Shown here piece by piece: positions 1 to 64,000 of a stretch of 64,000 bases of DNA (the first letter of the stretch is position 1; each line of letters starts with the position of its first letter). Origin of the DNA: SAR202 cluster bacterium. Its GTDB lineage: Bacteria > Chloroflexota > Dehalococcoidia > Lucifugimonadales > UBA3495. The stretch lies in assembly GCA_013204585.1 (NCBI GenBank), contig JABMNL010000030.1, positions 1-64,000 of the forward strand, read 5' to 3'. The notes below the pieces were generated by a model. It did no database searches. It saw only the letters and a program-made list of their open reading frames with translations, and was not told the origin of the DNA. Both the position numbers and the translations under genes were made by a program.

Positions 1-46
<46 letters not shown>

Positions 47-310
47 TACGGAGCAACAAACCAGGTCTATTAATTCCCGATTCGTCGGGATGCAGAGGCT
101 CGGTACACTCCTAGGTCGTTCGGTGAGTGTTCCGTTTTCCCGAAAGTCGACAGGTAGAGCGCAAATGTGCTCCCCGGCTCACGGAGACGGTTCCCTAAGA
201 AAGCTCATCGACCCCGAACTAGATTCGGGCCTATTAACTAAGCAAACAAAACTACGAACAACACCTAGTCTTTCTTTCACTACTCAGTAGTTAACGCGCA
301 AATAAAAAAA
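47..310 (+). other. 16S rRNA 3' trailer, no tRNA and no 23S
   Basis: This stretch separates the 16S 3' end from a terminator and holds no tRNA (no TTC-arm or CCA-like acceptor pattern seen) and no start of 23S rRNA. It contains two short hairpins, CCCGA-TTCG-TCGGG at 76-89 and CCCGAA/TTCGGG at about 213-229. These could be part of the precursor processing structure, but the matching 5' leader is outside the window. Confidence 0.6.
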
Positions 311-340
311 GCCCCGACGTAAGTCGGGGCTTTTTGTTTT
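311..340 (+). terminator. Intrinsic terminator of the 16S transcript
   Basis: A perfect 8-bp stem GCCCCGAC/GTCGGGGC with a GTAA loop (311-330) is followed by TTTTTGTTTT and preceded by an A-run. It ends the 16S transcript about 265 bases after the mature 3' end, so 23S rRNA is not co-transcribed here. Confidence 0.9.
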
Positions 341-413
341 CTGCCATCAACGCTCTTTTTCTTGAATTATCAGCAGGTTGAGTCTGCTCTGGTATGGCTT
401 AGGCTGGACGGGC

Positions 414-570
414 GGAAATCCCTCTAGTCCCCCCCGGAGACAACGCTCCTTTCAAGACGGTAGGGGCACGGCAGTGCCGTGCCTCTACCGTACATTTACA
501 AAGAAGTAACCACTTTCTAGGAAGGGCATCAAAAAAGCCCCCCTTTCGTAAAGGGGGGCGGGGGATTTCC
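414..570. repeat. Intergenic palindromic repeat, copy A
   Basis: The left end reads GGAAATCCCTCTAGTCCCCC and the right end GGGGGGCGGGGGATTTCC, so the ends are imperfect terminal inverted repeats. Next to the right end is the family core CCCCCCTTTCGTAAAGGGGGG. A second palindrome, with arms CGGTAGGGGCACGGCA and TGCCGTGCCTCTACCG (one G-T wobble), sits inside at about 459-490. No coding capacity is seen. Related copies occur at 2.5, 4.2, 13.1-13.3 and 29.7 kb, always between genes. Confidence 0.75.
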
Positions 571-572
571 GG

Positions 573-1397
573 CTACCTACTTGCGTCGGCTTTCATGTCT
601 AAGTCCCACGCCATATCACTGAAGCGCTCAATGACACCGGCTACTCTCCGGCCAATCTCTACGTTGGGAGAATGCCCAAATCCATGATAAATCTGCAGGT
701 GCCGATGCTCCTCAGGTAACGCCTGGTAATCGGACAAAATGTTTTCTATCCTTACTCTCTCGTCCTGGTCGCAACCGATGACCAACGTGGGCACCCTAAT
801 CTCACTCAATCTGTCTCTGAGCCTCAATGCCGCCATGGACCGCTTCCCTCCGATGTAACGCTCAACAGGGTTGCGCGCTATGTCGGCCATTACGGCCTCC
901 TTGAAGTCCTCAGTCACATCATGGGAAGCCAAGCCCATGTCGCCTAGCGGCGGCCCAGAGCCCCGAAAGGTTTCCTTCAACTCTTCGTCCCAACCGTCAT
1001 TCAGCGCCCGCCCATTCAAGGGCGTGGAGTTCATTAACACCAACCCCTTAATGCGGTCTTGATGCTCCAAAGCGAACTTAGTAACTACCCCGCCCCCCAT
1101 GGAATGACCGACCAGAGTGAAGCCGTTCAGCTTTAGGGCTTCGGTCGCATTAAAGAGATCACACGCGATGGTTTCTATGGAGTAGTCCTCTTCATTGGGT
1201 GTGCGATCAGAATTCCCAGCTCCTCGGTTATTCAAGACGATTACGCGAAAGCGGTCCTCCGACATGTTTTCCAGGGTGTAGTGCCAGATGGCAGCCGATG
1301 TGGAATACCCGTGCACCAATACCACTGTATCTAGACCGTGCCCGTGCTCAAAATACTCCAGATTGACCGGGCCAGCCTGAACCAACTTGGATTCCAT
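573..1397 (-). CDS. Alpha/beta hydrolase
   Basis: This is an alpha/beta-hydrolase-fold enzyme of about 274 residues. The sequence shows the oxyanion-hole strand VVLVHGYS, the nucleophile elbow GHSMGG with its catalytic serine, an acid region in VIGCDQDERV, and the C-terminal catalytic histidine in GFGHSPN. The substrate cannot be read from sequence; esters, lactones and C-C bond hydrolysis are all possible in this family. No signal peptide is visible, so it is probably cytoplasmic. The start is placed at an ATG preceded by AAGGTG. A GTG at 1451 would add 18 residues but has no good ribosome binding site. It stands alone, followed by repeat copy A. Confidence 0.85.
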   Translation of the reverse strand: MESKLVQAGPVNLEYFEHGHGLDTVVLVHGYSTSAAIWHYTLENMSEDRFRVIVLNNRGAGNSDRTPNEEDYSIETIACDLFNATEALKLNGFTLVGHSMGGGVVTKFALEHQDRIKGLVLMNSTPLNGRALNDGWDEELKETFRGSGPPLGDMGLASHDVTEDFKEAVMADIARNPVERYIGGKRSMAALRLRDRLSEIRVPTLVIGCDQDERVRIENILSDYQALPEEHRHLQIYHGFGHSPNVEIGRRVAGVIERFSDMAWDLDMKADASR

Positions 1398-1550
1398 GCA
1401 CACCTTACCTATGCCACCATCGCGTAAGTGGACTTCTTCAATCCTAGACACATTAACCGTTAACTGAAAGCATCCCTACCACATTGGTACCAAAGCTAAG
1501 AAAACCATGCCTGCTGCGCATCGGTCAAACTTGGGTTATTCTTACCAGGA

Positions 1551-1588
1551 GCTAGAATCAGGGGCTAGAATCAGGGGCTAGGATTAGG
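1551..1588. repeat. Short tandem repeat, about 3 x 13 bp
   Basis: The unit GCTAGAATCAGGG occurs twice exactly (1551-1576), followed by a diverged third copy GCTAGGATTAGG. It lies in the 258-base gap between the divergent hydrolase and SDR genes, 67 bases upstream of the SDR start, so it could affect the SDR promoter. No clear -35/-10 pair was identified in the gap. Confidence 0.7.
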
Positions 1589-1655
1589 CCGCAATTTCGG
1601 CTGCCAGTAATAGCTTAATTAGGCCGAATCCACTCAAGGCAGCATTGGAGAAATA

Positions 1656-2408
1656 ATGAGACTAGAAGGAAAAGTTGCTCTAATTACCGGCGGCGCCAAC
1701 GGAATGGGTGCCGAGGAAGCCAAATTATTCGCCAGAGAAGGGGCCAAAGTCGCCATCGCTGACCTCCGAGAGGAGGACGGAAAGAAAGTGGAGGCCGAGA
1801 TTGCCGAGGCTGGCGGCCAGGCAACGTTTGTTGCGCTAGATGTTAGCAAAGAGGACCAGTGGGAACGGGCCGTCGCCCAGGTGGTGGCCAAGTTCGGCAA
1901 ACTCGACATTCTAATCAACAACGCAGGCATCAGCGGCAGCGCCGAAAAGGACCTAGGCAGCACCGAAGCCTGGGACCGGCTCATGGACATCAACGCCAAA
2001 GGGGTGTTCTTAGGCATGAAGCATGCTATCCCAGAGATGGAGAAGGCTGGCGGCGGGGCCATCGTAAATATCTCGTCCATCTCCGGATTCGTCGGCCAGT
2101 CCTACATCCACCCCGGCTACAACGCTTCAAAAGGAGCGGTCCGGCTGGTGACCAAAGCGGCGGCTGTCCAACACGCCAAAAGCAACATTCGGGTCAACTC
2201 TGTCCATCCGGGCAGTATGCCCGCAATGCTGACCTCAGGAGTCAGGGGAGACGGCGGCAGCCAGGAAGCCAGGTTGGCGGCAATACCAATGGGACGTGAA
2301 GGCCGACCAATCGAGGTTGCCAACGCAGTGCTGTTCCTAGCCTCGGACGAGGCGTCTTACATCACCGGCACTGAACTATTAGTAGACGGCGGGTTCACCG
2401 CTAAATAG
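1656..2408 (+). CDS. SDR family NAD(P)-dependent oxidoreductase
   Basis: This is a classical short-chain dehydrogenase/reductase of 250 residues, the usual length. It has the cofactor motif TGGANGMG (residues 11-18), an acidic residue after the second strand (Asp36) that favours NAD(H) over NADP(H), the NNAG motif (88-91), the active-site serine in NISSISG, and YNASK with Tyr155 and Lys159. The C-terminal ITGTELLVDGG is typical of FabG/BDH-like members. The substrate is unknown. The ATG follows GGAG at 1647-1650 and the gene ends in TAG. It is monocistronic and followed by repeat copy B. Confidence 0.92.
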   Translation: MRLEGKVALITGGANGMGAEEAKLFAREGAKVAIADLREEDGKKVEAEIAEAGGQATFVALDVSKEDQWERAVAQVVAKFGKLDILINNAGISGSAEKDLGSTEAWDRLMDINAKGVFLGMKHAIPEMEKAGGGAIVNISSISGFVGQSYIHPGYNASKGAVRLVTKAAAVQHAKSNIRVNSVHPGSMPAMLTSGVRGDGGSQEARLAAIPMGREGRPIEVANAVLFLASDEASYITGTELLVDGGFTAK

Positions 2409-2478
2409 TCTCTCTAGCTAGGCTGGGCCAGGGATAACCGTATATCCGAGCAAAAACTGTATCCATAGCAGGCACGAC

Positions 2479-2602
2479 GAAATCCCCCTAGCCCCCTTTA
2501 ACAAAGGGGGGCTGTTGCTCTAGGCTATTCCGGTAGCAAAAAGTACCCACTTTGAAAAATGGTTAAAGCTCCCCTTCGTAAAGGGGGGTTGGGGGGATTT
2601 CC
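2479..2602. repeat. Intergenic palindromic repeat, copy B
   Basis: The copy is bounded by GAAATCCCCCTAG on the left and GGGGGGATTTCC on the right. It has two core palindromes, CCCCCTTTAACAAAGGGGG near the left and CCCCTTCGTAAAGGGG near the right. It sits between the convergent SDR and hydrolase genes and has no coding capacity, the same architecture as copies A, C and E. Confidence 0.75.
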
Positions 2603-2646
2603 TCACTTCCCCTCAGCCACACCCGAGTCGGCCTACCTCAACCGTT

Positions 2647-3474
2647 CTAGACCCACTTCCCAGCCTCCACGGTCGTCAGAAAGTCCAGCACTGTCCTGTT
2701 GAACAGGTCGGGCTCTTCCAGGTTGATTGTGTGTCCGCTCTGGGGGAAAACGGCCAGGCCGCAGGACGGTATGTTCCGCTTCATGAAGACGGCCGGTTCC
2801 ACGCATGGCCCGTCTTCGTCGCCAATTAACACCAGGGTCGGGGCCTTAATCTTTTTAAGGCCCTCTTCCAATTGATAGATGGTGGGACGCTTCATCTGGA
2901 CTCCCCTGAATGTAAGCGCCGAACCCTGGGCAGAGTGGGACGCTAACCCGGCGTGAAACTTGGCCCACCCCACCGGGTCTTTGCGTAGAAATTGCACCCT
3001 TTCGGCACCCCTGGCGTAGCCATCGGCGAATTGCTCCATCCCTTCAGAGAGCATCGACTCGCTGAGCGCCTGCCACGATGCAACTAACCTCTCCCGGTCG
3101 GTGCTGCCAGCGCCGGCCGAGGCCACAATCAACGCCCGGCACATCTCTGGATGGGCGATGGCGAAACTTATGGTGACGGTGCCACCCATCGACAAACCAC
3201 CGATGTAGGCTTGGTCGATACCCAAATGACGTAACAACCGGTACAGGTCTTCCACTTGGTGGTCCTGCGAGTAGGCGGTCGGGTCGTCAGGCACACCTGA
3301 GGGCGGGTAACCCCGGTGGCAATAAGTTATGACCTGGTAACGCCGAGCAAAGAAATTCACCTGAGGCTCCCAACTGGTGATGTCACCAGCGAACTCATGA
3401 CCCCACACTATGGGATAACCTTCGCCGGCCACCTGGTAGTGAATCTCAACTCCATCGGACGAAAAGGCGGGCAT
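2647..3474 (-). CDS. Alpha/beta hydrolase
   Basis: This is a second, unrelated-looking alpha/beta hydrolase of 275 residues. Visible elements are PIVWGHEFAGD at the oxyanion loop, the nucleophile elbow GLSMGG (serine near residue 95), the acid GDEDGPC and the histidine QSGHTINLEEP. The layout resembles 3-oxoadipate enol-lactonase or MhpC-type hydrolases, but the substrate is not determined. The start is the ATG at 3474, with GGAG eight bases upstream; a TTG two codons earlier is less likely. No signal peptide is seen. Confidence 0.87.
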   Translation of the reverse strand: MPAFSSDGVEIHYQVAGEGYPIVWGHEFAGDITSWEPQVNFFARRYQVITYCHRGYPPSGVPDDPTAYSQDHQVEDLYRLLRHLGIDQAYIGGLSMGGTVTISFAIAHPEMCRALIVASAGAGSTDRERLVASWQALSESMLSEGMEQFADGYARGAERVQFLRKDPVGWAKFHAGLASHSAQGSALTFRGVQMKRPTIYQLEEGLKKIKAPTLVLIGDEDGPCVEPAVFMKRNIPSCGLAVFPQSGHTINLEEPDLFNRTVLDFLTTVEAGKWV

Positions 3475-3625
3475 ATTCAAGACTCCAATCAGTTAATTTC
3501 AGATACGTTTTTGGGATGATAGGTTGCCGGGGCAAGACCGTCAATTTGGGGGTTGTTTCGCCTCGGAAAACAGGCTAGGCTTCGCCAATCCTGATTTAAC
3601 CAATACTAAATGGCCGGAGGACATC

Positions 3626-4033
3626 ATGCTGAACAAAGTGCACCACGTAACCTATGTCGTTGAGAGTGTCTCCGACATGGCTGGTTATATGGAGAAAAGC
3701 TTCGGACTCAAACCAATTTCGCAAGACGAGTTCACCGAGCAGGGCTTCAAGTCCATCTTATTCCGCATCGGCGAGACCCTGGTGGATTTCTTCGAGCCAC
3801 TGCGGGAAGACACCACCATGGCCCGGCAACTAAAGGCCACCGGACCCGGCGTGATGCACGTGGCCTGGGGTGTGGATGAAATCGACCAAGCGTTCAAACA
3901 CCTCCAAGAAAGCGGCAGCGCCATGCGTGGCGACGCCCCTGCCATCAGCCCATTTGGCTACAAAACAGCCAACATCGAAACCGACAGCTCCCACGGCATC
4001 CACTTCCAACTGGCCGAGGGCGAGCCAGCGTAG
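3626..4033 (+). CDS. VOC family protein, methylmalonyl-CoA epimerase-like
   Basis: This is a 135-residue vicinal-oxygen-chelate (glyoxalase-fold) protein with two beta-alpha-beta-beta-beta halves. The start KVHHVTYVVESV, the middle VDFFEPL and GVMHVAWGVDEI resemble methylmalonyl-CoA epimerases. Candidate metal ligands are His6/7, Glu57 and His78. The last ligand position, usually Glu in epimerases, reads Gln128 in GIHFQLAE, so the reaction may differ. The start is fixed by GGAGG at 3616-3620, five bases before ATG. No methylmalonyl-CoA mutase is nearby. Confidence 0.82.
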   Translation: MLNKVHHVTYVVESVSDMAGYMEKSFGLKPISQDEFTEQGFKSILFRIGETLVDFFEPLREDTTMARQLKATGPGVMHVAWGVDEIDQAFKHLQESGSAMRGDAPAISPFGYKTANIETDSSHGIHFQLAEGEPA

Positions 4034-4110
4034 GTGTCTGCCACTCAAGCAGGCGTTGCCTCAAAAGTAGCGAAAGAACCTAGTTTTCGGTCCGAACAGC
4101 CCTATCCACA

Positions 4111-4182
4111 TGTCACCCTGAGCGTAGCGATGGGTCCGCCAAGGCGGTGCTTGGAAGATTCTTCGCTACGCTCAGAATGACA
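4111..4182. repeat. Inverted repeat element (GAGCGTAGCGA type)
   Basis: The left arm TGTCACCCTGAGCGTAGCGA and the right arm TTCGCTACGCTCAGAATGACA form a long imperfect inverted repeat around a roughly 30-base centre. A transcript would fold into a large hairpin. It lies just after the VOC gene and before repeat copy C. No open reading frame is present, so it looks like a non-autonomous or REP-like element. Confidence 0.7.
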
Positions 4183-4208
4183 GTTTTGAAGCAAAGCCTT
4201 TCAAGGAC

Positions 4209-4283
4209 GGAAATCCCCCTGGCCCCTTTTTAAACGGGGGAATTCAAAGCCCCACTTTCGTAAAGGGGGGTTGGGGGGATTTC
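4209..4283. repeat. Intergenic palindromic repeat, copy C
   Basis: This short copy of the same family is bounded by GGAAATCCCCCTGGCCCC and GGGGGGATTTC, with an internal CCCCACTTTCGTAAAGGGG core. It lies between the convergent VOC and LLM genes. Confidence 0.72.
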
Positions 4284-4321
4284 TCCGACTCAACGCTACC
4301 GAGGTTTTCTGGCGTCTGCCC

Positions 4322-5275
4322 CTAAACCTTCGGCCACACCTGGGTCGCAAAGTCTTCCATGCGGCCCAGCATTGTATCTAAGTCATTGGTCTGCCGCAGA
4401 AAGTCCCAAATCATGGTCGTTACGCCCATGTCCTGGTAGCGGCGTATGTCCCCTGCTATCTGGTCTGCATCGCCGACAAAGGGCAGGCGGTCCGACCCGG
4501 CGGATTCCTTCTTCAGCTCGAACTGGTGAGTCCGGTAGATTGTCTCAATCTCTGCCGGGTCCCGGCCAAAGCGCGCGGCGTACTGGGCCAGTCGCTCAAG
4601 CCCAGCCTTAAGTTGCTCCGGAGTTCCCATCGGAAAGGTCGGGTTAGACCCCAGTGGATACCAACCATTACCCAATTCGGCGGTGCGGCGCATTGCCGGG
4701 CGGCTCTCCCCGCCCACCCAGATGGGCGGATGGGGCTTCTGCACCGGCTTGGGCAGAAAGCTTATGTCATCGAAGCTGATGTACTTGCCGTCGAAGCTGG
4801 GGTTGTCCTCAGTCCACAGGACTTTAAAGGCCCGGATGTATTCGTCGGTCACCGCCCCTCTTTCTTCGAACGGCGGCAGACCCAGAGCTTGAAACTCCTC
4901 TCGCATCCAGCCAACGCCGACTCCGACCACCAACCGCCCCCCAGATAGGACGTCCAACGTCGCCAGCGACTTGGCGGCAATCAGCGGGTTCCGGTGCGGG
5001 ACGATTAATACGCTGGTCACGAGGCGAATCTTGCTGGTCTGCCCGGCGATGAAGGACAGCAGGGTAAGCTGTTCCATGGACTCGCCAGATGTTGAGCCAG
5101 GAAATTCTCCGCCCTCGGTATACGGATAGGTCGAAGAAATGTTGTTGGGCACCAGGATATGGTCGCCAGTAAGCAGGGCATCAAAGCCAAGTTCCTCACC
5201 CTTCCTAGCGATTATTCCCAGTCTTTCGGGAGTGGCTAATCCGCCTCTCCCAGGCAATGTGAACCCGTATTTCAT
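4322..5275 (-). CDS. LLM class flavin/F420-dependent oxidoreductase
   Basis: This 317-residue protein is a luciferase-like TIM-barrel oxidoreductase. The segments MKYGFTLPGRGG, TGDHILVP, TSVLIVPHRNPL, TLDVLSGGRL and GVGVGWMREEF match the Rv2161c-like subgroup usually assigned to coenzyme F420. PPIWVGGES and GNGWYPLG follow in the expected order. It would carry out a two-electron reduction or Baeyer-Villiger-type oxidation on an unknown substrate; FMN use cannot be excluded. GGAG lies eight bases before the ATG. No signal peptide is seen. Confidence 0.88.
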   Translation of the reverse strand: MKYGFTLPGRGGLATPERLGIIARKGEELGFDALLTGDHILVPNNISSTYPYTEGGEFPGSTSGESMEQLTLLSFIAGQTSKIRLVTSVLIVPHRNPLIAAKSLATLDVLSGGRLVVGVGVGWMREEFQALGLPPFEERGAVTDEYIRAFKVLWTEDNPSFDGKYISFDDISFLPKPVQKPHPPIWVGGESRPAMRRTAELGNGWYPLGSNPTFPMGTPEQLKAGLERLAQYAARFGRDPAEIETIYRTHQFELKKESAGSDRLPFVGDADQIAGDIRRYQDMGVTTMIWDFLRQTNDLDTMLGRMEDFATQVWPKV

Positions 5276-5318
5276 AATTTGGACTCCGATTTATGTCAAG
5301 TCATTAATTAGTTATGGG

Positions 5319-5906
5319 CTATCCGGTCTTAGCCGCCTCGCGGGCCGTCTCCAAGCGTTTGCGACTTAACTCTGTCCTGGGGTGGTCCGCTCCCAGTACC
5401 CGCTCTCGGTCCTCGATTATCTCCTGGTGCATTTCAGCCGCCTCGGCGTACCGCCCCAGCGCCGCGTAGGTGTTGGCCAAACTACTCCGACTGCGTAATG
5501 TGTCCGGGTGGTCTGCCCCTAAAACTTGAATGCGCTGAGCCAAAATTTGCTGGAACATGGGTAGCGCTTCTGCGTACCGGCCCGCTGCGTAGTAGGTGTT
5601 GGCCAGGCGGCTGAGGCTGCGCAAGGTCTGTGGGTGCTCCGGCCCCAGCTTCTCTTGGTGAATCCTGATATTTTCAGAATAGAGGGCGACGCATTCATCG
5701 TATTGAAGTATCGCGCGCAGGGACCGGGCCAGTCCGCTTCGGGCATTGATCGTCTGAAAGTGTTTTTCCCCTTGGGCTTCGAACCTAGCCGCCAAGACCC
5801 CGCGCAACAGCTTTACCGCTCCATTAAATAGCTTCGCGGAATGGAGCGCCCTAGCCTGGGTCTCCAGGTGTGACATGACCGACGAGTCAAATTTCTGTTT
5901 GGCCAA
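5319..5906 (-). CDS. Tetratricopeptide repeat protein
   Basis: The 195-residue protein is mostly kinesin-light-chain-type TPR units with a 42-residue period. LGPEHPQTLRSLSRLANTYY, LGADHPDTLRSRSSLANTYA and LGADHPRTELSRKRL mark successive units after a diverged first repeat. Such repeats are protein-binding scaffolds; no enzyme domain is present. The predicted start is a TTG one base after the stop of the upstream alcohol dehydrogenase, suggesting translational coupling. An ATG at 5876 is an alternative. Confidence 0.8.
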   Translation of the reverse strand: MAKQKFDSSVMSHLETQARALHSAKLFNGAVKLLRGVLAARFEAQGEKHFQTINARSGLARSLRAILQYDECVALYSENIRIHQEKLGPEHPQTLRSLSRLANTYYAAGRYAEALPMFQQILAQRIQVLGADHPDTLRSRSSLANTYAALGRYAEAAEMHQEIIEDRERVLGADHPRTELSRKRLETAREAAKTG

Positions 5907-5907
5907 A

Positions 5908-7113
5908 TTAGAAGGCCTTTTTCAAAACCTCCATCACCTGTTCTACCGAGGTGATGGGTATGGCGTTATTACGGCAGCCGCCGTCGGTGAGCACCAATTC
6001 GGCAATCCTGGGCAGGTCTGCCTCGGGAATCTCCAGTTCGCGGATTCGGTGGGGCATACCCAGTCCCAGAATAAAGTCGTCCACGGCCCGGGCGGCCATC
6101 TCAGCCGCCACATCGTCGCTCATCCCCCTGGTGTCCAAACCCGCCGACCGCGCAAGGAGTGCCTGCTTGGCAGCAGAAACCGGGCGGTTGAATTCCATGA
6201 CGTAGGGCTGGGTGACGCAGGAGGTGTACCCGTGTCCCACCGAATATTGCACCCCAAGTATGTGGCCGATGGCATGGCTCATGCCGGTGGCGAAGTTGGG
6301 CGCTCCCATCATGGACAGCCACGCGGCCACCAAACATTGTTGCCGGGCTTCAGTATCGCCGTTCGACTCACGCGACATGGGCAGATAGGTGAACAACATT
6401 TCCGCCGCAGTGAGCACCGGTGCGTCGATGGCCGGCTGGTTGCCGGTGGTATACAGCCGCTCGATGCAGTGGTCCAGGGCTTTCACTCCGGTGGATAGCC
6501 AGAGCCAATCGGGGGTTCCCTCGGTCATCGCCGAGTCCAGAATTATCAAATCGGAGTACAAACGGGGATGGCGCACCCGTATCTTGTGCCCCACCTGGTC
6601 GTCCAACACGTTGCCGCCGCCCTGGTTAAACTCGCCAGCAGAAAGCGTGGTCGGGATGGACACCTGTAGCGGCAAATCCTTGCCGTCCAGGTTGGGGGTT
6701 AGCATCATGTCTTGCTCTTCGCCCAACCTGCGTAGCTGCTCCACCGTGGTGATTCCCTCGACCATCATCACGGCAATCATCCGCGCGGCGTCGGAGATGG
6801 TGCTGCCGCCGACGCCAACCAAGGTGTCAACATTGTTGGCCACGGCCAAGTTGGCGGCCTCCACGGCGGTGGACAACGGCGCGCGCTGGATTAGGCCCGA
6901 ATAGACTCCGGCGCACATATCACCCAACCCGTCGACAATCCGGGTAACCGAGTTGGTCTTTTCGGCCACAGACCGGCCCGACAGCACCAATACCCGCTTA
7001 CCGCCCAGGTTCTGTACCTCGTCTCTCAGTGAATCAACCTTCCCGTGTCCGAACACTATTCGGGTGGGGACAGTTGGGTTGAATTCGCCCTGTAGAAGGT
7101 TTTGTTGGGTCAT
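5908..7113 (-). CDS. Iron-containing alcohol dehydrogenase (maleylacetate reductase-like)
   Basis: This is a group III Fe-ADH family member of 401 residues. The N-terminal half has the nucleotide-binding motif GVGGSTISDAA (residues 100-110). The C-terminal helical half has the expected metal ligands Asp193, His215 (KALDHCIE), His280 (GMSHAIGH) and His294 (VGHGYTSC). The overall pattern, including PTRIVFGHGK, resembles maleylacetate reductases and related catabolic dehydrogenases. It acts in the cytosol with NAD(P)H; the substrate is not fixed. The TPR gene follows immediately in the same operon. ATG with GGAG about 11 bases upstream. Confidence 0.88.
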   Translation of the reverse strand: MTQQNLLQGEFNPTVPTRIVFGHGKVDSLRDEVQNLGGKRVLVLSGRSVAEKTNSVTRIVDGLGDMCAGVYSGLIQRAPLSTAVEAANLAVANNVDTLVGVGGSTISDAARMIAVMMVEGITTVEQLRRLGEEQDMMLTPNLDGKDLPLQVSIPTTLSAGEFNQGGGNVLDDQVGHKIRVRHPRLYSDLIILDSAMTEGTPDWLWLSTGVKALDHCIERLYTTGNQPAIDAPVLTAAEMLFTYLPMSRESNGDTEARQQCLVAAWLSMMGAPNFATGMSHAIGHILGVQYSVGHGYTSCVTQPYVMEFNRPVSAAKQALLARSAGLDTRGMSDDVAAEMAARAVDDFILGLGMPHRIRELEIPEADLPRIAELVLTDGGCRNNAIPITSVEQVMEVLKKAF

Positions 7114-7338
7114 AGCTGCGTCTCCGGCCGACAGTGTACTAGGTCAGAGCGATATAGTAGCAAATATGCAGCCCGTGCCACAGCCCTTCAGATTTCTGGC
7201 CCCCGTGACACTTGGCCCTCCGACAAGGTGCCCTTTGGCTCTATTCGGTTAAAGTTCCACTCCTTACCGTTATGCTACTGAACTCAGCTAAAGCAGGGAA
7301 CGTATCTCTGGAATCAGACGAGTTTTAGATTATTAGTG

Positions 7339-7372
7339 AAGATTTTCAGGTCAAACTAACTAGGAAAATCTT
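7339..7372. promoter_or_regulatory. Inverted repeat upstream of the Met-rich operon
   Basis: A perfect 9-bp inverted repeat, AAGATTTTC and GAAAATCTT, is separated by 16 bases. It lies in the 407-base gene-free region (7114-7520) between the divergent alcohol dehydrogenase and the Met-rich gene. It is a candidate operator or leader hairpin. No convincing -35/-10 pair was found next to it, and the rest of the gap shows no tRNA or gene. Confidence 0.4.
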
Positions 7373-7520
7373 GCCGAAATAATATCCTCAGAATACCCCT
7401 CTTCTGCAGCTGTATCCGGCACCTTCAGGTATCCAACCCTACACCACGCGCTCTCCTCTCTATACGGTGACCTACGGCAATAGGCTTGGTTCGTGGGACG
7501 GGCTCATAGGAGGATTACTA

Positions 7521-8168
7521 ATGGGACTGATGGACAAAATGATGGACAGAATGATTAAGAACATGTCCGTCGAAGAAAAAGAAACGATGATGCTCAAAAT
7601 GATGCCTAGCATGATGGAAGGCATCGACGTCAATAAGATGATGCCCAACATGATGGCCCAGATGGGCAGGCTCGTCACATTAACTGGCATCGCCGTTTTC
7701 ATCAACCAGGCACGCAACGACTATGAGTTGAAAGAAGAGTTGGGCGAAACGCTGAACAACTTGAAAGAAAATATGCCTGAGTTTGCTGAAATGATGCGTG
7801 ACATGATGCCGGTCATGATGTCCGTCATATCTGAAACCGGACTGATGAATGGCATGATGAACACCATGGGCAAGATTATGCCGGTCATGATGCCGGTGAT
7901 GGCACCTATGATGCGCGAGATGATGCCCATCATGATGCAAGAGAAGATACCCGAGGTTATGGCGGAACACGAAAGCGTGCGCGAATTCATACCAGAAATG
8001 ATGATGGAAATCATGCCAGAATGCATCGACACGATTCTCCCGATGTTCACACCAGAAAATAATACCGAGTTTCTTTCACGCTTGGCCGAAAAGATGAGCC
8101 GCGCCGCAAGTCGAAAAGAGGTGTCTGGCGAAGATAAAGAGAACCTACAAAAGGAACTAGTTGGCTAG
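7521..8168 (+). CDS. Methionine-rich protein with MMxxMMPxMM repeats
   Basis: The family is not recognised. The 215-residue product has 45 methionines (about 21%), one cysteine (Cys168) and many acidic residues. Methionines are ordered: MMLKMMPSMM (23-32), MMRDMMPVMM (91-100) and MMREMMPIMM (130-139) share one ten-residue motif, and MMPNMMAQM (40-48) is a variant. A mildly hydrophobic stretch lies at 50-62, but there is no signal peptide or clear membrane helix. The start is the ATG seven bases after AGGAGG (7508-7513). It heads a run of co-directional small genes. Thioether binding of Cu(I), oxidant scavenging or hydrophobic client binding are possibilities, none shown by the sequence. Confidence 0.85.
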   Translation: MGLMDKMMDRMIKNMSVEEKETMMLKMMPSMMEGIDVNKMMPNMMAQMGRLVTLTGIAVFINQARNDYELKEELGETLNNLKENMPEFAEMMRDMMPVMMSVISETGLMNGMMNTMGKIMPVMMPVMAPMMREMMPIMMQEKIPEVMAEHESVREFIPEMMMEIMPECIDTILPMFTPENNTEFLSRLAEKMSRAASRKEVSGEDKENLQKELVG

Positions 8169-8251
8169 GCCAGTGCCAGCTTTAATCTCAAACCTAACTA
8201 GCCATTAAGATTTTAGGATCCGGTCTGATACCAAAACAGGAGGCAATGAAG

Positions 8252-8926
8252 ATGAGTTTCATGGACTCGGTGATGGACCCAGTGATTAAGATACTGCCAC
8301 GGAAAAAACGCGAAGAGATGATGATCAATATGATGCCGTTGATGATGGAGGGCATCGACATGAACGAGTTGATGCCCCGGATGATGGCAAACATGTTGCA
8401 AGATGTCACGGCAGATGACCTGGTCAACTACCTCAAAGAGGCGTTGAGAGACAAAGAAAAACTCGGCGAACTGGGGGCAAAGCTCCAGGAAGCCAACCTA
8501 ATGGCGCAGATGATGTTCCGTGTTGACGTCAGCAACCTTGGATTTGAAGAGACTGTCTCTTCCTTGACCGAGTCTGCCCGTCAGAATGGTTGGATTATTC
8601 CCGACACTCGGGATATCCAGAGCGAATATCACAAGGCTGGTCTGACGGATATGACACGGTGCACGATTCTCTATTTCTGCAATCCGCAGGGGGGCTACAA
8701 GATTCTGACCGGCAGCGATAAAAACAAGGCCATGTCTGCCATGATGCCGATGGGAGTCAGCGTCTATGAAACGACTGACGGGCACGTAGAAATTGGCGCT
8801 ATGAATCTAAGCTTGATGAGCAACTTCTTCAGCGGTGTTGTCAAAGAAGTCTTCAAAGACGGCGGCGAACGCTACCAGAAGTCGCTTGTGGACATCGTAG
8901 AAAAGAGAGGCCGACATGGAGGGTAA
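8252..8926 (+). CDS. Methionine-rich N-terminus fused to a DUF302 domain
   Basis: The 224-residue product has two parts. Residues 1-50 are a methionine-rich segment paralogous to the preceding protein: MMINMMPLMMEGIDMNELMP parallels its residues 23-42, with the shared phrase MMEGID. After a charged helical linker, residues about 91-218 match DUF302 (TT1751-like alpha/beta fold), with FEETVSSLTESARQNGW, CTILYFCNPQ and the late VSVYE strand. DUF302 proteins have no firm biochemical function. The ATG at 8252 lies eight bases after AGGAGG; another ATG at 8246 is too close to it. The last 11 bases overlap the next gene. Confidence 0.85.
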   Translation: MSFMDSVMDPVIKILPRKKREEMMINMMPLMMEGIDMNELMPRMMANMLQDVTADDLVNYLKEALRDKEKLGELGAKLQEANLMAQMMFRVDVSNLGFEETVSSLTESARQNGWIIPDTRDIQSEYHKAGLTDMTRCTILYFCNPQGGYKILTGSDKNKAMSAMMPMGVSVYETTDGHVEIGAMNLSLMSNFFSGVVKEVFKDGGERYQKSLVDIVEKRGRHGG

Positions 8927-9158
8927 CTTCTCCATGGGGATATGGATCGTATTCCCCATAATCTTCTTTGTATTGATGTTCATCGGCATGAGCCGGATGT
9001 TTGGCATGGGGGGCTTCGGGCAAAGGAATCATGAATCTCCGAGGATTTCCGGTGACCCTACTCAGCCCGAGGCGCCTCTGGACATACTCAATGGGAGATA
9101 TGCCAGAGGAGAAATCACCAAAGATGAATTCGACCAGATGAAACAGGACCTAGCGTGA
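8916..9158 (+). CDS. Small membrane protein with SHOCT domain
   Basis: The protein has 80 residues. An N-terminal membrane helix (about 8-27, IWIVFPIIFFVLMFIGM) is followed by a Met/Gly-rich loop and a C-terminal SHOCT motif (about 54-80, LDILNGRYARGEITKDEFDQM). SHOCT is a short helical element often found at the ends of small membrane proteins and is thought to mediate assembly. The start overlaps the DUF302 gene by 11 bases with AGAGG just upstream, indicating translational coupling with it. Confidence 0.85.
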   Translation: MEGNFSMGIWIVFPIIFFVLMFIGMSRMFGMGGFGQRNHESPRISGDPTQPEAPLDILNGRYARGEITKDEFDQMKQDLA

Positions 9159-9247
9159 GGATAGCTCGAGCAGCAGACCTGGCGAGAGCTCCATCTCATC
9201 AAGCGTACTTAGAACTCCGATTCTGTGGGTTACTAGGAGACAGGCCC

Positions 9248-9733
9248 ATGACCGTATCACGAAGTACTCAGAGCCGACTTGAGGCCCAGGGGTACAGTTG
9301 CTCCAACGAGCAGGAATTCGCCGTCATCGTTCCGTGGCTGCGGTTTTCCCCCGCCGTGTGCACCGTGCTCATGGGAGTCGGCACCGCCCTGGCGCTATCG
9401 CCGTTGCTGTGGGTGTTGGTTCCCATCGCCGTATTGGGAGCGCTGTTTTCGACCCATCCCTTCGACCTCGTCTACAACCATGGGCTTCGCCACCTGACCG
9501 GGACCCAGCCGCTACCGAGCAACGGAACCCCCCGGCGCTTTGCCTGCGGCATGGCCGCCGTGTGGTTGGTCGGGACGGCCCTTGCGTTCAACCTGGACGT
9601 GGCTTGGCTGGGCTATCTGCTTGGGGGACTCCTCACGGCGGTAGCGGGTACCGTGAGCGTGTCGCACTTTTGCATCCCTTCAACCATCTACCAGACACTG
9701 TTCGGACGGCAGAAGCGGCGGAGCGCGGCCTGA
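9248..9733 (+). CDS. DUF4395-like membrane protein
   Basis: This 161-residue integral membrane protein has four predicted helices in two pairs. VCTVLMGVGTALALSPLLWV and VPIAVLGALF come first, then a loop with HPFDLVYNHGLRHL and a GTPRRFACGM motif, then two more helices. The loop pattern with P..PRRFA matches DUF4395, a family of unknown function often found near redox or sulfur genes. The ATG is chosen because AGGAGA lies seven bases upstream; the reading frame is open further upstream without a start of similar quality. It follows the SHOCT gene by 89 bases. Confidence 0.72.
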   Translation: MTVSRSTQSRLEAQGYSCSNEQEFAVIVPWLRFSPAVCTVLMGVGTALALSPLLWVLVPIAVLGALFSTHPFDLVYNHGLRHLTGTQPLPSNGTPRRFACGMAAVWLVGTALAFNLDVAWLGYLLGGLLTAVAGTVSVSHFCIPSTIYQTLFGRQKRRSAA

Positions 9734-9753
9734 ACCCAGTCGGGAGGGATTTA

Positions 9754-10074
9754 ATGTCCAAGTACCTTGTAAGAGTGTCTTATACGACAGAAGGCGTGAA
9801 GGGGTTACTTAAAGAGGGCGGAACCTCTAGGCGGGCCCAGGTGGAGCAACTGGTAAATGCAGCAGGAGGCTCCCTGGAATCCTTCTAGTACGCCTTCGGG
9901 GAAGATGACGTGGTGATAATAGCCGAGGTTCCAGACCACGCGACCATGACCGCCATCGCACTCACGGTCGGTGCGACAGGCACTGTCGACTTAACCACCA
10001 CCGTGCTAATAACTCCCGAAGAGGTGGACGAGGCCGCCAAAAAGACGGTGAGCTACCGCCCACCCGGCACTTAG
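9754..10074 (+). pseudogene. GYD domain protein gene interrupted by one in-frame TAG
   Basis: The 107-codon frame encodes a complete GYD-domain protein: SKYLVRVSYTTEGVKGLLKE, ARRAQVEQLVNAAGG, then, after the stop, YAFGEDDVVIIAEVPD and TTTVLITPEEVDEAAKK. A single TAG at 9886-9888 (codon 45) follows LESF, where the family usually has an aromatic residue, commonly Tyr (FY.xxG). No frameshift is present on either side, and GGGAGGG lies six bases before the ATG. It is either a fresh nonsense mutation, a sequencing error or a readthrough site. TAG ends other genes in this window, so general reassignment is unlikely. GYD proteins are small ferredoxin-like proteins of unclear function. Confidence 0.8.
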
Positions 10075-10098
10075 GGCGGCTCGTAACGGGAGGTAAAC

Positions 10099-10362
10099 AT
10101 GAACAACGCTAGTACTGATGTCTTCCGAGCAACAATTAGCGGGATTTGGATAGCGCTCGGTTCCATCATTCTGGTGTGTGGATGAGGCTGTTGAATCGCA
10201 TCCGCCGCCGGAAACGATTCAACGCTATGGTGCGGAGTTGGTTGCGTGCTCGGCGGTCCGGCGCTAATTGGCGCAGGCTTGGCGGCGTACTTCCTTTTTG
10301 GTTCGAAGAGACGAAGTTCCAACTGGCCGTCGAATTTGTCTTTCCACCCCAAATGCATGTAG
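10099..10362 (+). pseudogene. Small two-helix membrane protein frame with two in-frame TGA
   Basis: A strong GGGAGG (10088-10093) precedes ATG at 10099. The first 28 codons, MNNASTDVFRATISGIWIAL and onward to ILVCG, give one membrane helix and then TGA (10183). The same frame goes on past a second TGA three codons later and encodes IASAAGND, then a second helix in GGPALIGAGLAAYFLFGSKR, ending in TAG at 10360-10362. Hydrophobicity and a basic cap after the second helix suggest one original gene of about 85 residues. It may be decayed, wrongly sequenced, or in fact only a 28-residue peptide. The family was not recognised. Confidence 0.5.
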
Positions 10363-10404
10363 TCCACCCAATCGGTCATGGCTGCGTCTCCGATGTGTGG
10401 CAAG

Positions 10405-10770
10405 CTAGGCCAACGGAATGATTATGGTGAACCTTGGCTCGCTGCTGACCACCCGGGTCGAATGGCCGGTGCCTTCTAGGTCTTCGGCCAAGAGCACCGT
10501 ACCAGCGCCGTAACGCTTCAGGGTGCCGTCGGGTGTTCCCAACTCCACCTCTCCGGTGAGAGATATGCTGTACTGCCGCCGGGGCGCAGTGTGGAAGTCC
10601 AAGAAATAACCGGGCTCATACTGCCGAAACGATATGCCACCGGTCTGCTCAGTGGCCGACGCTAAACCGTGAGCCCCTTCCAAATCGGTGAACGGCTGCA
10701 TCTCCATTTCTTTTTCGTCAATCACGGAATTTCCGTCGGGCCCGGTGTATACGTGCACGAACTTAGGCAT
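10405..10770 (-). CDS. Cupin-fold protein
   Basis: This 121-residue protein looks like a single cupin barrel. FHTAPRRQYSISLTGEVELG corresponds to the first cupin motif and LKRYGAGTVLLAEDLEGTGH to the second, with a histidine at the end. The classical HxH pair is reduced, so metal binding is uncertain. No catalytic assignment is possible. The ATG is preceded by GGAG. It lies 68 bases after the squalene/phytoene synthase family gene on the same strand and may be part of that transcript. Confidence 0.7.
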   Translation of the reverse strand: MPKFVHVYTGPDGNSVIDEKEMEMQPFTDLEGAHGLASATEQTGGISFRQYEPGYFLDFHTAPRRQYSISLTGEVELGTPDGTLKRYGAGTVLLAEDLEGTGHSTRVVSSEPRFTIIIPLA

Positions 10771-10838
10771 TTTTTACTCCATCCACGAGATGTCAGATTT
10801 CAGCTATTTCAATCTGGTCAACATTATGTCACCGGGGA

Positions 10839-11876
10839 TTATATAGCGTCTTCCACCTGGCGGCGATGGATTCCTATCCAATGTCTAATCAAGGAATTGG
10901 AGCAAATCTTGAAAGGAGAAATGAATATCATCCAGTAGACCCATCGGCGGCTAACTTTGACGGTGGATTCTGGTTCCAGCCATGCACCGCTCCGGGCCAA
11001 GCGGGCCAAGGTGACTAGGCCGAGCAGCAATGGCCAGAGACAAGCTAACCGCAAGCGGACCGAGCGACGCGGTATCGCAAGCAGATATTCTTCGGCGACA
11101 TCGAAATAGCCCAGGGCCGTCCGCACCCAAGCGTCGAACACTGGCTTGGCGCGTCCTACGTTCCCTGGGTTCAACAGGTCTTTCGGCTCAAGCCCTGCTG
11201 CGGCCAGCTCATCGGCTGGAAGATAGCAACGGCCCATTCGCAGGTCGCGGGGCACGTCCCGCAACACGTTGGTCAACTGCAATGCCTTACCAAAACGAAC
11301 GCCTGTCTCGGACATCGCACCGACGTCCCAGTCCTTAAGTTCCGGTTGGTGAGCAATAGAAGTCTTGGTCCAGAACTCGCCGACACAACCAGCCACCAGA
11401 TAGATGTATCGGTCCAAATCAGCGGCAGAAGGAAGAGCCACCAACCCCTCAGAGTCCGCGCCGGAGAAAGCCGTGAGGTCCATTTCCATGCCCTGGGTCA
11501 GAGTAGTTACAACCCATCTGACCTGCTCCTGGTCAGCGGCGTCCAAGGATTCCAGCAATGCAAAACAGTCCACCAAAGACTCGAACATGGCCTGCTCTTT
11601 GGGAGACGAAGCGTCGTGTATCGATTGGACGACGAGCCCCTGCAGAACAGCCGAGTCAACCGGCCCCACCACCTGATTGCGGAAGGCAACCAAACTTTCC
11701 AGCCGCTGTCCGGGAAGCCCGCCGCGCCGGTCGGTGATGGTGTCGGTGGCGCGGGCCAGCAGGTAGGCCAAGCCCACGGGTTCACGCAAGCCTTTGGGGA
11801 GGACGCGGAGGGTTAGGTAGAAAGAGCGGGAGACGCCCTTGAGCACATCCTTCAGGAGCCGGTTCCGCTGGGCCAT
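10839..11876 (-). CDS. Squalene/phytoene synthase family protein
   Basis: This 345-residue isoprenoid head-to-head condensing enzyme has SRSFYLTLRVLP near the N-terminus, the first aspartate motif ATDTITD, and the second QLTNVLRDVPRD. The C-terminal part has hydrophobic helices and a basic tail. It would join two prenyl diphosphates (farnesyl to squalene, or geranylgeranyl to phytoene) at the membrane; the sequence features lean to squalene synthase. The start ATG is two bases after the thiI stop, so it is co-translated with thiI. No hopene cyclase or carotenoid gene is in the window. Confidence 0.87.
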   Translation of the reverse strand: MAQRNRLLKDVLKGVSRSFYLTLRVLPKGLREPVGLAYLLARATDTITDRRGGLPGQRLESLVAFRNQVVGPVDSAVLQGLVVQSIHDASSPKEQAMFESLVDCFALLESLDAADQEQVRWVVTTLTQGMEMDLTAFSGADSEGLVALPSAADLDRYIYLVAGCVGEFWTKTSIAHQPELKDWDVGAMSETGVRFGKALQLTNVLRDVPRDLRMGRCYLPADELAAAGLEPKDLLNPGNVGRAKPVFDAWVRTALGYFDVAEEYLLAIPRRSVRLRLACLWPLLLGLVTLARLARSGAWLEPESTVKVSRRWVYWMIFISPFKICSNSLIRHWIGIHRRQVEDAI

Positions 11877-11878
11877 GG

Positions 11879-13072
11879 CTAGTGGACCAGCGCAGCGGCC
11901 TCCGGAGAGGCATAGTGGCGGCGTTCGGTATTCTCCACCGACTCTCGCACCAACTCATCCACACCCAGCCTTTCCTCCAACCGCAGCACGGTGTCGAGGT
12001 CGGCCTTGGTCTCCGGATGTTTGGGAACGAAGAGGGTGCAGCAGTCCTGGTCGGGTTGAATGGATATGGGGAATGTGCCCATGGCCGTGGCCATGTCCAC
12101 TATTTCTTCTTTGTTGGTACCAATCAGTGGCCGAAGTATTGGCATACCGGCACACTGGTCAACCACCGCGATATTCTCCAGGGTCTGGGATGCCACCTGC
12201 CCGCAACTCTCGCCGGTAATAATCGCCTGGGCCCGGTTGCGTCGGGCGAGGGCCTCGGTAATCCGGACCATGAACCGCCGGTAGAGCACCACGCGGTAGG
12301 ACGGCGGGGCCGAAAGAATTATCTTCTTTTGAATCTCGGCCAGAGGAGCCAGAAATAGGTTGGACTCGTATTGGTGCCGCGTTAGGTGCTGCGCCAGCTC
12401 CACAGCTTTCTCTATTGAGGTCCTGTCCACCAAGGGATAACTGTGGAAATGGACAAACATGGCCTGGCAGCCCCGTTTCATCATTTGCCACGCGGCCACC
12501 GGGGAGTCGATACCACCGGATAGCATCACGGCCACCTTGCCGCTGACCCCGACCGGAAGACCACCGTGGGCTTTTACCTCATCGAAATAGACCAAAAATC
12601 CCTTGGGCTGTATGTCCACGTAGATGGAAATATCGGGATATTTAAGGCTTACCGTAGCCCCAGTGAGGTCTTTGACGAAGGCTCCCAAATCCCGGTTGAC
12701 CTCTTCCGAGGTCATGGTGTATCGCTTGTCGGCGCGGTTGGTGGTAATTCGGAAGGAATTAAAGCTGCGACCCTCTAGTAACTGAGGCAATCTAGCCTTG
12801 AGGCCGTCCAAATCCCGGGGTAAGTCATAGGCCTTGTAGAACTTGGCCACACCGAAGACGTCTTTGAGGCGAGATTTCACTTCGGGCCAACATTCTTCGT
12901 TTGACAGGGTGAGGCCAACCATTAGCTGGCCTTGCCAAACGCGCTCCACGCCCGACCCTTTGGTAGCGGTGCGAAGATTACTGGTCAGCTTGCGCATGAA
13001 CCAGGGGCGGTTCTTGCCTTTTAATGCCAGTTCGTGAGTCTTGACGATGGCGTGGGTTTTTAGGTCTTCCAT
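11879..13072 (-). CDS. thiI: tRNA 4-thiouridine synthase ThiI
   Basis: ThiI adenylates U8 of tRNA for sulfur transfer and in many bacteria also feeds thiamin thiazole synthesis. The 397-residue protein has the N-terminal ferredoxin-like and THUMP regions (through about residue 170) and a PP-loop ATPase with SGGIDSPVA. Conserved GESCGQVASQTLENI, RPLIGTNKEEI and DCCTLFVPKHP follow. It lacks the C-terminal rhodanese domain of the E. coli form, as in Bacillus ThiI, so a separate sulfur carrier or desulfurase must supply persulfide. The squalene/phytoene synthase family gene follows with a 2-base gap. Confidence 0.95.
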   Translation of the reverse strand: MEDLKTHAIVKTHELALKGKNRPWFMRKLTSNLRTATKGSGVERVWQGQLMVGLTLSNEECWPEVKSRLKDVFGVAKFYKAYDLPRDLDGLKARLPQLLEGRSFNSFRITTNRADKRYTMTSEEVNRDLGAFVKDLTGATVSLKYPDISIYVDIQPKGFLVYFDEVKAHGGLPVGVSGKVAVMLSGGIDSPVAAWQMMKRGCQAMFVHFHSYPLVDRTSIEKAVELAQHLTRHQYESNLFLAPLAEIQKKIILSAPPSYRVVLYRRFMVRITEALARRNRAQAIITGESCGQVASQTLENIAVVDQCAGMPILRPLIGTNKEEIVDMATAMGTFPISIQPDQDCCTLFVPKHPETKADLDTVLRLEERLGVDELVRESVENTERRHYASPEAAALVH

Positions 13073-13110
13073 ACCCGGATATTGTACCTGAAGTAACGGG
13101 AGAAAAACCT

Positions 13111-13184
13111 AAATCCCCCCAACCTTCCTTTACGAAAGGGGGGCTTTAAATTCCATCTTTCGTGAAGATGCCTAGGGAGATTTC
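13111..13184. repeat. Intergenic palindromic repeat, copy D1
   Basis: This diverged family member is bounded by AAATCCCCCC and GGGAGATTTC. Its core is CCTTTACGAAAGGGGGG, and a second half-core ATCTTTCGTGAAGAT shows compensating changes that keep pairing. It lies between dnaA and thiI together with copy D2. Confidence 0.65.
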
Positions 13185-13234
13185 GTTCCTACGCCGAGCG
13201 TCTCCGTGCTGTAAAAAAGGAGACTCAAAACAAA

Positions 13235-13272
13235 AGTCCCCCTTTCGTAAAGGGGGACTACAGGGGGATTTC
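13235..13272. repeat. Intergenic palindromic repeat, copy D2 (half element)
   Basis: A perfect 11-bp inverted repeat AGTCCCCCTTT-CGT-AAAGGGGGACT is followed by GGGGGATTTC, the typical right terminus. The left terminus is missing, so this is a partial copy. It lies 43 bases downstream of the dnaA stop and could also act as a transcript end, though no T-run follows. Confidence 0.65.
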
Positions 13273-13314
13273 GCCTCTACCTAGGCCGTACCCGGTTCCG
13301 CTAACCAAGCCGCC

Positions 13315-14691
13315 CTAGGAAAAGATTGCTTCTTTGATGGCCAAGACTTCTTGGCGGAGCTGTCCGTTCTCTGAAACTTCGCCGTTAATCTTGCCCGCGC
13401 CGTGAATCACTGTGGAGTGGTCGCGCCCGCCCAACAGCCTGCCAACCTGGGTGGGGGAAAGTTCCAACTCATAAATCAGCAGATACATGGCCACCTGTCG
13501 CGCCAAGGCCACCTTCTTGGTGCGGTTCTTGGCCATCAGGTCCTGCACGGAAAGGGCGTAGAAAATGGCCACTTGCTCGAAAATTCGCTCCGGGTCAATC
13601 GACCGGGCCGACGTCTCGGGAGACATGTCGTTCAGTATTTGCAAGGTCGACTCCAGCGTGATGTTCGCGTTCATCAACTGGGAATAGGCCACCATCCGGT
13701 TCAGGCTGCCCTCCAACTCCCGGACGTTGCGATGAATGCGCTTGGCAATCAGTTCAATAACGCTGTCGTCCAGTCCAACCCGCATCTGGTCGGCCTTGTT
13801 GGCCAAAATGGCCATCCGTGTCTCCAGGTCCGGCGGCTGGATGTCGGCGATGAGACCCCATTCGAATCGGGAGCGGAGCCGGTCTTCCATGAGCGCCAGT
13901 TCCCGGGGTGGCCGGTCCGAGGATATGACCACCTGGTTGCCAGAGTTGTGCAGGTCATTGAACGTATGGAAGAAACCCTCGTGGGTCTGTTCTTTTCCGC
14001 TCAGGAACTGCACGTCGTCAATCAACAAGACCTGGACCGAGCGGTACCGCCGTCGGAAGTCTTCAGTGGTGCGGTTCCGAATGGCGGTTATGAACTCGTT
14101 GGTGAACTGCTCTGACGTCACGTAGAGTACGGACATGCCTCGGCTGGCGCAGGTTCTGCCAATGGCCTGCAACAGGTGGGTCTTGCCCAGCCCGGCCCCT
14201 GAGTATAGGAACAAAGGGTTGTAGGCCTGGCCTGGAGACTCGGCCACCGCCTGAGACGCGCTCAAAGCCAGCCGGTTGGACGGCCCAGCCACAAAGGAAT
14301 CAAAGGTGTACTTGGGATTGAACGACCGCATCTCGAACAGCGGTGCGGCAATCGGGGTGGCACTGACGACCTGGCTCTGAGCCGGAGCCCCTTGATTGGG
14401 GCCCGGAACCGTAGAATCTACAGCGTAAAAATTATCAGCGGCCTTGACCTTCAGTTGTAGTTCAAATTCCCGTCCGGAAATCTTCTGCAGCGTCTTTTGG
14501 AGGGCCTGGAACATCCGGCGTTCCAACCACTCCACCGCGAAGGCGTTCGGCACCTCCACCACAAAGGTATGGTCGTCATAAGCCACACCAACGGTGGGCT
14601 TCAGCCAAGTTTCGAAAGTAGGGCGTGGGAGCTGCAACTGAAGATCTCCCAACACTGCACGCCAAACCTCTCGGGCAGTCGACTCAGTCAT
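13315..14691 (-). CDS. dnaA: Chromosomal replication initiator DnaA
   Basis: DnaA binds DnaA boxes and opens the origin in its ATP form. The 458-residue protein has domain I (about 1-80), a short Gln/Pro-rich linker, an AAA+ domain with Walker A GAGLGKTH (165-172) and Walker B LLIDDVQFL, sensor motifs (SSDRPPREL, RLRSRFEWGL), and the C-terminal DNA-binding signature GRDHSTVIHGAGKI. Length and order are normal. Unlike many genomes it is not next to dnaN, recF or gyrB; thiI and the squalene/phytoene synthase family gene lie downstream on the same strand. The ATG has GGGAG about eight bases upstream. Confidence 0.97.
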   Translation of the reverse strand: MTESTAREVWRAVLGDLQLQLPRPTFETWLKPTVGVAYDDHTFVVEVPNAFAVEWLERRMFQALQKTLQKISGREFELQLKVKAADNFYAVDSTVPGPNQGAPAQSQVVSATPIAAPLFEMRSFNPKYTFDSFVAGPSNRLALSASQAVAESPGQAYNPLFLYSGAGLGKTHLLQAIGRTCASRGMSVLYVTSEQFTNEFITAIRNRTTEDFRRRYRSVQVLLIDDVQFLSGKEQTHEGFFHTFNDLHNSGNQVVISSDRPPRELALMEDRLRSRFEWGLIADIQPPDLETRMAILANKADQMRVGLDDSVIELIAKRIHRNVRELEGSLNRMVAYSQLMNANITLESTLQILNDMSPETSARSIDPERIFEQVAIFYALSVQDLMAKNRTKKVALARQVAMYLLIYELELSPTQVGRLLGGRDHSTVIHGAGKINGEVSENGQLRQEVLAIKEAIFS

Positions 14692-15275
14692 AAGCCCACT
14701 CCCACTTCAGTTGCAGCTCCCACGCTCTTTCCCCGCACTCGCCCCTCACTCGTTCTATAAATTTTTGTTAATTCCGGACTGAAAACTCTCGGCTAATATG
14801 CCGGTACTCTTTATAATTTGTGCCTATGTGCCCTTAAAAAAGGCGACAAAGAACCCAGGGACTTAGACGCCCTAAAAGAAATCGTAAAACCAGATTGGGT
14901 ACTTGGAGCTACGGCCAGGTCTTAATAAGACCTGCGCCGAAAATCGGTTTGCCTTTCATCTACTGGCCCACTATGGTGGGGCCGGGTTGTTGACCGGGTG
15001 GGGCTTGGATTTTCCTCCCAGCACCGGTATTCATTTTTGGCCCTAGCGGGCCGGAAAATTGCTCTATGTCACGTCTGACACTGGGCACACTAGCAACTTC
15101 TGTAGGAAAATGTCAATGGAGATTTCGATCAATTTGATTTTTTCTTTTTCTTAAATTTTAGCTTCGATTTTGACCAAAAATGGCCCCAGAAAACCCCAAT
15201 TGCTCCGTCCGCTGACCGGCTGCAATGGCCTTGTTGCTGCCGACAATTCCGGTGCGGTCTAGGCCCAACAAATAT
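14692..15275. other. Gene-free region upstream of dnaA, weak origin candidate
   Basis: About 580 bases divergent from dnaA hold no gene. Structure seen: a perfect short palindrome AGGTCTTAATAAGACCT (14917-14933), an imperfect hairpin around GGCCCTAGCGGGCC (15033-15059), and an AT-rich tract with long T-runs at about 15129-15165 that could be an unwinding element. No canonical DnaA box (TTATNCACA) was found on either strand, so origin function is only suggested by position next to dnaA. Confidence 0.3.
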
Positions 15276-15304
15276 TTGCTGTGCCCCTCTGCTACATATA
15301 TAAT
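15276..15304 (+). promoter_or_regulatory. Promoter of the 2-oxoacid dehydrogenase operon
   Basis: The -35 TTGCTG (15276-15281), a 17-base spacer and a perfect -10 TATAAT (15299-15304) predict a start near 15311. This gives a leader of about 130 bases before E1alpha. The leader contains the hairpin TGCCA-GGCA-TGGCA (15314-15327). It also has three GC blocks, GGGGGC (15374), GGCCCC (15388) and GGGGC (15407), that can pair in two exclusive ways. Confidence 0.65.
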
Positions 15305-15440
15305 CGGTTGACCTGCCAGGCATGGCAACCGGTGCGGATGTAATCAACCGCGTAAATGATTATGTAATCTTCAGGGGGCATTTCATCGGCCCCAATTCTA
15401 TTTTCTGGGGCGGCCGGGCCGTCTTAAAAGGGGAGCAGCG

Positions 15441-16487
15441 ATGCCGAAGAAGCGAACAGCCCGTCCCCAGGCAAACGGAGCCAGCGCCACCGCTGCGCGC
15501 TCCAAACCCCAACTTCCCAAGGGTCTCAAGGCCGCCGACCTGGTCGACTATTACACCAGGATGGTTCAAGCACGCTCCCTGGACGAACGGATTTGGGCGT
15601 TGAACCGTCAGGGAAAAGTCCCCATCGCGGCGTCGAGCCAGGGCCACGAAGCGGCCCAACTCGGCAGTCTTCTTGCCGCCGAGAAAGACGGCAACTGTTT
15701 CCTCTTTCCCTATTACCGTGACCTGGCCTTGAAGGTCGCCGCAGGACTGACTCCGGTGCAAGTGATGATGTCTTTCATGGGTAAGGCCGGCGACCCTTAC
15801 AGCAATGGTCGGCAATTCCCACTGCAAGGCGCGGACCTCCCGCACAAGATTATCCAGATATCAAATGTGGTCGCCGCCGGACTGACCCAGGCCGTGGGTT
15901 ATGCCTTGGCCTGCCGCATGTCGGGCGACGACACCGTGGTCTTGGTCTATTTCGGCGATGGCGCCACCAGCCAGGGCGAGACCCACGAGGCCATGAACTT
16001 CGCGGCGGTCCAAAAGCTGCCAGTGATTTTCATCTGCGAGAACAACCGGTACGCCATCTCCACACCCCAAAGCAGTCAGATGGTGCTTGAAGAGGTCGCC
16101 AGTAGGGCCGCCGCCTACGGGTTCCCCGGATTCACGGTCGATGGCATGGACATGATTCATTGCTACGAGGCCACCAGAGAAGCAATCACCCACGCCCGCT
16201 CCCAAGGCCCGGTCCTATTGGAAATGATGGTCGAGCGGTTCATGTCCCACACCACCGACGACGATGACCGCCGCTATCGGCCCGAAGGCGAAGTGGAGAG
16301 GGCCAGAGAAAGGGATCCGGTCATAACCCTGGGCCAGACCCTGCTTGAAATAGGCATCTTGACCCAGAAGAAGGTGGACGCCATCGCCACCGAAGCCCTA
16401 AGGTTAACGGACGAGGCAACTGACATTGCCGACGCATCCAGCCCACCAGCCGAATCGACACTGCACGACTCGGTTTATGGCCCGTAA
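15441..16487 (+). CDS. 2-oxoacid dehydrogenase E1 component, alpha subunit
   Basis: This is the thiamin-diphosphate-dependent decarboxylating subunit of a pyruvate or branched-chain 2-oxoacid dehydrogenase complex. The 348 residues include the ThDP motif from GDGATSQGE to CENN (172-201), YYRDLALKVA (91-100) and the loop SHTTDDDDRRYR. The YRD segment and the short TDDD loop favour the branched-chain (Bkd) type over classical PdhA, but the substrate is not certain. A Lys/Ala-rich N-terminal extension of about 25 residues precedes the fold. GGGGAG lies five bases before ATG. It is the first gene of E1alpha-E1beta-E2-lipB. Confidence 0.93.
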   Translation: MPKKRTARPQANGASATAARSKPQLPKGLKAADLVDYYTRMVQARSLDERIWALNRQGKVPIAASSQGHEAAQLGSLLAAEKDGNCFLFPYYRDLALKVAAGLTPVQVMMSFMGKAGDPYSNGRQFPLQGADLPHKIIQISNVVAAGLTQAVGYALACRMSGDDTVVLVYFGDGATSQGETHEAMNFAAVQKLPVIFICENNRYAISTPQSSQMVLEEVASRAAAYGFPGFTVDGMDMIHCYEATREAITHARSQGPVLLEMMVERFMSHTTDDDDRRYRPEGEVERARERDPVITLGQTLLEIGILTQKKVDAIATEALRLTDEATDIADASSPPAESTLHDSVYGP

Positions 16488-16527
16488 GAGCGTACCCGTA
16501 AGAGCGTAATCAAAGCCATCCCAGTCC

Positions 16528-17529
16528 ATGGCCGTAGGAGCCATTTTGGCCGTTAAAAGCGTAATCGAAGCCGTCAGAGAAGCCATCAGAGAAGAGATGG
16601 TGCGCGACCCCAAGGTCTTCGTCATGGGCGAAGACGTTGGCATCCGTGGCGGCGTATTCATGGCCACCCAGGGAATGATCGAGGAGTTCGGCGCAGAACG
16701 AATTATCGACACGCCCCTGGCCGAAGCCTCCATCATGGGTATCGCCCTGGGCGCGGCTTTCCGAGGCCTACGTCCCATTCCAGAGGTCCAGTTCTCCGAT
16801 TTCGTCTGGCCTTCAATCAACCAGTTGATTGGCGAAGCGGCCCGGGTCTGCTACGGCACCAACGGCGTACTACAAGTGCCCATGGTCATCCGCATCCCCT
16901 ATGGCGGCGGCATTCGGGGCGGACTTTTCCACTCCCAAAACGTGGAGACCCATTTCTTCCACACCCCCGGCCTAAAAGTGGTGGCTCCCAGTACCCCCTA
17001 CGACGCCAAGGGACTTCTTAAATCGGCCATCCGCGACAACAACCCGGTGGTGTTCTTGGAGCATAAAAAGACCTACCGTTTGGTTCGGGGCGAAGTTCCC
17101 GACCAGGATTACACCCTGCCCATCGGCAAGGCCGACGTCAAACGAATTGGCAGCAAAATTACCGTCGTGTCCTATGGCCTGACCCTCCATTACTGTCTCG
17201 AGGCCGCCGAAGAACTGTCCGCCGAGGGCGTTGACGTTGAGGTGGTCGACCTGAGAACTTTGACGCCACTGGACACCGAGACCGTTCTAGAATCGGTTAA
17301 GAAGACGGGTAAGCTGGCCATCGTGCACGAAGACAATATCACCGGCGGCGTGGGCGCTGAGATTGCGGCCTTGGTGGCCGATCAGGCCTTTGAATACCTG
17401 GACGGACCCATCACCCGAATCTGCGGGCCCGACGTCCCCACCATGCCCTTCGCCCAGACTTTGGAAGACGCCTACATGCCCACTGCGGACAAGATTGCGG
17501 CCGGACTCCGCAAACTGGCGGCGTACTAG
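16528..17529 (+). CDS. 2-oxoacid dehydrogenase E1 component, beta subunit
   Basis: This is the E1 beta partner (333 residues), forming an alpha2beta2 tetramer. The conserved FVMGEDVGIRGGVF, DTPLAEASIMGIALGAA, EVQFSDFVWP and IPYGGGIRGGLFHSQ segments are present, and the C-terminal transketolase domain ends with PFAQTLEDAYMP. The ATG at 16528 has no ribosome binding site. A TTG six codons downstream (16546) has GGAG five bases upstream and gives the family-typical start AVKSVIEAVREAI, so it may be the real start. The gap before the gene repeats GTAAGAGCGTA and part of the gene's own 5' end. Confidence 0.93.
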   Translation: MAVGAILAVKSVIEAVREAIREEMVRDPKVFVMGEDVGIRGGVFMATQGMIEEFGAERIIDTPLAEASIMGIALGAAFRGLRPIPEVQFSDFVWPSINQLIGEAARVCYGTNGVLQVPMVIRIPYGGGIRGGLFHSQNVETHFFHTPGLKVVAPSTPYDAKGLLKSAIRDNNPVVFLEHKKTYRLVRGEVPDQDYTLPIGKADVKRIGSKITVVSYGLTLHYCLEAAEELSAEGVDVEVVDLRTLTPLDTETVLESVKKTGKLAIVHEDNITGGVGAEIAALVADQAFEYLDGPITRICGPDVPTMPFAQTLEDAYMPTADKIAAGLRKLAAY

Positions 17530-17532
17530 GCT

Positions 17533-18930
17533 ATGTCCGTTACCATAGAACTACCCCACGTCGGCGAATCAGTGGTCGAAGGGACCATCGGCAAGTGGCT
17601 CAAACAGCCCGGAGACACAGTTAAACGCTACGAGCCCCTGGTTGAGATTATCACCGACAAAGTGACCATGGAGGTCCCCTCGCCGGTCGAGGGTTCCATT
17701 GTCCGGTTGCTGGCCCAAGAAGGCGAGACCCTACCCATGGGCTCGCCCATCGCCGAAGTAGCCACCGCTGACAGCCCGGAAGGGGCAGAGCCAGTCATTG
17801 CTGCTATTCAAGTCGAGGCAGAACAGCCGACTGCAGCGACACCCCATCCAGGAACCACCGGCTACCTGCTGAAAGACGTAACACCCGTTGGGCCGACAGG
17901 CGGAGCCGCGATTGAAAACGCCGAACCAATGGTCAGTTCGGCCCCAGCCCCCGTCGCACAACACGCCGCTCCAACTCCGGCAGTTGCCGCGCCCATCCCC
18001 GCGCCTGCATCGGAGCCTCCCGGCGGAACCCGACCTCCCGGCGGAACCCGACTATCCCCAGCTGTGCGACGTTTAGCCCAAGAACACTCCATCGACGTTG
18101 CCCAGATTCAAGGCACCGGACTGGGTGGACGCATCACCCGCGACGACGTTATAAAGTTCGTGGAAAGCGGCGCTGTCTCTGCCCCAACAGCAACCCAGGC
18201 CCCGCAAATCAAAGGCCAGCCCTCAGCCGACGGCCAAGAAATCCACGTCCCGCTTACCCCAGTGCGGCGCATGATTGCCGAGGCCATGGTTCGCAGCGTG
18301 ACCAACATCCCCCACGCCTGGAGCACGGTGGAAGTGGACGTGACCGGCCTGGTGGCCTTGCGGGCATCGGTACGGGCCGAGTTTGAACTGAAAGAAGGCA
18401 TCTCTCTAACCTACTTCCCCTTCGTTATGAAAGCGGTTGTCGAGTCCTTAAAAGAAGTGCCCACCATGAACGCATCGTGGGGCGAGGACAAGATTATCCT
18501 CAAGACGCGAGTTAACTTGGGCATGGCGGTGGCCGCGCCGGACGGACTAATCGTCCCAGTAATTCACAACGCCGACCACCTTAGCATCGCCGGACTCGCC
18601 GCCGCTGCCCGGGACCTGATTGACCGGGCCAGGACCAAGAAGCTAACCTTGACCGACGTCCAAGGCGGCACCTTCACGCTGAACAACACTGGAGCTTTGG
18701 GCTCCAACCAGTCCGGGCCAATCATCAACTACCCCCAGGCCGGTATTTTGACCACCGAGACCATCCAGAAGCGGCCCGTAGTCATTAATGACGCCATCGC
18801 CATCCGGTCAATGATGAACATGTGCCTGTCCTTCGACCACCGCATCAATGATGGAGCAGAGGCCAGCGGATTTCTGTCGGCGGTGAAGTCCAAACTTGAG
18901 TCCATGGCTCCCGGCCTTTCGATTTACTAG
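17533..18930 (+). CDS. Dihydrolipoamide acyltransferase (E2) of the 2-oxoacid dehydrogenase complex
   Basis: E2 accepts the acyl group from E1 on a swinging lipoyl arm and transfers it to CoA. The 465 residues comprise an N-terminal lipoyl domain with lipoylation site Lys43 in TDKVTMEV and an Ala/Pro-rich linker. A peripheral-subunit-binding domain follows (RLSPAVRRLAQEHSID), then the CoA-acyltransferase core ending with SFDHRINDG (His436). The linker carries a tandem PPGGTR repeat from an exact 18-bp DNA duplication. The start is three bases after the E1beta stop. No E3 gene is in the window. Confidence 0.94.
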   Translation: MSVTIELPHVGESVVEGTIGKWLKQPGDTVKRYEPLVEIITDKVTMEVPSPVEGSIVRLLAQEGETLPMGSPIAEVATADSPEGAEPVIAAIQVEAEQPTAATPHPGTTGYLLKDVTPVGPTGGAAIENAEPMVSSAPAPVAQHAAPTPAVAAPIPAPASEPPGGTRPPGGTRLSPAVRRLAQEHSIDVAQIQGTGLGGRITRDDVIKFVESGAVSAPTATQAPQIKGQPSADGQEIHVPLTPVRRMIAEAMVRSVTNIPHAWSTVEVDVTGLVALRASVRAEFELKEGISLTYFPFVMKAVVESLKEVPTMNASWGEDKIILKTRVNLGMAVAAPDGLIVPVIHNADHLSIAGLAAAARDLIDRARTKKLTLTDVQGGTFTLNNTGALGSNQSGPIINYPQAGILTTETIQKRPVVINDAIAIRSMMNMCLSFDHRINDGAEASGFLSAVKSKLESMAPGLSIY

Positions 18931-18936
18931 GCCCCG

Positions 18937-19617
18937 ATGCCTCCCCAGCCTCCCTGTCGTGTCGCCTGGCTCGGTAGTATTGACTACCTAAAAGCCCGCG
19001 ACCTACAACTAGAGCTGGTTGAAAAAGTCCACTCCGGCGAAGCGCTCAACACCCTGCTCTTACTCGAGCACCCCCACGTCTACACCAAGGGCCGCCTAAG
19101 TAAACCGTCGGACGTTCTGCTACCAGAAGAAGAACTGGCGGCCAAGGGCATACCAGTCTATGAGACCGACCGAGGCGGCCAGGTGACCTACCACGGGCCG
19201 GGCCAGTTGGTAGCTTACCCAATAATCAACCTGAAGGACTGGGGCGGGCCGGTAAAGTACGTTCGGGCGTTGGAGCAAGTAATAATCTCCGCTCTAGCCG
19301 AGATGGGAGTGACCGCCCACTGCGAGGCTGGCAACACGGGCGTTTGGACTGACCAAGGCAAAATTGTCGCCATCGGCGTAAAAATCAGCCGTGGCATCGC
19401 TTTCCACGGCCTCGCCCTCAACGTAAACACCGACCTCGCTTACTACCAAAACATCATCCCCTGCGGCATCGCAGACCGGCCCGTGACAAGCATGGCGGCG
19501 ATTCTGGGCCAGCCAGTAGACATGGAGTTAGTGCGCGCGGTATTGGTACAACAGTTTGGGCGGGAGTTTGGGTTTGAGATGGTGGATGTCAGGCAGGAGC
19601 AAGTTAAAAATGGTTGA
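18937..19617 (+). CDS. lipB: Octanoyltransferase LipB
   Basis: LipB moves octanoyl groups from acyl carrier protein to lipoyl domains, the first step of lipoate assembly. The 226-residue protein shows RGGQVTYHGPGQL, the catalytic pair Lys142 (GKIVAIGVKISRG) and Cys176 (IIPCGI), and FHGLALNVN. It starts six bases after the E2 gene, so the enzyme that primes lipoylation is co-expressed with its lipoylated substrate. The final TGA overlaps the ATG of the following interrupted gene. LipA is not in the window. Confidence 0.95.
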   Translation: MPPQPPCRVAWLGSIDYLKARDLQLELVEKVHSGEALNTLLLLEHPHVYTKGRLSKPSDVLLPEEELAAKGIPVYETDRGGQVTYHGPGQLVAYPIINLKDWGGPVKYVRALEQVIISALAEMGVTAHCEAGNTGVWTDQGKIVAIGVKISRGIAFHGLALNVNTDLAYYQNIIPCGIADRPVTSMAAILGQPVDMELVRAVLVQQFGREFGFEMVDVRQEQVKNG

Positions 19618-20140
19618 CCTTAAGATTCTTACTGTCCGCGAAAATTTAAAACTTTTCGCAGATGTCCTTGACGAGCTTAAATCTAGAGAAGTCACCCGGA
19701 GCATGAATAATCCGCTGGGAGATTACGCTGAATAGCTCTCAAAATGCGCTTTCGACTTAGATCTTGCAGGAGGGTCTGAGAAAGGGTATGACGCAGTCGG
19801 CAAGGACAAAAAGAAATACCAAATCAAAGCTCGAAGATTAACCAAAGAACGGCAGGCCATCCCCCTAAGTGTGCTTCGAGGGCTAAGCGAAAAGCGGTTC
19901 GATTTTCTTTTGCCAATTATTTTCAATCGTGATTTTTCTATCCGCAGCGCATACAAAATCCCTCATGACATCGTCGAAAAACACGCCAGATACAAAGAGT
20001 ATGTCAACGGCCACATACTGACCATAACTGCCGACGTGACCTCAGAATTTAATGTCGAAGATATCAGCGAAGCACTACGGAACTGTTCAAGCAATGCTTA
20101 TGCTCGCGCTAATCCACAAATTGTTTCGCAGGTTCTTTGA
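19610..20140 (+). pseudogene. Restriction-endonuclease-like protein gene interrupted by one in-frame TAG
   Basis: The 177-codon frame starts inside lipB (8-base overlap) with AGGAG upstream. It reads VDLKILTVRENLKLFADVLD, NNPLGDYAE, TAG (19733-19735, codon 42), then LSKCAFDLDLAGGSEKGYDA, KKYQIKARRL and RFDFLLPIIFNRDFSIRSAY. The GDYAE...KGYDA...YQIKARR pattern resembles a PD-(D/E)xK-type family. Related proteins typically continue GDYAE with an aromatic residue, often Tyr, exactly where the TAG stands. The frame is otherwise intact. Codon use is more AT-rich than the neighbours, suggesting transfer. The function is unknown; if the stop is real only a 41-residue fragment is made, unless translation restarts. 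Confidence 0.75.
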
Positions 20141-20203
20141 CACCCACTACCCCCGTTGCTACACTCGCCTAGCTTGAGTTTCACGGCTGGCGGAGGTACG
20201 TAA

Positions 20204-21388
20204 ATGGCGGTGTCGCAAAAGGTCCGGCGGTTCATGGAAGAGGGTGGTTGGATTCGCCGCGTCTTTGAAGAAGGGATGGCGCTGAAGGCTCAGATTGGGG
20301 CCGATAAGGTGTTCGATCTGTCCTTGGGCAACCCAGTACTAGAGCCGCCCAAGGAGTTCCACGACGAACTCCGCCGCCTGGCCAACGCGCCCATCTCTGG
20401 GATGCACCGCTACATGCCCAACCCCGGCTATATGGAGACCCGCCAAGCCGTGGCCGACGCCCTGAAAAAGGAGTCCGGCCTGGACTTCACCGGCGGCGAC
20501 GTAATCATGACCTGCGGGGCAGCGGCCGCCGCCAACGTTGTACTTAAAACCATCCTCAACGAAGGCGACGAGGTAATCATCCTGTCGCCCTACTTCTGGG
20601 AATACCTCTACTACATCGACAACCACGGCGGCGTGGCCGTGGTGGCCTCCACCGACGACCAGTTCCAGCCCGACCTAGCGGCCATCGAAGCGGTGATGAC
20701 GCCCAAGACTCGGGCCATCATGGTCAACTCGCCCAACAACCCCAGCGGCGCGGTCTACTCGGAAGACCGCATCAAAGCACTGGCGGCGTTGTTGAAGCGG
20801 AAGCAGGCCGAGCACGGCACCGAGATTTTCATCATCAGCGACGAGCCCTACCGGCGCATCATCTTCGACGGCATGGCCTTCCCCCAGGTGTTGCCCCATT
20901 ACGACAACAGCGTGATTGTCACTTCCCACGCCAAGGACCTGGCCCTGCCTGGAGAGCGCATCGGCTACATCGCGGTGAACCCCAACCACGCAGGAAAAGA
21001 TGAACTGTCTGGCGGCCTGGCGTTCTGCAACCGCACACTGGGGTTCGTGAACGCTCCGGCGCTGATGCAGCACATCGTCCGCAACCTCCAGGGTGTCAGC
21101 GTGGACGCTGGCTATTACCAGAAGAAACGAGATTTTCTCTGCCGTAACCTGGGGGAACTGGGCTACGAGGTGGTGCAACCCCAAGGGGCCTTCTATCTAT
21201 ATCCCAAGGCGCCCATCGAGGATGACGTGGCCTTCTGCCGGACATTGTTGAATTCCAATGTGTTGGTGGTGCCAGGTCGTGGCTTCGGCACGCCGGGGTA
21301 CTTCCGGATATCCTACTGCGTAGAAGACTGGGTGCTGGAAGGCGCTGTCACTGGTTTCGCCAAGGCGATAGCCGAGCCAAACGCCTAA
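20204..21388 (+). CDS. Pyridoxal-phosphate aminotransferase, class I/II
   Basis: This 394-residue fold-type I PLP enzyme has GMHRYMPNPGYMETRQAVAD, MTCGAAAAANVVLKT, the substrate/cofactor loop NSPNNPSG, SDEPYRR, and SHAKDLALPGERIGY, which holds the Schiff-base lysine. The C-terminal RISYC contains the carboxylate-binding arginine. It resembles aspartate/aromatic aminotransferase subgroup proteins, but the amino donor cannot be named. GGAGG lies seven bases before ATG. It is convergent with the MFS gene, only 11 bases apart, and no terminator hairpin was seen between them. Confidence 0.92.
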   Translation: MAVSQKVRRFMEEGGWIRRVFEEGMALKAQIGADKVFDLSLGNPVLEPPKEFHDELRRLANAPISGMHRYMPNPGYMETRQAVADALKKESGLDFTGGDVIMTCGAAAAANVVLKTILNEGDEVIILSPYFWEYLYYIDNHGGVAVVASTDDQFQPDLAAIEAVMTPKTRAIMVNSPNNPSGAVYSEDRIKALAALLKRKQAEHGTEIFIISDEPYRRIIFDGMAFPQVLPHYDNSVIVTSHAKDLALPGERIGYIAVNPNHAGKDELSGGLAFCNRTLGFVNAPALMQHIVRNLQGVSVDAGYYQKKRDFLCRNLGELGYEVVQPQGAFYLYPKAPIEDDVAFCRTLLNSNVLVVPGRGFGTPGYFRISYCVEDWVLEGAVTGFAKAIAEPNA

Positions 21389-21399
21389 CGACTAACCGC

Positions 21400-22779
21400 C
21401 TAACCTTCTGCCTGCTTCTGGTAAGCCAGCACCCTGGCCGGTGTCTTGGGAGTCGGTATTAACCAATAGAATAGGGCCGCCAAACAGTAGATGACGACCA
21501 GTGGAATCAGGGCCCACTTGTAGCTCCCAGTGTGGTCGAATATGACCCCCATCCACACCGGCGTGCTCATGGACATGAACTGGTCGGGAAGGTGTTGCCA
21601 GCCCCGCAAAGTCGCGTAGCTGCGCCGCCCAAAAAAGTCTCCCATGATCGCCCAAGCCAGGGGGTTGGCCGTCTCGGAGAAGGACAACAGCACCACGAAC
21701 GCGACCACCTGCCAGATATGTCCGGTGTCCTCCACCAGGACCAACATGGATAACGCTCCGCCAATCATGCAGGCGGAACTCAGCTTCTTTTTAGACCACC
21801 GGTCGCCCAGCCAGCCAACAAGGGGGGTCATCAGCAACAGGCTGAAGGACATCACCCCAACGAAAGCCACGGCGATGGGTTGAGCGCCATCTTCCGAACG
21901 CCCCGACCCCATCAGGAACCAGACAATCATGGGCACCATCAGCCAGGTTACGCCCGAATGGACCGTGTTCCGCATGCCGACAGCCAGCACCAACATCCAG
22001 AATGTGGGCGTTCTCATGGCCTCCGCAGCCATGAAATCCGGCTCTCCGGCATGGAGTACCGCTGCCCCGTGCCGGTCTCTTTGTGCGTCTTGACCCTCTC
22101 CGGTATAGACCTCGCCGATGTTGATCTCGTTTTCCGGGATTGGGTCTCCGTCCGGCCGCAGGCCCATGCTTTCCGGGTCGCGGCGAATTAAGAAGGACAT
22201 GGGGATGACCACCACCAAGATGACCACTCCAGAGATGAAGGCCGCCGGACGCCAACCGGCCGAGAGCACGAGAAATCCCATTAGAGGAGCAATTACCGTG
22301 CCGCCGACGGCCGTGCCCATACCGGCTAGCCCCATGGCCAAACCCCGGTGCCGACGGAACCACTGGTTGATGGCCGGCATGGTGGCGTTGTTGTAACCAG
22401 CACGGAAACCCAGTGACAGCAACCCAACAAAGACACAGATGAAGTACAAGTAGTTCTGGGTGAACGAGAGCAGAATGAAGCCGAGGCCGGAGGTAATGCC
22501 CCCGAACATCAGGATGACCCTGGGACCAAACCGGTCGGTAGCCCAACCCATCAAAGGCCCTTGGAGTCCACCCTCCATCCGACCCAGCATCTCGGCGAAT
22601 GATATGGCGGCTACTCCGATGCCCAGTTCATTGCGGAGAGGAATGATGTAAGAGGTGAAGCCCTTATTAAAGGTACCGTGCTTCATGGAGTCGACGCTGG
22701 CGGAAATGACTGCAATCCACCAGCCGTAGAATATGTTCCGAGGCAGCCGAATCTTTCGCCGAGTTGGTTCTTTGATCAC
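21400..22779 (-). CDS. MFS transporter
   Basis: This 459-residue major facilitator superfamily permease has about 12 predicted membrane helices in two halves, joined by an acidic cytoplasmic loop (about residues 205-250). The inter-helix motif GWATDRFGPRVILM and its second-half counterpart GWLGDRWSKKKL are present. NAINQWF-type and RGLAMGLAGMG segments resemble the monocarboxylate/oxalate-formate antiporter branch. The substrate is unknown. The first usable start is a GTG at 22777-22779 with only a weak GGA upstream. A hairpin lies 25 bases upstream. Confidence 0.88.
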   Translation of the reverse strand: MIKEPTRRKIRLPRNIFYGWWIAVISASVDSMKHGTFNKGFTSYIIPLRNELGIGVAAISFAEMLGRMEGGLQGPLMGWATDRFGPRVILMFGGITSGLGFILLSFTQNYLYFICVFVGLLSLGFRAGYNNATMPAINQWFRRHRGLAMGLAGMGTAVGGTVIAPLMGFLVLSAGWRPAAFISGVVILVVVIPMSFLIRRDPESMGLRPDGDPIPENEINIGEVYTGEGQDAQRDRHGAAVLHAGEPDFMAAEAMRTPTFWMLVLAVGMRNTVHSGVTWLMVPMIVWFLMGSGRSEDGAQPIAVAFVGVMSFSLLLMTPLVGWLGDRWSKKKLSSACMIGGALSMLVLVEDTGHIWQVVAFVVLLSFSETANPLAWAIMGDFFGRRSYATLRGWQHLPDQFMSMSTPVWMGVIFDHTGSYKWALIPLVVIYCLAALFYWLIPTPKTPARVLAYQKQAEG

Positions 22780-22803
22780 TGTGGGTGAGTTTCCAGGGTT
22801 CTA

Positions 22804-22831
22804 AATGGCCCCACGGGTTTGTGGGGCCATT
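22804..22831. promoter_or_regulatory. Perfect hairpin upstream of the MFS gene
   Basis: AATGGCCCCAC-GGGTTT-GTGGGGCCATT forms an 11-bp perfect stem in the 264-base gap between the MFS gene and the leftward cupin gene. There is no T-run, so it is more likely a leader structure or operator than a terminator. No gene is seen in the rest of the gap. Confidence 0.45.
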
Positions 22832-23043
22832 GAACGCGCGTAAAATAGCAGAGACAATCGGGATTGTGCGGGATGGCGAAGGACATGCCTGCCTGGCAAC
22901 GCCTGGTTAAGTATACAACCTGTTGCGCTTACGGGAATTTAAGTAAGCCTTAAGTTAATCCCCAAAATGAGTCACAAAATTCAACCGACCCAGCCGCATT
23001 GGCCGGGCCGGTATTAGCATCTTATGTCTACTTGGGTACTAGA

Positions 23044-23433
23044 CTAAAGGTTAACGACGATATTGTCCGGGCCCCGCGACAGTACCGCTTCGGCGGGCTC
23101 GTCGTAGGGGTTGCCTTCAATATGATTGAAGTTAGAGGGAACGAAGATAAATTCTCCAGGGCCAGCCTCTACGAATTCCTTATAGTCCTCACCGTAGTAG
23201 ACCCGGATATGTCCTTTGAGAACATAAGCGGCGGTCTCTGCCTCGGCATGGTGGTGGGGCGGCCCCATGGTGTTGGGCACACATTCAACATGACCCAACC
23301 ATATCTTCTTGGCCCCGGCGGTGTTGCTATCGATTCCAGGCTTCCGAATCATGCCCGGTGTCTGGGCGGTGGAGTCAGGGGATGCCGTTCCCTTAACGAT
23401 TTTCAGTTCTCTTCCGCTAATCGAAGTGCTCAT
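23044..23433 (-). CDS. Cupin domain-containing protein
   Basis: This 129-residue single-domain cupin has the first motif GPPHHHAEAETAAYVLKG, containing a His-His-Glu metal site, and the second motif FIFVPSNFNHIEGNP with the fourth histidine. Metal binding is therefore likely (Fe or Mn), but the reaction is unknown. The ATG at 23433 has GGAGAG just upstream. It is divergent from the MmgE/PrpD gene, with 330 gene-free bases between them in which no clear promoter was identified. Confidence 0.85.
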   Translation of the reverse strand: MSTSISGRELKIVKGTASPDSTAQTPGMIRKPGIDSNTAGAKKIWLGHVECVPNTMGPPHHHAEAETAAYVLKGHIRVYYGEDYKEFVEAGPGEFIFVPSNFNHIEGNPYDEPAEAVLSRGPDNIVVNL

Positions 23434-23763
23434 TTTCTCTCCGTTAATACCGGATGTTTTCTCTGCCGAGCAGGGCACTATGACCAGCCCTCTTAGGACG
23501 CCAATAATACTCCGCAGTCACCTGGGCAGCAAGAGAGTGCTATCCATCAACCGTTCGCCATTCTTGCCCACAACCCCAACCGATTTATCCAATCAATAAA
23601 GCCCACATATCCTCAACCAAATCTAATTGTCCACCATCGCCAGCCAAAACCGTGGATAACCCCCACGAAAACCCGACTGCGTCGGCGCAATTTGCCTGGG
23701 GCCGTTAAGCATGCTTTACTGATTAAACAAATCCGAGTCCAATTTTCTGCGAGGGTTTTTACC

Positions 23764-25131
23764 TTGGAACTCACTAAAAGAATTGCCCAATACGTCGTCA
23801 ACACCAGCCTGGAAGACTTTCCTCCCGAGGCTATATCGGCCGCCAAAGCAGCCATCATCGATTGCCTGGGCTGTGCATTGGCCGGCTCCAAAGAGCCTCT
23901 GGCCGACATTTTGGTCAACTACGTGAAAGACTTGGGCGGCAAGCCCGCCGCCACCGTGATTGGGCGGGGATTCAAGACCAACGCAACCGAAGCCGCCCTG
24001 GTTAATGGGGCCATGTCCCACGCATTGGACTACGACGACATTACCGTCGTAACCAAGACACACCCCAGCGCCGTGTTGATTCCGGCAGCGCTGCCAGTTG
24101 CCGAAGAGGTCGGAGCGTCGGGCCGAGACATGCTCTTGGCCTACCTGCTGGGATTTGAAGTCGCCTGCGCGGTGGGCGAATCCATCAGCCCCGCCTACTT
24201 CGACGACCTAGGCTGGCATCCCACCGGGCCATTGGGCGCACTCGGGGCCGCCGCTGCTGCGTCTCGACTGCTGGGACTTAATGAAGAGCAGACCGCCATG
24301 GCAATCTCGCTGGGCGCGTCCCAGTCGTCGGGTCTACGCCAAAACTTTGGCACCATGACCAAGCCGTTCCACACCGGCCACGCCTGCAAGTCGGGCATCA
24401 CCGCCGCCAAACTAGTCAAGGGCGGCTTCACCTCCGGCACCGACGCCATTGAGGGCCGCTTTGGGTTCATGCGCGCCTTCTCCGGCGGCAAGGACTACAA
24501 CCCAGAGCACGCCGCCGCATCGTTGGGCAGCCGTTGCTTCATGGTTGAGTCTGGGATTGAGATCAAAAAGTACCCCTGCTGCGGCAGCGCCCACTTGGCC
24601 TTGGACGCCACCACGATGATTCAGCAACACGAGACGCTAGAGGCGGCCAACATTGAAAGAATCGATGTCACGGTGAACTTTGACCCACCCCGGTCATTGA
24701 TTCACTCCCGGCCCAAAGAGGGACTTGAGGGCAAGTTCAGCATGCAATACTGCCTGGCAGCCGAAATTTTGGACGGTCACGTAGGCATGTCGACCTTCAC
24801 CGATGAGCAGGTGATGCGCCCCGAGGCTCAAGAGTTAATCCCCAAGATTGAGATGAAGCGCACACCTGGCTTTGAGGGCCAGATTAGTTGGACGGAACCG
24901 TTCAACGTGGTCGAAATTCACCTTAAAGACGGGCGAGTCCTCACGGAGCAGGCCGAACGTGACAGCGTCGGCGCACTACGTGGCGCAACATTTGACGACG
25001 TGCGGGCGAAATACTTGGACTGCGCCAGCCTCGCCCTGACAGCCGAGAACGCTAAGACAACATTACAAATGATGGACGACCTCGAAAACATCGGCCCAGT
25101 TGGCCCGTTAGCCGACTTACTGGGCGGTTAA
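23764..25131 (+). CDS. MmgE/PrpD family protein
   Basis: This family includes 2-methylcitrate dehydratase and cis-aconitate decarboxylase. The protein shows the hallmarks AAIIDCLGCALAG, NGAMSHALDYDD, HPSAVLIPAAL, LGWHPTGPLGALGAAAAASR, TMTKPFHTGHACKSGI and IKKYPCCGSAHLALD. The length is about 455 residues, as usual for the family. It acts on a small di- or tricarboxylate, but prpB and prpC are absent nearby, so methylcitrate metabolism is not supported by context. The start is taken as TTG, eight bases after GAGGG, giving the typical ELTKRIAQYVV; the frame is open further upstream. Confidence 0.88.
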   Translation: MELTKRIAQYVVNTSLEDFPPEAISAAKAAIIDCLGCALAGSKEPLADILVNYVKDLGGKPAATVIGRGFKTNATEAALVNGAMSHALDYDDITVVTKTHPSAVLIPAALPVAEEVGASGRDMLLAYLLGFEVACAVGESISPAYFDDLGWHPTGPLGALGAAAAASRLLGLNEEQTAMAISLGASQSSGLRQNFGTMTKPFHTGHACKSGITAAKLVKGGFTSGTDAIEGRFGFMRAFSGGKDYNPEHAAASLGSRCFMVESGIEIKKYPCCGSAHLALDATTMIQQHETLEAANIERIDVTVNFDPPRSLIHSRPKEGLEGKFSMQYCLAAEILDGHVGMSTFTDEQVMRPEAQELIPKIEMKRTPGFEGQISWTEPFNVVEIHLKDGRVLTEQAERDSVGALRGATFDDVRAKYLDCASLALTAENAKTTLQMMDDLENIGPVGPLADLLGG

Positions 25132-25195
25132 AACTAGAAGCCCCAGGCTCAATCCAATACTGGAGTTCAACCTTCAAATCATTATTTGATAGTTA

Positions 25196-25225
25196 TTGAC
25201 AATGAAATCCGCCCACCAGTAAGAT
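25196..25225 (+). promoter_or_regulatory. Sigma70-type promoter of the DUF1800 operon
   Basis: A consensus -35 TTGACA (25196-25201) is followed after 18 bases by -10 TAAGAT (25220-25225), predicting a start near 25232 and a 5' leader of about 100 bases. It is one of the clearest promoters in the window. Confidence 0.75.
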
Positions 25226-25335
25226 ATGAGGCAAGAACCCTTAGGCGTTTCACGCCTTGTAATTACCCCGGATCCAGGCTATAAATCCGGTATGCCTCAC
25301 CGAAATGTTGAGCATGACCGATTGGGAGGAGCGAG

Positions 25336-26739
25336 ATGAGTACTCAAGATATCGCCTTAATGGCCCACCTTATGCGCCGCGCTGGCTTTGGCGCCACCAG
25401 GGAAGAACTGGAAGTCCGCGTAGCCAAGGGCTACGAAGCTACAGTAGAAGAGCTGCTTAACACCCAAGATCAGGTTGAACTAGACCGCAACGAAATGATG
25501 CGGTTCCACCCTTGGACCTGGCGTCCCGGCACACTCCCCGGCATGGGCGCCGCCGAGTGGCTTCACGACTTGGTTAACACCAAGCGCCCCCTGGAAGAAA
25601 AGATGTCCCTTTTCTGGCACGGCATCTTCGCCACTGGCGTATCCAAGGTAGACCACTACGACGACGTCATGGATATGATTGTCAAGTTCCGCAACAAGGG
25701 CCTTGGCGACTTCCGAGAACTGCTCCTAGAGATGGCCAAAGACCCAGCCATGATTTACTGGCTAGACAACTGCGACAACCACGCCGACGCGGTCAACGAG
25801 AACTGGGGCCGCGAACTGCTGGAACTCTTCAGCATGGGCCAGGGCAACTACACCGAAGTTGACGTTCGGGAATGCTCCCGGGCCTTCACGGGCTGGACCA
25901 TCCAGCCCAAGTTGCCCCGTGGCCCCATCGGTCGCCACGACTGGTTCTTTGAGTTCAAAGAGGAAGACCACGACGACTCCGAGAAGACCTTCTTGAACCA
26001 CACCGGAGACCTCAACGGCGACGACATCATTCGCATTATCAGCGAAGACCCGGCCTGTGCCCGGTTCATCGCACGCCACCTGTACAACTTCTTCGTGGCC
26101 GACGAGGCCCAGGTTCCCGCTTGGGCGGTGACGCCGCCCCGCGACCCAGAAGCCGTTGACCTGCTGGCCAATACGTTAATGAATAACGGCTACGACATGC
26201 GCACCACCCTGCGTGTGCTGTTCAACTCCGATTTCTTCAAGAACTCCCGCTTCGAACGCCTGAAGAACCCCACCGAAGTAGTGGTAGGGACTCTCAGGAT
26301 GGTCGGCGGCGCCGAGTTCCCAGCCCCCGGCATCGGCGACCTGTCCCGCCAGCCCAGCTATATGGGCCAAGACCTGCTCAACCCGCCCAGCGTTGAGGGT
26401 TGGCACACCGGCGCAGAGTGGATTAACAGCGGCTCTTTGATGCGCCGCGTGAACTTCACCGCCGAACTGGTGGGAGACGTTTCCCGACCTGGTATTCGGA
26501 ACATGGTCGACCGGCTAATCGCCCAGGGCGACACCGCACCTGCGGCCGTGGTCAATGGCTGCCTGGACCTGATGGGTCCTCTAGAGGTAAATCCGGAGAG
26601 TCTTACTGAGTTGGTCGGCTTCGTTGGCGAAGGCGGCGACTTCTCCTGGGACTCGGCCGATAACATAGAGAAATCCACGGTTCGCGTATCAGAGTTGCTC
26701 CAACTCATCGTTTCGCTACGCGAATACCAGTACGCTTAA
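25336..26739 (+). CDS. DUF1800 family protein
   Basis: This 467-residue DUF1800 protein has the N-terminal LMRRAGFGATREELE. It also has KMSLFWHGIFATG, the NENWGRELLELFSMGQGNYTE block, CSRAFTGWTIQ, and C-terminal PPSVEGWHTGAEWINSG. The function of DUF1800 is unknown. It is almost always next to DUF1501, as here. Many members are exported, but no signal peptide is visible in this one. GGAGGAG lies six bases before the ATG. It is first in a three-gene operon. Confidence 0.93.
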   Translation: MSTQDIALMAHLMRRAGFGATREELEVRVAKGYEATVEELLNTQDQVELDRNEMMRFHPWTWRPGTLPGMGAAEWLHDLVNTKRPLEEKMSLFWHGIFATGVSKVDHYDDVMDMIVKFRNKGLGDFRELLLEMAKDPAMIYWLDNCDNHADAVNENWGRELLELFSMGQGNYTEVDVRECSRAFTGWTIQPKLPRGPIGRHDWFFEFKEEDHDDSEKTFLNHTGDLNGDDIIRIISEDPACARFIARHLYNFFVADEAQVPAWAVTPPRDPEAVDLLANTLMNNGYDMRTTLRVLFNSDFFKNSRFERLKNPTEVVVGTLRMVGGAEFPAPGIGDLSRQPSYMGQDLLNPPSVEGWHTGAEWINSGSLMRRVNFTAELVGDVSRPGIRNMVDRLIAQGDTAPAAVVNGCLDLMGPLEVNPESLTELVGFVGEGGDFSWDSADNIEKSTVRVSELLQLIVSLREYQYA

Positions 26740-26760
26740 TTCGTAGGAGATAGCAGACAG

Positions 26761-27891
26761 ATGACTAGCACAAAGAAAGACCCAATTTTGGTTGTATTCC
26801 AGTTGTCCGGGGGAAACGATTACCTGAACACGGTTATCCCCTACGCCAACCCGATATACCGAGACGCCCGCCCCACCGTTGGAATCGCCGAAGACCGCGT
26901 AATCAAAGTTGACGACAAGATTGGGTTCCACCCTGAGATGGGACCTTTGAAGAACGTCTATGACCGTGGCGACATGGCCATCATCCACGGCATCGGGTAC
27001 CCCAAGTCCCCGCGTTCCCACTTCCGCTCGATGGACATTTGGCACACCTGTGAGCCCATCAAGCTCGGAACCGAGGGTTGGCTAGGCCGCGCCACCCGCG
27101 ACCTCGACCCCAAGAAAGAAAACGTGCTGACCACCGTCAGCTTCGGCCCCTCGCTTTTCCGGGCTTTGTCCCTGCCGGGCACCCCGGTAGCAGTGGTTGA
27201 CGACCTAGACAACTACGGCCTGCTCACCGGTATTTCCGACACCGAGCAGCGCAATAAGATTCTTGACCGTTTCTCTCGGATGTACTCTCCCGCCATCGGG
27301 AGCAGCGCCGTGATGGACTATCTGGGCCAGACCGGCTTGGATACCCTGAAGGGTGCCGACATCTTGAAAGAAGCCCCCAAGATATACACCTCTAACGTGG
27401 AATATCCCGACACTCCAATCGCCAAAAAGCTGAAGGGCATTGCCCAAGTGCACATGGCCAACTTGGGTACTCGCATCTTCTACGTCGACCACGGCAGCTT
27501 CGACAGCCACTCCAACCAGAATGGCATGGCCGACAAACTGTGGAAAGACGTTTCCGAGGGCCTGTCCTCTTTCTTGGACGACCTGCGTGAGCACGATGTC
27601 AGCGACAACGTTTCCGTCCTGATGTTTACCGAGTTCGGTCGACGGACCCATGACAATGGTTCCGGCACCGACCACGGCGCTGGCGGAGCGGCCTTCATGT
27701 TCGGCGACGCCGTTAAAGGCGGCCAGTACAGCGAATACCCATCCCTGGCAGCCAACGACCTGGAACAGGGCGACGTTGTACCCAACTACGACTTCCGCGG
27801 CCTGTACACCACGATCATGGAAGACTGGATGGGCCTGGACGGCAAGCCTATCGTGGATGGCAGCTTCGAGAAGCTACCAATCTTCGCCTAG
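26761..27891 (+). CDS. DUF1501 family protein
   Basis: This 376-residue DUF1501 protein has an alkaline-phosphatase/sulfatase-like fold. Motifs include VVFQLSGGNDYLNTVIPY, KSPRSHFRSMDIWH, FYVDHGSFDSHSNQ, MFTEFGRRTHDNGSGTDHG and GAAFMFGD. These supply Asp/His residues expected for a metal site. The function is not established experimentally for this family as far as I know. The usual Tat signal is absent; the protein starts directly at the first strand. It follows DUF1800 by 21 bases with AGGAGA upstream of ATG. Confidence 0.93.
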   Translation: MTSTKKDPILVVFQLSGGNDYLNTVIPYANPIYRDARPTVGIAEDRVIKVDDKIGFHPEMGPLKNVYDRGDMAIIHGIGYPKSPRSHFRSMDIWHTCEPIKLGTEGWLGRATRDLDPKKENVLTTVSFGPSLFRALSLPGTPVAVVDDLDNYGLLTGISDTEQRNKILDRFSRMYSPAIGSSAVMDYLGQTGLDTLKGADILKEAPKIYTSNVEYPDTPIAKKLKGIAQVHMANLGTRIFYVDHGSFDSHSNQNGMADKLWKDVSEGLSSFLDDLREHDVSDNVSVLMFTEFGRRTHDNGSGTDHGAGGAAFMFGDAVKGGQYSEYPSLAANDLEQGDVVPNYDFRGLYTTIMEDWMGLDGKPIVDGSFEKLPIFA

Positions 27892-27940
27892 GTATACCAA
27901 TAGGTAGACCAACCGGTTCAGCAGCTTAAATCAGATTAAT

Positions 27941-27964
27941 ACGGGCGGCGCATGCGCCGCCCGT
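27941..27964. promoter_or_regulatory. Perfect 24-bp palindrome between DUF1501 and NHL genes
   Basis: ACGGGCGGCGCA followed directly by TGCGCCGCCCGT is a perfect 12+12 palindrome, 50 bases after the DUF1501 stop. There is no T-run, so it may be a transcript-stabilising hairpin or a weak stop that lowers NHL expression. Confidence 0.55.
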
Positions 27965-28033
27965 AAGTAAATGCTCCGGTACGCGAACAATTAAAAATTC
28001 GTTAACCGGGCTTCAACCATACGGAGGTAAATA

Positions 28034-29098
28034 ATGCTTACGGAAACAGTGGCCGGAAGAACTTACGACTATAGCCACAACGTTGGCCGCGGCGCACAGA
28101 CCGGAATGGGCTTCAACTGGCCCGTCGCAATGACATTCGGTCCTGACGGCACCATGTACGTCGCCAACCGTGGCAGCGAAACCATCAGCAACGTCGGCTG
28201 GAACCGTACCGGCGTAGGCCAGCGGATTTCCAAGCTCACCATTGGCGCCGAACGGGGCGATGAAGAATTCCTGGGTGAATTCAGCCGCTACGGCAACAAC
28301 GAAGGCCAGCTAATCTGGCCCGCCGGCCTTGCTTCAGACAACCAAGGCCAGGTTTACGTCACCGACGAGTGGCTAAACAGAGTGTCCGTCTTTGATAAAG
28401 AGGGCGGATTCACCCGCACCTTCAACACCGTCCAACCCGGCGACGGCGAAACCAACGGGGCCTCAGGCATCGCTATTGCCGCCGACGGTACCATCTACGT
28501 CTCCGACAGCCGCAGCCATCAGGTTCGGATGTTCCAGAATGACGGCACCTTCATCAAATCCTTCGGGTCCCAGGGCGTAACCGAAGGGCAGTTCGACTCC
28601 CCGTGGGGGATGACGGTAGACAACGACGGCAAGGTCTATGTTGCCGACTTTGGTAACCACCGCGTCCAGAAGTTCTCCGCCGACGGCACCTTCGAGCTTC
28701 AAATTGGCCGCCCCGGTAACAAACGCGGCGACCTGACCAACCCGACCGACGTGGCCGTAGACCCCGATGGCGACATCTACGTCTGCGACTGGACCAAGAA
28801 CCGGTGGGACCGGGGACGAGTCCATATCTTCACCGCCGATGGCAGGTTCCTAACTGCCTTGACCGGTGACGCCCAACAGTTGTCGGCTTGGGCCCAGATG
28901 ACCGTCGATGCCAACGCTGATTACGCCAAGCGTCGTCGTGAAGTCGCCAGCACCGAGCCGGAATGGACCTTTGCCCAGCCCGTTGGCGTGGAATGGGACG
29001 CCGCCAACAACCGGCTGATGGTCGCCGACACCCAACGTAGCCGTCTGCAGATTTACACAAAGAAGTCTGGCTACATGGTGCCCCAGCTCAACCTCTGA
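28034..29098 (+). CDS. NHL-repeat beta-propeller protein
   Basis: This 354-residue protein is built from about six NHL repeats (PAGLASDNQGQVYVTDEWLN, IAADGTIYVSDSRSHQVRMF, MTVDNDGKVYVADFGNHRVQ and others). It is predicted to form a six-bladed beta-propeller used for binding or, rarely, catalysis. No signal peptide is visible. GGAGG lies six bases before ATG. It follows DUF1501 by 142 bases, and a terminator stands 62 bases after its stop, so it probably completes the operon. Confidence 0.9.
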   Translation: MLTETVAGRTYDYSHNVGRGAQTGMGFNWPVAMTFGPDGTMYVANRGSETISNVGWNRTGVGQRISKLTIGAERGDEEFLGEFSRYGNNEGQLIWPAGLASDNQGQVYVTDEWLNRVSVFDKEGGFTRTFNTVQPGDGETNGASGIAIAADGTIYVSDSRSHQVRMFQNDGTFIKSFGSQGVTEGQFDSPWGMTVDNDGKVYVADFGNHRVQKFSADGTFELQIGRPGNKRGDLTNPTDVAVDPDGDIYVCDWTKNRWDRGRVHIFTADGRFLTALTGDAQQLSAWAQMTVDANADYAKRRREVASTEPEWTFAQPVGVEWDAANNRLMVADTQRSRLQIYTKKSGYMVPQLNL

Positions 29099-29160
29099 TT
29101 CTCAAGTCCGGCGGCTTAAAACGTTGGACTATGTACCGGAACATTCAGTAGCAACTATCT

Positions 29161-29199
29161 CTTGGCGGAGCCGTAAAGGTCTCCGCCAAGAGTATTTTT
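29161..29199 (+). terminator. Intrinsic terminator after the NHL gene
   Basis: A perfect 10-bp stem CTTGGCGGAG/CTCCGCCAAG (29161-29190) is followed by AGTATTTTTA. It ends the DUF1800-DUF1501-NHL transcript. Confidence 0.8.
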
Positions 29200-29303
29200 A
29201 GACCATTACCAGACAAGCGATTTCACTCAATTGACCAGACCTACGCTTATCTTGGATTAAATGAATACGTCTCAACATATAAAATACGGGCGGTTCCTGC
29301 CCA

Positions 29304-29639
29304 ATGCCTGAACCAATGAGCAAAGAGACCGAGGCCGCTTTCCTCAAGATGGCCCAAGAACAACCTGAAATGACCTGCGGCCAAGCCCCAATCGAGATTC
29401 TTGAGGCCGCATCCTCTGATGCCGAGCCGACCCCGTTCATGGAAGAGTACTTCGCCGCTGGCTACGCCGAATTTCTGGCCGTCAAACACGGACGTCGAAT
29501 CAACCTTCCCCAGGCTCTTATTGACCGGGCCATCCTAGTCCTTTGGCGTCGCGCGGGCCTGGTCCACACAGACCACTTGCTCAGCCAAGAAAGCCCCGAC
29601 GCCAACAAGCCATTCTTCGACGACGAAGGGTTGTACTGA
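29304..29639 (+). CDS. Hypothetical protein
   Basis: I do not recognise this 111-residue soluble, acidic protein. It has an N-terminal helical segment (KETEAAFLKMAQEQPEM), a middle FMEEYFAAGYAEFLAVKHGR and a C-terminal HTDHLLSQES. There is no signal peptide or membrane segment. Start choice is weak: ATG at 29304 or 29316, neither with a good ribosome binding site. Reading-frame length and ordinary amino-acid make-up support a real gene. It stands alone before repeat copy E. Confidence 0.6.
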   Translation: MPEPMSKETEAAFLKMAQEQPEMTCGQAPIEILEAASSDAEPTPFMEEYFAAGYAEFLAVKHGRRINLPQALIDRAILVLWRRAGLVHTDHLLSQESPDANKPFFDDEGLY

Positions 29640-29669
29640 CAAACACAAAGAAAACTTGGGGGACAACGC

Positions 29670-29863
29670 GGAAATCCCCCTAGCCCCCTTTATGAAAGGG
29701 GGAACCTTGCTGACGGAGTTGTAGCAGGGCACGGGAACACAAAGTAAGGGCTATCACCTCCCCTTTGCGAAAGGGGGAGAATGCGGCGCAGATTGGCTCT
29801 TTTTAAAAACCGCAAGAGTCCGGAGGTCAAACCCCCTTTCATAAAGGGGGCTTGGGGGATTCC
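29670..29863. repeat. Intergenic palindromic repeat, copy E (three cores)
   Basis: This is the longest copy, bounded by GGAAATCCCCCTAG and TTGGGGGATTCC. It holds three cores: CCCCCTTTATGAAAGGGGG, CCCCTTTGCGAAAGGGGG and CCCCCTTTCATAAAGGGGG. It fills the 275-base gap between the hypothetical gene and the aminotransferase and carries no gene. Confidence 0.75.
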
Positions 29864-29914
29864 CTCCCCCACAGCGGCACTGCACCAGATCAGCACACCA
29901 ACGGGGAGTAAACC

Positions 29915-31108
29915 ATGGCCGACCAGTTCAACTACGACAATCTCTTCTCCGCAAATTCACGAGAGGCCCCTCCGGGCAGCGTGCGCCATTCAAAGTACGA
30001 CTTTGCCGTGGCCTATCCCGACCCGGACAACTTACCATTGGAAGACCTGATCGAGTCTGTCAGAAGCGGGTTTGAACGAGAAGGCCGAGACCTTGCGTAC
30101 TATTCCTCTGCCTCAGGCGACCCCGAGCTAAGAAAGCTGGTGGCCGAGAAGCTAACCCGCGAGCGCAACATGAAGGTGACCGCCGACGACATGGTGTTGA
30201 CCTCCGGGTCTGGCGAAGCCATTGGCATCCTAATCCAAGCCCTCACCGACCCTGGCGACGTGGTCTTGGTCGAAGAATTTGTCTACTTGGGAACCCTGAA
30301 CCAGATGCGCCGTTACGGGGCCGATGTCGTCGGGGTCAAGTGCGACGACGACGGAATCGTTCCCGCCGACTTGGACTCGGTGATTACCGAACAAATCGCC
30401 AAGGGCAAGAAGGTCAAGTACCTCTACACCATCCCCGCGTTCCAAAACCCCATGGGCTGGACCATGAGCCTGGAACGCCGCAAGCAGGTGCTAGAGGTCA
30501 CCGGCAAGCACGGCATACCCATCTTCGAGGATGATTGCTACGCCGACCTGCGGTTCGAAGGCGAAGACGTAACTTCGTTCCACTCTTTAGACGACACTGG
30601 CCGAGTAGTTTACGCGGGATCATTCTCCAAGATTATCGCTCCCGGCATGCGCATGGGTTACCTGGTAGCTCCGAAGCCGGTCATTAGCCGGGCCTGGAGT
30701 TTCAAATCTGGTGGCGCTGTGAGCCAATTCACCGCCCTGACCATCGCGGAATTTATGAAAAACGGCATGCAAGAGCACATTGAAGTGCAAAACCAGGCCT
30801 TGATGGTGAAACGCGATGCCATGGTGGCCGCATTAGGCGAGAACTTTGGCAGCTCGGTAACTTGGATCGTCCCCCAGGGCGGGCTCTACATTTGGGTCAA
30901 ATTCCCCAAGGGTACTGACCTGAACGCAGTGCAGGAACAGGTTTTCGAAGAGGGAGTTAGCTACTACAATGGCTCCCAATTCTCACCGACGGGCGAGGGG
31001 TCCAATTACCTGCGCCTCTGTTTCGGTCACCCATCGACAGACACCATCCGCGAAGGAATTGGGGAGTTGGCCAAGATACTCGAAAAGATTGGCACGTTCT
31101 CTGGGTAG
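29915..31108 (+). CDS. PLP-dependent aminotransferase, MocR/2-aminoadipate type
   Basis: This 397-residue fold-type I aminotransferase is of the LysN/MocR-like subgroup. It has YYSSASGDPELRKLVAEKL, VLTSGSGEAIGILIQAL, IPAFQNPMG (substrate loop), EDDCYADLRF and YAGSFSKIIAPGMRMGY with the Schiff-base lysine. The C-terminal LRLCFGHPS supplies the carboxylate-binding arginine. No DNA-binding domain is attached. It differs clearly from the aminotransferase at 20.2 kb. GGGGAG lies six bases before ATG. Confidence 0.92.
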   Translation: MADQFNYDNLFSANSREAPPGSVRHSKYDFAVAYPDPDNLPLEDLIESVRSGFEREGRDLAYYSSASGDPELRKLVAEKLTRERNMKVTADDMVLTSGSGEAIGILIQALTDPGDVVLVEEFVYLGTLNQMRRYGADVVGVKCDDDGIVPADLDSVITEQIAKGKKVKYLYTIPAFQNPMGWTMSLERRKQVLEVTGKHGIPIFEDDCYADLRFEGEDVTSFHSLDDTGRVVYAGSFSKIIAPGMRMGYLVAPKPVISRAWSFKSGGAVSQFTALTIAEFMKNGMQEHIEVQNQALMVKRDAMVAALGENFGSSVTWIVPQGGLYIWVKFPKGTDLNAVQEQVFEEGVSYYNGSQFSPTGEGSNYLRLCFGHPSTDTIREGIGELAKILEKIGTFSG

Positions 31109-31135
31109 AATTCCCAACGGCCACGAATCAGTCGA

Positions 31136-31171
31136 AAAAGGGGCGTCCCGATGAATCAGGACACCCCTTTT
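31136..31171. terminator. Bidirectional terminator between convergent genes
   Basis: AAAAGGGGCGTCC and GGACACCCCTTTT form a 13-bp stem with one mismatch and a 10-base loop. A and T runs on the outer sides give a U-tract on either strand. It serves the aminotransferase (+) and possibly dihydropyrimidinase (-). Confidence 0.65.
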
Positions 31172-31215
31172 GGTACACCCAGTAGAGATGGTTGCGGGTT
31201 GGTGAAACGCCCCCA

Positions 31216-31245
31216 TCCTAACCTTCCCCCGGCGCGGGGGAAGGG
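31216..31245. repeat. GC-rich hairpin repeat
   Basis: ATCCTAACCTTCCCCC-GGCGC-GGGGGAAGG forms a strong 9-bp hairpin. A half copy (GCGGCGCGGGGGAAGGGTTT) lies at about 32868-32887, beyond the dihydropyrimidinase gene. It looks like a further REP-type family. No gene is in the 228 bases between the convergent genes here. Confidence 0.45.
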
Positions 31246-31336
31246 ACTACTTGTGATAATCCGGCTGTCATCCCAGTTAATCATGACTCACCAACTCGTG
31301 GTTGCTGGCCCAGCCCATGAAAACACGGCTGCGCCG

Positions 31337-32761
31337 TTAGGCTACGGGGCGGTTGGTTACTGCTGGGTCTATTTTGCGCGGGATGAACTTGCCACTGCCA
31401 GCGACAGCCTTGAACTCCCCGCCTTCAACCACGACATTGCCACGGAGTAGGGTGGTCACCGGCCAGCCGTCAGCCTCGAAGCCTTCCCAGATACTGTAGT
31501 CGGAGATGTGGAAATCGTTGATGGTCAGCTTGCGCTTGAAGTTGGTATCGATAAGAGTGATGTCCGCATCGCTACCTGGGGCCAAGACGCCCTTGCGGGG
31601 GTAGAGTCCCATAATCTTGGCCGCATTGGCCGAAGTAACATCCACGAACCGCTGCAAGGACATACCCCGGCGGGAAACGCCCTCGCTATAGGTTACGCCC
31701 ATCCGGGCTTCGGCCCCATTATGTCCACCCGTCACATCCGAGACCGTTCGGCCAGCAATTTTAGTCTCCCATGACGTGCAGTACTCGTCGGTGGCCATGG
31801 TGCTCAGGCCGTTGTTAACAATCCCGTTCCACAGAGACTGCCGGTCGTCCTCCGACTTTAAGGAAGGGTAGGTGTGGTACTTCATGCCGTTCTCTTCCTT
31901 ATAGTTCTCGGCACCGAAACAGCAATAGTTATGGAGTGTCTCGCCGTACACCGGTCGTCCGTTGGAGCGGGCCTCCAATATGTTCTGCAATCCTTGGGTG
32001 GCACTAACGTGCACGAAGTAGACCGGCGCTCCAGTCCATTCGGCAACCCGGAGCACCCGCCGGAACGAGACATCCTCGGACTCGGCGCTGTGAACTAGGT
32101 GCATGTTGTACCACTCGGTCCGTTCTTCCCGAGCCAGCTTCTGGTACATGTGCTGCACCATGTCGTCGTCTTCAGAGTGCACCAACAGCATGGCGTTCAT
32201 CTTTTGTATCTCCACCATCAAGTCATGGAGGTGCCCGGTGCCAACCATGCGCGGCTCGCCGGTGGTGGCGGGAGGCCGAATGTTGGTGGTGAATATCTTG
32301 ATGGTCGGATGGCCGTCCTCCACTGCCTCATGGATTGAACCAAATATTTCTGGTGGAATCGCTCCCAGGAGCATGAGGTGATGGGCATAATCGGCGTAGG
32401 AATTGCCCTGCCATTCGGTTGTCCTTTCTTGGATTGCCTGGGGAATGTCGATGCCGGGGTACTGAATGGCGAAATCCAGCAGCGTGGTGGTGCCGCCAAA
32501 CAGGGCGGCGCGGCTAACCTCGGCAGGAGGGGCCGTCTTGAGGTCGCCATGCCCCATAATCGGCGCTGAAATATGGGCATGAGGCTCAATTCCGCCAGGA
32601 ACAACTATCGTCCCACTGGCGTCAATAACACGGGCACCCTCGTCAGGCAAGGTCCCCGGAGCAGCCACTGCTACAATTTTTTCTCCCTGAACGGCAACGT
32701 CCCATTCGCCAACGCCCATGGGAGTTACAACTTGTCCGCCTCTGATTATCAAATCCAGCAT
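31337..32761 (-). CDS. Dihydropyrimidinase/hydantoinase family amidohydrolase
   Basis: This 474-residue cyclic amidohydrolase opens dihydropyrimidine, hydantoin or similar rings. It has an N-terminal beta-sandwich strand LIIRGGQVV, the metal pair His61/His63 in GGIEPHAHIS, a likely carboxylated lysine in PTIKIFTT, MLLVHSEDDD, VYFVHVSATQG with a metal histidine, and MATDEYCTSW with the catalytic Asp. C-terminal GSDADITLID is typical. AGGAGGG lies eight bases before ATG. It is 126 bases downstream of an MFS transporter on the same strand, suggesting an uptake and hydrolysis pair. Confidence 0.9.
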   Translation of the reverse strand: MLDLIIRGGQVVTPMGVGEWDVAVQGEKIVAVAAPGTLPDEGARVIDASGTIVVPGGIEPHAHISAPIMGHGDLKTAPPAEVSRAALFGGTTTLLDFAIQYPGIDIPQAIQERTTEWQGNSYADYAHHLMLLGAIPPEIFGSIHEAVEDGHPTIKIFTTNIRPPATTGEPRMVGTGHLHDLMVEIQKMNAMLLVHSEDDDMVQHMYQKLAREERTEWYNMHLVHSAESEDVSFRRVLRVAEWTGAPVYFVHVSATQGLQNILEARSNGRPVYGETLHNYCCFGAENYKEENGMKYHTYPSLKSEDDRQSLWNGIVNNGLSTMATDEYCTSWETKIAGRTVSDVTGGHNGAEARMGVTYSEGVSRRGMSLQRFVDVTSANAAKIMGLYPRKGVLAPGSDADITLIDTNFKRKLTINDFHISDYSIWEGFEADGWPVTTLLRGNVVVEGGEFKAVAGSGKFIPRKIDPAVTNRPVA

Positions 32762-32887
32762 GATTGCGCCCTCCTATTAGTTGAGCAAATCCAGGCCACG
32801 CCTAGATGTGATAACGGAGTTTAGCATAGAGCCAGAGGCATGGCACGAGAGTAGACAGAGAAGGGTTGCGGCGCGGGGGAAGGGTTT

Positions 32888-34249
32888 CTAGTCGTTGCCT
32901 GCCGTAAATGGGGCTGGAGCAATCAAAGTCTCTTGCGGCAACTGCTCTTCCCAATCGGGCAACAACTCTTTTTTCGTTGTCGGCAGCAACATGATGCTAA
33001 CGACACCAGTCAGACTCAGAACCAACGAGAGTCCCATGGTGGCATCGAAGTTTCCGGTCCAGTCCCTCAATTGTCCGCCAATTAATGCGCCAGTGGCCAT
33101 TCCAATACCCGCGCCCATCATCTGATATCCATAGGTAGTGCCAATTGGGCCGCTGCCGTAGTACTGGCGGTTGATAATGGGGAAAGCGCTCATCTCGCCG
33201 CCGAAACCAATTCCGAAGAGCACGGCAAACAAATAGAACTGCCAGGGGTCGTGGGCAAAGAACAGCAGAAAGATTGGTGCGACCTGCAAGAAGAAACAGC
33301 CGGCCATTGCCGGTTTGCTGCCCATCCGGTCCGCGATAATCGGCACACCAAACCGGGTTATGGTGCTGGTGACCGACATAGTTACAAAGGCCCCGGCCGC
33401 CAATCCGGAAGACACTCCCTGGTCTTCTGCAATGGCAACCAGATACACCAGAATGATGGCGTGTCCGGCACAGCCCCAAAAATGGATTCCAATTAGGTTC
33501 CAGAATGCGCTGGTGTGTTGGGCCTGCTTGAGGAACACCTTGGTGCGAACCTTGGCGACATCCCTAGTCTGCACCGCTTTAATGGGTTCGTCATCTGGCG
33601 CGCCGAAGGGTCGCAGACCAATTTGGGCCGGTTCGTTATAAAAGAAGCGAATCATCATCAGAAGAATCGCCCCGCCCGCCAATCCCGGAATCCAGAACGC
33701 GGCACGCAAACCAGTAACCCCGCCGCCAAAGAGGTGAATCACAAAGAGCATGACTGGCACAGCAATCAATGGCCCGATTCCCTGTGACGATTGCAGTAAC
33801 CCCATGCCGGTGCCCAGGTGCTTGCGGAACCAGAGTGTCACCGCAGCGGTGAGCGGTACCTGGAAGATGCCCATGGCGGCGCTAAGAATGACGCCAAAGA
33901 ACAGGTAGAACTGCCACAATTCGCGCATGAACCCAGTAAGCACCATGCCCACAATAAATAGGAGCGCGCCCAACGTCATGGTCCAGCGAACCCCATAACG
34001 GTCACCCATCCAACCGGCGGTGGGGCCAAACAACCCCGATACGACCCACTGAATAGAAAACCCCAATCCCACCGCGCCATAACTCCAGCCAAAGGAATCT
34101 ACCAAGCGGGGAATGAGAATGCTAGACGAAGAACGGAAAGAGGAGCTGAACAACCGCATGATTGCAGCCACAGTCACGATTGCCCAGGCGTAATGGACGG
34201 GCCGACCGGCGATTACCAAGTTGGAGGGCTTTAAACTAAAGTATGCCAT
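32888..34249 (-). CDS. MFS transporter
   Basis: This 453-residue MFS permease has about 12 membrane helices. GWMGDRYGVRWTMTLG lies between helices 2 and 3, WFRKHLGTGMGLLQSSQGIG follows, and the second-half motif IADRMGSKPAMAG is present. It resembles the monocarboxylate/oxalate-formate branch, like the transporter at 21.4 kb, but the two are clearly diverged. It precedes the dihydropyrimidinase gene on the same strand and may import its substrate (inferred from position). Confidence 0.88.
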   Translation of the reverse strand: MAYFSLKPSNLVIAGRPVHYAWAIVTVAAIMRLFSSSFRSSSSILIPRLVDSFGWSYGAVGLGFSIQWVVSGLFGPTAGWMGDRYGVRWTMTLGALLFIVGMVLTGFMRELWQFYLFFGVILSAAMGIFQVPLTAAVTLWFRKHLGTGMGLLQSSQGIGPLIAVPVMLFVIHLFGGGVTGLRAAFWIPGLAGGAILLMMIRFFYNEPAQIGLRPFGAPDDEPIKAVQTRDVAKVRTKVFLKQAQHTSAFWNLIGIHFWGCAGHAIILVYLVAIAEDQGVSSGLAAGAFVTMSVTSTITRFGVPIIADRMGSKPAMAGCFFLQVAPIFLLFFAHDPWQFYLFAVLFGIGFGGEMSAFPIINRQYYGSGPIGTTYGYQMMGAGIGMATGALIGGQLRDWTGNFDATMGLSLVLSLTGVVSIMLLPTTKKELLPDWEEQLPQETLIAPAPFTAGND

Positions 34250-34496
34250 TCAGCCTTAAGCAATTATTGTCTCCAATTATTTGGGATTGCAGCCAAATTA
34301 GGACGATTGCAACTAAAAGGTTACGGAGTACGGCAATACATCAGAAATACATTCCCGCACTGGCCCGCTCTGGCAACCAATATTGACGACTCCCGAAGAT
34401 AATAGCCCATCTACCTATCAAATTGAAAGCAGATTCGAGAAGCAAAAATGCCCTGGAATTCGGGTTGAAACACCGAATAATCCAAGGCAAATTGCA

Positions 34497-34524
34497 TTGA
34501 CATTAGGACCATTTCTTGTATAAT
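34497..34524 (+). promoter_or_regulatory. Strong sigma70-type promoter of rpoBC
   Basis: Perfect hexamers TTGACA (34497-34502) and TATAAT (34519-34524) are separated by 16 bases, predicting a start near 34531 and a leader of about 145 bases. It lies in a 427-base gap (34250-34676) that shows no other gene. In many bacteria rpoB is read through from rplJ-rplL; here it has its own promoter. Confidence 0.85.
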
Positions 34525-34676
34525 CGTAATTTACGAAGTATATGCTTCACGTTATAAACGCGCGTAATACACCTATCGGTCCCCTTCTACAGAATCCCAT
34601 TTCGCCACAATTCTTCGCGCCTCATACATTAGGCCGCCCGGCTAGTCACGTCCACTTTCGTTAAGGAGAACCGTAT

Positions 34677-37600
34677 ATGGCATTGTCTCCTGCTCTCAAA
34701 GGGCAAGCTATGCAACTGCCCGACGTCAAGACCTACGCAAAAATTCCCCAGATTCTTGACGTTCCCAACCTAATCCAAAGTCAAATCCAGTCTTGGGACT
34801 GGCTAAAGGCCGAGGGATTAATCGAAGTATACCAAGAAATTTCTCCCATAGCCGATTACACCGGCAAAAAGTATGAGCTGCATTTTCTTGATCATTACTT
34901 CCGCGATCCGAAGTACTCGCCGCAAGAGACCAAGGAGCGGGAGATAACCTTCTCCCAACCTCTCTATGTGAAGACTCGCCTGGTAATGAAAGAAACCGGC
35001 GAGATTAAAGAACAAGAGATATTCATGGGCGACATTCCCATGATGACCGGCAATGGTACCTTCATTATTAACGGCGCAGAGCGCGTCGTGGTAAGCCAGT
35101 TGGTCCGTTCACCGGGGATTTACTTCGTCCTAGAGCGGAACGCCGTCAGCAACCGCAGCCTTTGCTTTGCCAAGCTGATTCCATCCCGTGGCGCCTGGCT
35201 TGAATTTGAGACCAGTTCTAAGGACATTATCTCGGTCAAAGTAGACCGCAAGCGCAAGGTTTCAGCGTCTACTTTCCTCCGCGCCTTGGGCGTGGCCGAC
35301 GACGATGAGATGATGGCCCTCTTCTCCGACATCGATAACGACGAAAACCATCGGTACATGCAGACCACCTTGGATAAGGATCCGATTCTAGAACCCAAGG
35401 ACCTGAACTTTAAGGAAGACGACCTGCGCTCATTATGGGAGTGGCTCCACGAGGACAAGGAGTTCGATTCCGACGCAGCACGGCGCATCGCCGCCGCCCA
35501 AATTGAATTTTACCGCCGCCTACGGCCCGGTGAACCGCCCAGCCTGGAGAACTCCCGGACTCTAATCCGGAACCTGTTCTTTGGCCCCCGCCGGTACGAC
35601 CTGGGACGTGTCGGTCGCTACAAGCTGAATCGCCGCCTCGGACAGGCTGGCAACAACGACTTGATGACGCTGTCAGTACAAGACGTTATTTCAGTCATTC
35701 GCACCATGATTCGTATCAATCAGGGCGAAGGCCATCCCGACGACATTGACCATCTGGGTAACCGCCGCGTTAGGGCGGTGGGCGAACTCGTCCAGAACCA
35801 GGTTCGCGTTGGACTGCTCCGCATGGAGCGCATGGTCAAAGAAAAGATGACGCTGGTGGACCCAGAAGCCGCCGCGCCCCAGGGGCTGGTTAACATCCGC
35901 CCAGTGGTGGCATCCGTGCGGGAATTCTTCGGCGGGTCCCAGCTATCCCAGTTCATGGACCAGACCAACCCACTGGCCGAGTTGACCCACAAACGGCGTC
36001 TCTCAGCGCTGGGCCCTGGCGGTCTTTCAAGGGAACGGGCCGGATTCGACGTGCGGGACGTTCACTTCTCTCACTACGGCCGAATCTGCCCCATCGAGAC
36101 TCCAGAAGGACCTAACATCGGTCTGCTTAGTTCCCTGGCGTCTTACGCCAGAATCAACCCCTACGGCTTTATTGAGTCACCATACAGGAAGGTATTCCGT
36201 TCCCTTCCCCACGACTCAGAAGACCTTAAGGGAAGGACTGTCACTCAGGCCGTGCTAGACGACGAAGGCAAGACCATCGTCGGCAAGGGCCGGGCAATTG
36301 GAGCGAATAAGATGAACGCTCTGAAGCAAATGCCCAAGGGCACCGAAATTCAGGTTCAGCCTTTCGTGGCCACCGGGGTCGAAAACGTAATTTATCTATC
36401 CGCCGACCAGGAAGAGGATTACCGCGTCGCCCAGGCGAACGCCCATCTGGACCACCTAAACCAGTTTATTCAAGACCGGGTTGAACTCCGTGTCGGTGAG
36501 AATTACACACAGGAACCGCCCGACCTGATTGACTACATGGACGTTTCGCCCATGCAAATCATGAGCGTGTCGGCGGCCCTAATTCCGTTCCTAGAGCACG
36601 ACGACACCAACCGGGCCCTAATGGGGTCCAACATGCAGCGTCAGGCCGTACCTTTGCTGCGCGCCCAAGCCCCTGTGGTCGGCACCGGCATCGAAAGCCG
36701 GGTAGCCCGAGACAGTGGACAATTGGTCACCTCCCAGGTCAACGGCGTGGTGACGTCGGTCAGCGGTCGCGAAATCATCGTGACTGATGAAGAGGGCGAA
36801 GAATATCGCCATCCCGTCATCAAGTTCGCCCGTACCAACCAGGGCACCTGCTTCGACCAGCGCTCCATTGCCACCAAAGGCGATGTAGTTGAAGTCGGCA
36901 GCGTCCTGGCTGACAGTTCTTCGACCGATCACGGCGAACTGGCCCTAGGCCAGAACGTACTGGTGGCCTTCATGTCCTGGGAAGGGTACAACTACGAAGA
37001 CGCTATCATCCTCAGCGAGCGTCTCTACCGCGACGATTTCTTCACTTCTATACACATAGAAAAGCATGAAATGGAAGCTCGAGAGACCAAGCTCGGTCCC
37101 GAGGAAATAACCAGAGACATCCCCAACGTCGGCGAAACCAGCCTACGAGACCTAGACGAACGCGGAATTATACGCGTCGGAGCCGACGTTGGCCCCGGAG
37201 ACATCCTGGTTGGAAAGGTCACCCCCAAGGGAGAGACTGAACTGACTGCAGAGGAGAAACTCCTCCGCGCCATCTTCGGCGAGAAATCCCGCGACGTTAA
37301 AGACACTTCCCTACGGGTTCCCCACGGTGAACGGGGCAAGGTCATCGACGTTAAAGTCTTGACCCGCGAGAACAAGGACGACCTTTCACCCGGTGTGAAC
37401 GAGGCTGTTAGGGTCTGGATTGCTCAAACCCGTAAAATTTCCGTTGGCGACAAAATGGCTGGTCGCCACGGCAACAAGGGCGTAGTCGCCCGGATTCTTC
37501 CTGAAGAAGACATGCCCTACATGGCCGACGGCACTCCGGTGGACATCATTTTGAACCCCATCGGCGTTCCTTCCCGGATGAACTTGGGTCAGGTGCTGGA

Positions 37601-38453
37601 AACTCACCTGGGCTGGGCTGCCCGGGGCCTAAACTTCCGCGCCAACACTCCAGTGTTCGACGGCGCAGGGGACTATTCCATTGAAGACGCTCTGGCCCGC
37701 GTGTGGTTCACAGAGAAATCTGGAGCCGCACAAATGGGACCAATCGACGGCTCACCCGAGGTTGATTACCCGAAGGTTGACCGCTGGCTGGCAGAGAAGG
37801 GTTACGACCCCAGAGTGATATTTGACGACACTAAATTAGGCGCGGCCAAAGAGGCCTGCCTGCGAATGTGGCTGACCGATGAAGCCGAGGTAGATACCAC
37901 GGGCATGTCTCTAGAAGACATGCACCAGGCCGCCATCGCCGTTCACCGGGACAAGCGCATCGCACCGCCCACCTTCGGTAAGTTCGAGCTCAGCGACGGA
38001 CGAACCGGAGAGAATTTCGACCAACTGGTCACCGTGGGTAGCGTCTATATCTTGAAACTCATCCATTTAGTGGAAGACAAGATTCACGCGCGTTCCACCG
38101 GCCCCTACTCCATGATTACTCAGCAGCCCCTGGGCGGAAAAGCCCAGTTCGGCGGACAGCGCTTTGGTGAGATGGAAGTCTGGGCACTGGAAGCCTACAG
38201 CGCAGCCTATAACCTGCAAGAAGTGCTGACAGTCAAATCCGATGACGTAGCCGGACGCGTAAAGGCCTATGAAGCAATCGTCAAGGGTGAACCCATTGGC
38301 CAGCCGGGTGTGCCGGAATCGTTCAACGTTCTGCTCAAGGAACTCCAGAGCCTAGGCCTGGCGGTTGAGCTGTTGAACGAAGAGCGACGGCCTCCCCTCA
38401 CCCAGGGCATGTCCGATGAGTCCGACTTATTCCAAGCGATGGAGACACTGTAA
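34677..38453 (+). CDS. rpoB: DNA-directed RNA polymerase subunit beta
   Basis: The 1258-residue beta subunit begins with ATG preceded by AAGGAGAA. Recognisable regions are [19 protein letters not shown], the rifampicin pocket ([20 protein letters not shown] then [20 protein letters not shown]), [47 protein letters not shown] and the C-terminal [20 protein letters not shown]. The rifampicin-pocket residues look wild-type (sensitive). The stop TAA overlaps the rpoC start as TAATG, so the two are translationally coupled. Confidence 0.98.
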
Positions 38454-41400
38454 TGGTTAGGATGGCAGACAGGGCGGAAACAGCGGGAACCAACTTCAAT
38501 GCAATCCGCATCTCCATAGCATCTCCCGAACAGATACTCAACTGGTCTCATGGCGAGGTCACCAAGCCTGAGACCATCAACTACCGCACCCTGCGTCCGG
38601 AGAAAGACGGCCTTTTCTGTGAAAGGCTGTTTGGACCCACCAAGGACTGGGAGTGCTTCTGCGGCAAGTACAAGCGCATCCGCTATCGGGGTGTTGTCTG
38701 CGACCGCTGCGGCGTCGAAGTAACTCGCTCCAAAGTCCGCCGCGAGCGCATGGGCCATATCCGTTTGGCCGCGCCTGTTGCCCATATCTGGTTCAGCAAG
38801 ACCACGCCTAGTCGGCTGGGTCTGCTGCTCGACCTGTCTCCCAGGAACCTGGAACGGGTACTCTACTTCGCCCAGCACATCATTGTGTCGGTAGACGAAG
38901 ACGTGCGCCAGGAAGCCCTTGAACTAGAGCAAGCCAAGTTCGATTTAGAACTGAAGAAAGCACGTCGCCAGGCAGAAGCCCGGGTTAACGCGCTGAAAGC
39001 CCGTTTGGGCGGCGATGAAACCCAAGCGGACGAACTGACTGAAGACGAATCGGACGAAGAAGCGGTTGCAGAACCCGTCGCCGAAGTGGCTGAAGTGGAC
39101 GCGGAAGCCATTGAAGGCGAAGAGGAAGCCGCCGTTGCATTCGAAGAACCCGAATTAGAGATGGACCCAGTCGCCATTCAGTTGGAGATTGACGCCATCA
39201 CCGAACAATTGGCCACCGAAGAGGGTCAACTAGAAGAACAGTTCAAGGCTGCCATCGACGAACTGGAAGACCTACGGATTCACACGCTCATCGCCGAGTC
39301 GCGCTACCGAGAACTAAAAGAGGCCTACGGCGAAGTGTTCGAAGCGGGCATGGGCGCTGAGGCCATCATGGCCATTTTGAAGACCACCAATCTGGAGGCC
39401 CTCAAAGACCAACTGGTTACCGAGATGCACACCACCTCCGGTCAACGCCGGAAGAAGGCCATCAAGCGTCTCCGCGTCGTTGAGTCTTTCCGCAACAGCG
39501 GTAACCGCATCGAGGACATGATTCTCTCGGTATTGCCGGTATTGCCTCCAGAACTACGCCCCATGGTTCAGTTGGACGGCGGTCGGTTCGCCACCAGCGA
39601 CCTAAATGACCTCTACCGCCGGGTGATTAACCGCAATAACCGGTTGAAGAGACTCATGTCTCTGGGTGCGCCCGAAATCATTATCCGCAACGAAAAGCGA
39701 ATGCTACAAGAGGCCGTCGATGCGTTAATCGACAACGGCCGCCGCGGTCGCCCCATTCAGGGCAGCCACAATCACAAGCTAAAGTCTCTTTCCGACCTGC
39801 TACGCGGCAAACAGGGTCGTTTCCGCCAGAACCTGCTGGGCAAACGGGTAGACTACAGCGGACGCTCCGTCATTGTGGTCGGACCAGAACTCAAAATGCA
39901 TCAGTGCGGCCTGCCCAAGCGTATGGCCCTAGAGTTGTTCAAACCCTTCGTCATGCACCGCTTGGTCATTCTGGGCATCGCGCCCAACATCAAGAACGCC
40001 AAACGAATGGTTGAGCGGGCCCGCGGAGAGGTCTGGGACATTCTTGAAGACGTAATTAAAGACCGCCCCGTCCTCCTCAACCGTGCTCCCACGCTGCACA
40101 GGCTGGGCATTCAGGCCTTCATGCCAGTGCTAATCGAAGGCAACGCCATCCAGATTCACCCGTTGGTCTGTTCCGCCTTCAACGCGGACTTCGACGGCGA
40201 CCAGATGGCAGTCCACGTTCCCCTGTCCCGGATGGCAGTGCTGGAGGCCAAAGAGGCCATGCTCAGCACCCATAACATGTTGTCGCCCGCTTCGGGAGAG
40301 CCGTTGGTTGCGCCTACTCTAGATATGGTGTTGGGTTGCTTCTATCTGACCGAAATTCGGGAAACCAGTAACGGCGTTGGCAGCAGATTCAACGACTTCG
40401 ACGAGGCCCAACTCGCTCATGCGTCCGACATCATTGACCTGCACGCTCCCATCCACGTAAGGGAAGTGCGCAACTACGACGGCGAATGGATGGAAACAAC
40501 TCTGGGCCGGATGATTTTCAACGAGATTCTGCCCAAGAGCATCGGGTTCCAGAACATCTTGATGGACCGGAATGCACTGAAGGACCTAACCGCCACCCTC
40601 TATCACTCCCTCACCAATGAGGAAACAGCTGCGGTTTTGGACGGCATTAAAGATCTGGGCTTCCACTACGCCACTGCGTCGGGAATCACAATTGCCATCA
40701 ACGACATTCAAGTTTCTCCTCGAAAACAGGGGATTCTGGACAAAGCGACCGATCTCGTAAAGAGCTACGAAGAGCAGTTCATGTCGGGCCTTATCTCAGA
40801 GGAAGAACGCTACAGCAAGGCCGTTGACGCCTGGACCAGCGCTTCCGACGAAACCACGGAGTTGGTACAAGAGGAATTGCCCAACTACGGCGGTATCGCG
40901 GTGATGGCTGTATCGGGCGCCAAAGGTAACATCTCTCAGATTAAACAGATGGCTGGCATGCGCGGCCTGATGAGCAACCCCAAGGGTCGAATCATCGACT
41001 TGCCCATCAAATCGAGTTTCCGTGAGGGCCTAACAGCCCTGGAGTACTTCATCTCTACCCACGGAGCCCGTAAGGGGCTGGCCGACACGGCTCTCAGGAC
41101 CGCCGACAGCGGTTACCTGACCCGGCGGTTAATCGACATCGCCCAAGAAGTGATTATTCTAGAAGAGGACTGCGGGACCTTTGACACCTATTGGATTACC
41201 CCGCGCCCCGAAGACGAAACTGGCAAAACTCTGCCGGACCGCATCAACGGGAGGCTGGCCGCCGCGCCGGTGCCCCACCCTGAGACCGGAGAGATACTGC
41301 TGGAGCGCAACCAAGAAATTAACCTAGAAATGGGCCGGATACTGGTTGAAGCAGGGGTTAAGGAAGTGCCGGTGCGCTCACCGCTAACCTGCGATGCCCA

Positions 41401-42943
41401 CCGGGGCGTTTGCCAGGCTTGCTATGGCCGCCTGCCCGCCACCGGATTAACCGTGCAAATGGGACAGGCCGTTGGCATCATCGCCGCCCAGAGCATTGGG
41501 GAGCCCGGAACCCAGTTGACCATGCGTACATTCCACACTGGCGGAATCGCCGGTCTGGACATCACCAGTGGTCTGCCCAGAGTAGAAGAGATTTTCGAGG
41601 CCCGCATTCCAAAAGGCGCCGCCATCCTGGCCGACATCGATGGCCTGGTTGAGTTGGAAGCTGACGAAGAGGGCCGCCGCCTACGCATAGTAAGCAAAGA
41701 AGAATTCCGCGAGGACTATCTGGCCCCTGAAGACGGCCATATCCTAGTGGACGAAGGCGAGATGGTGGAGCCAGGAATGGTTCTGGCCACCAGTTTGCCT
41801 GCCCTGAAGGGCCGCAAAACCAAGGCCGCCATTAAAAAGGCTGCGGAAGCCGCTGCGGAGGCCGCCGAAGCCGGGGAAGGAGAACCCCTCAACCAAGTAG
41901 TCGCCAACGTCGGCGGCAGAGTGGAAATCAACGCCGGAATCATCTCCATTGTTTGGGACGATATCGAAGTCAGGGAACATCTGATTCACTCATCGGCCTA
42001 CATGATGGTTAAAGACGGCGATACCGTCCGGGCCGGCGACCCGCTGATAACCGGGCCAATGAACCCCCATGACATTCTCCATATCCGGGGCAAAGACGAC
42101 CTGCAACGTTACCAAGTGGACCAGGTTCAGCAAGTCTATACATCCCAGGGTGTGGGTATCCACGACAAGCACATCGAAATTATTCTTCGGCAGATGCTCC
42201 GCCGCGTTCAGGTCGAGTCCGCCGGAGACACCGAGTTCATACCCGGCCAGATGGTCGACAAGTTCGCCTTCCAAGACCAGAATGCCAGGGTGCTGGCCGA
42301 GGGTGGAGAACCCACCACCGCCAAACCTGTCCTTCTGGGCATTACCCGGGCGTCTCTCCTAACCGACAGTTTCCTGTCTGCGGCCTCCTTCCAGGAGACC
42401 ACCAGGGTCTTGACCCAAGCGGCAGTGAGCGGAGCGCAAGACTGGCTCCAGGGACTAAAAGAGAACGTCATCATCGGCAGGCTCATCCCCGCCCGGATTG
42501 AAATTCCCGGAATGGCAGAACTGCTGAAACCTCAGCCAATGCCGCAGATTTCTGCGGTATCCCCCGGCGGTTGGTTGGGCGTAACTGACGCCTCGGCCGG
42601 TGCCTTCAACCAGCCAATCGACGATGATTTCCCTGTCGCCGAAGCAAACATCTTCGCCGACAAAATCAGCAACGATGACGTGCCGTCAGAAGCGGTCATC
42701 CCGGCGGCAAGCATTGACGAAAACTCCGACGATAACGAGGACGACGACTTCGACGACACCGAAATTTTGGACGACGATCTCGATGAAGACGAGGACGACT
42801 CCGAAGAACCGGGTCTTGCCGAAGCCAGCGACCTAAGCACCAACGGCGTCAGCCACGACGACGTAAGTTCGGCCCCTGGAGAAGAGGATGCGGAGGGGAG
42901 CAACGAAACAGCCACTCCAACAGATGGTGAGGGAAACGAGTAG
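38453..42943 (+). CDS. rpoC: DNA-directed RNA polymerase subunit beta'
   Basis: The 1496-residue beta' subunit shows the N-terminal zinc site (CFCGKYK and CDRCG, about residues 67-87), the active-site [15 protein letters not shown] (about 575-590), the trigger-loop region [12 protein letters not shown] and the second zinc cluster ([13 protein letters not shown]). Two acidic segments stand out: an insertion at about residues 185-260 in the clamp region, and a C-terminal tail of about 75 mostly Asp/Glu/Ser residues. GGAG upstream supports the ATG that overlaps the rpoB stop. The end overlaps pyrD. Confidence 0.98.
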
Positions 42944-43931
42944 ACCGGGGTCTGCTCAGGGGCCAGATTTATCCGTAGATTTAGCCCCTAACAATCCCCA
43001 CCATCTGCGGTTGGCCAACCCGGTGATGATTGCCTCTGGGACCTTCGGTTACGACGGGTACGGCAGAGGCATCACTGAAGATATGGATTTGGGTAAATTG
43101 GGCGCGGTGGTGCCAAAGACGGTCACCCGCCTGTCCCGGGAAGGCAACCCGGAACCCAGGTGGTATCCCAAGTCTTTCCGCGAGGCCTGGGACACTGGCG
43201 ATTTGCTATTCCTAAACGCCATTGGCCTCACCAACCCCGGTATTGAGGCCGCCCTACGGGACGTTACTCCCGGCTGGGACCGCTGGAATGCTACCGTCCT
43301 CCTTAGCTTCGCTGCCGACTCCATCGAGCAGTTCGCTGAGATGGCCGCCATGGCTGACCAGGGGACAGGATTCCAGGGCATAGAACTCAATCTTAGCTGC
43401 CCAAACGTGGCAGATGGCTCACTCTTCGGCCACAGCGCTACCCTCACTGCCCAGGCTGTAGCGGCGGTCAGGGCCAACACCGGACTGCCAATTTTGGCCA
43501 AACTAGCTCCCAACGTTCCCGACATCACTGTGATTGCCCGCGCCGCCGTAGACGCCGGGGCCGACGCAATTACCATCTGCAACACCATGCCGGCCATGCG
43601 CATCGACACCGAGTCCCGTCAGCCGGTATTGGGCAATATTACCGGCGGACTATCAGGACCAGGTCTACGCCCCATCGCCTTGAATCTGGTCTACCAAGCG
43701 TCAAAGGCCGTGGCTGTGCCAATCATTGGGGTTGGGGGAATCTTCACGGGCGAACATGCCGCCGAATACATCCTTGCTGGCGCTTCTGCCGTACAGATAG
43801 GTAGCGCCAATTTGGTGGGGCTATCCGCCCCCTGGCGAATATTAAGCGAACTCACAGACTGGGTGTCCCGATCAGGTGCAGCAACCGTAGTGGAGTTGTC
43901 AGGTGGGACACAGCCCCGGATAAACGTATAA
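42888..43931 (+). CDS. pyrD: Dihydroorotate dehydrogenase (class 1)
   Basis: This FMN enzyme oxidises dihydroorotate to orotate in pyrimidine synthesis. The 347-residue protein has [48 protein letters not shown] with the catalytic Cys of class 1, [17 protein letters not shown] and [20 protein letters not shown]. Class 1B enzymes pair with PyrK, which is not in the window. The ATG at 42888 lies inside rpoC and has GGAG upstream; another in-frame ATG at 42924 also overlaps. Coupling pyrimidine synthesis to rpoC is unusual. Confidence 0.92.
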
Positions 43932-43962
43932 CTTAGCGCCCTGGCCGACCACGAATGGGCGT

Positions 43963-43990
43963 GCATCCCACTCGTGGGATGCAATATAAT
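43963..43990 (+). promoter_or_regulatory. Hairpin and -10-like box between pyrD and secA
   Basis: GCATCCCA-CTCG-TGGGATGC (43963-43982) forms an 8-bp hairpin, followed at once by TATAAT (43985-43990). The -10 box could serve secA (leader about 70 bases), but no matching -35 is visible. The hairpin has no T-run. Confidence 0.4.
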
Positions 43991-44068
43991 GGTCTAAGGC
44001 GTTCATCAAGCCTATCCTAGGCTTTCAACTGGCCCACCCCAGCATCATATTACGAGGTCTAATCGCAC

Positions 44069-46693
44069 ATGGTTTCCGTTCTCCAAAAAGTGCTTGGCGA
44101 CCCCAACGAAAAAGCCCTCAAGAAATTTTATCCGATTGTAGACGAGATAAATGGGCTTGAGCCGGAATTTCAGAAGCTCACCGACGAGCAACTCAGGGCT
44201 AAAACCGAGGAGTTCCGCGCTCGGTTGGCTGGCGACGAAGACCTAAACGACATCATGCCGGAGGCCTTCGCTGCCGTCCGGGAAGCCGCCCGTCGCAATC
44301 TGAAACAGCGCCATTACAATGTGCAATTAATCGGTGGAATGGTCCTGCACCAAGGCCAAATCGCCGAGATGAAGACCGGCGAAGGCAAGACTCTGGTGGC
44401 CACGCTGGCCGTTTATACCAATGCATTGGAAGGCAAAGGCGTCCACGTAGTTACGGTGAACGACTACCTGGCCCGCCGTGACCCGGTCTGGATGAGTCCC
44501 ATCTACCATGCCTTGGGCCTGACCATTGGCGTCTTGCAGCACGACACAAGCTACATCTACGACCCTGAAATTACCGAAGCCCCCAACGGTATGGAATTTC
44601 TCCGGGCAGTTTCTCGCCCAGAAGCCTACCGGGCGGATATTACCTACGGCACCAACAACGAATTCGGTTTCGACTACCTGCGTGACAACATGACCTTGGA
44701 AGAGACCAACCGGGTTCAGCGGGAGTTGAACTATGCCATCGTTGACGAGGTCGACAACATCCTCATCGACGAGGCCCGAACCCCCCTCATCATCAGCGGC
44801 CCCGCCGAAGAGCCGGTGCAGCTTTACCAGAGCTTCGCCAAGCTGGTAACCCGCTTGGAAGAAGAGGCCGACTTCACCATTGACGAGCGAACCCAAGCCA
44901 TCTCCCTGACCCAAGACGGCATTTCCAAGATGGAGCAGTGGACCAATACCGATAATCTCTACGACCCGGAGAATTATCACCAGGTCCACTACATGGAAAA
45001 TGCCCTGACCGCCGAGGTCATGAAAATTAGGGACAAGGAATACGTGGTCAAAGACGGCGAGGTAATCATCGTCGATGAGTTCACCGGGCGTCTGCAACCC
45101 GGTCGACGCTGGTCCGACGGACTGCACCAAGCCGTGGAAGCCAAAGAGGGCCTTAAAATACAGCGGGAGAGTATCACCTACGCCACGATTACCCTCCAGA
45201 ATTACTTCCGCATGTATGAAAAACTGGCCGGTATGACCGGTACCGCCCTCACCGAATCCGAAGAGTTTTACAAGATTTATGGGCTAGAGGTTGTGGCCGT
45301 CCCCACCAACCTGCCCTTGTCCCGTGTCGACCGTTCGGACTTGGTCTTCCAGACCGAAGACGGCAAGTGGAAGGTCATCACCGAAGACATCGCCAAGATG
45401 CACGAAGAAAAAAGGCCAATATTGGTCGGCACCACCTCAGTTGAAACATCGGAATATCTAAGCGGACTTCTGAAGAAGCGAGGCGTCCCACACCAGATAT
45501 TGAACGCCAAAAACCACGAGCATGAAGCGACCATCGTCGCCCAAGCCGGGCGTTTGGGCGCCGTGACAGTATCCACCAACATGGCTGGTCGTGGCACCGA
45601 CATCGTTCTAGGCGGCAGCGACACCGACCGGCCAGACTGGCAGGAAGAGCACGAAAAGGTGGTTGCACTGGGCGGTCTGCATGTTACTGGCACCGAACAT
45701 CACGACGCCCGCCGTATCGACAATCAGCTACGTGGCCGCGCTGGACGCCAAGGCGACCCAGGCGGTTCCCAGTTCTACGTTTCCCTGGAAGACGAACTGA
45801 TGCAACGGTTCGGCGGCGATCGGATAAAGACTGTGATGGGCTGGGCTGGTCTGGACGAAGAAACGCCCATCGAGAACCGCATCATCACCAAGTCCATCGG
45901 CAGCGCCCAGGTCAAGGTGGAGGGCTACCACTTCGACATGCGCAAGCACCTGCTGGAATACGACGATGTCTTAAACAAACAGCGGGAAATCATCTACCAG
46001 GACCGCCACGAGGCCCTAAGCGGCCAGTCGCTGAAGTCTAAGTTCGTCCAAATGCTGCGCCGCGAGTTTGCGGATGCAGTCGCCCGCCACCTACCCGGAA
46101 AACACTCCGACGAATGGAACGGCGGCGGTTTAATCGACGAAATTGGCCAGGTCTGCCCACTACCCCCGGAATTGTCCAATGAGGAACAGGTCTACCAGTG
46201 GGACCGAGACCAAATACTTGAGATACTGAACGAATTCGCCGAGACGGTCTACGAGGCCCGAGAACAGGACTTGGGCGAAGAACAGATGCGAACCGTCGAG
46301 CGTCTCCTATTGCTGCGGGCCATCGACACCCACTGGGTGCAGCACCTAACGTCCATGGAAAACCTGCGCACCGGAATCGGTCTACAAGCTTATGGTCAGC
46401 GCGACCCGTTGGTCATGTACCGCTCGGAAGGCCACAAGATGTTCGGAGAGCTACAGGCCCGGATTGAGGCCGAGGTAATTCACACCGTGTTCCACGTGAC
46501 GGTCTCGGAGCAGCCTGCAACTGGTTCGCGACGACCTGCCGCGCCAATCACCCAGACAAGCCCAATGAAGGCAGTCAACGACCCACGGCGCGGCGCAGCC
46601 CCAATCGGCGGTGGCGAAAAGATTGGCCGGAATACCACTTGTCCCTGCGGCAGCGGCAAGAAGTACAAACGCTGCCACGGCGCTTCGGTCTAA
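44069..46693 (+). CDS. secA: Preprotein translocase ATPase SecA
   Basis: SecA drives secretory proteins through SecYEG. The 874-residue protein has Walker A MKTGEGKTLVATLA, the DEAD-like VDEVDNILIDEARTPL, the preprotein cross-linking domain, NMAGRGTDIVLGG, QLRGRAGRQGDPG, and a C-terminal zinc-binding tail CPCGSGKKYKRCHG for SecB/lipid contact. Length and domain order are normal. GAGG lies about eleven bases before ATG. It is convergent with the copper operon, with only six bases between the stop codons. Confidence 0.98.
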   Translation: MVSVLQKVLGDPNEKALKKFYPIVDEINGLEPEFQKLTDEQLRAKTEEFRARLAGDEDLNDIMPEAFAAVREAARRNLKQRHYNVQLIGGMVLHQGQIAEMKTGEGKTLVATLAVYTNALEGKGVHVVTVNDYLARRDPVWMSPIYHALGLTIGVLQHDTSYIYDPEITEAPNGMEFLRAVSRPEAYRADITYGTNNEFGFDYLRDNMTLEETNRVQRELNYAIVDEVDNILIDEARTPLIISGPAEEPVQLYQSFAKLVTRLEEEADFTIDERTQAISLTQDGISKMEQWTNTDNLYDPENYHQVHYMENALTAEVMKIRDKEYVVKDGEVIIVDEFTGRLQPGRRWSDGLHQAVEAKEGLKIQRESITYATITLQNYFRMYEKLAGMTGTALTESEEFYKIYGLEVVAVPTNLPLSRVDRSDLVFQTEDGKWKVITEDIAKMHEEKRPILVGTTSVETSEYLSGLLKKRGVPHQILNAKNHEHEATIVAQAGRLGAVTVSTNMAGRGTDIVLGGSDTDRPDWQEEHEKVVALGGLHVTGTEHHDARRIDNQLRGRAGRQGDPGGSQFYVSLEDELMQRFGGDRIKTVMGWAGLDEETPIENRIITKSIGSAQVKVEGYHFDMRKHLLEYDDVLNKQREIIYQDRHEALSGQSLKSKFVQMLRREFADAVARHLPGKHSDEWNGGGLIDEIGQVCPLPPELSNEEQVYQWDRDQILEILNEFAETVYEAREQDLGEEQMRTVERLLLLRAIDTHWVQHLTSMENLRTGIGLQAYGQRDPLVMYRSEGHKMFGELQARIEAEVIHTVFHVTVSEQPATGSRRPAAPITQTSPMKAVNDPRRGAAPIGGGEKIGRNTTCPCGSGKKYKRCHGASV

Positions 46694-46699
46694 ATAAGC

Positions 46700-47014
46700 C
46701 TACTTCTTGCCGAACAGCCGGGCAAAGAACCCAGGCTTGCTAGCCGCAGTGCTAGCTGAAGGCGCACTACTACTCTCCGGCATGTGATGTCCTTCGTGAC
46801 TGTGTCCGTGGTCACCATGCTCGTGGCCATGCCCGTGGTCGTCGCCAGACTCAGCCGCAGCCTCTGACAGATACTTGTCCGGCTCTTTGTCGAAGGCCAC
46901 CTTGCAACCGGGAGCGCAGAAGTAATAGGTCGTCCCCTGATAATCGCTCTGCCCACCAGGGGGGTTGTCGGTATCGACGTCCATCTTGCAGATTGGGTCT
47001 ATTGCAGTTGCCAT
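46700..47014 (-). CDS. YHS domain protein with histidine-rich tail
   Basis: This 104-residue protein has a YHS domain at residues 1-50: DPICKMDVD with Cys9, and YYFCAPGCKVAFDKEPDKYL with Cys33 and Cys37. A histidine-rich stretch follows (about 60-77, HGHGHEHGDHGHSHEGHH), then a Ser/Ala linker and a basic end. YHS domains bind metals and are often attached to copper or heavy-metal ATPases. As a separate gene next to CopA it is a plausible copper-carrying partner. GGAGGAG lies five bases before ATG. Confidence 0.9.
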   Translation of the reverse strand: MATAIDPICKMDVDTDNPPGGQSDYQGTTYYFCAPGCKVAFDKEPDKYLSEAAAESGDDHGHGHEHGDHGHSHEGHHMPESSSAPSASTAASKPGFFARLFGKK

Positions 47015-47108
47015 TGTTCTCTCCTCCGAAAATGCCTTTTGGTACTCTATACGATTTGAACGGCCTGATCCGTTAGACTTTTGCGCCTCTCAGACTCCCC
47101 GTATTCTC

Positions 47109-49634
47109 TTATACCTTTGCGCCTCTCAGCCTCAATGAATTGCTTACTACCGTTACTGAGCTGAAGGCCATGGCCAGCGCGGCCAAGACTGGATTTAAGA
47201 AGCCCTGGTCCCCAAAGAAGAAGTTCAAACTATCCGGCACGCCGCCAGTACCTTGGAAGACAGGGTACAGGACTCCGGCAGCCACTGGAATCAGCATCAC
47301 ATTGTAGAAGAAGGCCCAGAATAGGTTCTGCTTGATGGTTCGGATTGTCTGGCGGCTCAGGTTGAGCGCAGTAGCCACGCCGTTTACGTCGCTCCGCATG
47401 AGCGTTATGTCTGCTGACTCCATGGCTACATCGGTGCCGCTGCCCATGGCCATGCCAACATCGGCCTGGGCCAGCGCCGGGGCGTCGTTAATACCGTCGC
47501 CCACCATCGCCACAACCCTGCCTTCTGCCTGTAGCTTCTTAACCACCTCGGCCTTGTCCTGAGGCAGCACTTCCGCCACAACCCGGTCCAAGCCCAATTG
47601 CGCTGCTATGGCCTGGGCCGTCTGAGCGTTGTCGCCGGTAAGCATCACCACTTCCAGCCCCATACGCCGCAACTTCTCCAAGCCTTCATAGGCTTCCGGC
47701 TTCACCGTGTCGGCCACCGCAATCAGACCCATCGCAGTCTCGTCGGATGCCAGGAACATGGGTGTCTTGCCCTGGGCCGCCAGTTCCGACGCCTTTGCCA
47801 CCAGGCCGTCCAAGGCTATTTCCGAGTCCTCCATTAACGCCTGGTTCCCAAACCGGACCGTGTGGCCATTCACCTGGGCCACGATTCCCCTGCCTGGGAT
47901 AGCCTGAAACTCGGACACCGTTGCCAATTCCAGCCCCCGGTTTTGGGCCTCGTTAACTATTGCCGCGCCCAAGGGGTGCTCGGAACCGCGCTCAGCGGAT
48001 GCGGCCAGCAGCAAAAGTTCTTGTTCTGAGCTACCGGGCGCGGCAGAAGCCACCAGGTCAGTCACAACCGGTTTTCCGCTGGTAAGAGTGCCAGTCTTGT
48101 CCAAGACCACGGTATCGACCTTGTGGGCAATCTCCAGGGCTTGTGCTTGCTTAATCAGCACCCCCATTTCTGCGCCCTTGCCGGTACCGACGATAATTGC
48201 CGTGGGTGTGGCCAGTCCCAGTGCGCACGGGCAGGCTATTATCAGCACGGAAACCAAGACCAGTGTTGAGAACGTTAGCGCCGGAGCCGGGCCCAGCAGC
48301 ATCCAGAACAGGAAGGCCGCCACGGCCGCGATTATGACCGCTGGCACGAAATACGCCGCGACCTGGTCGGCCAACCGTTGAATGGGCGCTTTCGAGCCTT
48401 GGGCCTCTTCCACCAGATGGATTATCTGGGCTAAGACGGTCTCCCCACCCACCTGGGTGGCCTCAAAGTGGATGGCCCCGTTGAAGTTGATGGTTGCCCC
48501 GTAAACTTTCTCGCCGGGGCCCTTCTCCACCGGCATGCTTTCGCCGGTGAGCATTGATTCGTCCACCGCCGAATAGCCCTCAGTCACCACTCCGTCCACC
48601 GGCATTCTCTCTCCGGGGCGCACCAAGACGATATCTCCGGGGACGACTTGGTCCACTGGGATGTCGACCTCTTGGCCATCGCGCACCACTCGCGCCGATA
48701 CTGGCCTGAGTCCCATGAGTCGCCTGATAGCCTCCGAAGTTTGGCCTTTGGCTCTTGCTTCTAGGAACCGGCCCATCAGTATCAATGCTACGATGATGGC
48801 CGCAGTGTCGAAGTAGACCTTGGCATCAATACCATTGTCGGCCAGCACCCCCGGCGAGAACTCATTGAGCAACACCACCGCGACGCTATAGACGTAGGCC
48901 ACAGTAGTGCCCAAAGCGATGAGGGTGTGCATGTTGGCCGCGCCATGTCTGAGTGCGCCCAGGCCCGAGGTGTAGAAATTGGACCCGGCCCAGAACTGCA
49001 CCGGGGTCGCCAAGGCCCACAACAAGAATGGGTAGTAGCCTTGGGCCATGAACTTGGACACCCAAGGGAAGGCGTCGAATGTGCCGAGGAACAGGAGAAT
49101 ACCACCGCTACCGGCGAAAACCAGGCGGTTCCGCAATTCCCGAATCTCCTTTACTTTTGAGAGCCGCTCCAGCTCCCTTTCTTGGTCTCCAGAGTCGTTG
49201 AAGCTTTCGACTCGGTAACCGGCATCTTCAACTGCTTTTTGCAGGTCGGAAAGCTCGGCCATCCCCGACACAAACTCCACCGACGCCCTTTCCACGCCCA
49301 AGTTGACGTTGGCTTTAGAGACTCCCGGAACACCAAGCAGGGCATTTTCCACGTGGCCCACGCAGGACGCGCAGGTCATGCCGCCAATGTTTAGCGACGC
49401 CGATTGGGTGCCTATCTTGTACCCGGCGCCGGAGACGGCATCCTGTATCGCTTGCACGGTGACTTGGGCAGGCACGAATTCCACCGAAGCCTTTTCGGTG
49501 CCCAAATTGACCGATGCTGCAACCACGCCGGGAACACCCTTAAGGGCGGTCTCCACGTGGCCAACGCAAGCGGCACAGGTCATGCCTTCAACCGGCAAAC
49601 TAAGTTTCTTGATGTCCTTTTTTGTGGTAACCAT
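47109..49634 (-). CDS. copA: Copper-translocating P-type ATPase
   Basis: This P1B-type ATPase of 841 residues exports Cu(I). Two N-terminal HMA domains carry [12 protein letters not shown] and [12 protein letters not shown]. The membrane part contains the transport motif [14 protein letters not shown], followed by the phosphorylation site [16 protein letters not shown] and [16 protein letters not shown]. The double HMA and CPC motif indicate Cu(I)/Ag(I). The start ATG at 49634 is favoured because it leads straight into the first HMA strand. It lies in the CsoR-DUF1330-CopA-YHS operon. Confidence 0.95.
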
Positions 49635-49663
49635 AATTAAAGTCCTAGGAACCAGTCCTTTTG

Positions 49664-49951
49664 TTAGACTCCTTCCGCAAATATCACGTTTCCAGTGGAC
49701 GCGCTCTGGCGGATCTTTTTCAACTCTGCATATTCGGGTGAGTTGTACCAAGCTTTGGCCCGCTCCATATTCTCAAACTCCAGAACGACTACTCGCTTGG
49801 GAGCCCACGTTCCCTCAGCAGCTTCACCCTCGGCGCCACGTACCAGGAATTTACCCCCGTAGGCAGCTATCGTATCGGGCACGCCAGCACGATATTTGGC
49901 GTAGGTATCCATGTCTGTTATATCGATGTCCGCAATCAAATATGCTGCCAT
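49664..49951 (-). CDS. DUF1330 protein
   Basis: This 95-residue DUF1330 protein (dimeric alpha/beta-barrel fold) has [50 protein letters not shown] and [16 protein letters not shown]. Its function is unknown. The ATG at 49951 has GGGGAG seven bases upstream. It is a paralogue of the interrupted gene directly upstream and lies within the copper operon, 29 bases before copA, so a link with copper handling is suggested by position only. Confidence 0.88.
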
Positions 49952-50002
49952 AGCTATCTCCCCTTCGTTTCTATCTCCCCTTCGTTCTCTGGACAATGGG
50001 TA

Positions 50003-50292
50003 CTAGACGCCTTCGACGAAGATTAAATTGCCGATGGACGCACTTTGGCGTAGTTTCAAAAGTTCCGAGTACTCAGGTGAGTTGTACCAGGCTTTGGCGG
50101 TCTCCATGCTCTCGTACTCGGCCAACACAAAACGCTCCGGCAGCCAATCACCTTCGGCTATCTCACATTTGCCCATGCCCCGCACCAGATACCGGCCCCG
50201 GTAAGCCTCACTGGTGGCGGGAATCCGGCGGCGTATTTGGCGTAGGTGTCCGGATCGGTCACTTTGATGTCTCCAATCACGTATGCAGCCAT
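50003..50292 (-). pseudogene. DUF1330 paralogue with a one-base frameshift
   Basis: The N-terminal part AAYVIGDIKVTDPDTYAKYA reads in one frame from ATG at 50292 (GGAG upstream). The rest, SEAYRGRYLVRGMGKCEIAE to LRQSASIGNLIFVEGV, is in another frame. The break falls at GGATTCCCGCCACC (minus strand), where restoring one A after GGA gives the expected GIPATSEAY. A single-base deletion or assembly error explains it. Without repair the product stops after about 44 residues. Confidence 0.82.
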
Positions 50293-50305
50293 CTTTATCT
50301 CCGGT

Positions 50306-50572
50306 TCACTTATTGGAAAGGATATACAAGTCCTTGAGCTCTTCAACTATCTCTTGGGCACGACCAGATTGGATGCCTTCCACCACGCAGGACTGCAAGT
50401 GCCCCTCAAGCAGTAGGCTTTCCATTTTTTCGATGGCCCGCCGCACGGCGTAAGTCTGCTTCAGCACATCCACGCAGTACTTATCCTCCTCCAGCATTTT
50501 TCTGATGCCTGAGAGGTGCCCTTCGATGTAGTTCAACCGCTTGAGAGCGTCACCCTTAACTTCTCGAATCAA
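50306..50572 (-). CDS. csoR: CsoR-family copper-sensing repressor
   Basis: This 88-residue all-helical metal-sensing repressor (DUF156/CsoR-RcnR-FrmR) has the Cu(I) triad Cys33 (KYCVDVL), His58 (EGHLQ) and Cys62 (SCVVEG), diagnostic for CsoR rather than RcnR or FrmR. Binding of Cu(I) releases it from GC-rich operators. The start is TTG, with GGAGGG six bases upstream. It is the first gene of the leftward operon with DUF1330, copA and YHS, and an operator-like palindrome lies just upstream, so autoregulation is likely. Confidence 0.92.
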   Translation of the reverse strand: MIREVKGDALKRLNYIEGHLSGIRKMLEEDKYCVDVLKQTYAVRRAIEKMESLLLEGHLQSCVVEGIQSGRAQEIVEELKDLYILSNK

Positions 50573-50592
50573 TCTAGACCCTCCAAACCCAT

Positions 50593-50609
50593 ACCCCCTG
50601 GGTGGGGGT
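50593..50609. promoter_or_regulatory. Candidate CsoR operator
   Basis: ACCCCC-N5-GGGGGT is a perfect 6-bp inverted repeat inside TACCCCCTGGGTGGGGGT, close to the G/C-tract palindromes bound by CsoR-family repressors. It lies about 20 bases upstream of the csoR start, with TTGAAA on the minus strand just beyond it as a possible -35. Confidence 0.65.
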
Positions 50610-50660
50610 CATGTTTCAAACATTACTTCCACTTAGTAGGTTTGTCAACTAGGTAGACGC

Positions 50661-50696
50661 AAAATGACGGGGCCAGCGTTTCCGCTGGCCCCGTCA
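50661..50696 (-). terminator. Terminator of the MoaD-like/molybdenum enzyme transcript
   Basis: TGACGGGGCCAGCG and CGCTGGCCCCGTCA form a perfect 14-bp stem with a four-base loop. Read on the minus strand it is followed by TTTTGCG, which suits a terminator for the leftward MoaD-like gene at 50734. Confidence 0.7.
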
Positions 50697-50733
50697 CAAT
50701 TATCCATGGGTCATTTAAGTTGGCGAGGCCGGT

Positions 50734-51003
50734 TCAGCCGCCGCCGATTGCGGGCAGGAAGTGCACCTCGCTATTCTCCTGCACCTTTTGCAGCATGCCT
50801 ATCTGGCTGGTCTCACCATCAACTATTACCGCGATGCCAGGAAAAAGGTCATCCTCCATTTCGTCGCAAAGGAATTCCTTAATCCCTGGGTGCAGCTTCT
50901 CCAGATTATTAACTAACTGGCGCACAGTACTGCCTTCCACCTGCACCTGCTGCTTGTTGCCGGTAAGCTGTTGCAGCTTTGGCGGTATCCAAACCTCTGG
51001 CAT
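50734..51003 (-). CDS. MoaD/ThiS family sulfur-carrier-like protein
   Basis: This 89-residue ubiquitin-like protein ends in the diglycine typical of MoaD/ThiS (FLPAIGGG). VWIPPKLQQLTG, STVRQLVNNLEKLHPGI and AVIVDGETSQIG fit the beta-grasp fold. The C-terminal Gly would be adenylated and thiocarboxylated. It lies six bases after a molybdopterin-binding subunit gene, so a role in molybdopterin synthesis or delivery for that enzyme is reasonable. One extra glycine follows GG at the end, so trimming may be needed or the protein may have another sulfur-transfer role. Confidence 0.85.
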   Translation of the reverse strand: MPEVWIPPKLQQLTGNKQQVQVEGSTVRQLVNNLEKLHPGIKEFLCDEMEDDLFPGIAVIVDGETSQIGMLQKVQENSEVHFLPAIGGG

Positions 51004-51009
51004 CCGAGG

Positions 51010-53331
51010 CTACTTGCCCTCTTTGGCCCAGAGGGCCTCAAGGACTTTGTCCGGAGACATGGGCAGGTCGTTCATCCGGACGCCGATGGCAGCGTAAATG
51101 GCGTTGGATATGGCAGCCATCGGAGGCACTATTGGCACTTCGCCGACGCCCCTGACACCGTAGGGGTGCATGGGGTTGGCTATTTCAACAATCACCGTGT
51201 CAATCATGGGAAGATCCAACGCGGTGGGCATCCGGTAGTCTAGGAAGCTGGTATTCAACATCGCGCCGTCGTCGTTGTAGACGTACTCTTCGTTGAGGGC
51301 CCAGCCGATGCCCTGCACCACGCCGCCCTGGATTTGGCCTTCCACATATGCAGGGTGGATGGCTTTGCCAGCGTCTTGCACGGCGGTGTACCGCAGGATT
51401 TCAACTTTTCCGGTGTCGGTATCGACTTCAACATCCACCACGTGGACTGCAATTGATGGGCCAGGGCCTGGGGGGTTAACTCCGGCCGAGCCGACTATCG
51501 GACCACCAGTGGGAATCATCCGTCCGGCAATCTGCTTAAAGGTCAGTTTAAGTTCAGGGTCCGATTTGTGCTGGAGGATTGCGTCTTTGTACTCGACATC
51601 GGCTTCCGGAATCTCCCAAATCTTGGCGGCCCGTTCCGCCATCTGCTTTTTGACGCTCTGAGCCGCCTGGTAACAAGCCCAACCAGTCTTGAATGTAACA
51701 CTGCTACCGCCCGTATTGGAGGTAAAACCAATGGAGTCGGTGTCACCAACCTGGGGTTTAATATCGGTTACAGGAATGCCCAAGACTTCGGCTACGTGCA
51801 TTGCCATCGCGGCGCGGCTGCCGCCGATGTCCGGTGAACCCTCAGTCAAGCTCACGGTACCGTCGGAGTTGACCACGGCCACTGCGGAAGAGGGTCCGGA
51901 GTTGTTGGCCCACCAACCGGAGGCGATGCCGCGTCCGCGGTGTTTGCCTTCTAGTTTGGTGTTGTAGTGCTGATGATCTTTGGCGGCCTGCAGGGTCTCG
52001 ATGTAACCAACCTTGGGGGTCATTGGTCCGGTTACCCGGCGTACACCCTCTTTGGCGCTATTCATTAGACGGAATTCCAGCGGGTCCATGCCCAGCTTCT
52101 CTGCAAGCTCATCCATGGCGGTTTCCATGCAGAATGCCGAGGCCGGAGCTCCGGGGGCCCGGTAGGCTGCGGCCTTGGGCCGGTTAATCACCACATCTAT
52201 GGCTACCAGATGGCCGTTGGGAATGTCGTATTGGCCCATCATGCACTGGATACCAGCGCCGACCGGCGACCCAGGGAAAGCGCCGGCCTCGTAGACCAGC
52301 TCGGCCTCGGCAGCAATCAATTTACCGTCTTTGGTCGCGCCCAATTTGACTTTGATTTTGGTTCCTGAGGTCGGGCCGGTGCCCTCGAAGACCTCGGGAC
52401 GAGTCAACTGGACCTTTACCGCTCGACCCGACTTGCGGGACAAGAGAGCTGCGATTGGCTCCACATAGACGATGCCCTTGGCACCGAAGCCGCCGCCAAT
52501 CTCCATGGGAATAGCTTTGACGTCTGAGACTCGGATGCCCAGGAAACGGGCGGTTTGGTCACGGACGGTGAACTGCCCCTGGCTACTGGACCAAATAGTC
52601 AATTTGCCGTCAGTTTGCCATTGGGCTACGGCCGCTTGTGGTTCGATGTAACCTTGGTGCACGGCTTGGGTGGTGGTCTCTTTCTCCACAATGAAATCGG
52701 CGTCTTTAAATCCCTGTTCAACGTCGCCCAGTTTGAATTCAAACTCGTTGGCAATGTTGGTGCGCATGCTTTCTGCGTTTTCTTCCAGAATCCCACCAGG
52801 ACGGAGAGCCGGGCTGGAAACTGAGGCTAGACGCTCATGCAGAATCGGAGCATCCGGCTTCATAGCTTCCTCGGCGGAAAGCACCGGCTTCAGGACCTCG
52901 TAGTCCACCTTAATCTTGGCCATTGCCTCTTCAGCAGCGTGGGGGCTAACTGCGGCCACTGCGGCTACGGCATGACCCTTGTATAGCGCCTTGCCCCGAG
53001 CCAGAACGTTCATGCTCAAGAAGCCCAAATTATGGATGGCACCATCGGCCAAATCCGTGAGCTTAATGGAAGTCTCTGGCCAATCGGCGGAGGTGACAAC
53101 CGCGTAGACGCCAGGAATGGCTTCCGCAGCGCTGGCATCAATGGACTTGATAATCGCGTGAGCGTGGGGGCTACGCAGAATCTTTCCGTATAGCATCCCA
53201 GCTAGTTTTGTGTCTGCGCCGTACTTGGCGCGTCCGGTTACTTTATCGGCGCCGTCGTGACGAATCGGATTGGTACCGATTACGTTAAATTCTTCGTTGG
53301 AGAGGACCATGTTGGGCTTGTATTCAAGCAT
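51010..53331 (-). CDS. Xanthine dehydrogenase family molybdopterin-binding subunit
   Basis: The 773-residue protein matches the large subunit of the xanthine oxidase family (CoxL/CutL type): HDGADKVTGRAKYGAD, GKILRSPHAHA, the AIPMEIGGGFGAKG loop, AYRAPGAPASAF, and C-terminal GVRGVGEVPIVPP with the catalytic Glu. The AYRAPG loop lacks the AYxCSFR signature of form I CO dehydrogenase. It would hydroxylate an aldehyde, purine or other heteroaromatic. No 2Fe-2S or FAD subunit gene is adjacent, so partners must lie elsewhere or are absent. AGGAG precedes the ATG. Confidence 0.92.
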   Translation of the reverse strand: MLEYKPNMVLSNEEFNVIGTNPIRHDGADKVTGRAKYGADTKLAGMLYGKILRSPHAHAIIKSIDASAAEAIPGVYAVVTSADWPETSIKLTDLADGAIHNLGFLSMNVLARGKALYKGHAVAAVAAVSPHAAEEAMAKIKVDYEVLKPVLSAEEAMKPDAPILHERLASVSSPALRPGGILEENAESMRTNIANEFEFKLGDVEQGFKDADFIVEKETTTQAVHQGYIEPQAAVAQWQTDGKLTIWSSSQGQFTVRDQTARFLGIRVSDVKAIPMEIGGGFGAKGIVYVEPIAALLSRKSGRAVKVQLTRPEVFEGTGPTSGTKIKVKLGATKDGKLIAAEAELVYEAGAFPGSPVGAGIQCMMGQYDIPNGHLVAIDVVINRPKAAAYRAPGAPASAFCMETAMDELAEKLGMDPLEFRLMNSAKEGVRRVTGPMTPKVGYIETLQAAKDHQHYNTKLEGKHRGRGIASGWWANNSGPSSAVAVVNSDGTVSLTEGSPDIGGSRAAMAMHVAEVLGIPVTDIKPQVGDTDSIGFTSNTGGSSVTFKTGWACYQAAQSVKKQMAERAAKIWEIPEADVEYKDAILQHKSDPELKLTFKQIAGRMIPTGGPIVGSAGVNPPGPGPSIAVHVVDVEVDTDTGKVEILRYTAVQDAGKAIHPAYVEGQIQGGVVQGIGWALNEEYVYNDDGAMLNTSFLDYRMPTALDLPMIDTVIVEIANPMHPYGVRGVGEVPIVPPMAAISNAIYAAIGVRMNDLPMSPDKVLEALWAKEGK

Positions 53332-53698
53332 TCTCTCGCTCCTAGTTCATTATATTTTCAGACAATTTCAAAACGCCCACAGGCGTAATTTCCGGTGGTT
53401 TCCAGTGGTATTAATCGACAAATTGGCCCACTGGCGATGCCTGGGCATATATTATCACAAACCTAGCTTCAGGCCCACGCCTGATTACGCTCTCAAATTT
53501 GTCCGGCTCCAGGCATGGCGTGAATAACGTTGGCCCAAGTAATAGTCGCGATTCATACCGCAATTATGACAAGTGGTTTTTCCCCACCAGTATGGGTACT
53601 GTACTGCCCCAGTCGAGTTAAGATATACTGCCAGCGGCGATTTACGCATGGCTGGGCTTGGCCTTTTGGCTCCCGCCTGCAATCCGAAACCGGAGAAG

Positions 53699-53860
53699 AT
53701 GTATAGGATGCGGATACCTCGACCACGCGCCCGTCGGGCACTGATAGGACTATTCTTAATTGGCACCATTCTAATGGCTACCACCGCCAGCCACGGGTGC
53801 ACCGTCAGCGGTTCCAGCCCGGCCAACGAAGCTTCAGCGACCAGCAACTCAGCCTCTTAA
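53699..53860 (+). CDS. Possible small secreted or membrane-anchored peptide
   Basis: This 53-codon frame starts with ATG shortly after GGAG. It has a basic N-terminus (YRMRIPRPRARR), a hydrophobic stretch (ALIGLFLIGTILMATTA) and a Cys followed by a Ser/Ala/Asn-rich tail. The layout resembles a signal peptide with a short exported tail, but the residues before Cys (ASHG) do not make a good lipobox. No family was recognised. Otherwise the gap 53332-54061 appears empty of genes. Confidence 0.3.
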   Translation: MYRMRIPRPRARRALIGLFLIGTILMATTASHGCTVSGSSPANEASATSNSAS

Positions 53861-54061
53861 TCTGCCCCAGCATAATAGGGTTATCAGGCGAAGGGCAATC
53901 GGGCTAAATTAGCTGCGCATTTTCCAATGCCAATGCCATCAAATAACAGATAGTAATTGACATTTCAGTCTTGTTTCTCCAATTATTGAAGTAGTTCCTG
54001 ATACTTAAAAATCAGGTAAATATAGGTAATTAACACCACCGATTCAAAAAAGGAGGCAGCC

Positions 54062-55135
54062 ATGCCAGACTCTGATTCCGACTCCTCTGGCGACCTGAAT
54101 GTTCTATCTGAAGACCCCCTTTGTGCGGGAGTTTTCCTCTCGAATCTAGACGTTCCGGTCTCCCCCACTGAAGGTCACTTCATCCGAAGCCACTTCCCCG
54201 CTCCCCAGATTAACTCCGCCGACTGGTCTCTCCCTATCACCGGCGATGTAGAAACCCCCATCAACCTCCGCTACCACGACTTACTCAAGATGCCCAGCCA
54301 TGAAGTTGTGAGTCTCATGGAATGCGCTGGCAATAGCCGGTCCACCATGCAGCCCCCAGCAGAAGGTGTTCAATGGGACAACGGCGCAGTCAGTGTTTCC
54401 CGGTGGAAGGGCGTATCAGTCAAAACCGTGTTAGAACAGGCTTCCCTAAAGAGTGTGGCCACCGACGTTCTCTTCGAAGGCGTTGACACGGGCACCGAAC
54501 CCCATTCCGGCGGGCCATTGCGCTATGCAATGAGCGTTCCGATTGAGAAGTTGCTGGACCCGGACACTCTTTTAGCCTATGAGATGAACGGCGAAACCCT
54601 GCCCAAGGATCATGGCTACCCCATACGGCTATTGGTGCCCGGCTGGTATGGCATGGCCTCGGTCAAATGGCTATCTAACATCACCGTTATGGACCACCCA
54701 AACGGCGGTTTCCACGAGATGGACTACTGTATCTACCCGGCGACAGACGGTAAAGCCGACGCCAAGGTGAAGCGGGTCACTTCGCTAAAGGTTAAGTCTC
54801 TAATCAGCACACCGACCAAGGGTTCTTTCGTCACTCCTGGCTCCCACAAGATTAAGGGCGTCGCTTGGTCGGGTGACGGGCATATCACCAAGGTTGAAAT
54901 CAGCACTGACGACAACCGCACCTGGCGTCCTGCCAAGCTGGAACAGCCCTGTGGTTCCTACTCCTGGCAGCACTGGGAATATGACTGGGAAGCAGCCAGC
55001 TTGGGCCATTCCCTGCTGCGCTCTCGCGCCACGGACAGCAAGGGCAATGTGCAACCGATGTTAGCCCAGTGGAACTTCCGAGGCTATCAGGTAAATTCCA
55101 TCCACTCCGTCCCAATCACTGTCCGCAAAGACTAG
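54062..55135 (+). CDS. Sulfite oxidase family molybdopterin enzyme
   Basis: This 357-residue protein has the SUOX fold. A molybdopterin-binding domain carries the Mo-coordinating Cys88 in MECAGNSRS, then GPLRYAMSVPIEK, LLAYEMNGETLPKDHGYPIR and VPGWYGMASVKWL. A C-terminal Mo-co dimerisation domain follows (VKSLISTPTKG, GVAWSGDGHITKVEIS). It probably oxidises sulfite to sulfate or a related oxyanion. There is no heme domain and no Tat signal peptide, so it appears cytoplasmic. GGAGG lies six bases before ATG. A persulfide-dioxygenase-like gene follows. Confidence 0.92.
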   Translation: MPDSDSDSSGDLNVLSEDPLCAGVFLSNLDVPVSPTEGHFIRSHFPAPQINSADWSLPITGDVETPINLRYHDLLKMPSHEVVSLMECAGNSRSTMQPPAEGVQWDNGAVSVSRWKGVSVKTVLEQASLKSVATDVLFEGVDTGTEPHSGGPLRYAMSVPIEKLLDPDTLLAYEMNGETLPKDHGYPIRLLVPGWYGMASVKWLSNITVMDHPNGGFHEMDYCIYPATDGKADAKVKRVTSLKVKSLISTPTKGSFVTPGSHKIKGVAWSGDGHITKVEISTDDNRTWRPAKLEQPCGSYSWQHWEYDWEAASLGHSLLRSRATDSKGNVQPMLAQWNFRGYQVNSIHSVPITVRKD

Positions 55136-55158
55136 TCCCTTTTCTCCGTTTGTCTGGC

Positions 55159-55195
55159 GTATACCGCCGGTGACCCGAATCTACCGGCGGTATAC
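55159..55195. promoter_or_regulatory. Perfect inverted repeat upstream of the persulfide dioxygenase-like gene
   Basis: GTATACCGCCGGT and ACCGGCGGTATAC are perfect 13-base arms around an 11-base loop. A -10-like TACAAT overlaps the right edge (55192-55197). It could be an operator for the sulfur gene, or a hairpin ending the sulfite oxidase transcript (no T-run). Confidence 0.55.
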
Positions 55196-55275
55196 AATGG
55201 AAACAACCCTTTAAGGGATGCAATTCTTTGGGCACGGCTACGTACGCCGCACCTACGTTGGGAGGGTGGAAGACT

Positions 55276-56667
55276 GTGTTCGTTGAAACGGTAAGAATCG
55301 AGAGCCTGGCCAACAACAGCTATGTGGTTGGTTCGGAACAGTCCGGGCGCTGCATCGTCATTGACCCTGCTCGGGACGTTGACCAGTACGTCAAGATAGC
55401 GGCCAACCACGGCACGCGCATTACCTACGCCTTCGAAACCCACGTACACAACGACTTTGTCTCCGGAGTTCGCGAACTTGCCGACCAGACCGGCTGTCAG
55501 GTCGGTGCCAGCGCATCGGGCGGACTTCTTTTCCCGTCAGTCCGCCTCAATGAAAACGACGAGTTCGATTTGGGCGAGTTCCAAATTCGAGTCCTCCATA
55601 CCCCAGGCCACACACCGGAAAGCATTTCGTTCATGGTGGAAAAACAGGGCCGACCCACCGCCATATTCACCGGCGGGGCCCTAATGATGGGCGGCGCGGC
55701 GCGGGTTGACCTGTTGGGCATCAAGATTGCCCCCTTCTTAGCGCGCTGGCTGCACAATACCATCCACGAAAAGCTGCTCAAACTCCCCGACGACGTTCAG
55801 GTTTACCCAACCCACGGCGGGGGATCTTTCTGCTCTGCTGCGGCTGCTGGAGGCGGAGGAGTGCCCACCACCATCGCCCAAGAACGGTTGACCAATCCAT
55901 TTGCTGCCGAAGCTGAAGAAACCAGCTTTGTGCGATACGCCCTAACCGGCCTGGGCTCCTATCCCAGTTACTATAAATACATGGCCGACATCAACAGACG
56001 GGGCCCAGACATACTCGGCGGCGTCCCCCGTCTGTCCTCTTTGACCGCCCTTTCCGTGCGTAATCACCTGGATAACGAAGCCGTCCTAATTGACGCCCGG
56101 CCAGAGCGAAGTTTTAACACCGCGCATGTGCCCGGCTCGTATGCCGTCCCTCACGGCAACGCCATGGCCACCTGGGTCGGCTGGGTGGTGCCCTGGGGGC
56201 AGCCCCTAGTGCTCTTGTCGTCCGACGCCAGCCACCACGACGATATGATGCGACAGTTAATCCGCATCGGTTTCGACCAGGTCCACGGCTTCTTGGCCGG
56301 GGGCATCGAAGCCTGGAAATCGGCCGGTTTGCCCGTAGAGGTCACCGACAGAATTGACCTGGACCGTCTCAAACAAGCCCAAGACTTGCCCTCCGCCCCA
56401 CTGATTATTGATGTCCGTCAGCGCAGTGAGTACACCGAGGGTCACATTCCCGGTGCACTGAACATTGAGCTAGGTGAGCTCCAGGAGCATCTGGTCGGTC
56501 TGCCCCGCGAACTCCCGCTGGTAACCGTCTGTGCCGGAGGTATGCGGGCAACCACCGCTGGCAGCATCCTACAGCGGGACGGTCGAGAAAACGTACAGGT
56601 GGTGGACGAATACGGCACCCCTGCCTGGATTGAACGGGGTTACCCGTCGGAGACCGGCGAAAAATAA
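55276..56667 (+). CDS. Persulfide dioxygenase-like MBL-fold protein with two rhodanese domains
   Basis: The 463-residue protein starts with a metallo-beta-lactamase domain: THVHNDFVSG (metal ligands), HTPGHTPESISF, GGALMMGG and YPTHGGGSFC, matching ETHE1/persulfide dioxygenases. Two rhodanese domains follow. The first has no catalytic Cys (LLSSDASHHDD), and the second has Cys419 in VCAGGMRATT and is probably active. Together they would oxidise and transfer persulfide sulfur, giving sulfite for the neighbouring sulfite oxidase. GTG is the preferred start, nine bases after GGAGGG; the frame is open further upstream to 55228. Confidence 0.9.
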   Translation: MFVETVRIESLANNSYVVGSEQSGRCIVIDPARDVDQYVKIAANHGTRITYAFETHVHNDFVSGVRELADQTGCQVGASASGGLLFPSVRLNENDEFDLGEFQIRVLHTPGHTPESISFMVEKQGRPTAIFTGGALMMGGAARVDLLGIKIAPFLARWLHNTIHEKLLKLPDDVQVYPTHGGGSFCSAAAAGGGGVPTTIAQERLTNPFAAEAEETSFVRYALTGLGSYPSYYKYMADINRRGPDILGGVPRLSSLTALSVRNHLDNEAVLIDARPERSFNTAHVPGSYAVPHGNAMATWVGWVVPWGQPLVLLSSDASHHDDMMRQLIRIGFDQVHGFLAGGIEAWKSAGLPVEVTDRIDLDRLKQAQDLPSAPLIIDVRQRSEYTEGHIPGALNIELGELQEHLVGLPRELPLVTVCAGGMRATTAGSILQRDGRENVQVVDEYGTPAWIERGYPSETGEK

Positions 56668-56699
56668 CCGGCAAACATGACAATAAAAAAGGCCGTATT

Positions 56700-57503
56700 T
56701 CAGTCTCTGTCCCGCCCCGCCTGGTACCAATTATCCCATGGTTCGCTACGAGAGCGTCTCGGGATTACTGGTTCCCCGACGGCCAATTTATATAATGCCG
56801 CCAACACCATTCCAGCCACGAACCCGCCGATGTGGGCGAAGAACGCCACGTTTACCGAGTCTGCCAGGCCCAGAGAACGGCCACCTTGGATTAACTGCCA
56901 CACGAACCATGCCCCCAACAGCCACATAGCCCGCATTTCCACCACAGTAATCAGGTAGAAGATTATTAGGGCCTTAATTTTGTTGGACGGATAAATCACC
57001 AGGTAGGCGCCCAGCACCCCGGATACAGCGCCGCTGGCCCCGATTAAGGGCACCTGGGAATCCGACCCAATGACCCATTGGCTCAACGTGGCCGCAACCC
57101 CGGTTAACAGAAAAAAGATTAGGTATTTGACGTGGCCAAAACGGTCTTCGATGTTGTTTCCAAACACCCAGAGAAACGCCATGTTTCCGGCCAGGTGCAT
57201 GAATCCGCCATGAATGAACATGGAGGTAAATATGGTGGCCTCGGTTGGCACCGGGGTTTCTATGTTCACTCTTTGGAATCCGGCGTTCAGAATCTGAAAA
57301 GGCTCTCCAGAGGATAGCTCGTCGGCAATGAATCCCCATTTAAAGAAAAAGATATCCAGATCCAGTCCACCCCCGCCGGTGAGAACTCCCAACCCGCCAA
57401 TGGTAATTTCATACAGAAAGACCAGCACACTAATGCCAATCAAAGCCACGTTTACGTAGGGAAAAGTCCGATGCTGAATGCTGGCGTCGGCATAAGGAAT
57501 CAA
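56700..57503 (-). CDS. Rhomboid family intramembrane serine protease
   Basis: This 267-residue polytopic membrane protein has six or seven helices. The catalytic Ser lies in GASGAVSGVLGAYL and the catalytic His in AHIGGFVAGM; the FIHGGFMHLAGNMAFLWVFG segment carries the conserved HxxxN of helix 2. It cleaves transmembrane segments of unknown substrates. The start is TTG (57501-57503) with AAGGTGG upstream. It converges with the persulfide dioxygenase-like gene. Confidence 0.92.
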   Translation of the reverse strand: MIPYADASIQHRTFPYVNVALIGISVLVFLYEITIGGLGVLTGGGGLDLDIFFFKWGFIADELSSGEPFQILNAGFQRVNIETPVPTEATIFTSMFIHGGFMHLAGNMAFLWVFGNNIEDRFGHVKYLIFFLLTGVAATLSQWVIGSDSQVPLIGASGAVSGVLGAYLVIYPSNKIKALIIFYLITVVEMRAMWLLGAWFVWQLIQGGRSLGLADSVNVAFFAHIGGFVAGMVLAALYKLAVGEPVIPRRSRSEPWDNWYQAGRDRD

Positions 57504-57533
57504 CTAGGAGCCACCTTGGTCATCCCGAATAGC

Positions 57534-57562
57534 AAAAGGGAACGGACGTTGTCCGTTCCCTT
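57534..57562 (-). terminator. Intrinsic terminator of the cytidylate kinase-like gene
   Basis: AAGGGAACGGAC-GTT-GTCCGTTCCCTT is a perfect 12-bp stem. On the minus strand it is followed by TTTT, placing it about 30 bases after the stop of the leftward gene at 57592. Confidence 0.75.
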
Positions 57563-57591
57563 AACTGGTCTCTGGTAAGGTTCGCCCATGG

Positions 57592-58293
57592 TCAAGAAGT
57601 CAGGTCACCTGCGGCGTGGACGATGACCTCGGCGGCGGTCTTTGGGTTCATTTTCCCCATGTTCAGCATCATGTGATAGTGCTGCGGTTCGTTGGGATGC
57701 ACCTTCCAGAACTTGTACACGTAATCTTCCCGGGCACGCTCTAATTCTTCCACGTGAATCTCGGCCTCTTCACGTTCAAAGTGCTCACGGGCCATCAACG
57801 TCTGAACCCTTACTTCCAAAGGGGCCAGCAGACCGATGTGTAGGGTGTTCGGCGCGTCGGCCAAGATTTGATTGGCACCCCGACCGATAATCACAGCGCT
57901 GCCCTTCCGATGAATATCCTTCACCACCTTAGACGTAGCCTCGATGAAGGTTTTGTCGTCCAGTTTATGGGCCACGCCAACGCCTTCGCCAGCCAGGTCC
58001 ATGTATGTCTCAGGCGGCAGATTTTCGATGCCACGGCCAAAGTAGGGCTCGCCGCTGACGCCGGACATGGCGGAACGCTCTAGCATGGTCTGGACAAACC
58101 GGCCCATGCGGTCGCGGAACCGGTCCACGCGCTGCTCCTTGGCAATTAGGGTGCCCACCGGCGTGCCAACAAGACGGGAGGCTTCGGTGAACACCAAACG
58201 GTCTACGAAATTCAGATTAAGTTGCTCGGCTACCATCTGGCCGATGGTGACCGATCCGCATCCAATGGGGCCGTTAATAGTAATTACTGGCAT
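57592..58293 (-). CDS. Cytidylate kinase-like family protein
   Basis: This 233-residue P-loop protein has the variant nucleotide loop NGPIGCGSVTIGQMVAEQL, VIIGRGANQIL, and an Arg-rich lid-like segment (RVQTLMAREHFEREEAEIHV), matching the cytidylate_kin2 family rather than true Cmk. It may phosphorylate a nucleotide or small molecule; the substrate is unknown. The start is the ATG at 58293, eight bases after GGAGG; an ATG six codons upstream lacks a good site. A terminator follows. Confidence 0.85.
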   Translation of the reverse strand: MPVITINGPIGCGSVTIGQMVAEQLNLNFVDRLVFTEASRLVGTPVGTLIAKEQRVDRFRDRMGRFVQTMLERSAMSGVSGEPYFGRGIENLPPETYMDLAGEGVGVAHKLDDKTFIEATSKVVKDIHRKGSAVIIGRGANQILADAPNTLHIGLLAPLEVRVQTLMAREHFEREEAEIHVEELERAREDYVYKFWKVHPNEPQHYHMMLNMGKMNPKTAAEVIVHAAGDLTS

Positions 58294-58336
58294 TACTGGT
58301 CCCTCCGACATTACGGTTTAGGGCGAGACACGCTAT

Positions 58337-58918
58337 TTAGCTGGCTGCAGTTTTCAACAGCCTGGCTCGGCGTCTGGGATATTCTTCAGCCAGCAGACCA
58401 AGAGCGTCAGAGTCGAACCACTCGTTATTCTTGCGGTGGGTCTTGCGTAACTTACCTTCCAAGACAAAACCCATGTGGCGGGCCATATGCATGCCTGGCT
58501 CGTTGTACTCAGGGATATCGACCCAAACACGGTGGAGACCCAAGGTGTTAAAGGCGTGGTCCAAAAGGCCAATCATTCCGCTGGTGCCGTAGTGGTGGTG
58601 CCAAAGGTCTTTGCGGCCCACCAGGAGGTAGGCTTGCGCCTCCAGCAACGGCCACTCAACCAACAACTGCCCTTCTCCAATGTGCTCGCCACTTTCACTG
58701 TAAATCGAGAAGATGATGCGGTTGTCATCGTTGAAAACGTGCGTCCATGCCTCGGGACCGCCGTTCAGGACTGCTTCTGGAGTGTAACTGGCGTGCAAGG
58801 GTTTGCCGTCATCCCCGACACCGTACCAGACTTCGTTAACTTCGGAATCGTTAAGCCATTCAGCCAATCGCTGAACGTCCTCACGTGTGGGTGTTGTTAG
58901 TGTCACCTCTGGGAACAT
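58337..58918 (-). CDS. GNAT family N-acetyltransferase (RimJ/RimL-like)
   Basis: This 193-residue acetyltransferase has the GNAT core. VTLTTPTREDVQRLAEWLND begins the fold, IGEGQLLVEW is the central strand, the acetyl-CoA loop is in LWHHHYGTSGMIGLLDHAF, and HRVWVDIPEYNEPGMHMARHMGFVLEG is typical of RimJ/RimL-type proteins. The acceptor is unknown. It precedes the cytidylate-kinase-like gene by 43 bases on the same strand. Confidence 0.88.
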   Translation of the reverse strand: MFPEVTLTTPTREDVQRLAEWLNDSEVNEVWYGVGDDGKPLHASYTPEAVLNGGPEAWTHVFNDDNRIIFSIYSESGEHIGEGQLLVEWPLLEAQAYLLVGRKDLWHHHYGTSGMIGLLDHAFNTLGLHRVWVDIPEYNEPGMHMARHMGFVLEGKLRKTHRKNNEWFDSDALGLLAEEYPRRRARLLKTAAS

Positions 58919-59168
58919 ATCGTACCCCTCAATACTGAATGGGCGAATTCGGTATTCCTGCAGGTGCCGCCGTACATTATCCTGATACTATCGCTTTTCA
59001 GGATACTCATCATTATAACAACGTGTTGTACCAGAAGCAATTTGAAAATTTCAATCGGCCTAGGCACATGACCGACCTTATCTACGCTCAAATGGTCACT
59101 CCGCGATGTGCCGCGTAGTATACTCCTGTCGATTTAGGATGCAATACGAATCGGAGGATTGAGGATTA

Positions 59169-59951
59169 ATGCGCGAGAATACCCTGAAACAAAAATTGAA
59201 TGCCGGAAAGGCGGTTTTCGGTACCATGATTACCTTTCCATCAGCCACGGTGGTAGAGATGCTGGGGTGCCTGGGCTACGACTGGGTACTGATTGATAAT
59301 GAGCACGGCTCAATCACGGTGGACAACTCAGAAGATATGATTAGGGCCGCCGAGCTAACGGGCATGGCACCAATCGTGCGCCCCATCGGCAACGAGCTGG
59401 AATTCATCTGCCCGTTCCTAGACCGAGGCGCTTGGGGCGTACAAGTGCCCCATGTGAACACCGCGGAAGAAGCCGAGAACGCCGTCTCCGCCGTGAAGTA
59501 TTTCCCGCTGGGGACTCGCGGCATCTTCAGCCGCAGCCGCCCCGCTGGATACGGATTTTCCGGCTCCACCGCAGATTACGCAGAAGAAGCCAACAAAAAT
59601 ACGCTGGTCTGCCTGATGCTTGAAGAAGTGGAGGCCATCGAGAACTTGGAAGAGATGGTCCAAGTAGAGGGGGTGGACGTGTTTTTCATCGGTTCAGGCG
59701 ACCTATCCCAGTCCATGGGCTACGTCGGCCAGCAAACCCACCCCGAGGTTCAAGAGGTCATGGAGCGGGGAGTGAAAATTATCCGCGACGCGGGCCGCAT
59801 CGCCGGGGTTAGTTGCCCGGAAAATTTGGTGCCCAAATATCTGGACTTGGGTGTCCAATACTTCCACGGCACAGTGCAAGCCCTACTCCAAACATCCAGC
59901 GACTCGTACTTGGAATCAATGCGCAAAGCCGCCGGAAACGCCGGTCTTTAA
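59169..59951 (+). CDS. HpcH/HpaI family aldolase
   Basis: This 260-residue class II (metal) aldolase has a TIM barrel. VFGTMITFPSATVVEMLGCL, LIDNEHGSITVD (catalytic His), VRPIGNE, GVQVPHVNTAEEA, MLEEVEAIENLEE and FFIGSGDLSQSMG are all typical of 2-keto-3-deoxy- or 4-hydroxy-2-oxo-acid aldolases. Retro-aldol cleavage to pyruvate is likely; the second product is unknown. GGAGG lies ten bases before ATG, and a -10-like TATACT is at 59119-59124. A terminator follows. Confidence 0.92.
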   Translation: MRENTLKQKLNAGKAVFGTMITFPSATVVEMLGCLGYDWVLIDNEHGSITVDNSEDMIRAAELTGMAPIVRPIGNELEFICPFLDRGAWGVQVPHVNTAEEAENAVSAVKYFPLGTRGIFSRSRPAGYGFSGSTADYAEEANKNTLVCLMLEEVEAIENLEEMVQVEGVDVFFIGSGDLSQSMGYVGQQTHPEVQEVMERGVKIIRDAGRIAGVSCPENLVPKYLDLGVQYFHGTVQALLQTSSDSYLESMRKAAGNAGL

Positions 59952-59983
59952 ACAACTTCGGAATCGGCCACAACCAGTAAATT

Positions 59984-60013
59984 AAAAAGCCGCGCTCAAG
60001 AGCGCGGCTTTTT
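59984..60013. terminator. Bidirectional terminator
   Basis: AAAAAGCCGCGCT-CAAG-AGCGCGGCTTTTT is a perfect 13-bp stem with A and T runs on both sides, lying between the convergent aldolase and hemerythrin genes. It can stop transcripts from either direction. Confidence 0.9.
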
Positions 60014-60034
60014 AATTCGGTGCCTGTTTCTTAG

Positions 60035-60754
60035 CTATGCGGGTTGAGTGACTGCATCCTTGAAGCGGACTTCCAGTTCTTCCAACAGGGTTTGCTCCCC
60101 TGGGTCAATTTCCGAGTGCACCCAGTCGATGATCCAGCGCGGGTCTTCGGCCGTGTCGTCAATGAGTAACCGGCGGACCATATAAAGCTGTCCGGCTTCG
60201 TCTATCTCGTCGCGCACCAGTGAGCAGACAAAGGCCTCTTCGTTCTCAAAGTGGTCCAGTTCCAGAATTCGCACGCCCATCAACCGGCTATGGAGGTGGC
60301 GGATGGTGCGGGCGGTTACTTTCTGCTCGCCCAAGACTTCTTTGAGGGCCTCTTCCACTTCATGAAAGCGCTCCTCAAGCTCTTTGTGCTGTTCTTCTTC
60401 CAGAGAGAAGCCTGCCGCACGAACGCTCTCTTCCAGTCCTGCGGAGTTACCCAAGGCGATGAATTTAGCCAAGTCACCGGCCTTGCCCGCCAATTCGGCA
60501 TGTTCGGTCTCGTTGTCCCGGGCTGGTTGGCTGTTCTGCAACGGACCGGTCATCACTTCGTCTTCCACCGTCGCATGGTAGAGAATCTGTTTAACCCAGA
60601 AGCTAAACGCCTCATTCAACTCGGCAATGTCTTCCATGGTTGACGCTTTGGCGGCCAGGGCTTCGGTCCGGTCTGACACCGCACGAAAAGCCTTGTGCAT
60701 CAGCAGCATTACGTCAATTGGGTCTTCCAACTTGGTTATGCTTTCGGTCGTCAT
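60035..60754 (-). CDS. Hemerythrin-like (HHE) domain protein, second of a pair
   Basis: This 239-residue four-helix protein has hemerythrin-type di-iron ligands: LLMHKAFRAV (His), ILYHATVEDEVM (His and Glu), RTIRHLHSRL and LELDHFENEEAF (His/Glu). Such proteins sense or carry O2, NO or iron, or protect against oxidants; the role here is unknown. A long charged helix inserts between ligands two and three. It follows its paralogue by 36 bases, so the two form an operon. Confidence 0.85.
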   Translation of the reverse strand: MTTESITKLEDPIDVMLLMHKAFRAVSDRTEALAAKASTMEDIAELNEAFSFWVKQILYHATVEDEVMTGPLQNSQPARDNETEHAELAGKAGDLAKFIALGNSAGLEESVRAAGFSLEEEQHKELEERFHEVEEALKEVLGEQKVTARTIRHLHSRLMGVRILELDHFENEEAFVCSLVRDEIDEAGQLYMVRRLLIDDTAEDPRWIIDWVHSEIDPGEQTLLEELEVRFKDAVTQPA

Positions 60755-60790
60755 TTCTTAACCTTCGGGCGTTACGGGCCCCAGGTCCTA

Positions 60791-61435
60791 TCAGGCTACC
60801 GGTTGGGCTTGGTTGATTCGTATTTCCAAGGCCTGAAGTTGTTCGTTCTCTTTGGTGGTGAGATCTTGGGACATCCAATCAAGAACCCAACGTTGGTCGT
60901 CGGCATCGTGGTCGATTAACAGTCCACCCACGACCTCCAACTGACATTCGGTGGAGAGACAGTCGCGAATTAGGGGGAGAACCATGGCTTCCTCGGTCTC
61001 CAAGTGGTCCTCTTGGGCAACACGAAGGGCAATAACCTGACCGTAGAGGTGCTGCTTGGTGCGAGAGATAACACTGGTGGAGCCGATGTCTTCTTCTAAG
61101 ACGGTCATAACATCTTGAACGTAATCAAGAAGTCTGGCGTACTCGGCGTCTTCTCGCTCAAGGAGGGCCCATTTGACCCGCTCAACGGGGTCATGGACGG
61201 CGGCACGGCGGGACTCGTTTACGAACTTGGACATCACAGTGCCGACTTCTTTCTCGGCGTGGTACATGATGGCGGTGGCCCAGGCGGTAAACGCCAGCTT
61301 AAAGGGTTGCAGGCTACATCCATCTTCCAGGCACCGGGCCAGTTCAACCGTCCGGTCAGCCTCGCCCCGCAGGGCTTTGTGAATCAAATACATCGCGTCG
61401 ATGGGTTGCTCTAGGGTGGTGATTTCCAAGGCCAT
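60791..61435 (-). CDS. Hemerythrin-like (HHE) domain protein, first of a pair
   Basis: This 214-residue paralogue of the next gene keeps the same ligand frame: MYLIHKALRG, IMYHAEKEVGTVM, RTKQHLYGQV and AQEDHLETEEAM. It also shares the C-terminal LLIDHDADDQRWVLDW (compare LLIDDTAEDPRWIIDW). The pair probably arose by duplication and may form a hetero-oligomer. The ATG is preceded by GGGAGG. The upstream region is AT-rich with direct repeats. Confidence 0.85.
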   Translation of the reverse strand: MALEITTLEQPIDAMYLIHKALRGEADRTVELARCLEDGCSLQPFKLAFTAWATAIMYHAEKEVGTVMSKFVNESRRAAVHDPVERVKWALLEREDAEYARLLDYVQDVMTVLEEDIGSTSVISRTKQHLYGQVIALRVAQEDHLETEEAMVLPLIRDCLSTECQLEVVGGLLIDHDADDQRWVLDWMSQDLTTKENEQLQALEIRINQAQPVA

Positions 61436-61464
61436 GCAAATCCTCCCAAGATAACTATTCGATG

Positions 61465-61516
61465 TGTCAATAATATTCGTGCGAGACTATTATAATCGAA
61501 TATGTCAATACTATTC
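61465..61516. promoter_or_regulatory. AT-rich promoter region with direct repeats upstream of the hemerythrin pair
   Basis: TGTCAATAATATTC (61465-61478) and TGTCAATACTATTC (61503-61516) are direct repeats (13 of 14 bases) 38 bases apart. On the minus strand each reads GAATA-N-TATTGACA and offers a -35 TTGACA; ATTATAAT also occurs between them. Extra CTATTCG motifs are scattered at 61454-61537. This looks like a regulated promoter with repeated binding sites. Confidence 0.5.
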
Positions 61517-61641
61517 TAATTATATTATTACTATTCGGTTGTTAAATAGTACAAGGCGAAAACGACTCAACCCAGTGCGGTTCGGCACCGGTTTCCAGTG
61601 CCGATGGTCACTTTTCGCCATACGCCAAAAACCCGAGAAAT

Positions 61642-61667
61642 AAAAAAGGGAGGGCGAAAGCCCTCCC
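61642..61667 (-). terminator. Intrinsic terminator after the DAHP synthase gene
   Basis: GGGAGGGC-GAAA-GCCCTCCC (61648-61667) is preceded by AAAAAA. On the minus strand this is a stem followed by TTTTTT, about 40 bases after the DAHP synthase stop. Confidence 0.88.
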
Positions 61668-61706
61668 TAAAGTGTCAGATGCTGGCCCAGCAATTGGATG
61701 GCTGGG

Positions 61707-62729
61707 TTAGTTGGTGGTCACCGGCTGTTTCCTCACCGCAGATATGGCCTTAACCTGCTCCATCAGCATGTCAAAGTTCTCGAAGGTGAGGGACTGGGGG
61801 CCGTCGCATTTGGCGATGTCCGGGTTGGGATGGACCTCAATCAACAGACCGTGAGCCCCTCCGGCAATGGCCGCTAGAGCAACGGGGGTTACCAAGTACC
61901 ATTTGCCGGTGCTATGGCTGGGGTCGGCAACGATGGGCAGGTGGCTCAGCCGTTGCACCACAGGAATGGCCGCTACATCCAAAGTGAACCGAGTGAAGGT
62001 CTCAAAGCCGCGGATTCCGCGCTCACAAAGAATTACCTGTTCGTTGCCCCCGGCCATCACATATTCGGCGGCCAGCAGCCATTCTTCGTAAGAGGCGGCC
62101 AGTCCACGCTTGACCATTACTGGCTTGCCAATTTTGCCCACTTCGTCCAGCAGATTGTAGTTCTGCATGTTCCGAGCGCCAATCTGCAAAATGTCGGCGT
62201 ACTTGGCAACTGTCTCCACATCAGCCGTGGCCATAACCTCGGTGATGATGGGTAGTCCGGTTTCCTGCTTGGCCAAGCTCAGAAGTTTTAGGCCATCTTC
62301 GCCCATGCCACGGAAGCTGTAGGGGGAAGTCCGTGGCTTAAAAGCGCCGCCCCGCATTACGGTGGCGCCAGCAGCTTTAACTGCTTTGGCCGTGGAAACC
62401 ATCTGTTCTTCGTCTTCAACCGAGCAAGGTCCGGCCATAATCACCGGATTGGGTCCGCCAATCAGTGCGTCCCCGACCTTGATAATTGTGTCGTTGGGAT
62501 GAAAATCGCGACTAGCCAGCTTATACGGCTTGGAAATCATCACCACTTCGATGACGCCGTTCAGTAACTCAATTTCGTCTTTAAAGTCGGGAGGAATGGA
62601 GCCGACGACGCCGATGACGGTCCTCTCGACTCCCAGGTTAATCTGGGCCTTCAGACCCTTGGACTCAATACGCTCCCGGATATTCTCCAAGTCATCATTG
62701 GAGCTGTCTCGTGCCATTACGACAATCAT
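61707..62729 (-). CDS. aroF: 3-deoxy-7-phosphoheptulonate synthase (DAHP synthase)
   Basis: This enzyme catalyses the first step of the shikimate pathway, joining phosphoenolpyruvate and erythrose 4-phosphate. The roughly 340-residue type I-beta enzyme has an N-terminal ferredoxin-like regulatory domain (about 1-75) and a TIM barrel with IMAGPCSVE, MRGGAFKPRTSPYSFRG, MQNYNLL, VMVKRGLAAS, LCERGIRGF, and DPSHSTGKW. The N-terminal domain suggests feedback by an aromatic amino acid. ATG at 62729 (after AGGTG) is preferred over an in-frame GTG four codons upstream. It is downstream of aroH and trpA on the same strand. Confidence 0.93.
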   Translation of the reverse strand: MIVVMARDSSNDDLENIRERIESKGLKAQINLGVERTVIGVVGSIPPDFKDEIELLNGVIEVVMISKPYKLASRDFHPNDTIIKVGDALIGGPNPVIMAGPCSVEDEEQMVSTAKAVKAAGATVMRGGAFKPRTSPYSFRGMGEDGLKLLSLAKQETGLPIITEVMATADVETVAKYADILQIGARNMQNYNLLDEVGKIGKPVMVKRGLAASYEEWLLAAEYVMAGGNEQVILCERGIRGFETFTRFTLDVAAIPVVQRLSHLPIVADPSHSTGKWYLVTPVALAAIAGGAHGLLIEVHPNPDIAKCDGPQSLTFENFDMLMEQVKAISAVRKQPVTTN

Positions 62730-62923
62730 GTCTGACTTCACCTTTGGTACGCGAATTAATTTGTATTCCGCTCGGTCTATGGGAGGAACTGAGACAGACT
62801 CTCAACCAAATACCTTGAAATACCCCACCCCCTCGGAACCAGCGGCTTGTCGTCCGCAGGCACCCTCACTCTCAACCTAGGGCTATTTGCCGCGCTCCCC
62901 GTGCCCAACTGGACACTGGGCTT

Positions 62924-63277
62924 TTATGAACGCAGTTCCTTGGCCCCCTTCAGATATTTGTAGACCAAGTCTTTTGATTCCTTTTCCGTGTTCACTAGTA
63001 TAAGTATCCTTATACAGCGGGGCAAGCTACCCTCCACATGCACCTGGGTCATGTCCATAAGCGGGGCGTTGGCCCAAGCTAACTTCCGGGCGGCGGTTGC
63101 GGCCCAGGCGGCGTCCAAATCCATCGTCAACGTGAAAAACACGGCGGCCAGAGAGTCCTCTTCCAGGCTATTGGCGTCGATTAAAGCCTGGACCAACTCG
63201 GTGGTGGCCGAGTGTATGGCCTCTTCGGTGTTGGCGTCGGCGGTCGTCGCTCCCCTAATTCCGCGACAAGCTGTCAT
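62924..63277 (-). CDS. aroH: Chorismate mutase, AroH type
   Basis: This enzyme converts chorismate to prephenate for Phe/Tyr synthesis. The 117-residue protein is of the trimeric pseudo-barrel AroH class (Bacillus type): CRGIRGATTADANTEEAI with the active-site Arg, AVFFTLTMDLDAAWAATAAR, MTQVHVEGSLPRCIRILILV and a C-terminal helix. Length is normal. AGGAG lies about eleven bases before ATG. It sits 15 bases after trpA and 194 bases before DAHP synthase, linking branch-point and entry enzymes. Confidence 0.93.
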   Translation of the reverse strand: MTACRGIRGATTADANTEEAIHSATTELVQALIDANSLEEDSLAAVFFTLTMDLDAAWAATAARKLAWANAPLMDMTQVHVEGSLPRCIRILILVNTEKESKDLVYKYLKGAKELRS

Positions 63278-63292
63278 TTAATTGACCACTCC

Positions 63293-64000
63293 TTAAGCTG
63301 AGAGCGAGACACCAGCAAGTCCGGCGACGAACTGACTGGCCCGCTCGACTAATTTTTCTCTCGGCGATTCTAGCATCACTCTAATCAGGGCGCTGCCAAC
63401 GACGGCGGCGTCTGCGGTCTTGCCTACCTCTTCCACATGACTCCGGTTGGAAATTCCGAACCCCACCGCCAAGGGAAGGCTTGTGTTGGCTTTCACCCGG
63501 TCCAACAAATCGAAGCTTCGCGAAGATACCTGGTCGCGGGCTCCGGTTACGCCGGTAACGCTGATGCAGTAGATAAACCCGCTGGCCCCGGCGCAGGCGT
63601 CTTTAATGCTTTCGTCGGTGCTAGTGGGAGCCAACAGCGGAATTACCGAAATATCCCGAGACTGGCATTCTGAAATTAAAGGAGCTGCCTCGAACCCTGG
63701 AAGGTCCACGACGATTAGGCCGTCAACGCCAACCTGGCTACACTTCTCGGTGAACGGAACCAACCCATAGGTATGAATGGGATTGTAATAACCCATCAGA
63801 ATCAATGGTGTGTTGGGTACTTTGTCTCGCAAGGCTGCGGTGACGTTTAGGCAGGCTTCCAGACTGGTACCGTTCTGTAGCGAAAGGAAGCTGGACTCTT
63901 GAATTACCGGCCCCTCGGCCAATGGGTCGCTGAAGGGTACCCCTATTTCTACGGCGTCGGCCCCGGCCGCAACAAGGGCCGGAACCAGCTCCAAAGTGGC
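63293..64000 (-). CDS. trpA: Tryptophan synthase alpha subunit (N-terminus cut by window edge)
   Basis: TrpA cleaves indole-3-glycerol phosphate to indole. The frame runs to the window edge, so about 30-35 N-terminal residues, including the first catalytic Glu, are missing. Visible motifs are GADAVEIGVPFSDPLAEGPV with the catalytic Asp, LILMGYYNPIHTYG, DGLIVVDLPGFEA, PLLAPTSTDE, FIYCISVTGVTG and VGFGISNRSHV. trpB probably lies just beyond the window. It is followed by aroH. Confidence 0.95.
   Translation of the reverse strand, partial: ATLELVPALVAAGADAVEIGVPFSDPLAEGPVIQESSFLSLQNGTSLEACLNVTAALRDKVPNTPLILMGYYNPIHTYGLVPFTEKCSQVGVDGLIVVDLPGFEAAPLISECQSRDISVIPLLAPTSTDESIKDACAGASGFIYCISVTGVTGARDQVSSRSFDLLDRVKANTSLPLAVGFGISNRSHVEEVGKTADAAVVGSALIRVMLESPREKLVERASQFVAGLAGVSLSA

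Follow-up and report, generated by a model that had tools for sequence, protein, structure and literature searches.

What might a pair of methionine-rich proteins be doing at the head of a run of small genes in a SAR202 cluster bacterium? The window considered here is the whole stretch of DNA that was analysed, 64,000 nucleotides from contig JABMNL010000030.1, and the two proteins are called P1 and P2. An earlier note had described them as paralogues followed on the same strand by SHOCT, DUF4395, GYD and two-helix genes, by implication a functional cluster. The domain names given there are right, with SHOCT, DUF4395 and GYD all recognised by Pfam. The genes concerned are the following:

7521..8168, plus strand: P1, a 215-aa Met-rich protein with three MMxxMMPxMM motifs and a C-terminal MPxC module
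8246..8926, plus strand: P2, Met-rich up to about residue 90 and joined there to DUF302
8916..9158, plus strand: one-helix membrane protein with a C-terminal SHOCT domain (Pfam 4e-10; hydropathy)
9248..9733, plus strand: DUF4395 membrane protein with four hydrophobic segments (Pfam 2e-17; hydropathy)
9754..10074, plus strand: GYD-domain gene (Pfam GYD match) with an in-frame TAG at 9886-9888
10099..10362, plus strand: remnant of a small membrane protein with two helices, a 28-aa start followed by out-of-frame sequence

Methionine accounts for 20.9% of the P1 residues, and the exact motif starts at residues 23, 91 and 130 (23-32, 91-100 and 130-139), in agreement with the composition of about 21% and the three copies given in the earlier note. 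The DNA pattern scan of the window placed these copies at 7587, 7791 and 7908; the chance expectation from shuffled window DNA is 0 matches. When the P1 residues were shuffled 100,000 times, at least one motif appeared in 77 shuffles and three motifs in 0. The Met pairs with a spacing of four numbered 25 against 9.0 expected (z = 6.7), a value reached by 0/5000 shuffles. Spacings of 3, 4, 7 and 8 are in excess and those of 2 and 6 are depleted, which fits one helix face, as had been proposed from the regular four-residue spacing. Hydropathy analysis showed P1 and P2 to be free of signal peptides and membrane helices. P1 was matched by no Pfam or NCBIfam model, and a PDB sequence search with P1 returned nothing significant (weak matches with E of 0.2 or worse were ignored). 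The AlphaFold model of P1 has helices throughout at low confidence (pLDDT 50, pTM 0.29), and is therefore too poor for a fold search or for proving an amphipathic bundle. P1 and the N-terminal part of P2 are regarded as soluble and, as we infer, helical.

The second protein has the motif once, with its DNA at 8318, and is paralogous to P1 across about 83 N-terminal residues (44.6% identity, E = 4e-10). Its C-terminal half matches DUF302 (Pfam E = 5e-12, 45.9 bits against a gathering score of 23); the paralogy and the fusion noted earlier are both supported. No NCBIfam model matched P2, and among solved structures 1Q9U comes closest to it (E = 6e-6). The closest DUF302 proteins, L215 (38% identity) and L216 (31%), have an N-terminal transmembrane helix at the place of the Met-rich domain of P2, according to alignment and hydropathy. 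P2 retains the cysteine of the C-N-P motif; the cysteine of the (M/L)PC motif is Met in P2 and Cys in 23/24 other DUF302 proteins. DUF302 matches to P2 were obtained in 10/300 genomes of the window's own phylum and in 21/297 genomes of a Desulfobacterota sample, and the Met-rich part was covered in none of them. Within the genomes surveyed the Met-rich-DUF302 fusion was found only in P2; only part of the genomes was sampled, and so the fusion may exist elsewhere.

Homologues of P1 were first reached through a DNA pattern for the motif, among the matches listed, and profiles were then built from them. Among these listed matches most were unrelated, such as YidC-like membrane proteins and Met/Pro-rich tails. 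The family profile matched 7 other genomes of 393 in the class, 3/297 genomes in the Desulfobacterota sample (including G671, where the match is to DUF302 only), and 3/194 genomes of one Desulfobacterota order (one already counted in the Desulfobacterota sample). The family is thus rare, at about 2% of the class genomes sampled. Single-protein scans were negative for P1 in genome contigs and plasmids and for P2 in viral contigs; viral contigs also gave no matches to the family profile, and plasmids and phages none to single family members. The profile search that had been suggested revealed homologues of P1, namely the Met-rich proteins L090, L179, L180, L191, L193-L195, L197, L204 and L205 from Dehalococcoidia and Desulfobacterota. 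Two of these were scanned against Pfam and no model was found. The P1 family is real and uncatalogued, being covered by no Pfam or NCBIfam model.

Sequence alignment of P1 and its homologues showed a common N-terminal run, EEKxxMM..MMPxMMEG(I/V)(D/N)M..MMPxMM, and a C-terminal MPxC module. The MPxC is invariant in 10/10 aligned sequences (for example MMMEIMPEC in P1 and MMMEIMPQC in L179), and the E, R, F and G positions of the module are kept in 9/10. P1 differs from its homologues in being longer through extra Met repeats, and it lacks both the FFADMT segment of most of them and a PadR neighbour. Pairwise identity is 70% in the 40 Met-majority columns, compared with 36% for the remaining columns and 32% for the aliphatic ones, which indicates that methionine as such is retained, the exception being L179. 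The latter, from a region of 40% GC, has Ile at 11/39 methionine positions and retains 22/39 methionines. Of the 72 non-Met residues in the Met-majority columns, 47 belong to the group I, L, V and F, and 3 are Cys or His.

Two incomplete relatives were also noted. The homologue in L090 (5872-6258, a Chloroflexi MAG) is frameshifted just past MPHC, with the remaining C-terminal module in another frame. At L196 (6700-7800) an MPxC module lies downstream of an ArsR-like helix-turn-helix frame, in another frame, and has no N-terminal Met run. Other Met-rich types were encountered as well. A Met/Cys-rich type from several bacteria (L066, L067, L071 and L097) carries MTCEMT..GMVCKM near the C-terminus and looks metal-binding; another type, with repeated MMPKMMxxCF, lies at a contig end of a Dehalococcoidales MAG (L070, 3630-3911).

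Do P1 and P2 belong functionally with the genes behind them? The segment that carries them is bounded as follows:

5908-7113: Fe-dependent alcohol dehydrogenase (Fe-ADH), flanking gene
7108..7126, unstranded: left direct repeat GGTCATAGCTGCGTCTCCG (repeat search, 18/19 identical to the right copy)
7127..10373, unstranded: insert that separates Fe-ADH from the cupin-like gene and is missing in ten congeners
10374..10392, unstranded: right direct repeat GGTCATGGCTGCGTCTCCG (repeat search, 18/19 identical to the left copy)
10405-10770: cupin-like flanking gene, named by look only (no Pfam match)

The tblastn searches with the flanking genes and the junction sequences showed that ten other congeneric genomes have the cupin-like gene within tens of bases of Fe-ADH. 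Only in the window are the two separated by about 3.3 kb (a 3.27-kb insert), and the block is therefore an insertion private to one species. The repeat sequence is part of the Fe-ADH leader, which suggests that the insertion duplicated it; no integrase or transposase was seen in or near the insert. Binning contamination was considered and rejected, because native genes are present on both flanks. The GC contents are unlike across the genes (P1 47%, P2 50%, DUF4395 64%, neighbours 58-60%), and the cassette thus looks like a mosaic. No match to P1 was found in 146 related genomes. DUF4395 was matched in 4/146 relatives, in unrelated contexts with the other cassette genes absent around it, and GYD in 47/98 genomes, with the other cassette genes absent at the loci checked. 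Since this is a one-species insertion whose DUF4395 and GYD genes are found apart in relatives, the gene run is not a conserved operon.

The neighbourhood survey of the homologues, which had been proposed as the check on co-occurrence, points in the same direction. The tblastn searches with the window's DUF302, SHOCT, DUF4395 and GYD detected none of them in eleven homologue loci, the SHOCT query being short and its negative weaker; in this sample the idea of a functional cluster fails. Instead, a PadR regulator adjoins the family gene on the same strand in L191, L192, L193, L194, L195 and L197, which represent four families and 6/7 Dehalococcoidia loci. The four PadR proteins that were scanned have Pfam E of about 1e-18 to 1e-21, and the copies are 48-77% identical to that of L191. 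PadR is absent beside L196 and four Desulfobacterota-side loci (L180, L198, L204 and L205), and no match was found anywhere in the window. An adjacent PadR is a trait seen among the Dehalococcoidia members, not a defining one for all family members. The gene names in these neighbourhoods were assigned by eye, except for those scanned with Pfam.

Our best reading, put forward tentatively, is that methionines line one face of soluble helices, that this face attaches to the membrane or to hydrophobic surfaces, and that P2 uses it in place of a membrane anchor. P1 and the N-terminal part of P2 reached the genome on the inserted cassette. Paired Met residues every four positions might give kinked helices a broad and flexible hydrophobic face, which could bind to exposed hydrophobic surfaces, for instance those of the membrane, of hydrophobic stretches in other proteins or of small toxicants of hydrophobic character. 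PadR-type regulators often respond to hydrophobic compounds; in the Dehalococcoidia, such a compound or membrane stress probably induces the gene by way of the adjacent PadR. In P2, the Met-rich domain stands where the nearest DUF302 proteins have their transmembrane anchor, and it would keep DUF302 close to the membrane or to P1. A redox or soft-metal switch may be a further contribution of the invariant MPxC cysteine.

The hydrophobic face is supported by the Met spacing pattern, since it fits one helix face. The hydrophobic role is also supported by the predominance of I, L, V and F among the substitutions in the Met columns and by the Ile swaps in L179; the share of these four residues is about that of single-base ATG changes (6/9), and so it favours this role weakly. 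The replacement of an anchor in P2 is consistent with the membrane helix being absent from P1 and P2 and present at the N-terminus of L215 and L216. The PadR neighbour in six Dehalococcoidia loci and the all-helix AlphaFold model, at a confidence too low to settle the matter, are also in line with this reading. Against it, the high identity of the Met columns relative to the aliphatic ones suggests that thioether chemistry may matter beyond hydrophobicity. A fuller version is unlikely to be right as a whole: a PadR-controlled soluble family whose Met-faced helices are an exchangeable hydrophobic docking module, which substitutes for a transmembrane anchor in P2 and places DUF302 at the membrane.

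The main rival is that P1 and P2 bind soft metals (Cu(I), Ag(I), perhaps Hg or As) through thioethers and the MPxC cysteine, as a cytosolic sponge or chaperone. This is rather improbable but stays alive, because Met is conserved well above other hydrophobic residues and the MPxC is invariant. Copper genes are also encoded within the window, at a distance of about 39 kb, close to the 37 kb given in the earlier note:

47109-49751: CopA, identified by eye only
50306-50572: CsoR, identified by eye only

However, no copper gene was recognised beside the homologues whose neighbours were read by eye, and the partner regulator is PadR, not CsoR, CueR or CopY; the copper hypothesis thus gained nothing from the neighbours. 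Cys or His rarely replaces Met in the conserved columns, and L179 has lost nearly half of its methionines, which also speak against metal binding. Two other regions of the same window are recorded in their own right, both by eye: a metallo-beta-lactamase-fold protein resembling persulfide dioxygenase-rhodanese fusions (55228-56667), and two related tandem proteins that look like hemerythrin-like domains (60035-61435).

Another possibility, which we consider unlikely, is that the cassette is decaying accessory DNA of no current benefit and that P1 and P2 are relics. The cassette occurs in one species only, the GYD gene is interrupted by a TAG, and the last frame is broken. The residue at the TAG position is Tyr in most homologues, and the GYD gene is therefore probably a pseudogene or a sequence error. 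On the other hand, the P1, P2, SHOCT and DUF4395 frames are intact, and P2 still matches the DUF302 profile well. Good ribosome binding sites lie upstream of P1, P2, DUF4395, GYD and the small frame, as had been observed for most of the genes. Scans gave no Rfam match and only chance-level promoters and terminators, and there were no PHROGs or PADLOC matches, which leaves phage or defence roles unsupported. A reverse-strand frame at 10071-10403, for which no relatives were found, is probably antisense noise.

The least likely explanation is that P1 and P2 are sacrificial oxidant sinks whose Met is oxidised and then repaired by methionine sulfoxide reductase, like MrpX/BcrX. The high Met content and the occurrence of DUF302 genes in sulfur-oxidation clusters (PMC6305408) fit this. 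Against it, MrpX resides in the periplasm and its gene shares a transcript with MsrPQ-type genes controlled by an ECF sigma factor (PMC8315932). A signal peptide is missing from P1, no msr gene was found in the cassette among the frames and Pfam matches, and the conserved C-terminal module would be superfluous in a sink.

The P1 family is an uncatalogued group in which conservation is highest for Met, a residue that usually exchanges freely. The family gains its first genetic handle in PadR and its first domain fusion in DUF302, and the role of the methionines (metal, redox or soft hydrophobic contact) becomes testable.

Among the known systems, MrpX/BcrX resemble P1 in their very high Met content. 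These proteins are periplasmic, contain MXKDX repeats, are encoded in an msrPQ operon and are controlled by an ECF sigma factor, and no such feature was found for P1 or P2; neither msrPQ nor an ECF sigma factor is among the neighbouring frames of the cassette or their Pfam matches. DUF302 (PF03625; 1Q9U) has been reported in a CsoR-rhodanese-sulfur dioxygenase module of Arthrobacter plasmids (PMC6305408), adjoining a metal-resistance cluster (PMC7760498), and in a list of microoxic proteins (PMC6515984). The literature search found no report joining DUF302 with Met-rich proteins or with DUF4395. P2 keeps the C-N-P motif of this domain and has a Met-rich domain instead of the transmembrane helix of its nearest relatives, so that DUF302 gains a new context. 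Among Met-rich domains that bind hydrophobic segments, the M domain of SRP54 is the best known (PMC4468861). P1 differs from SRP54/Ffh in having no GTPase domain and no sequence match to it (Pfam, NCBIfam and PDB); the resemblance would lie in the working, in that the Met-faced helices of P1 and P2 might hold hydrophobic partners much as the Met-rich helices of the M domain are proposed to bind signal sequences.
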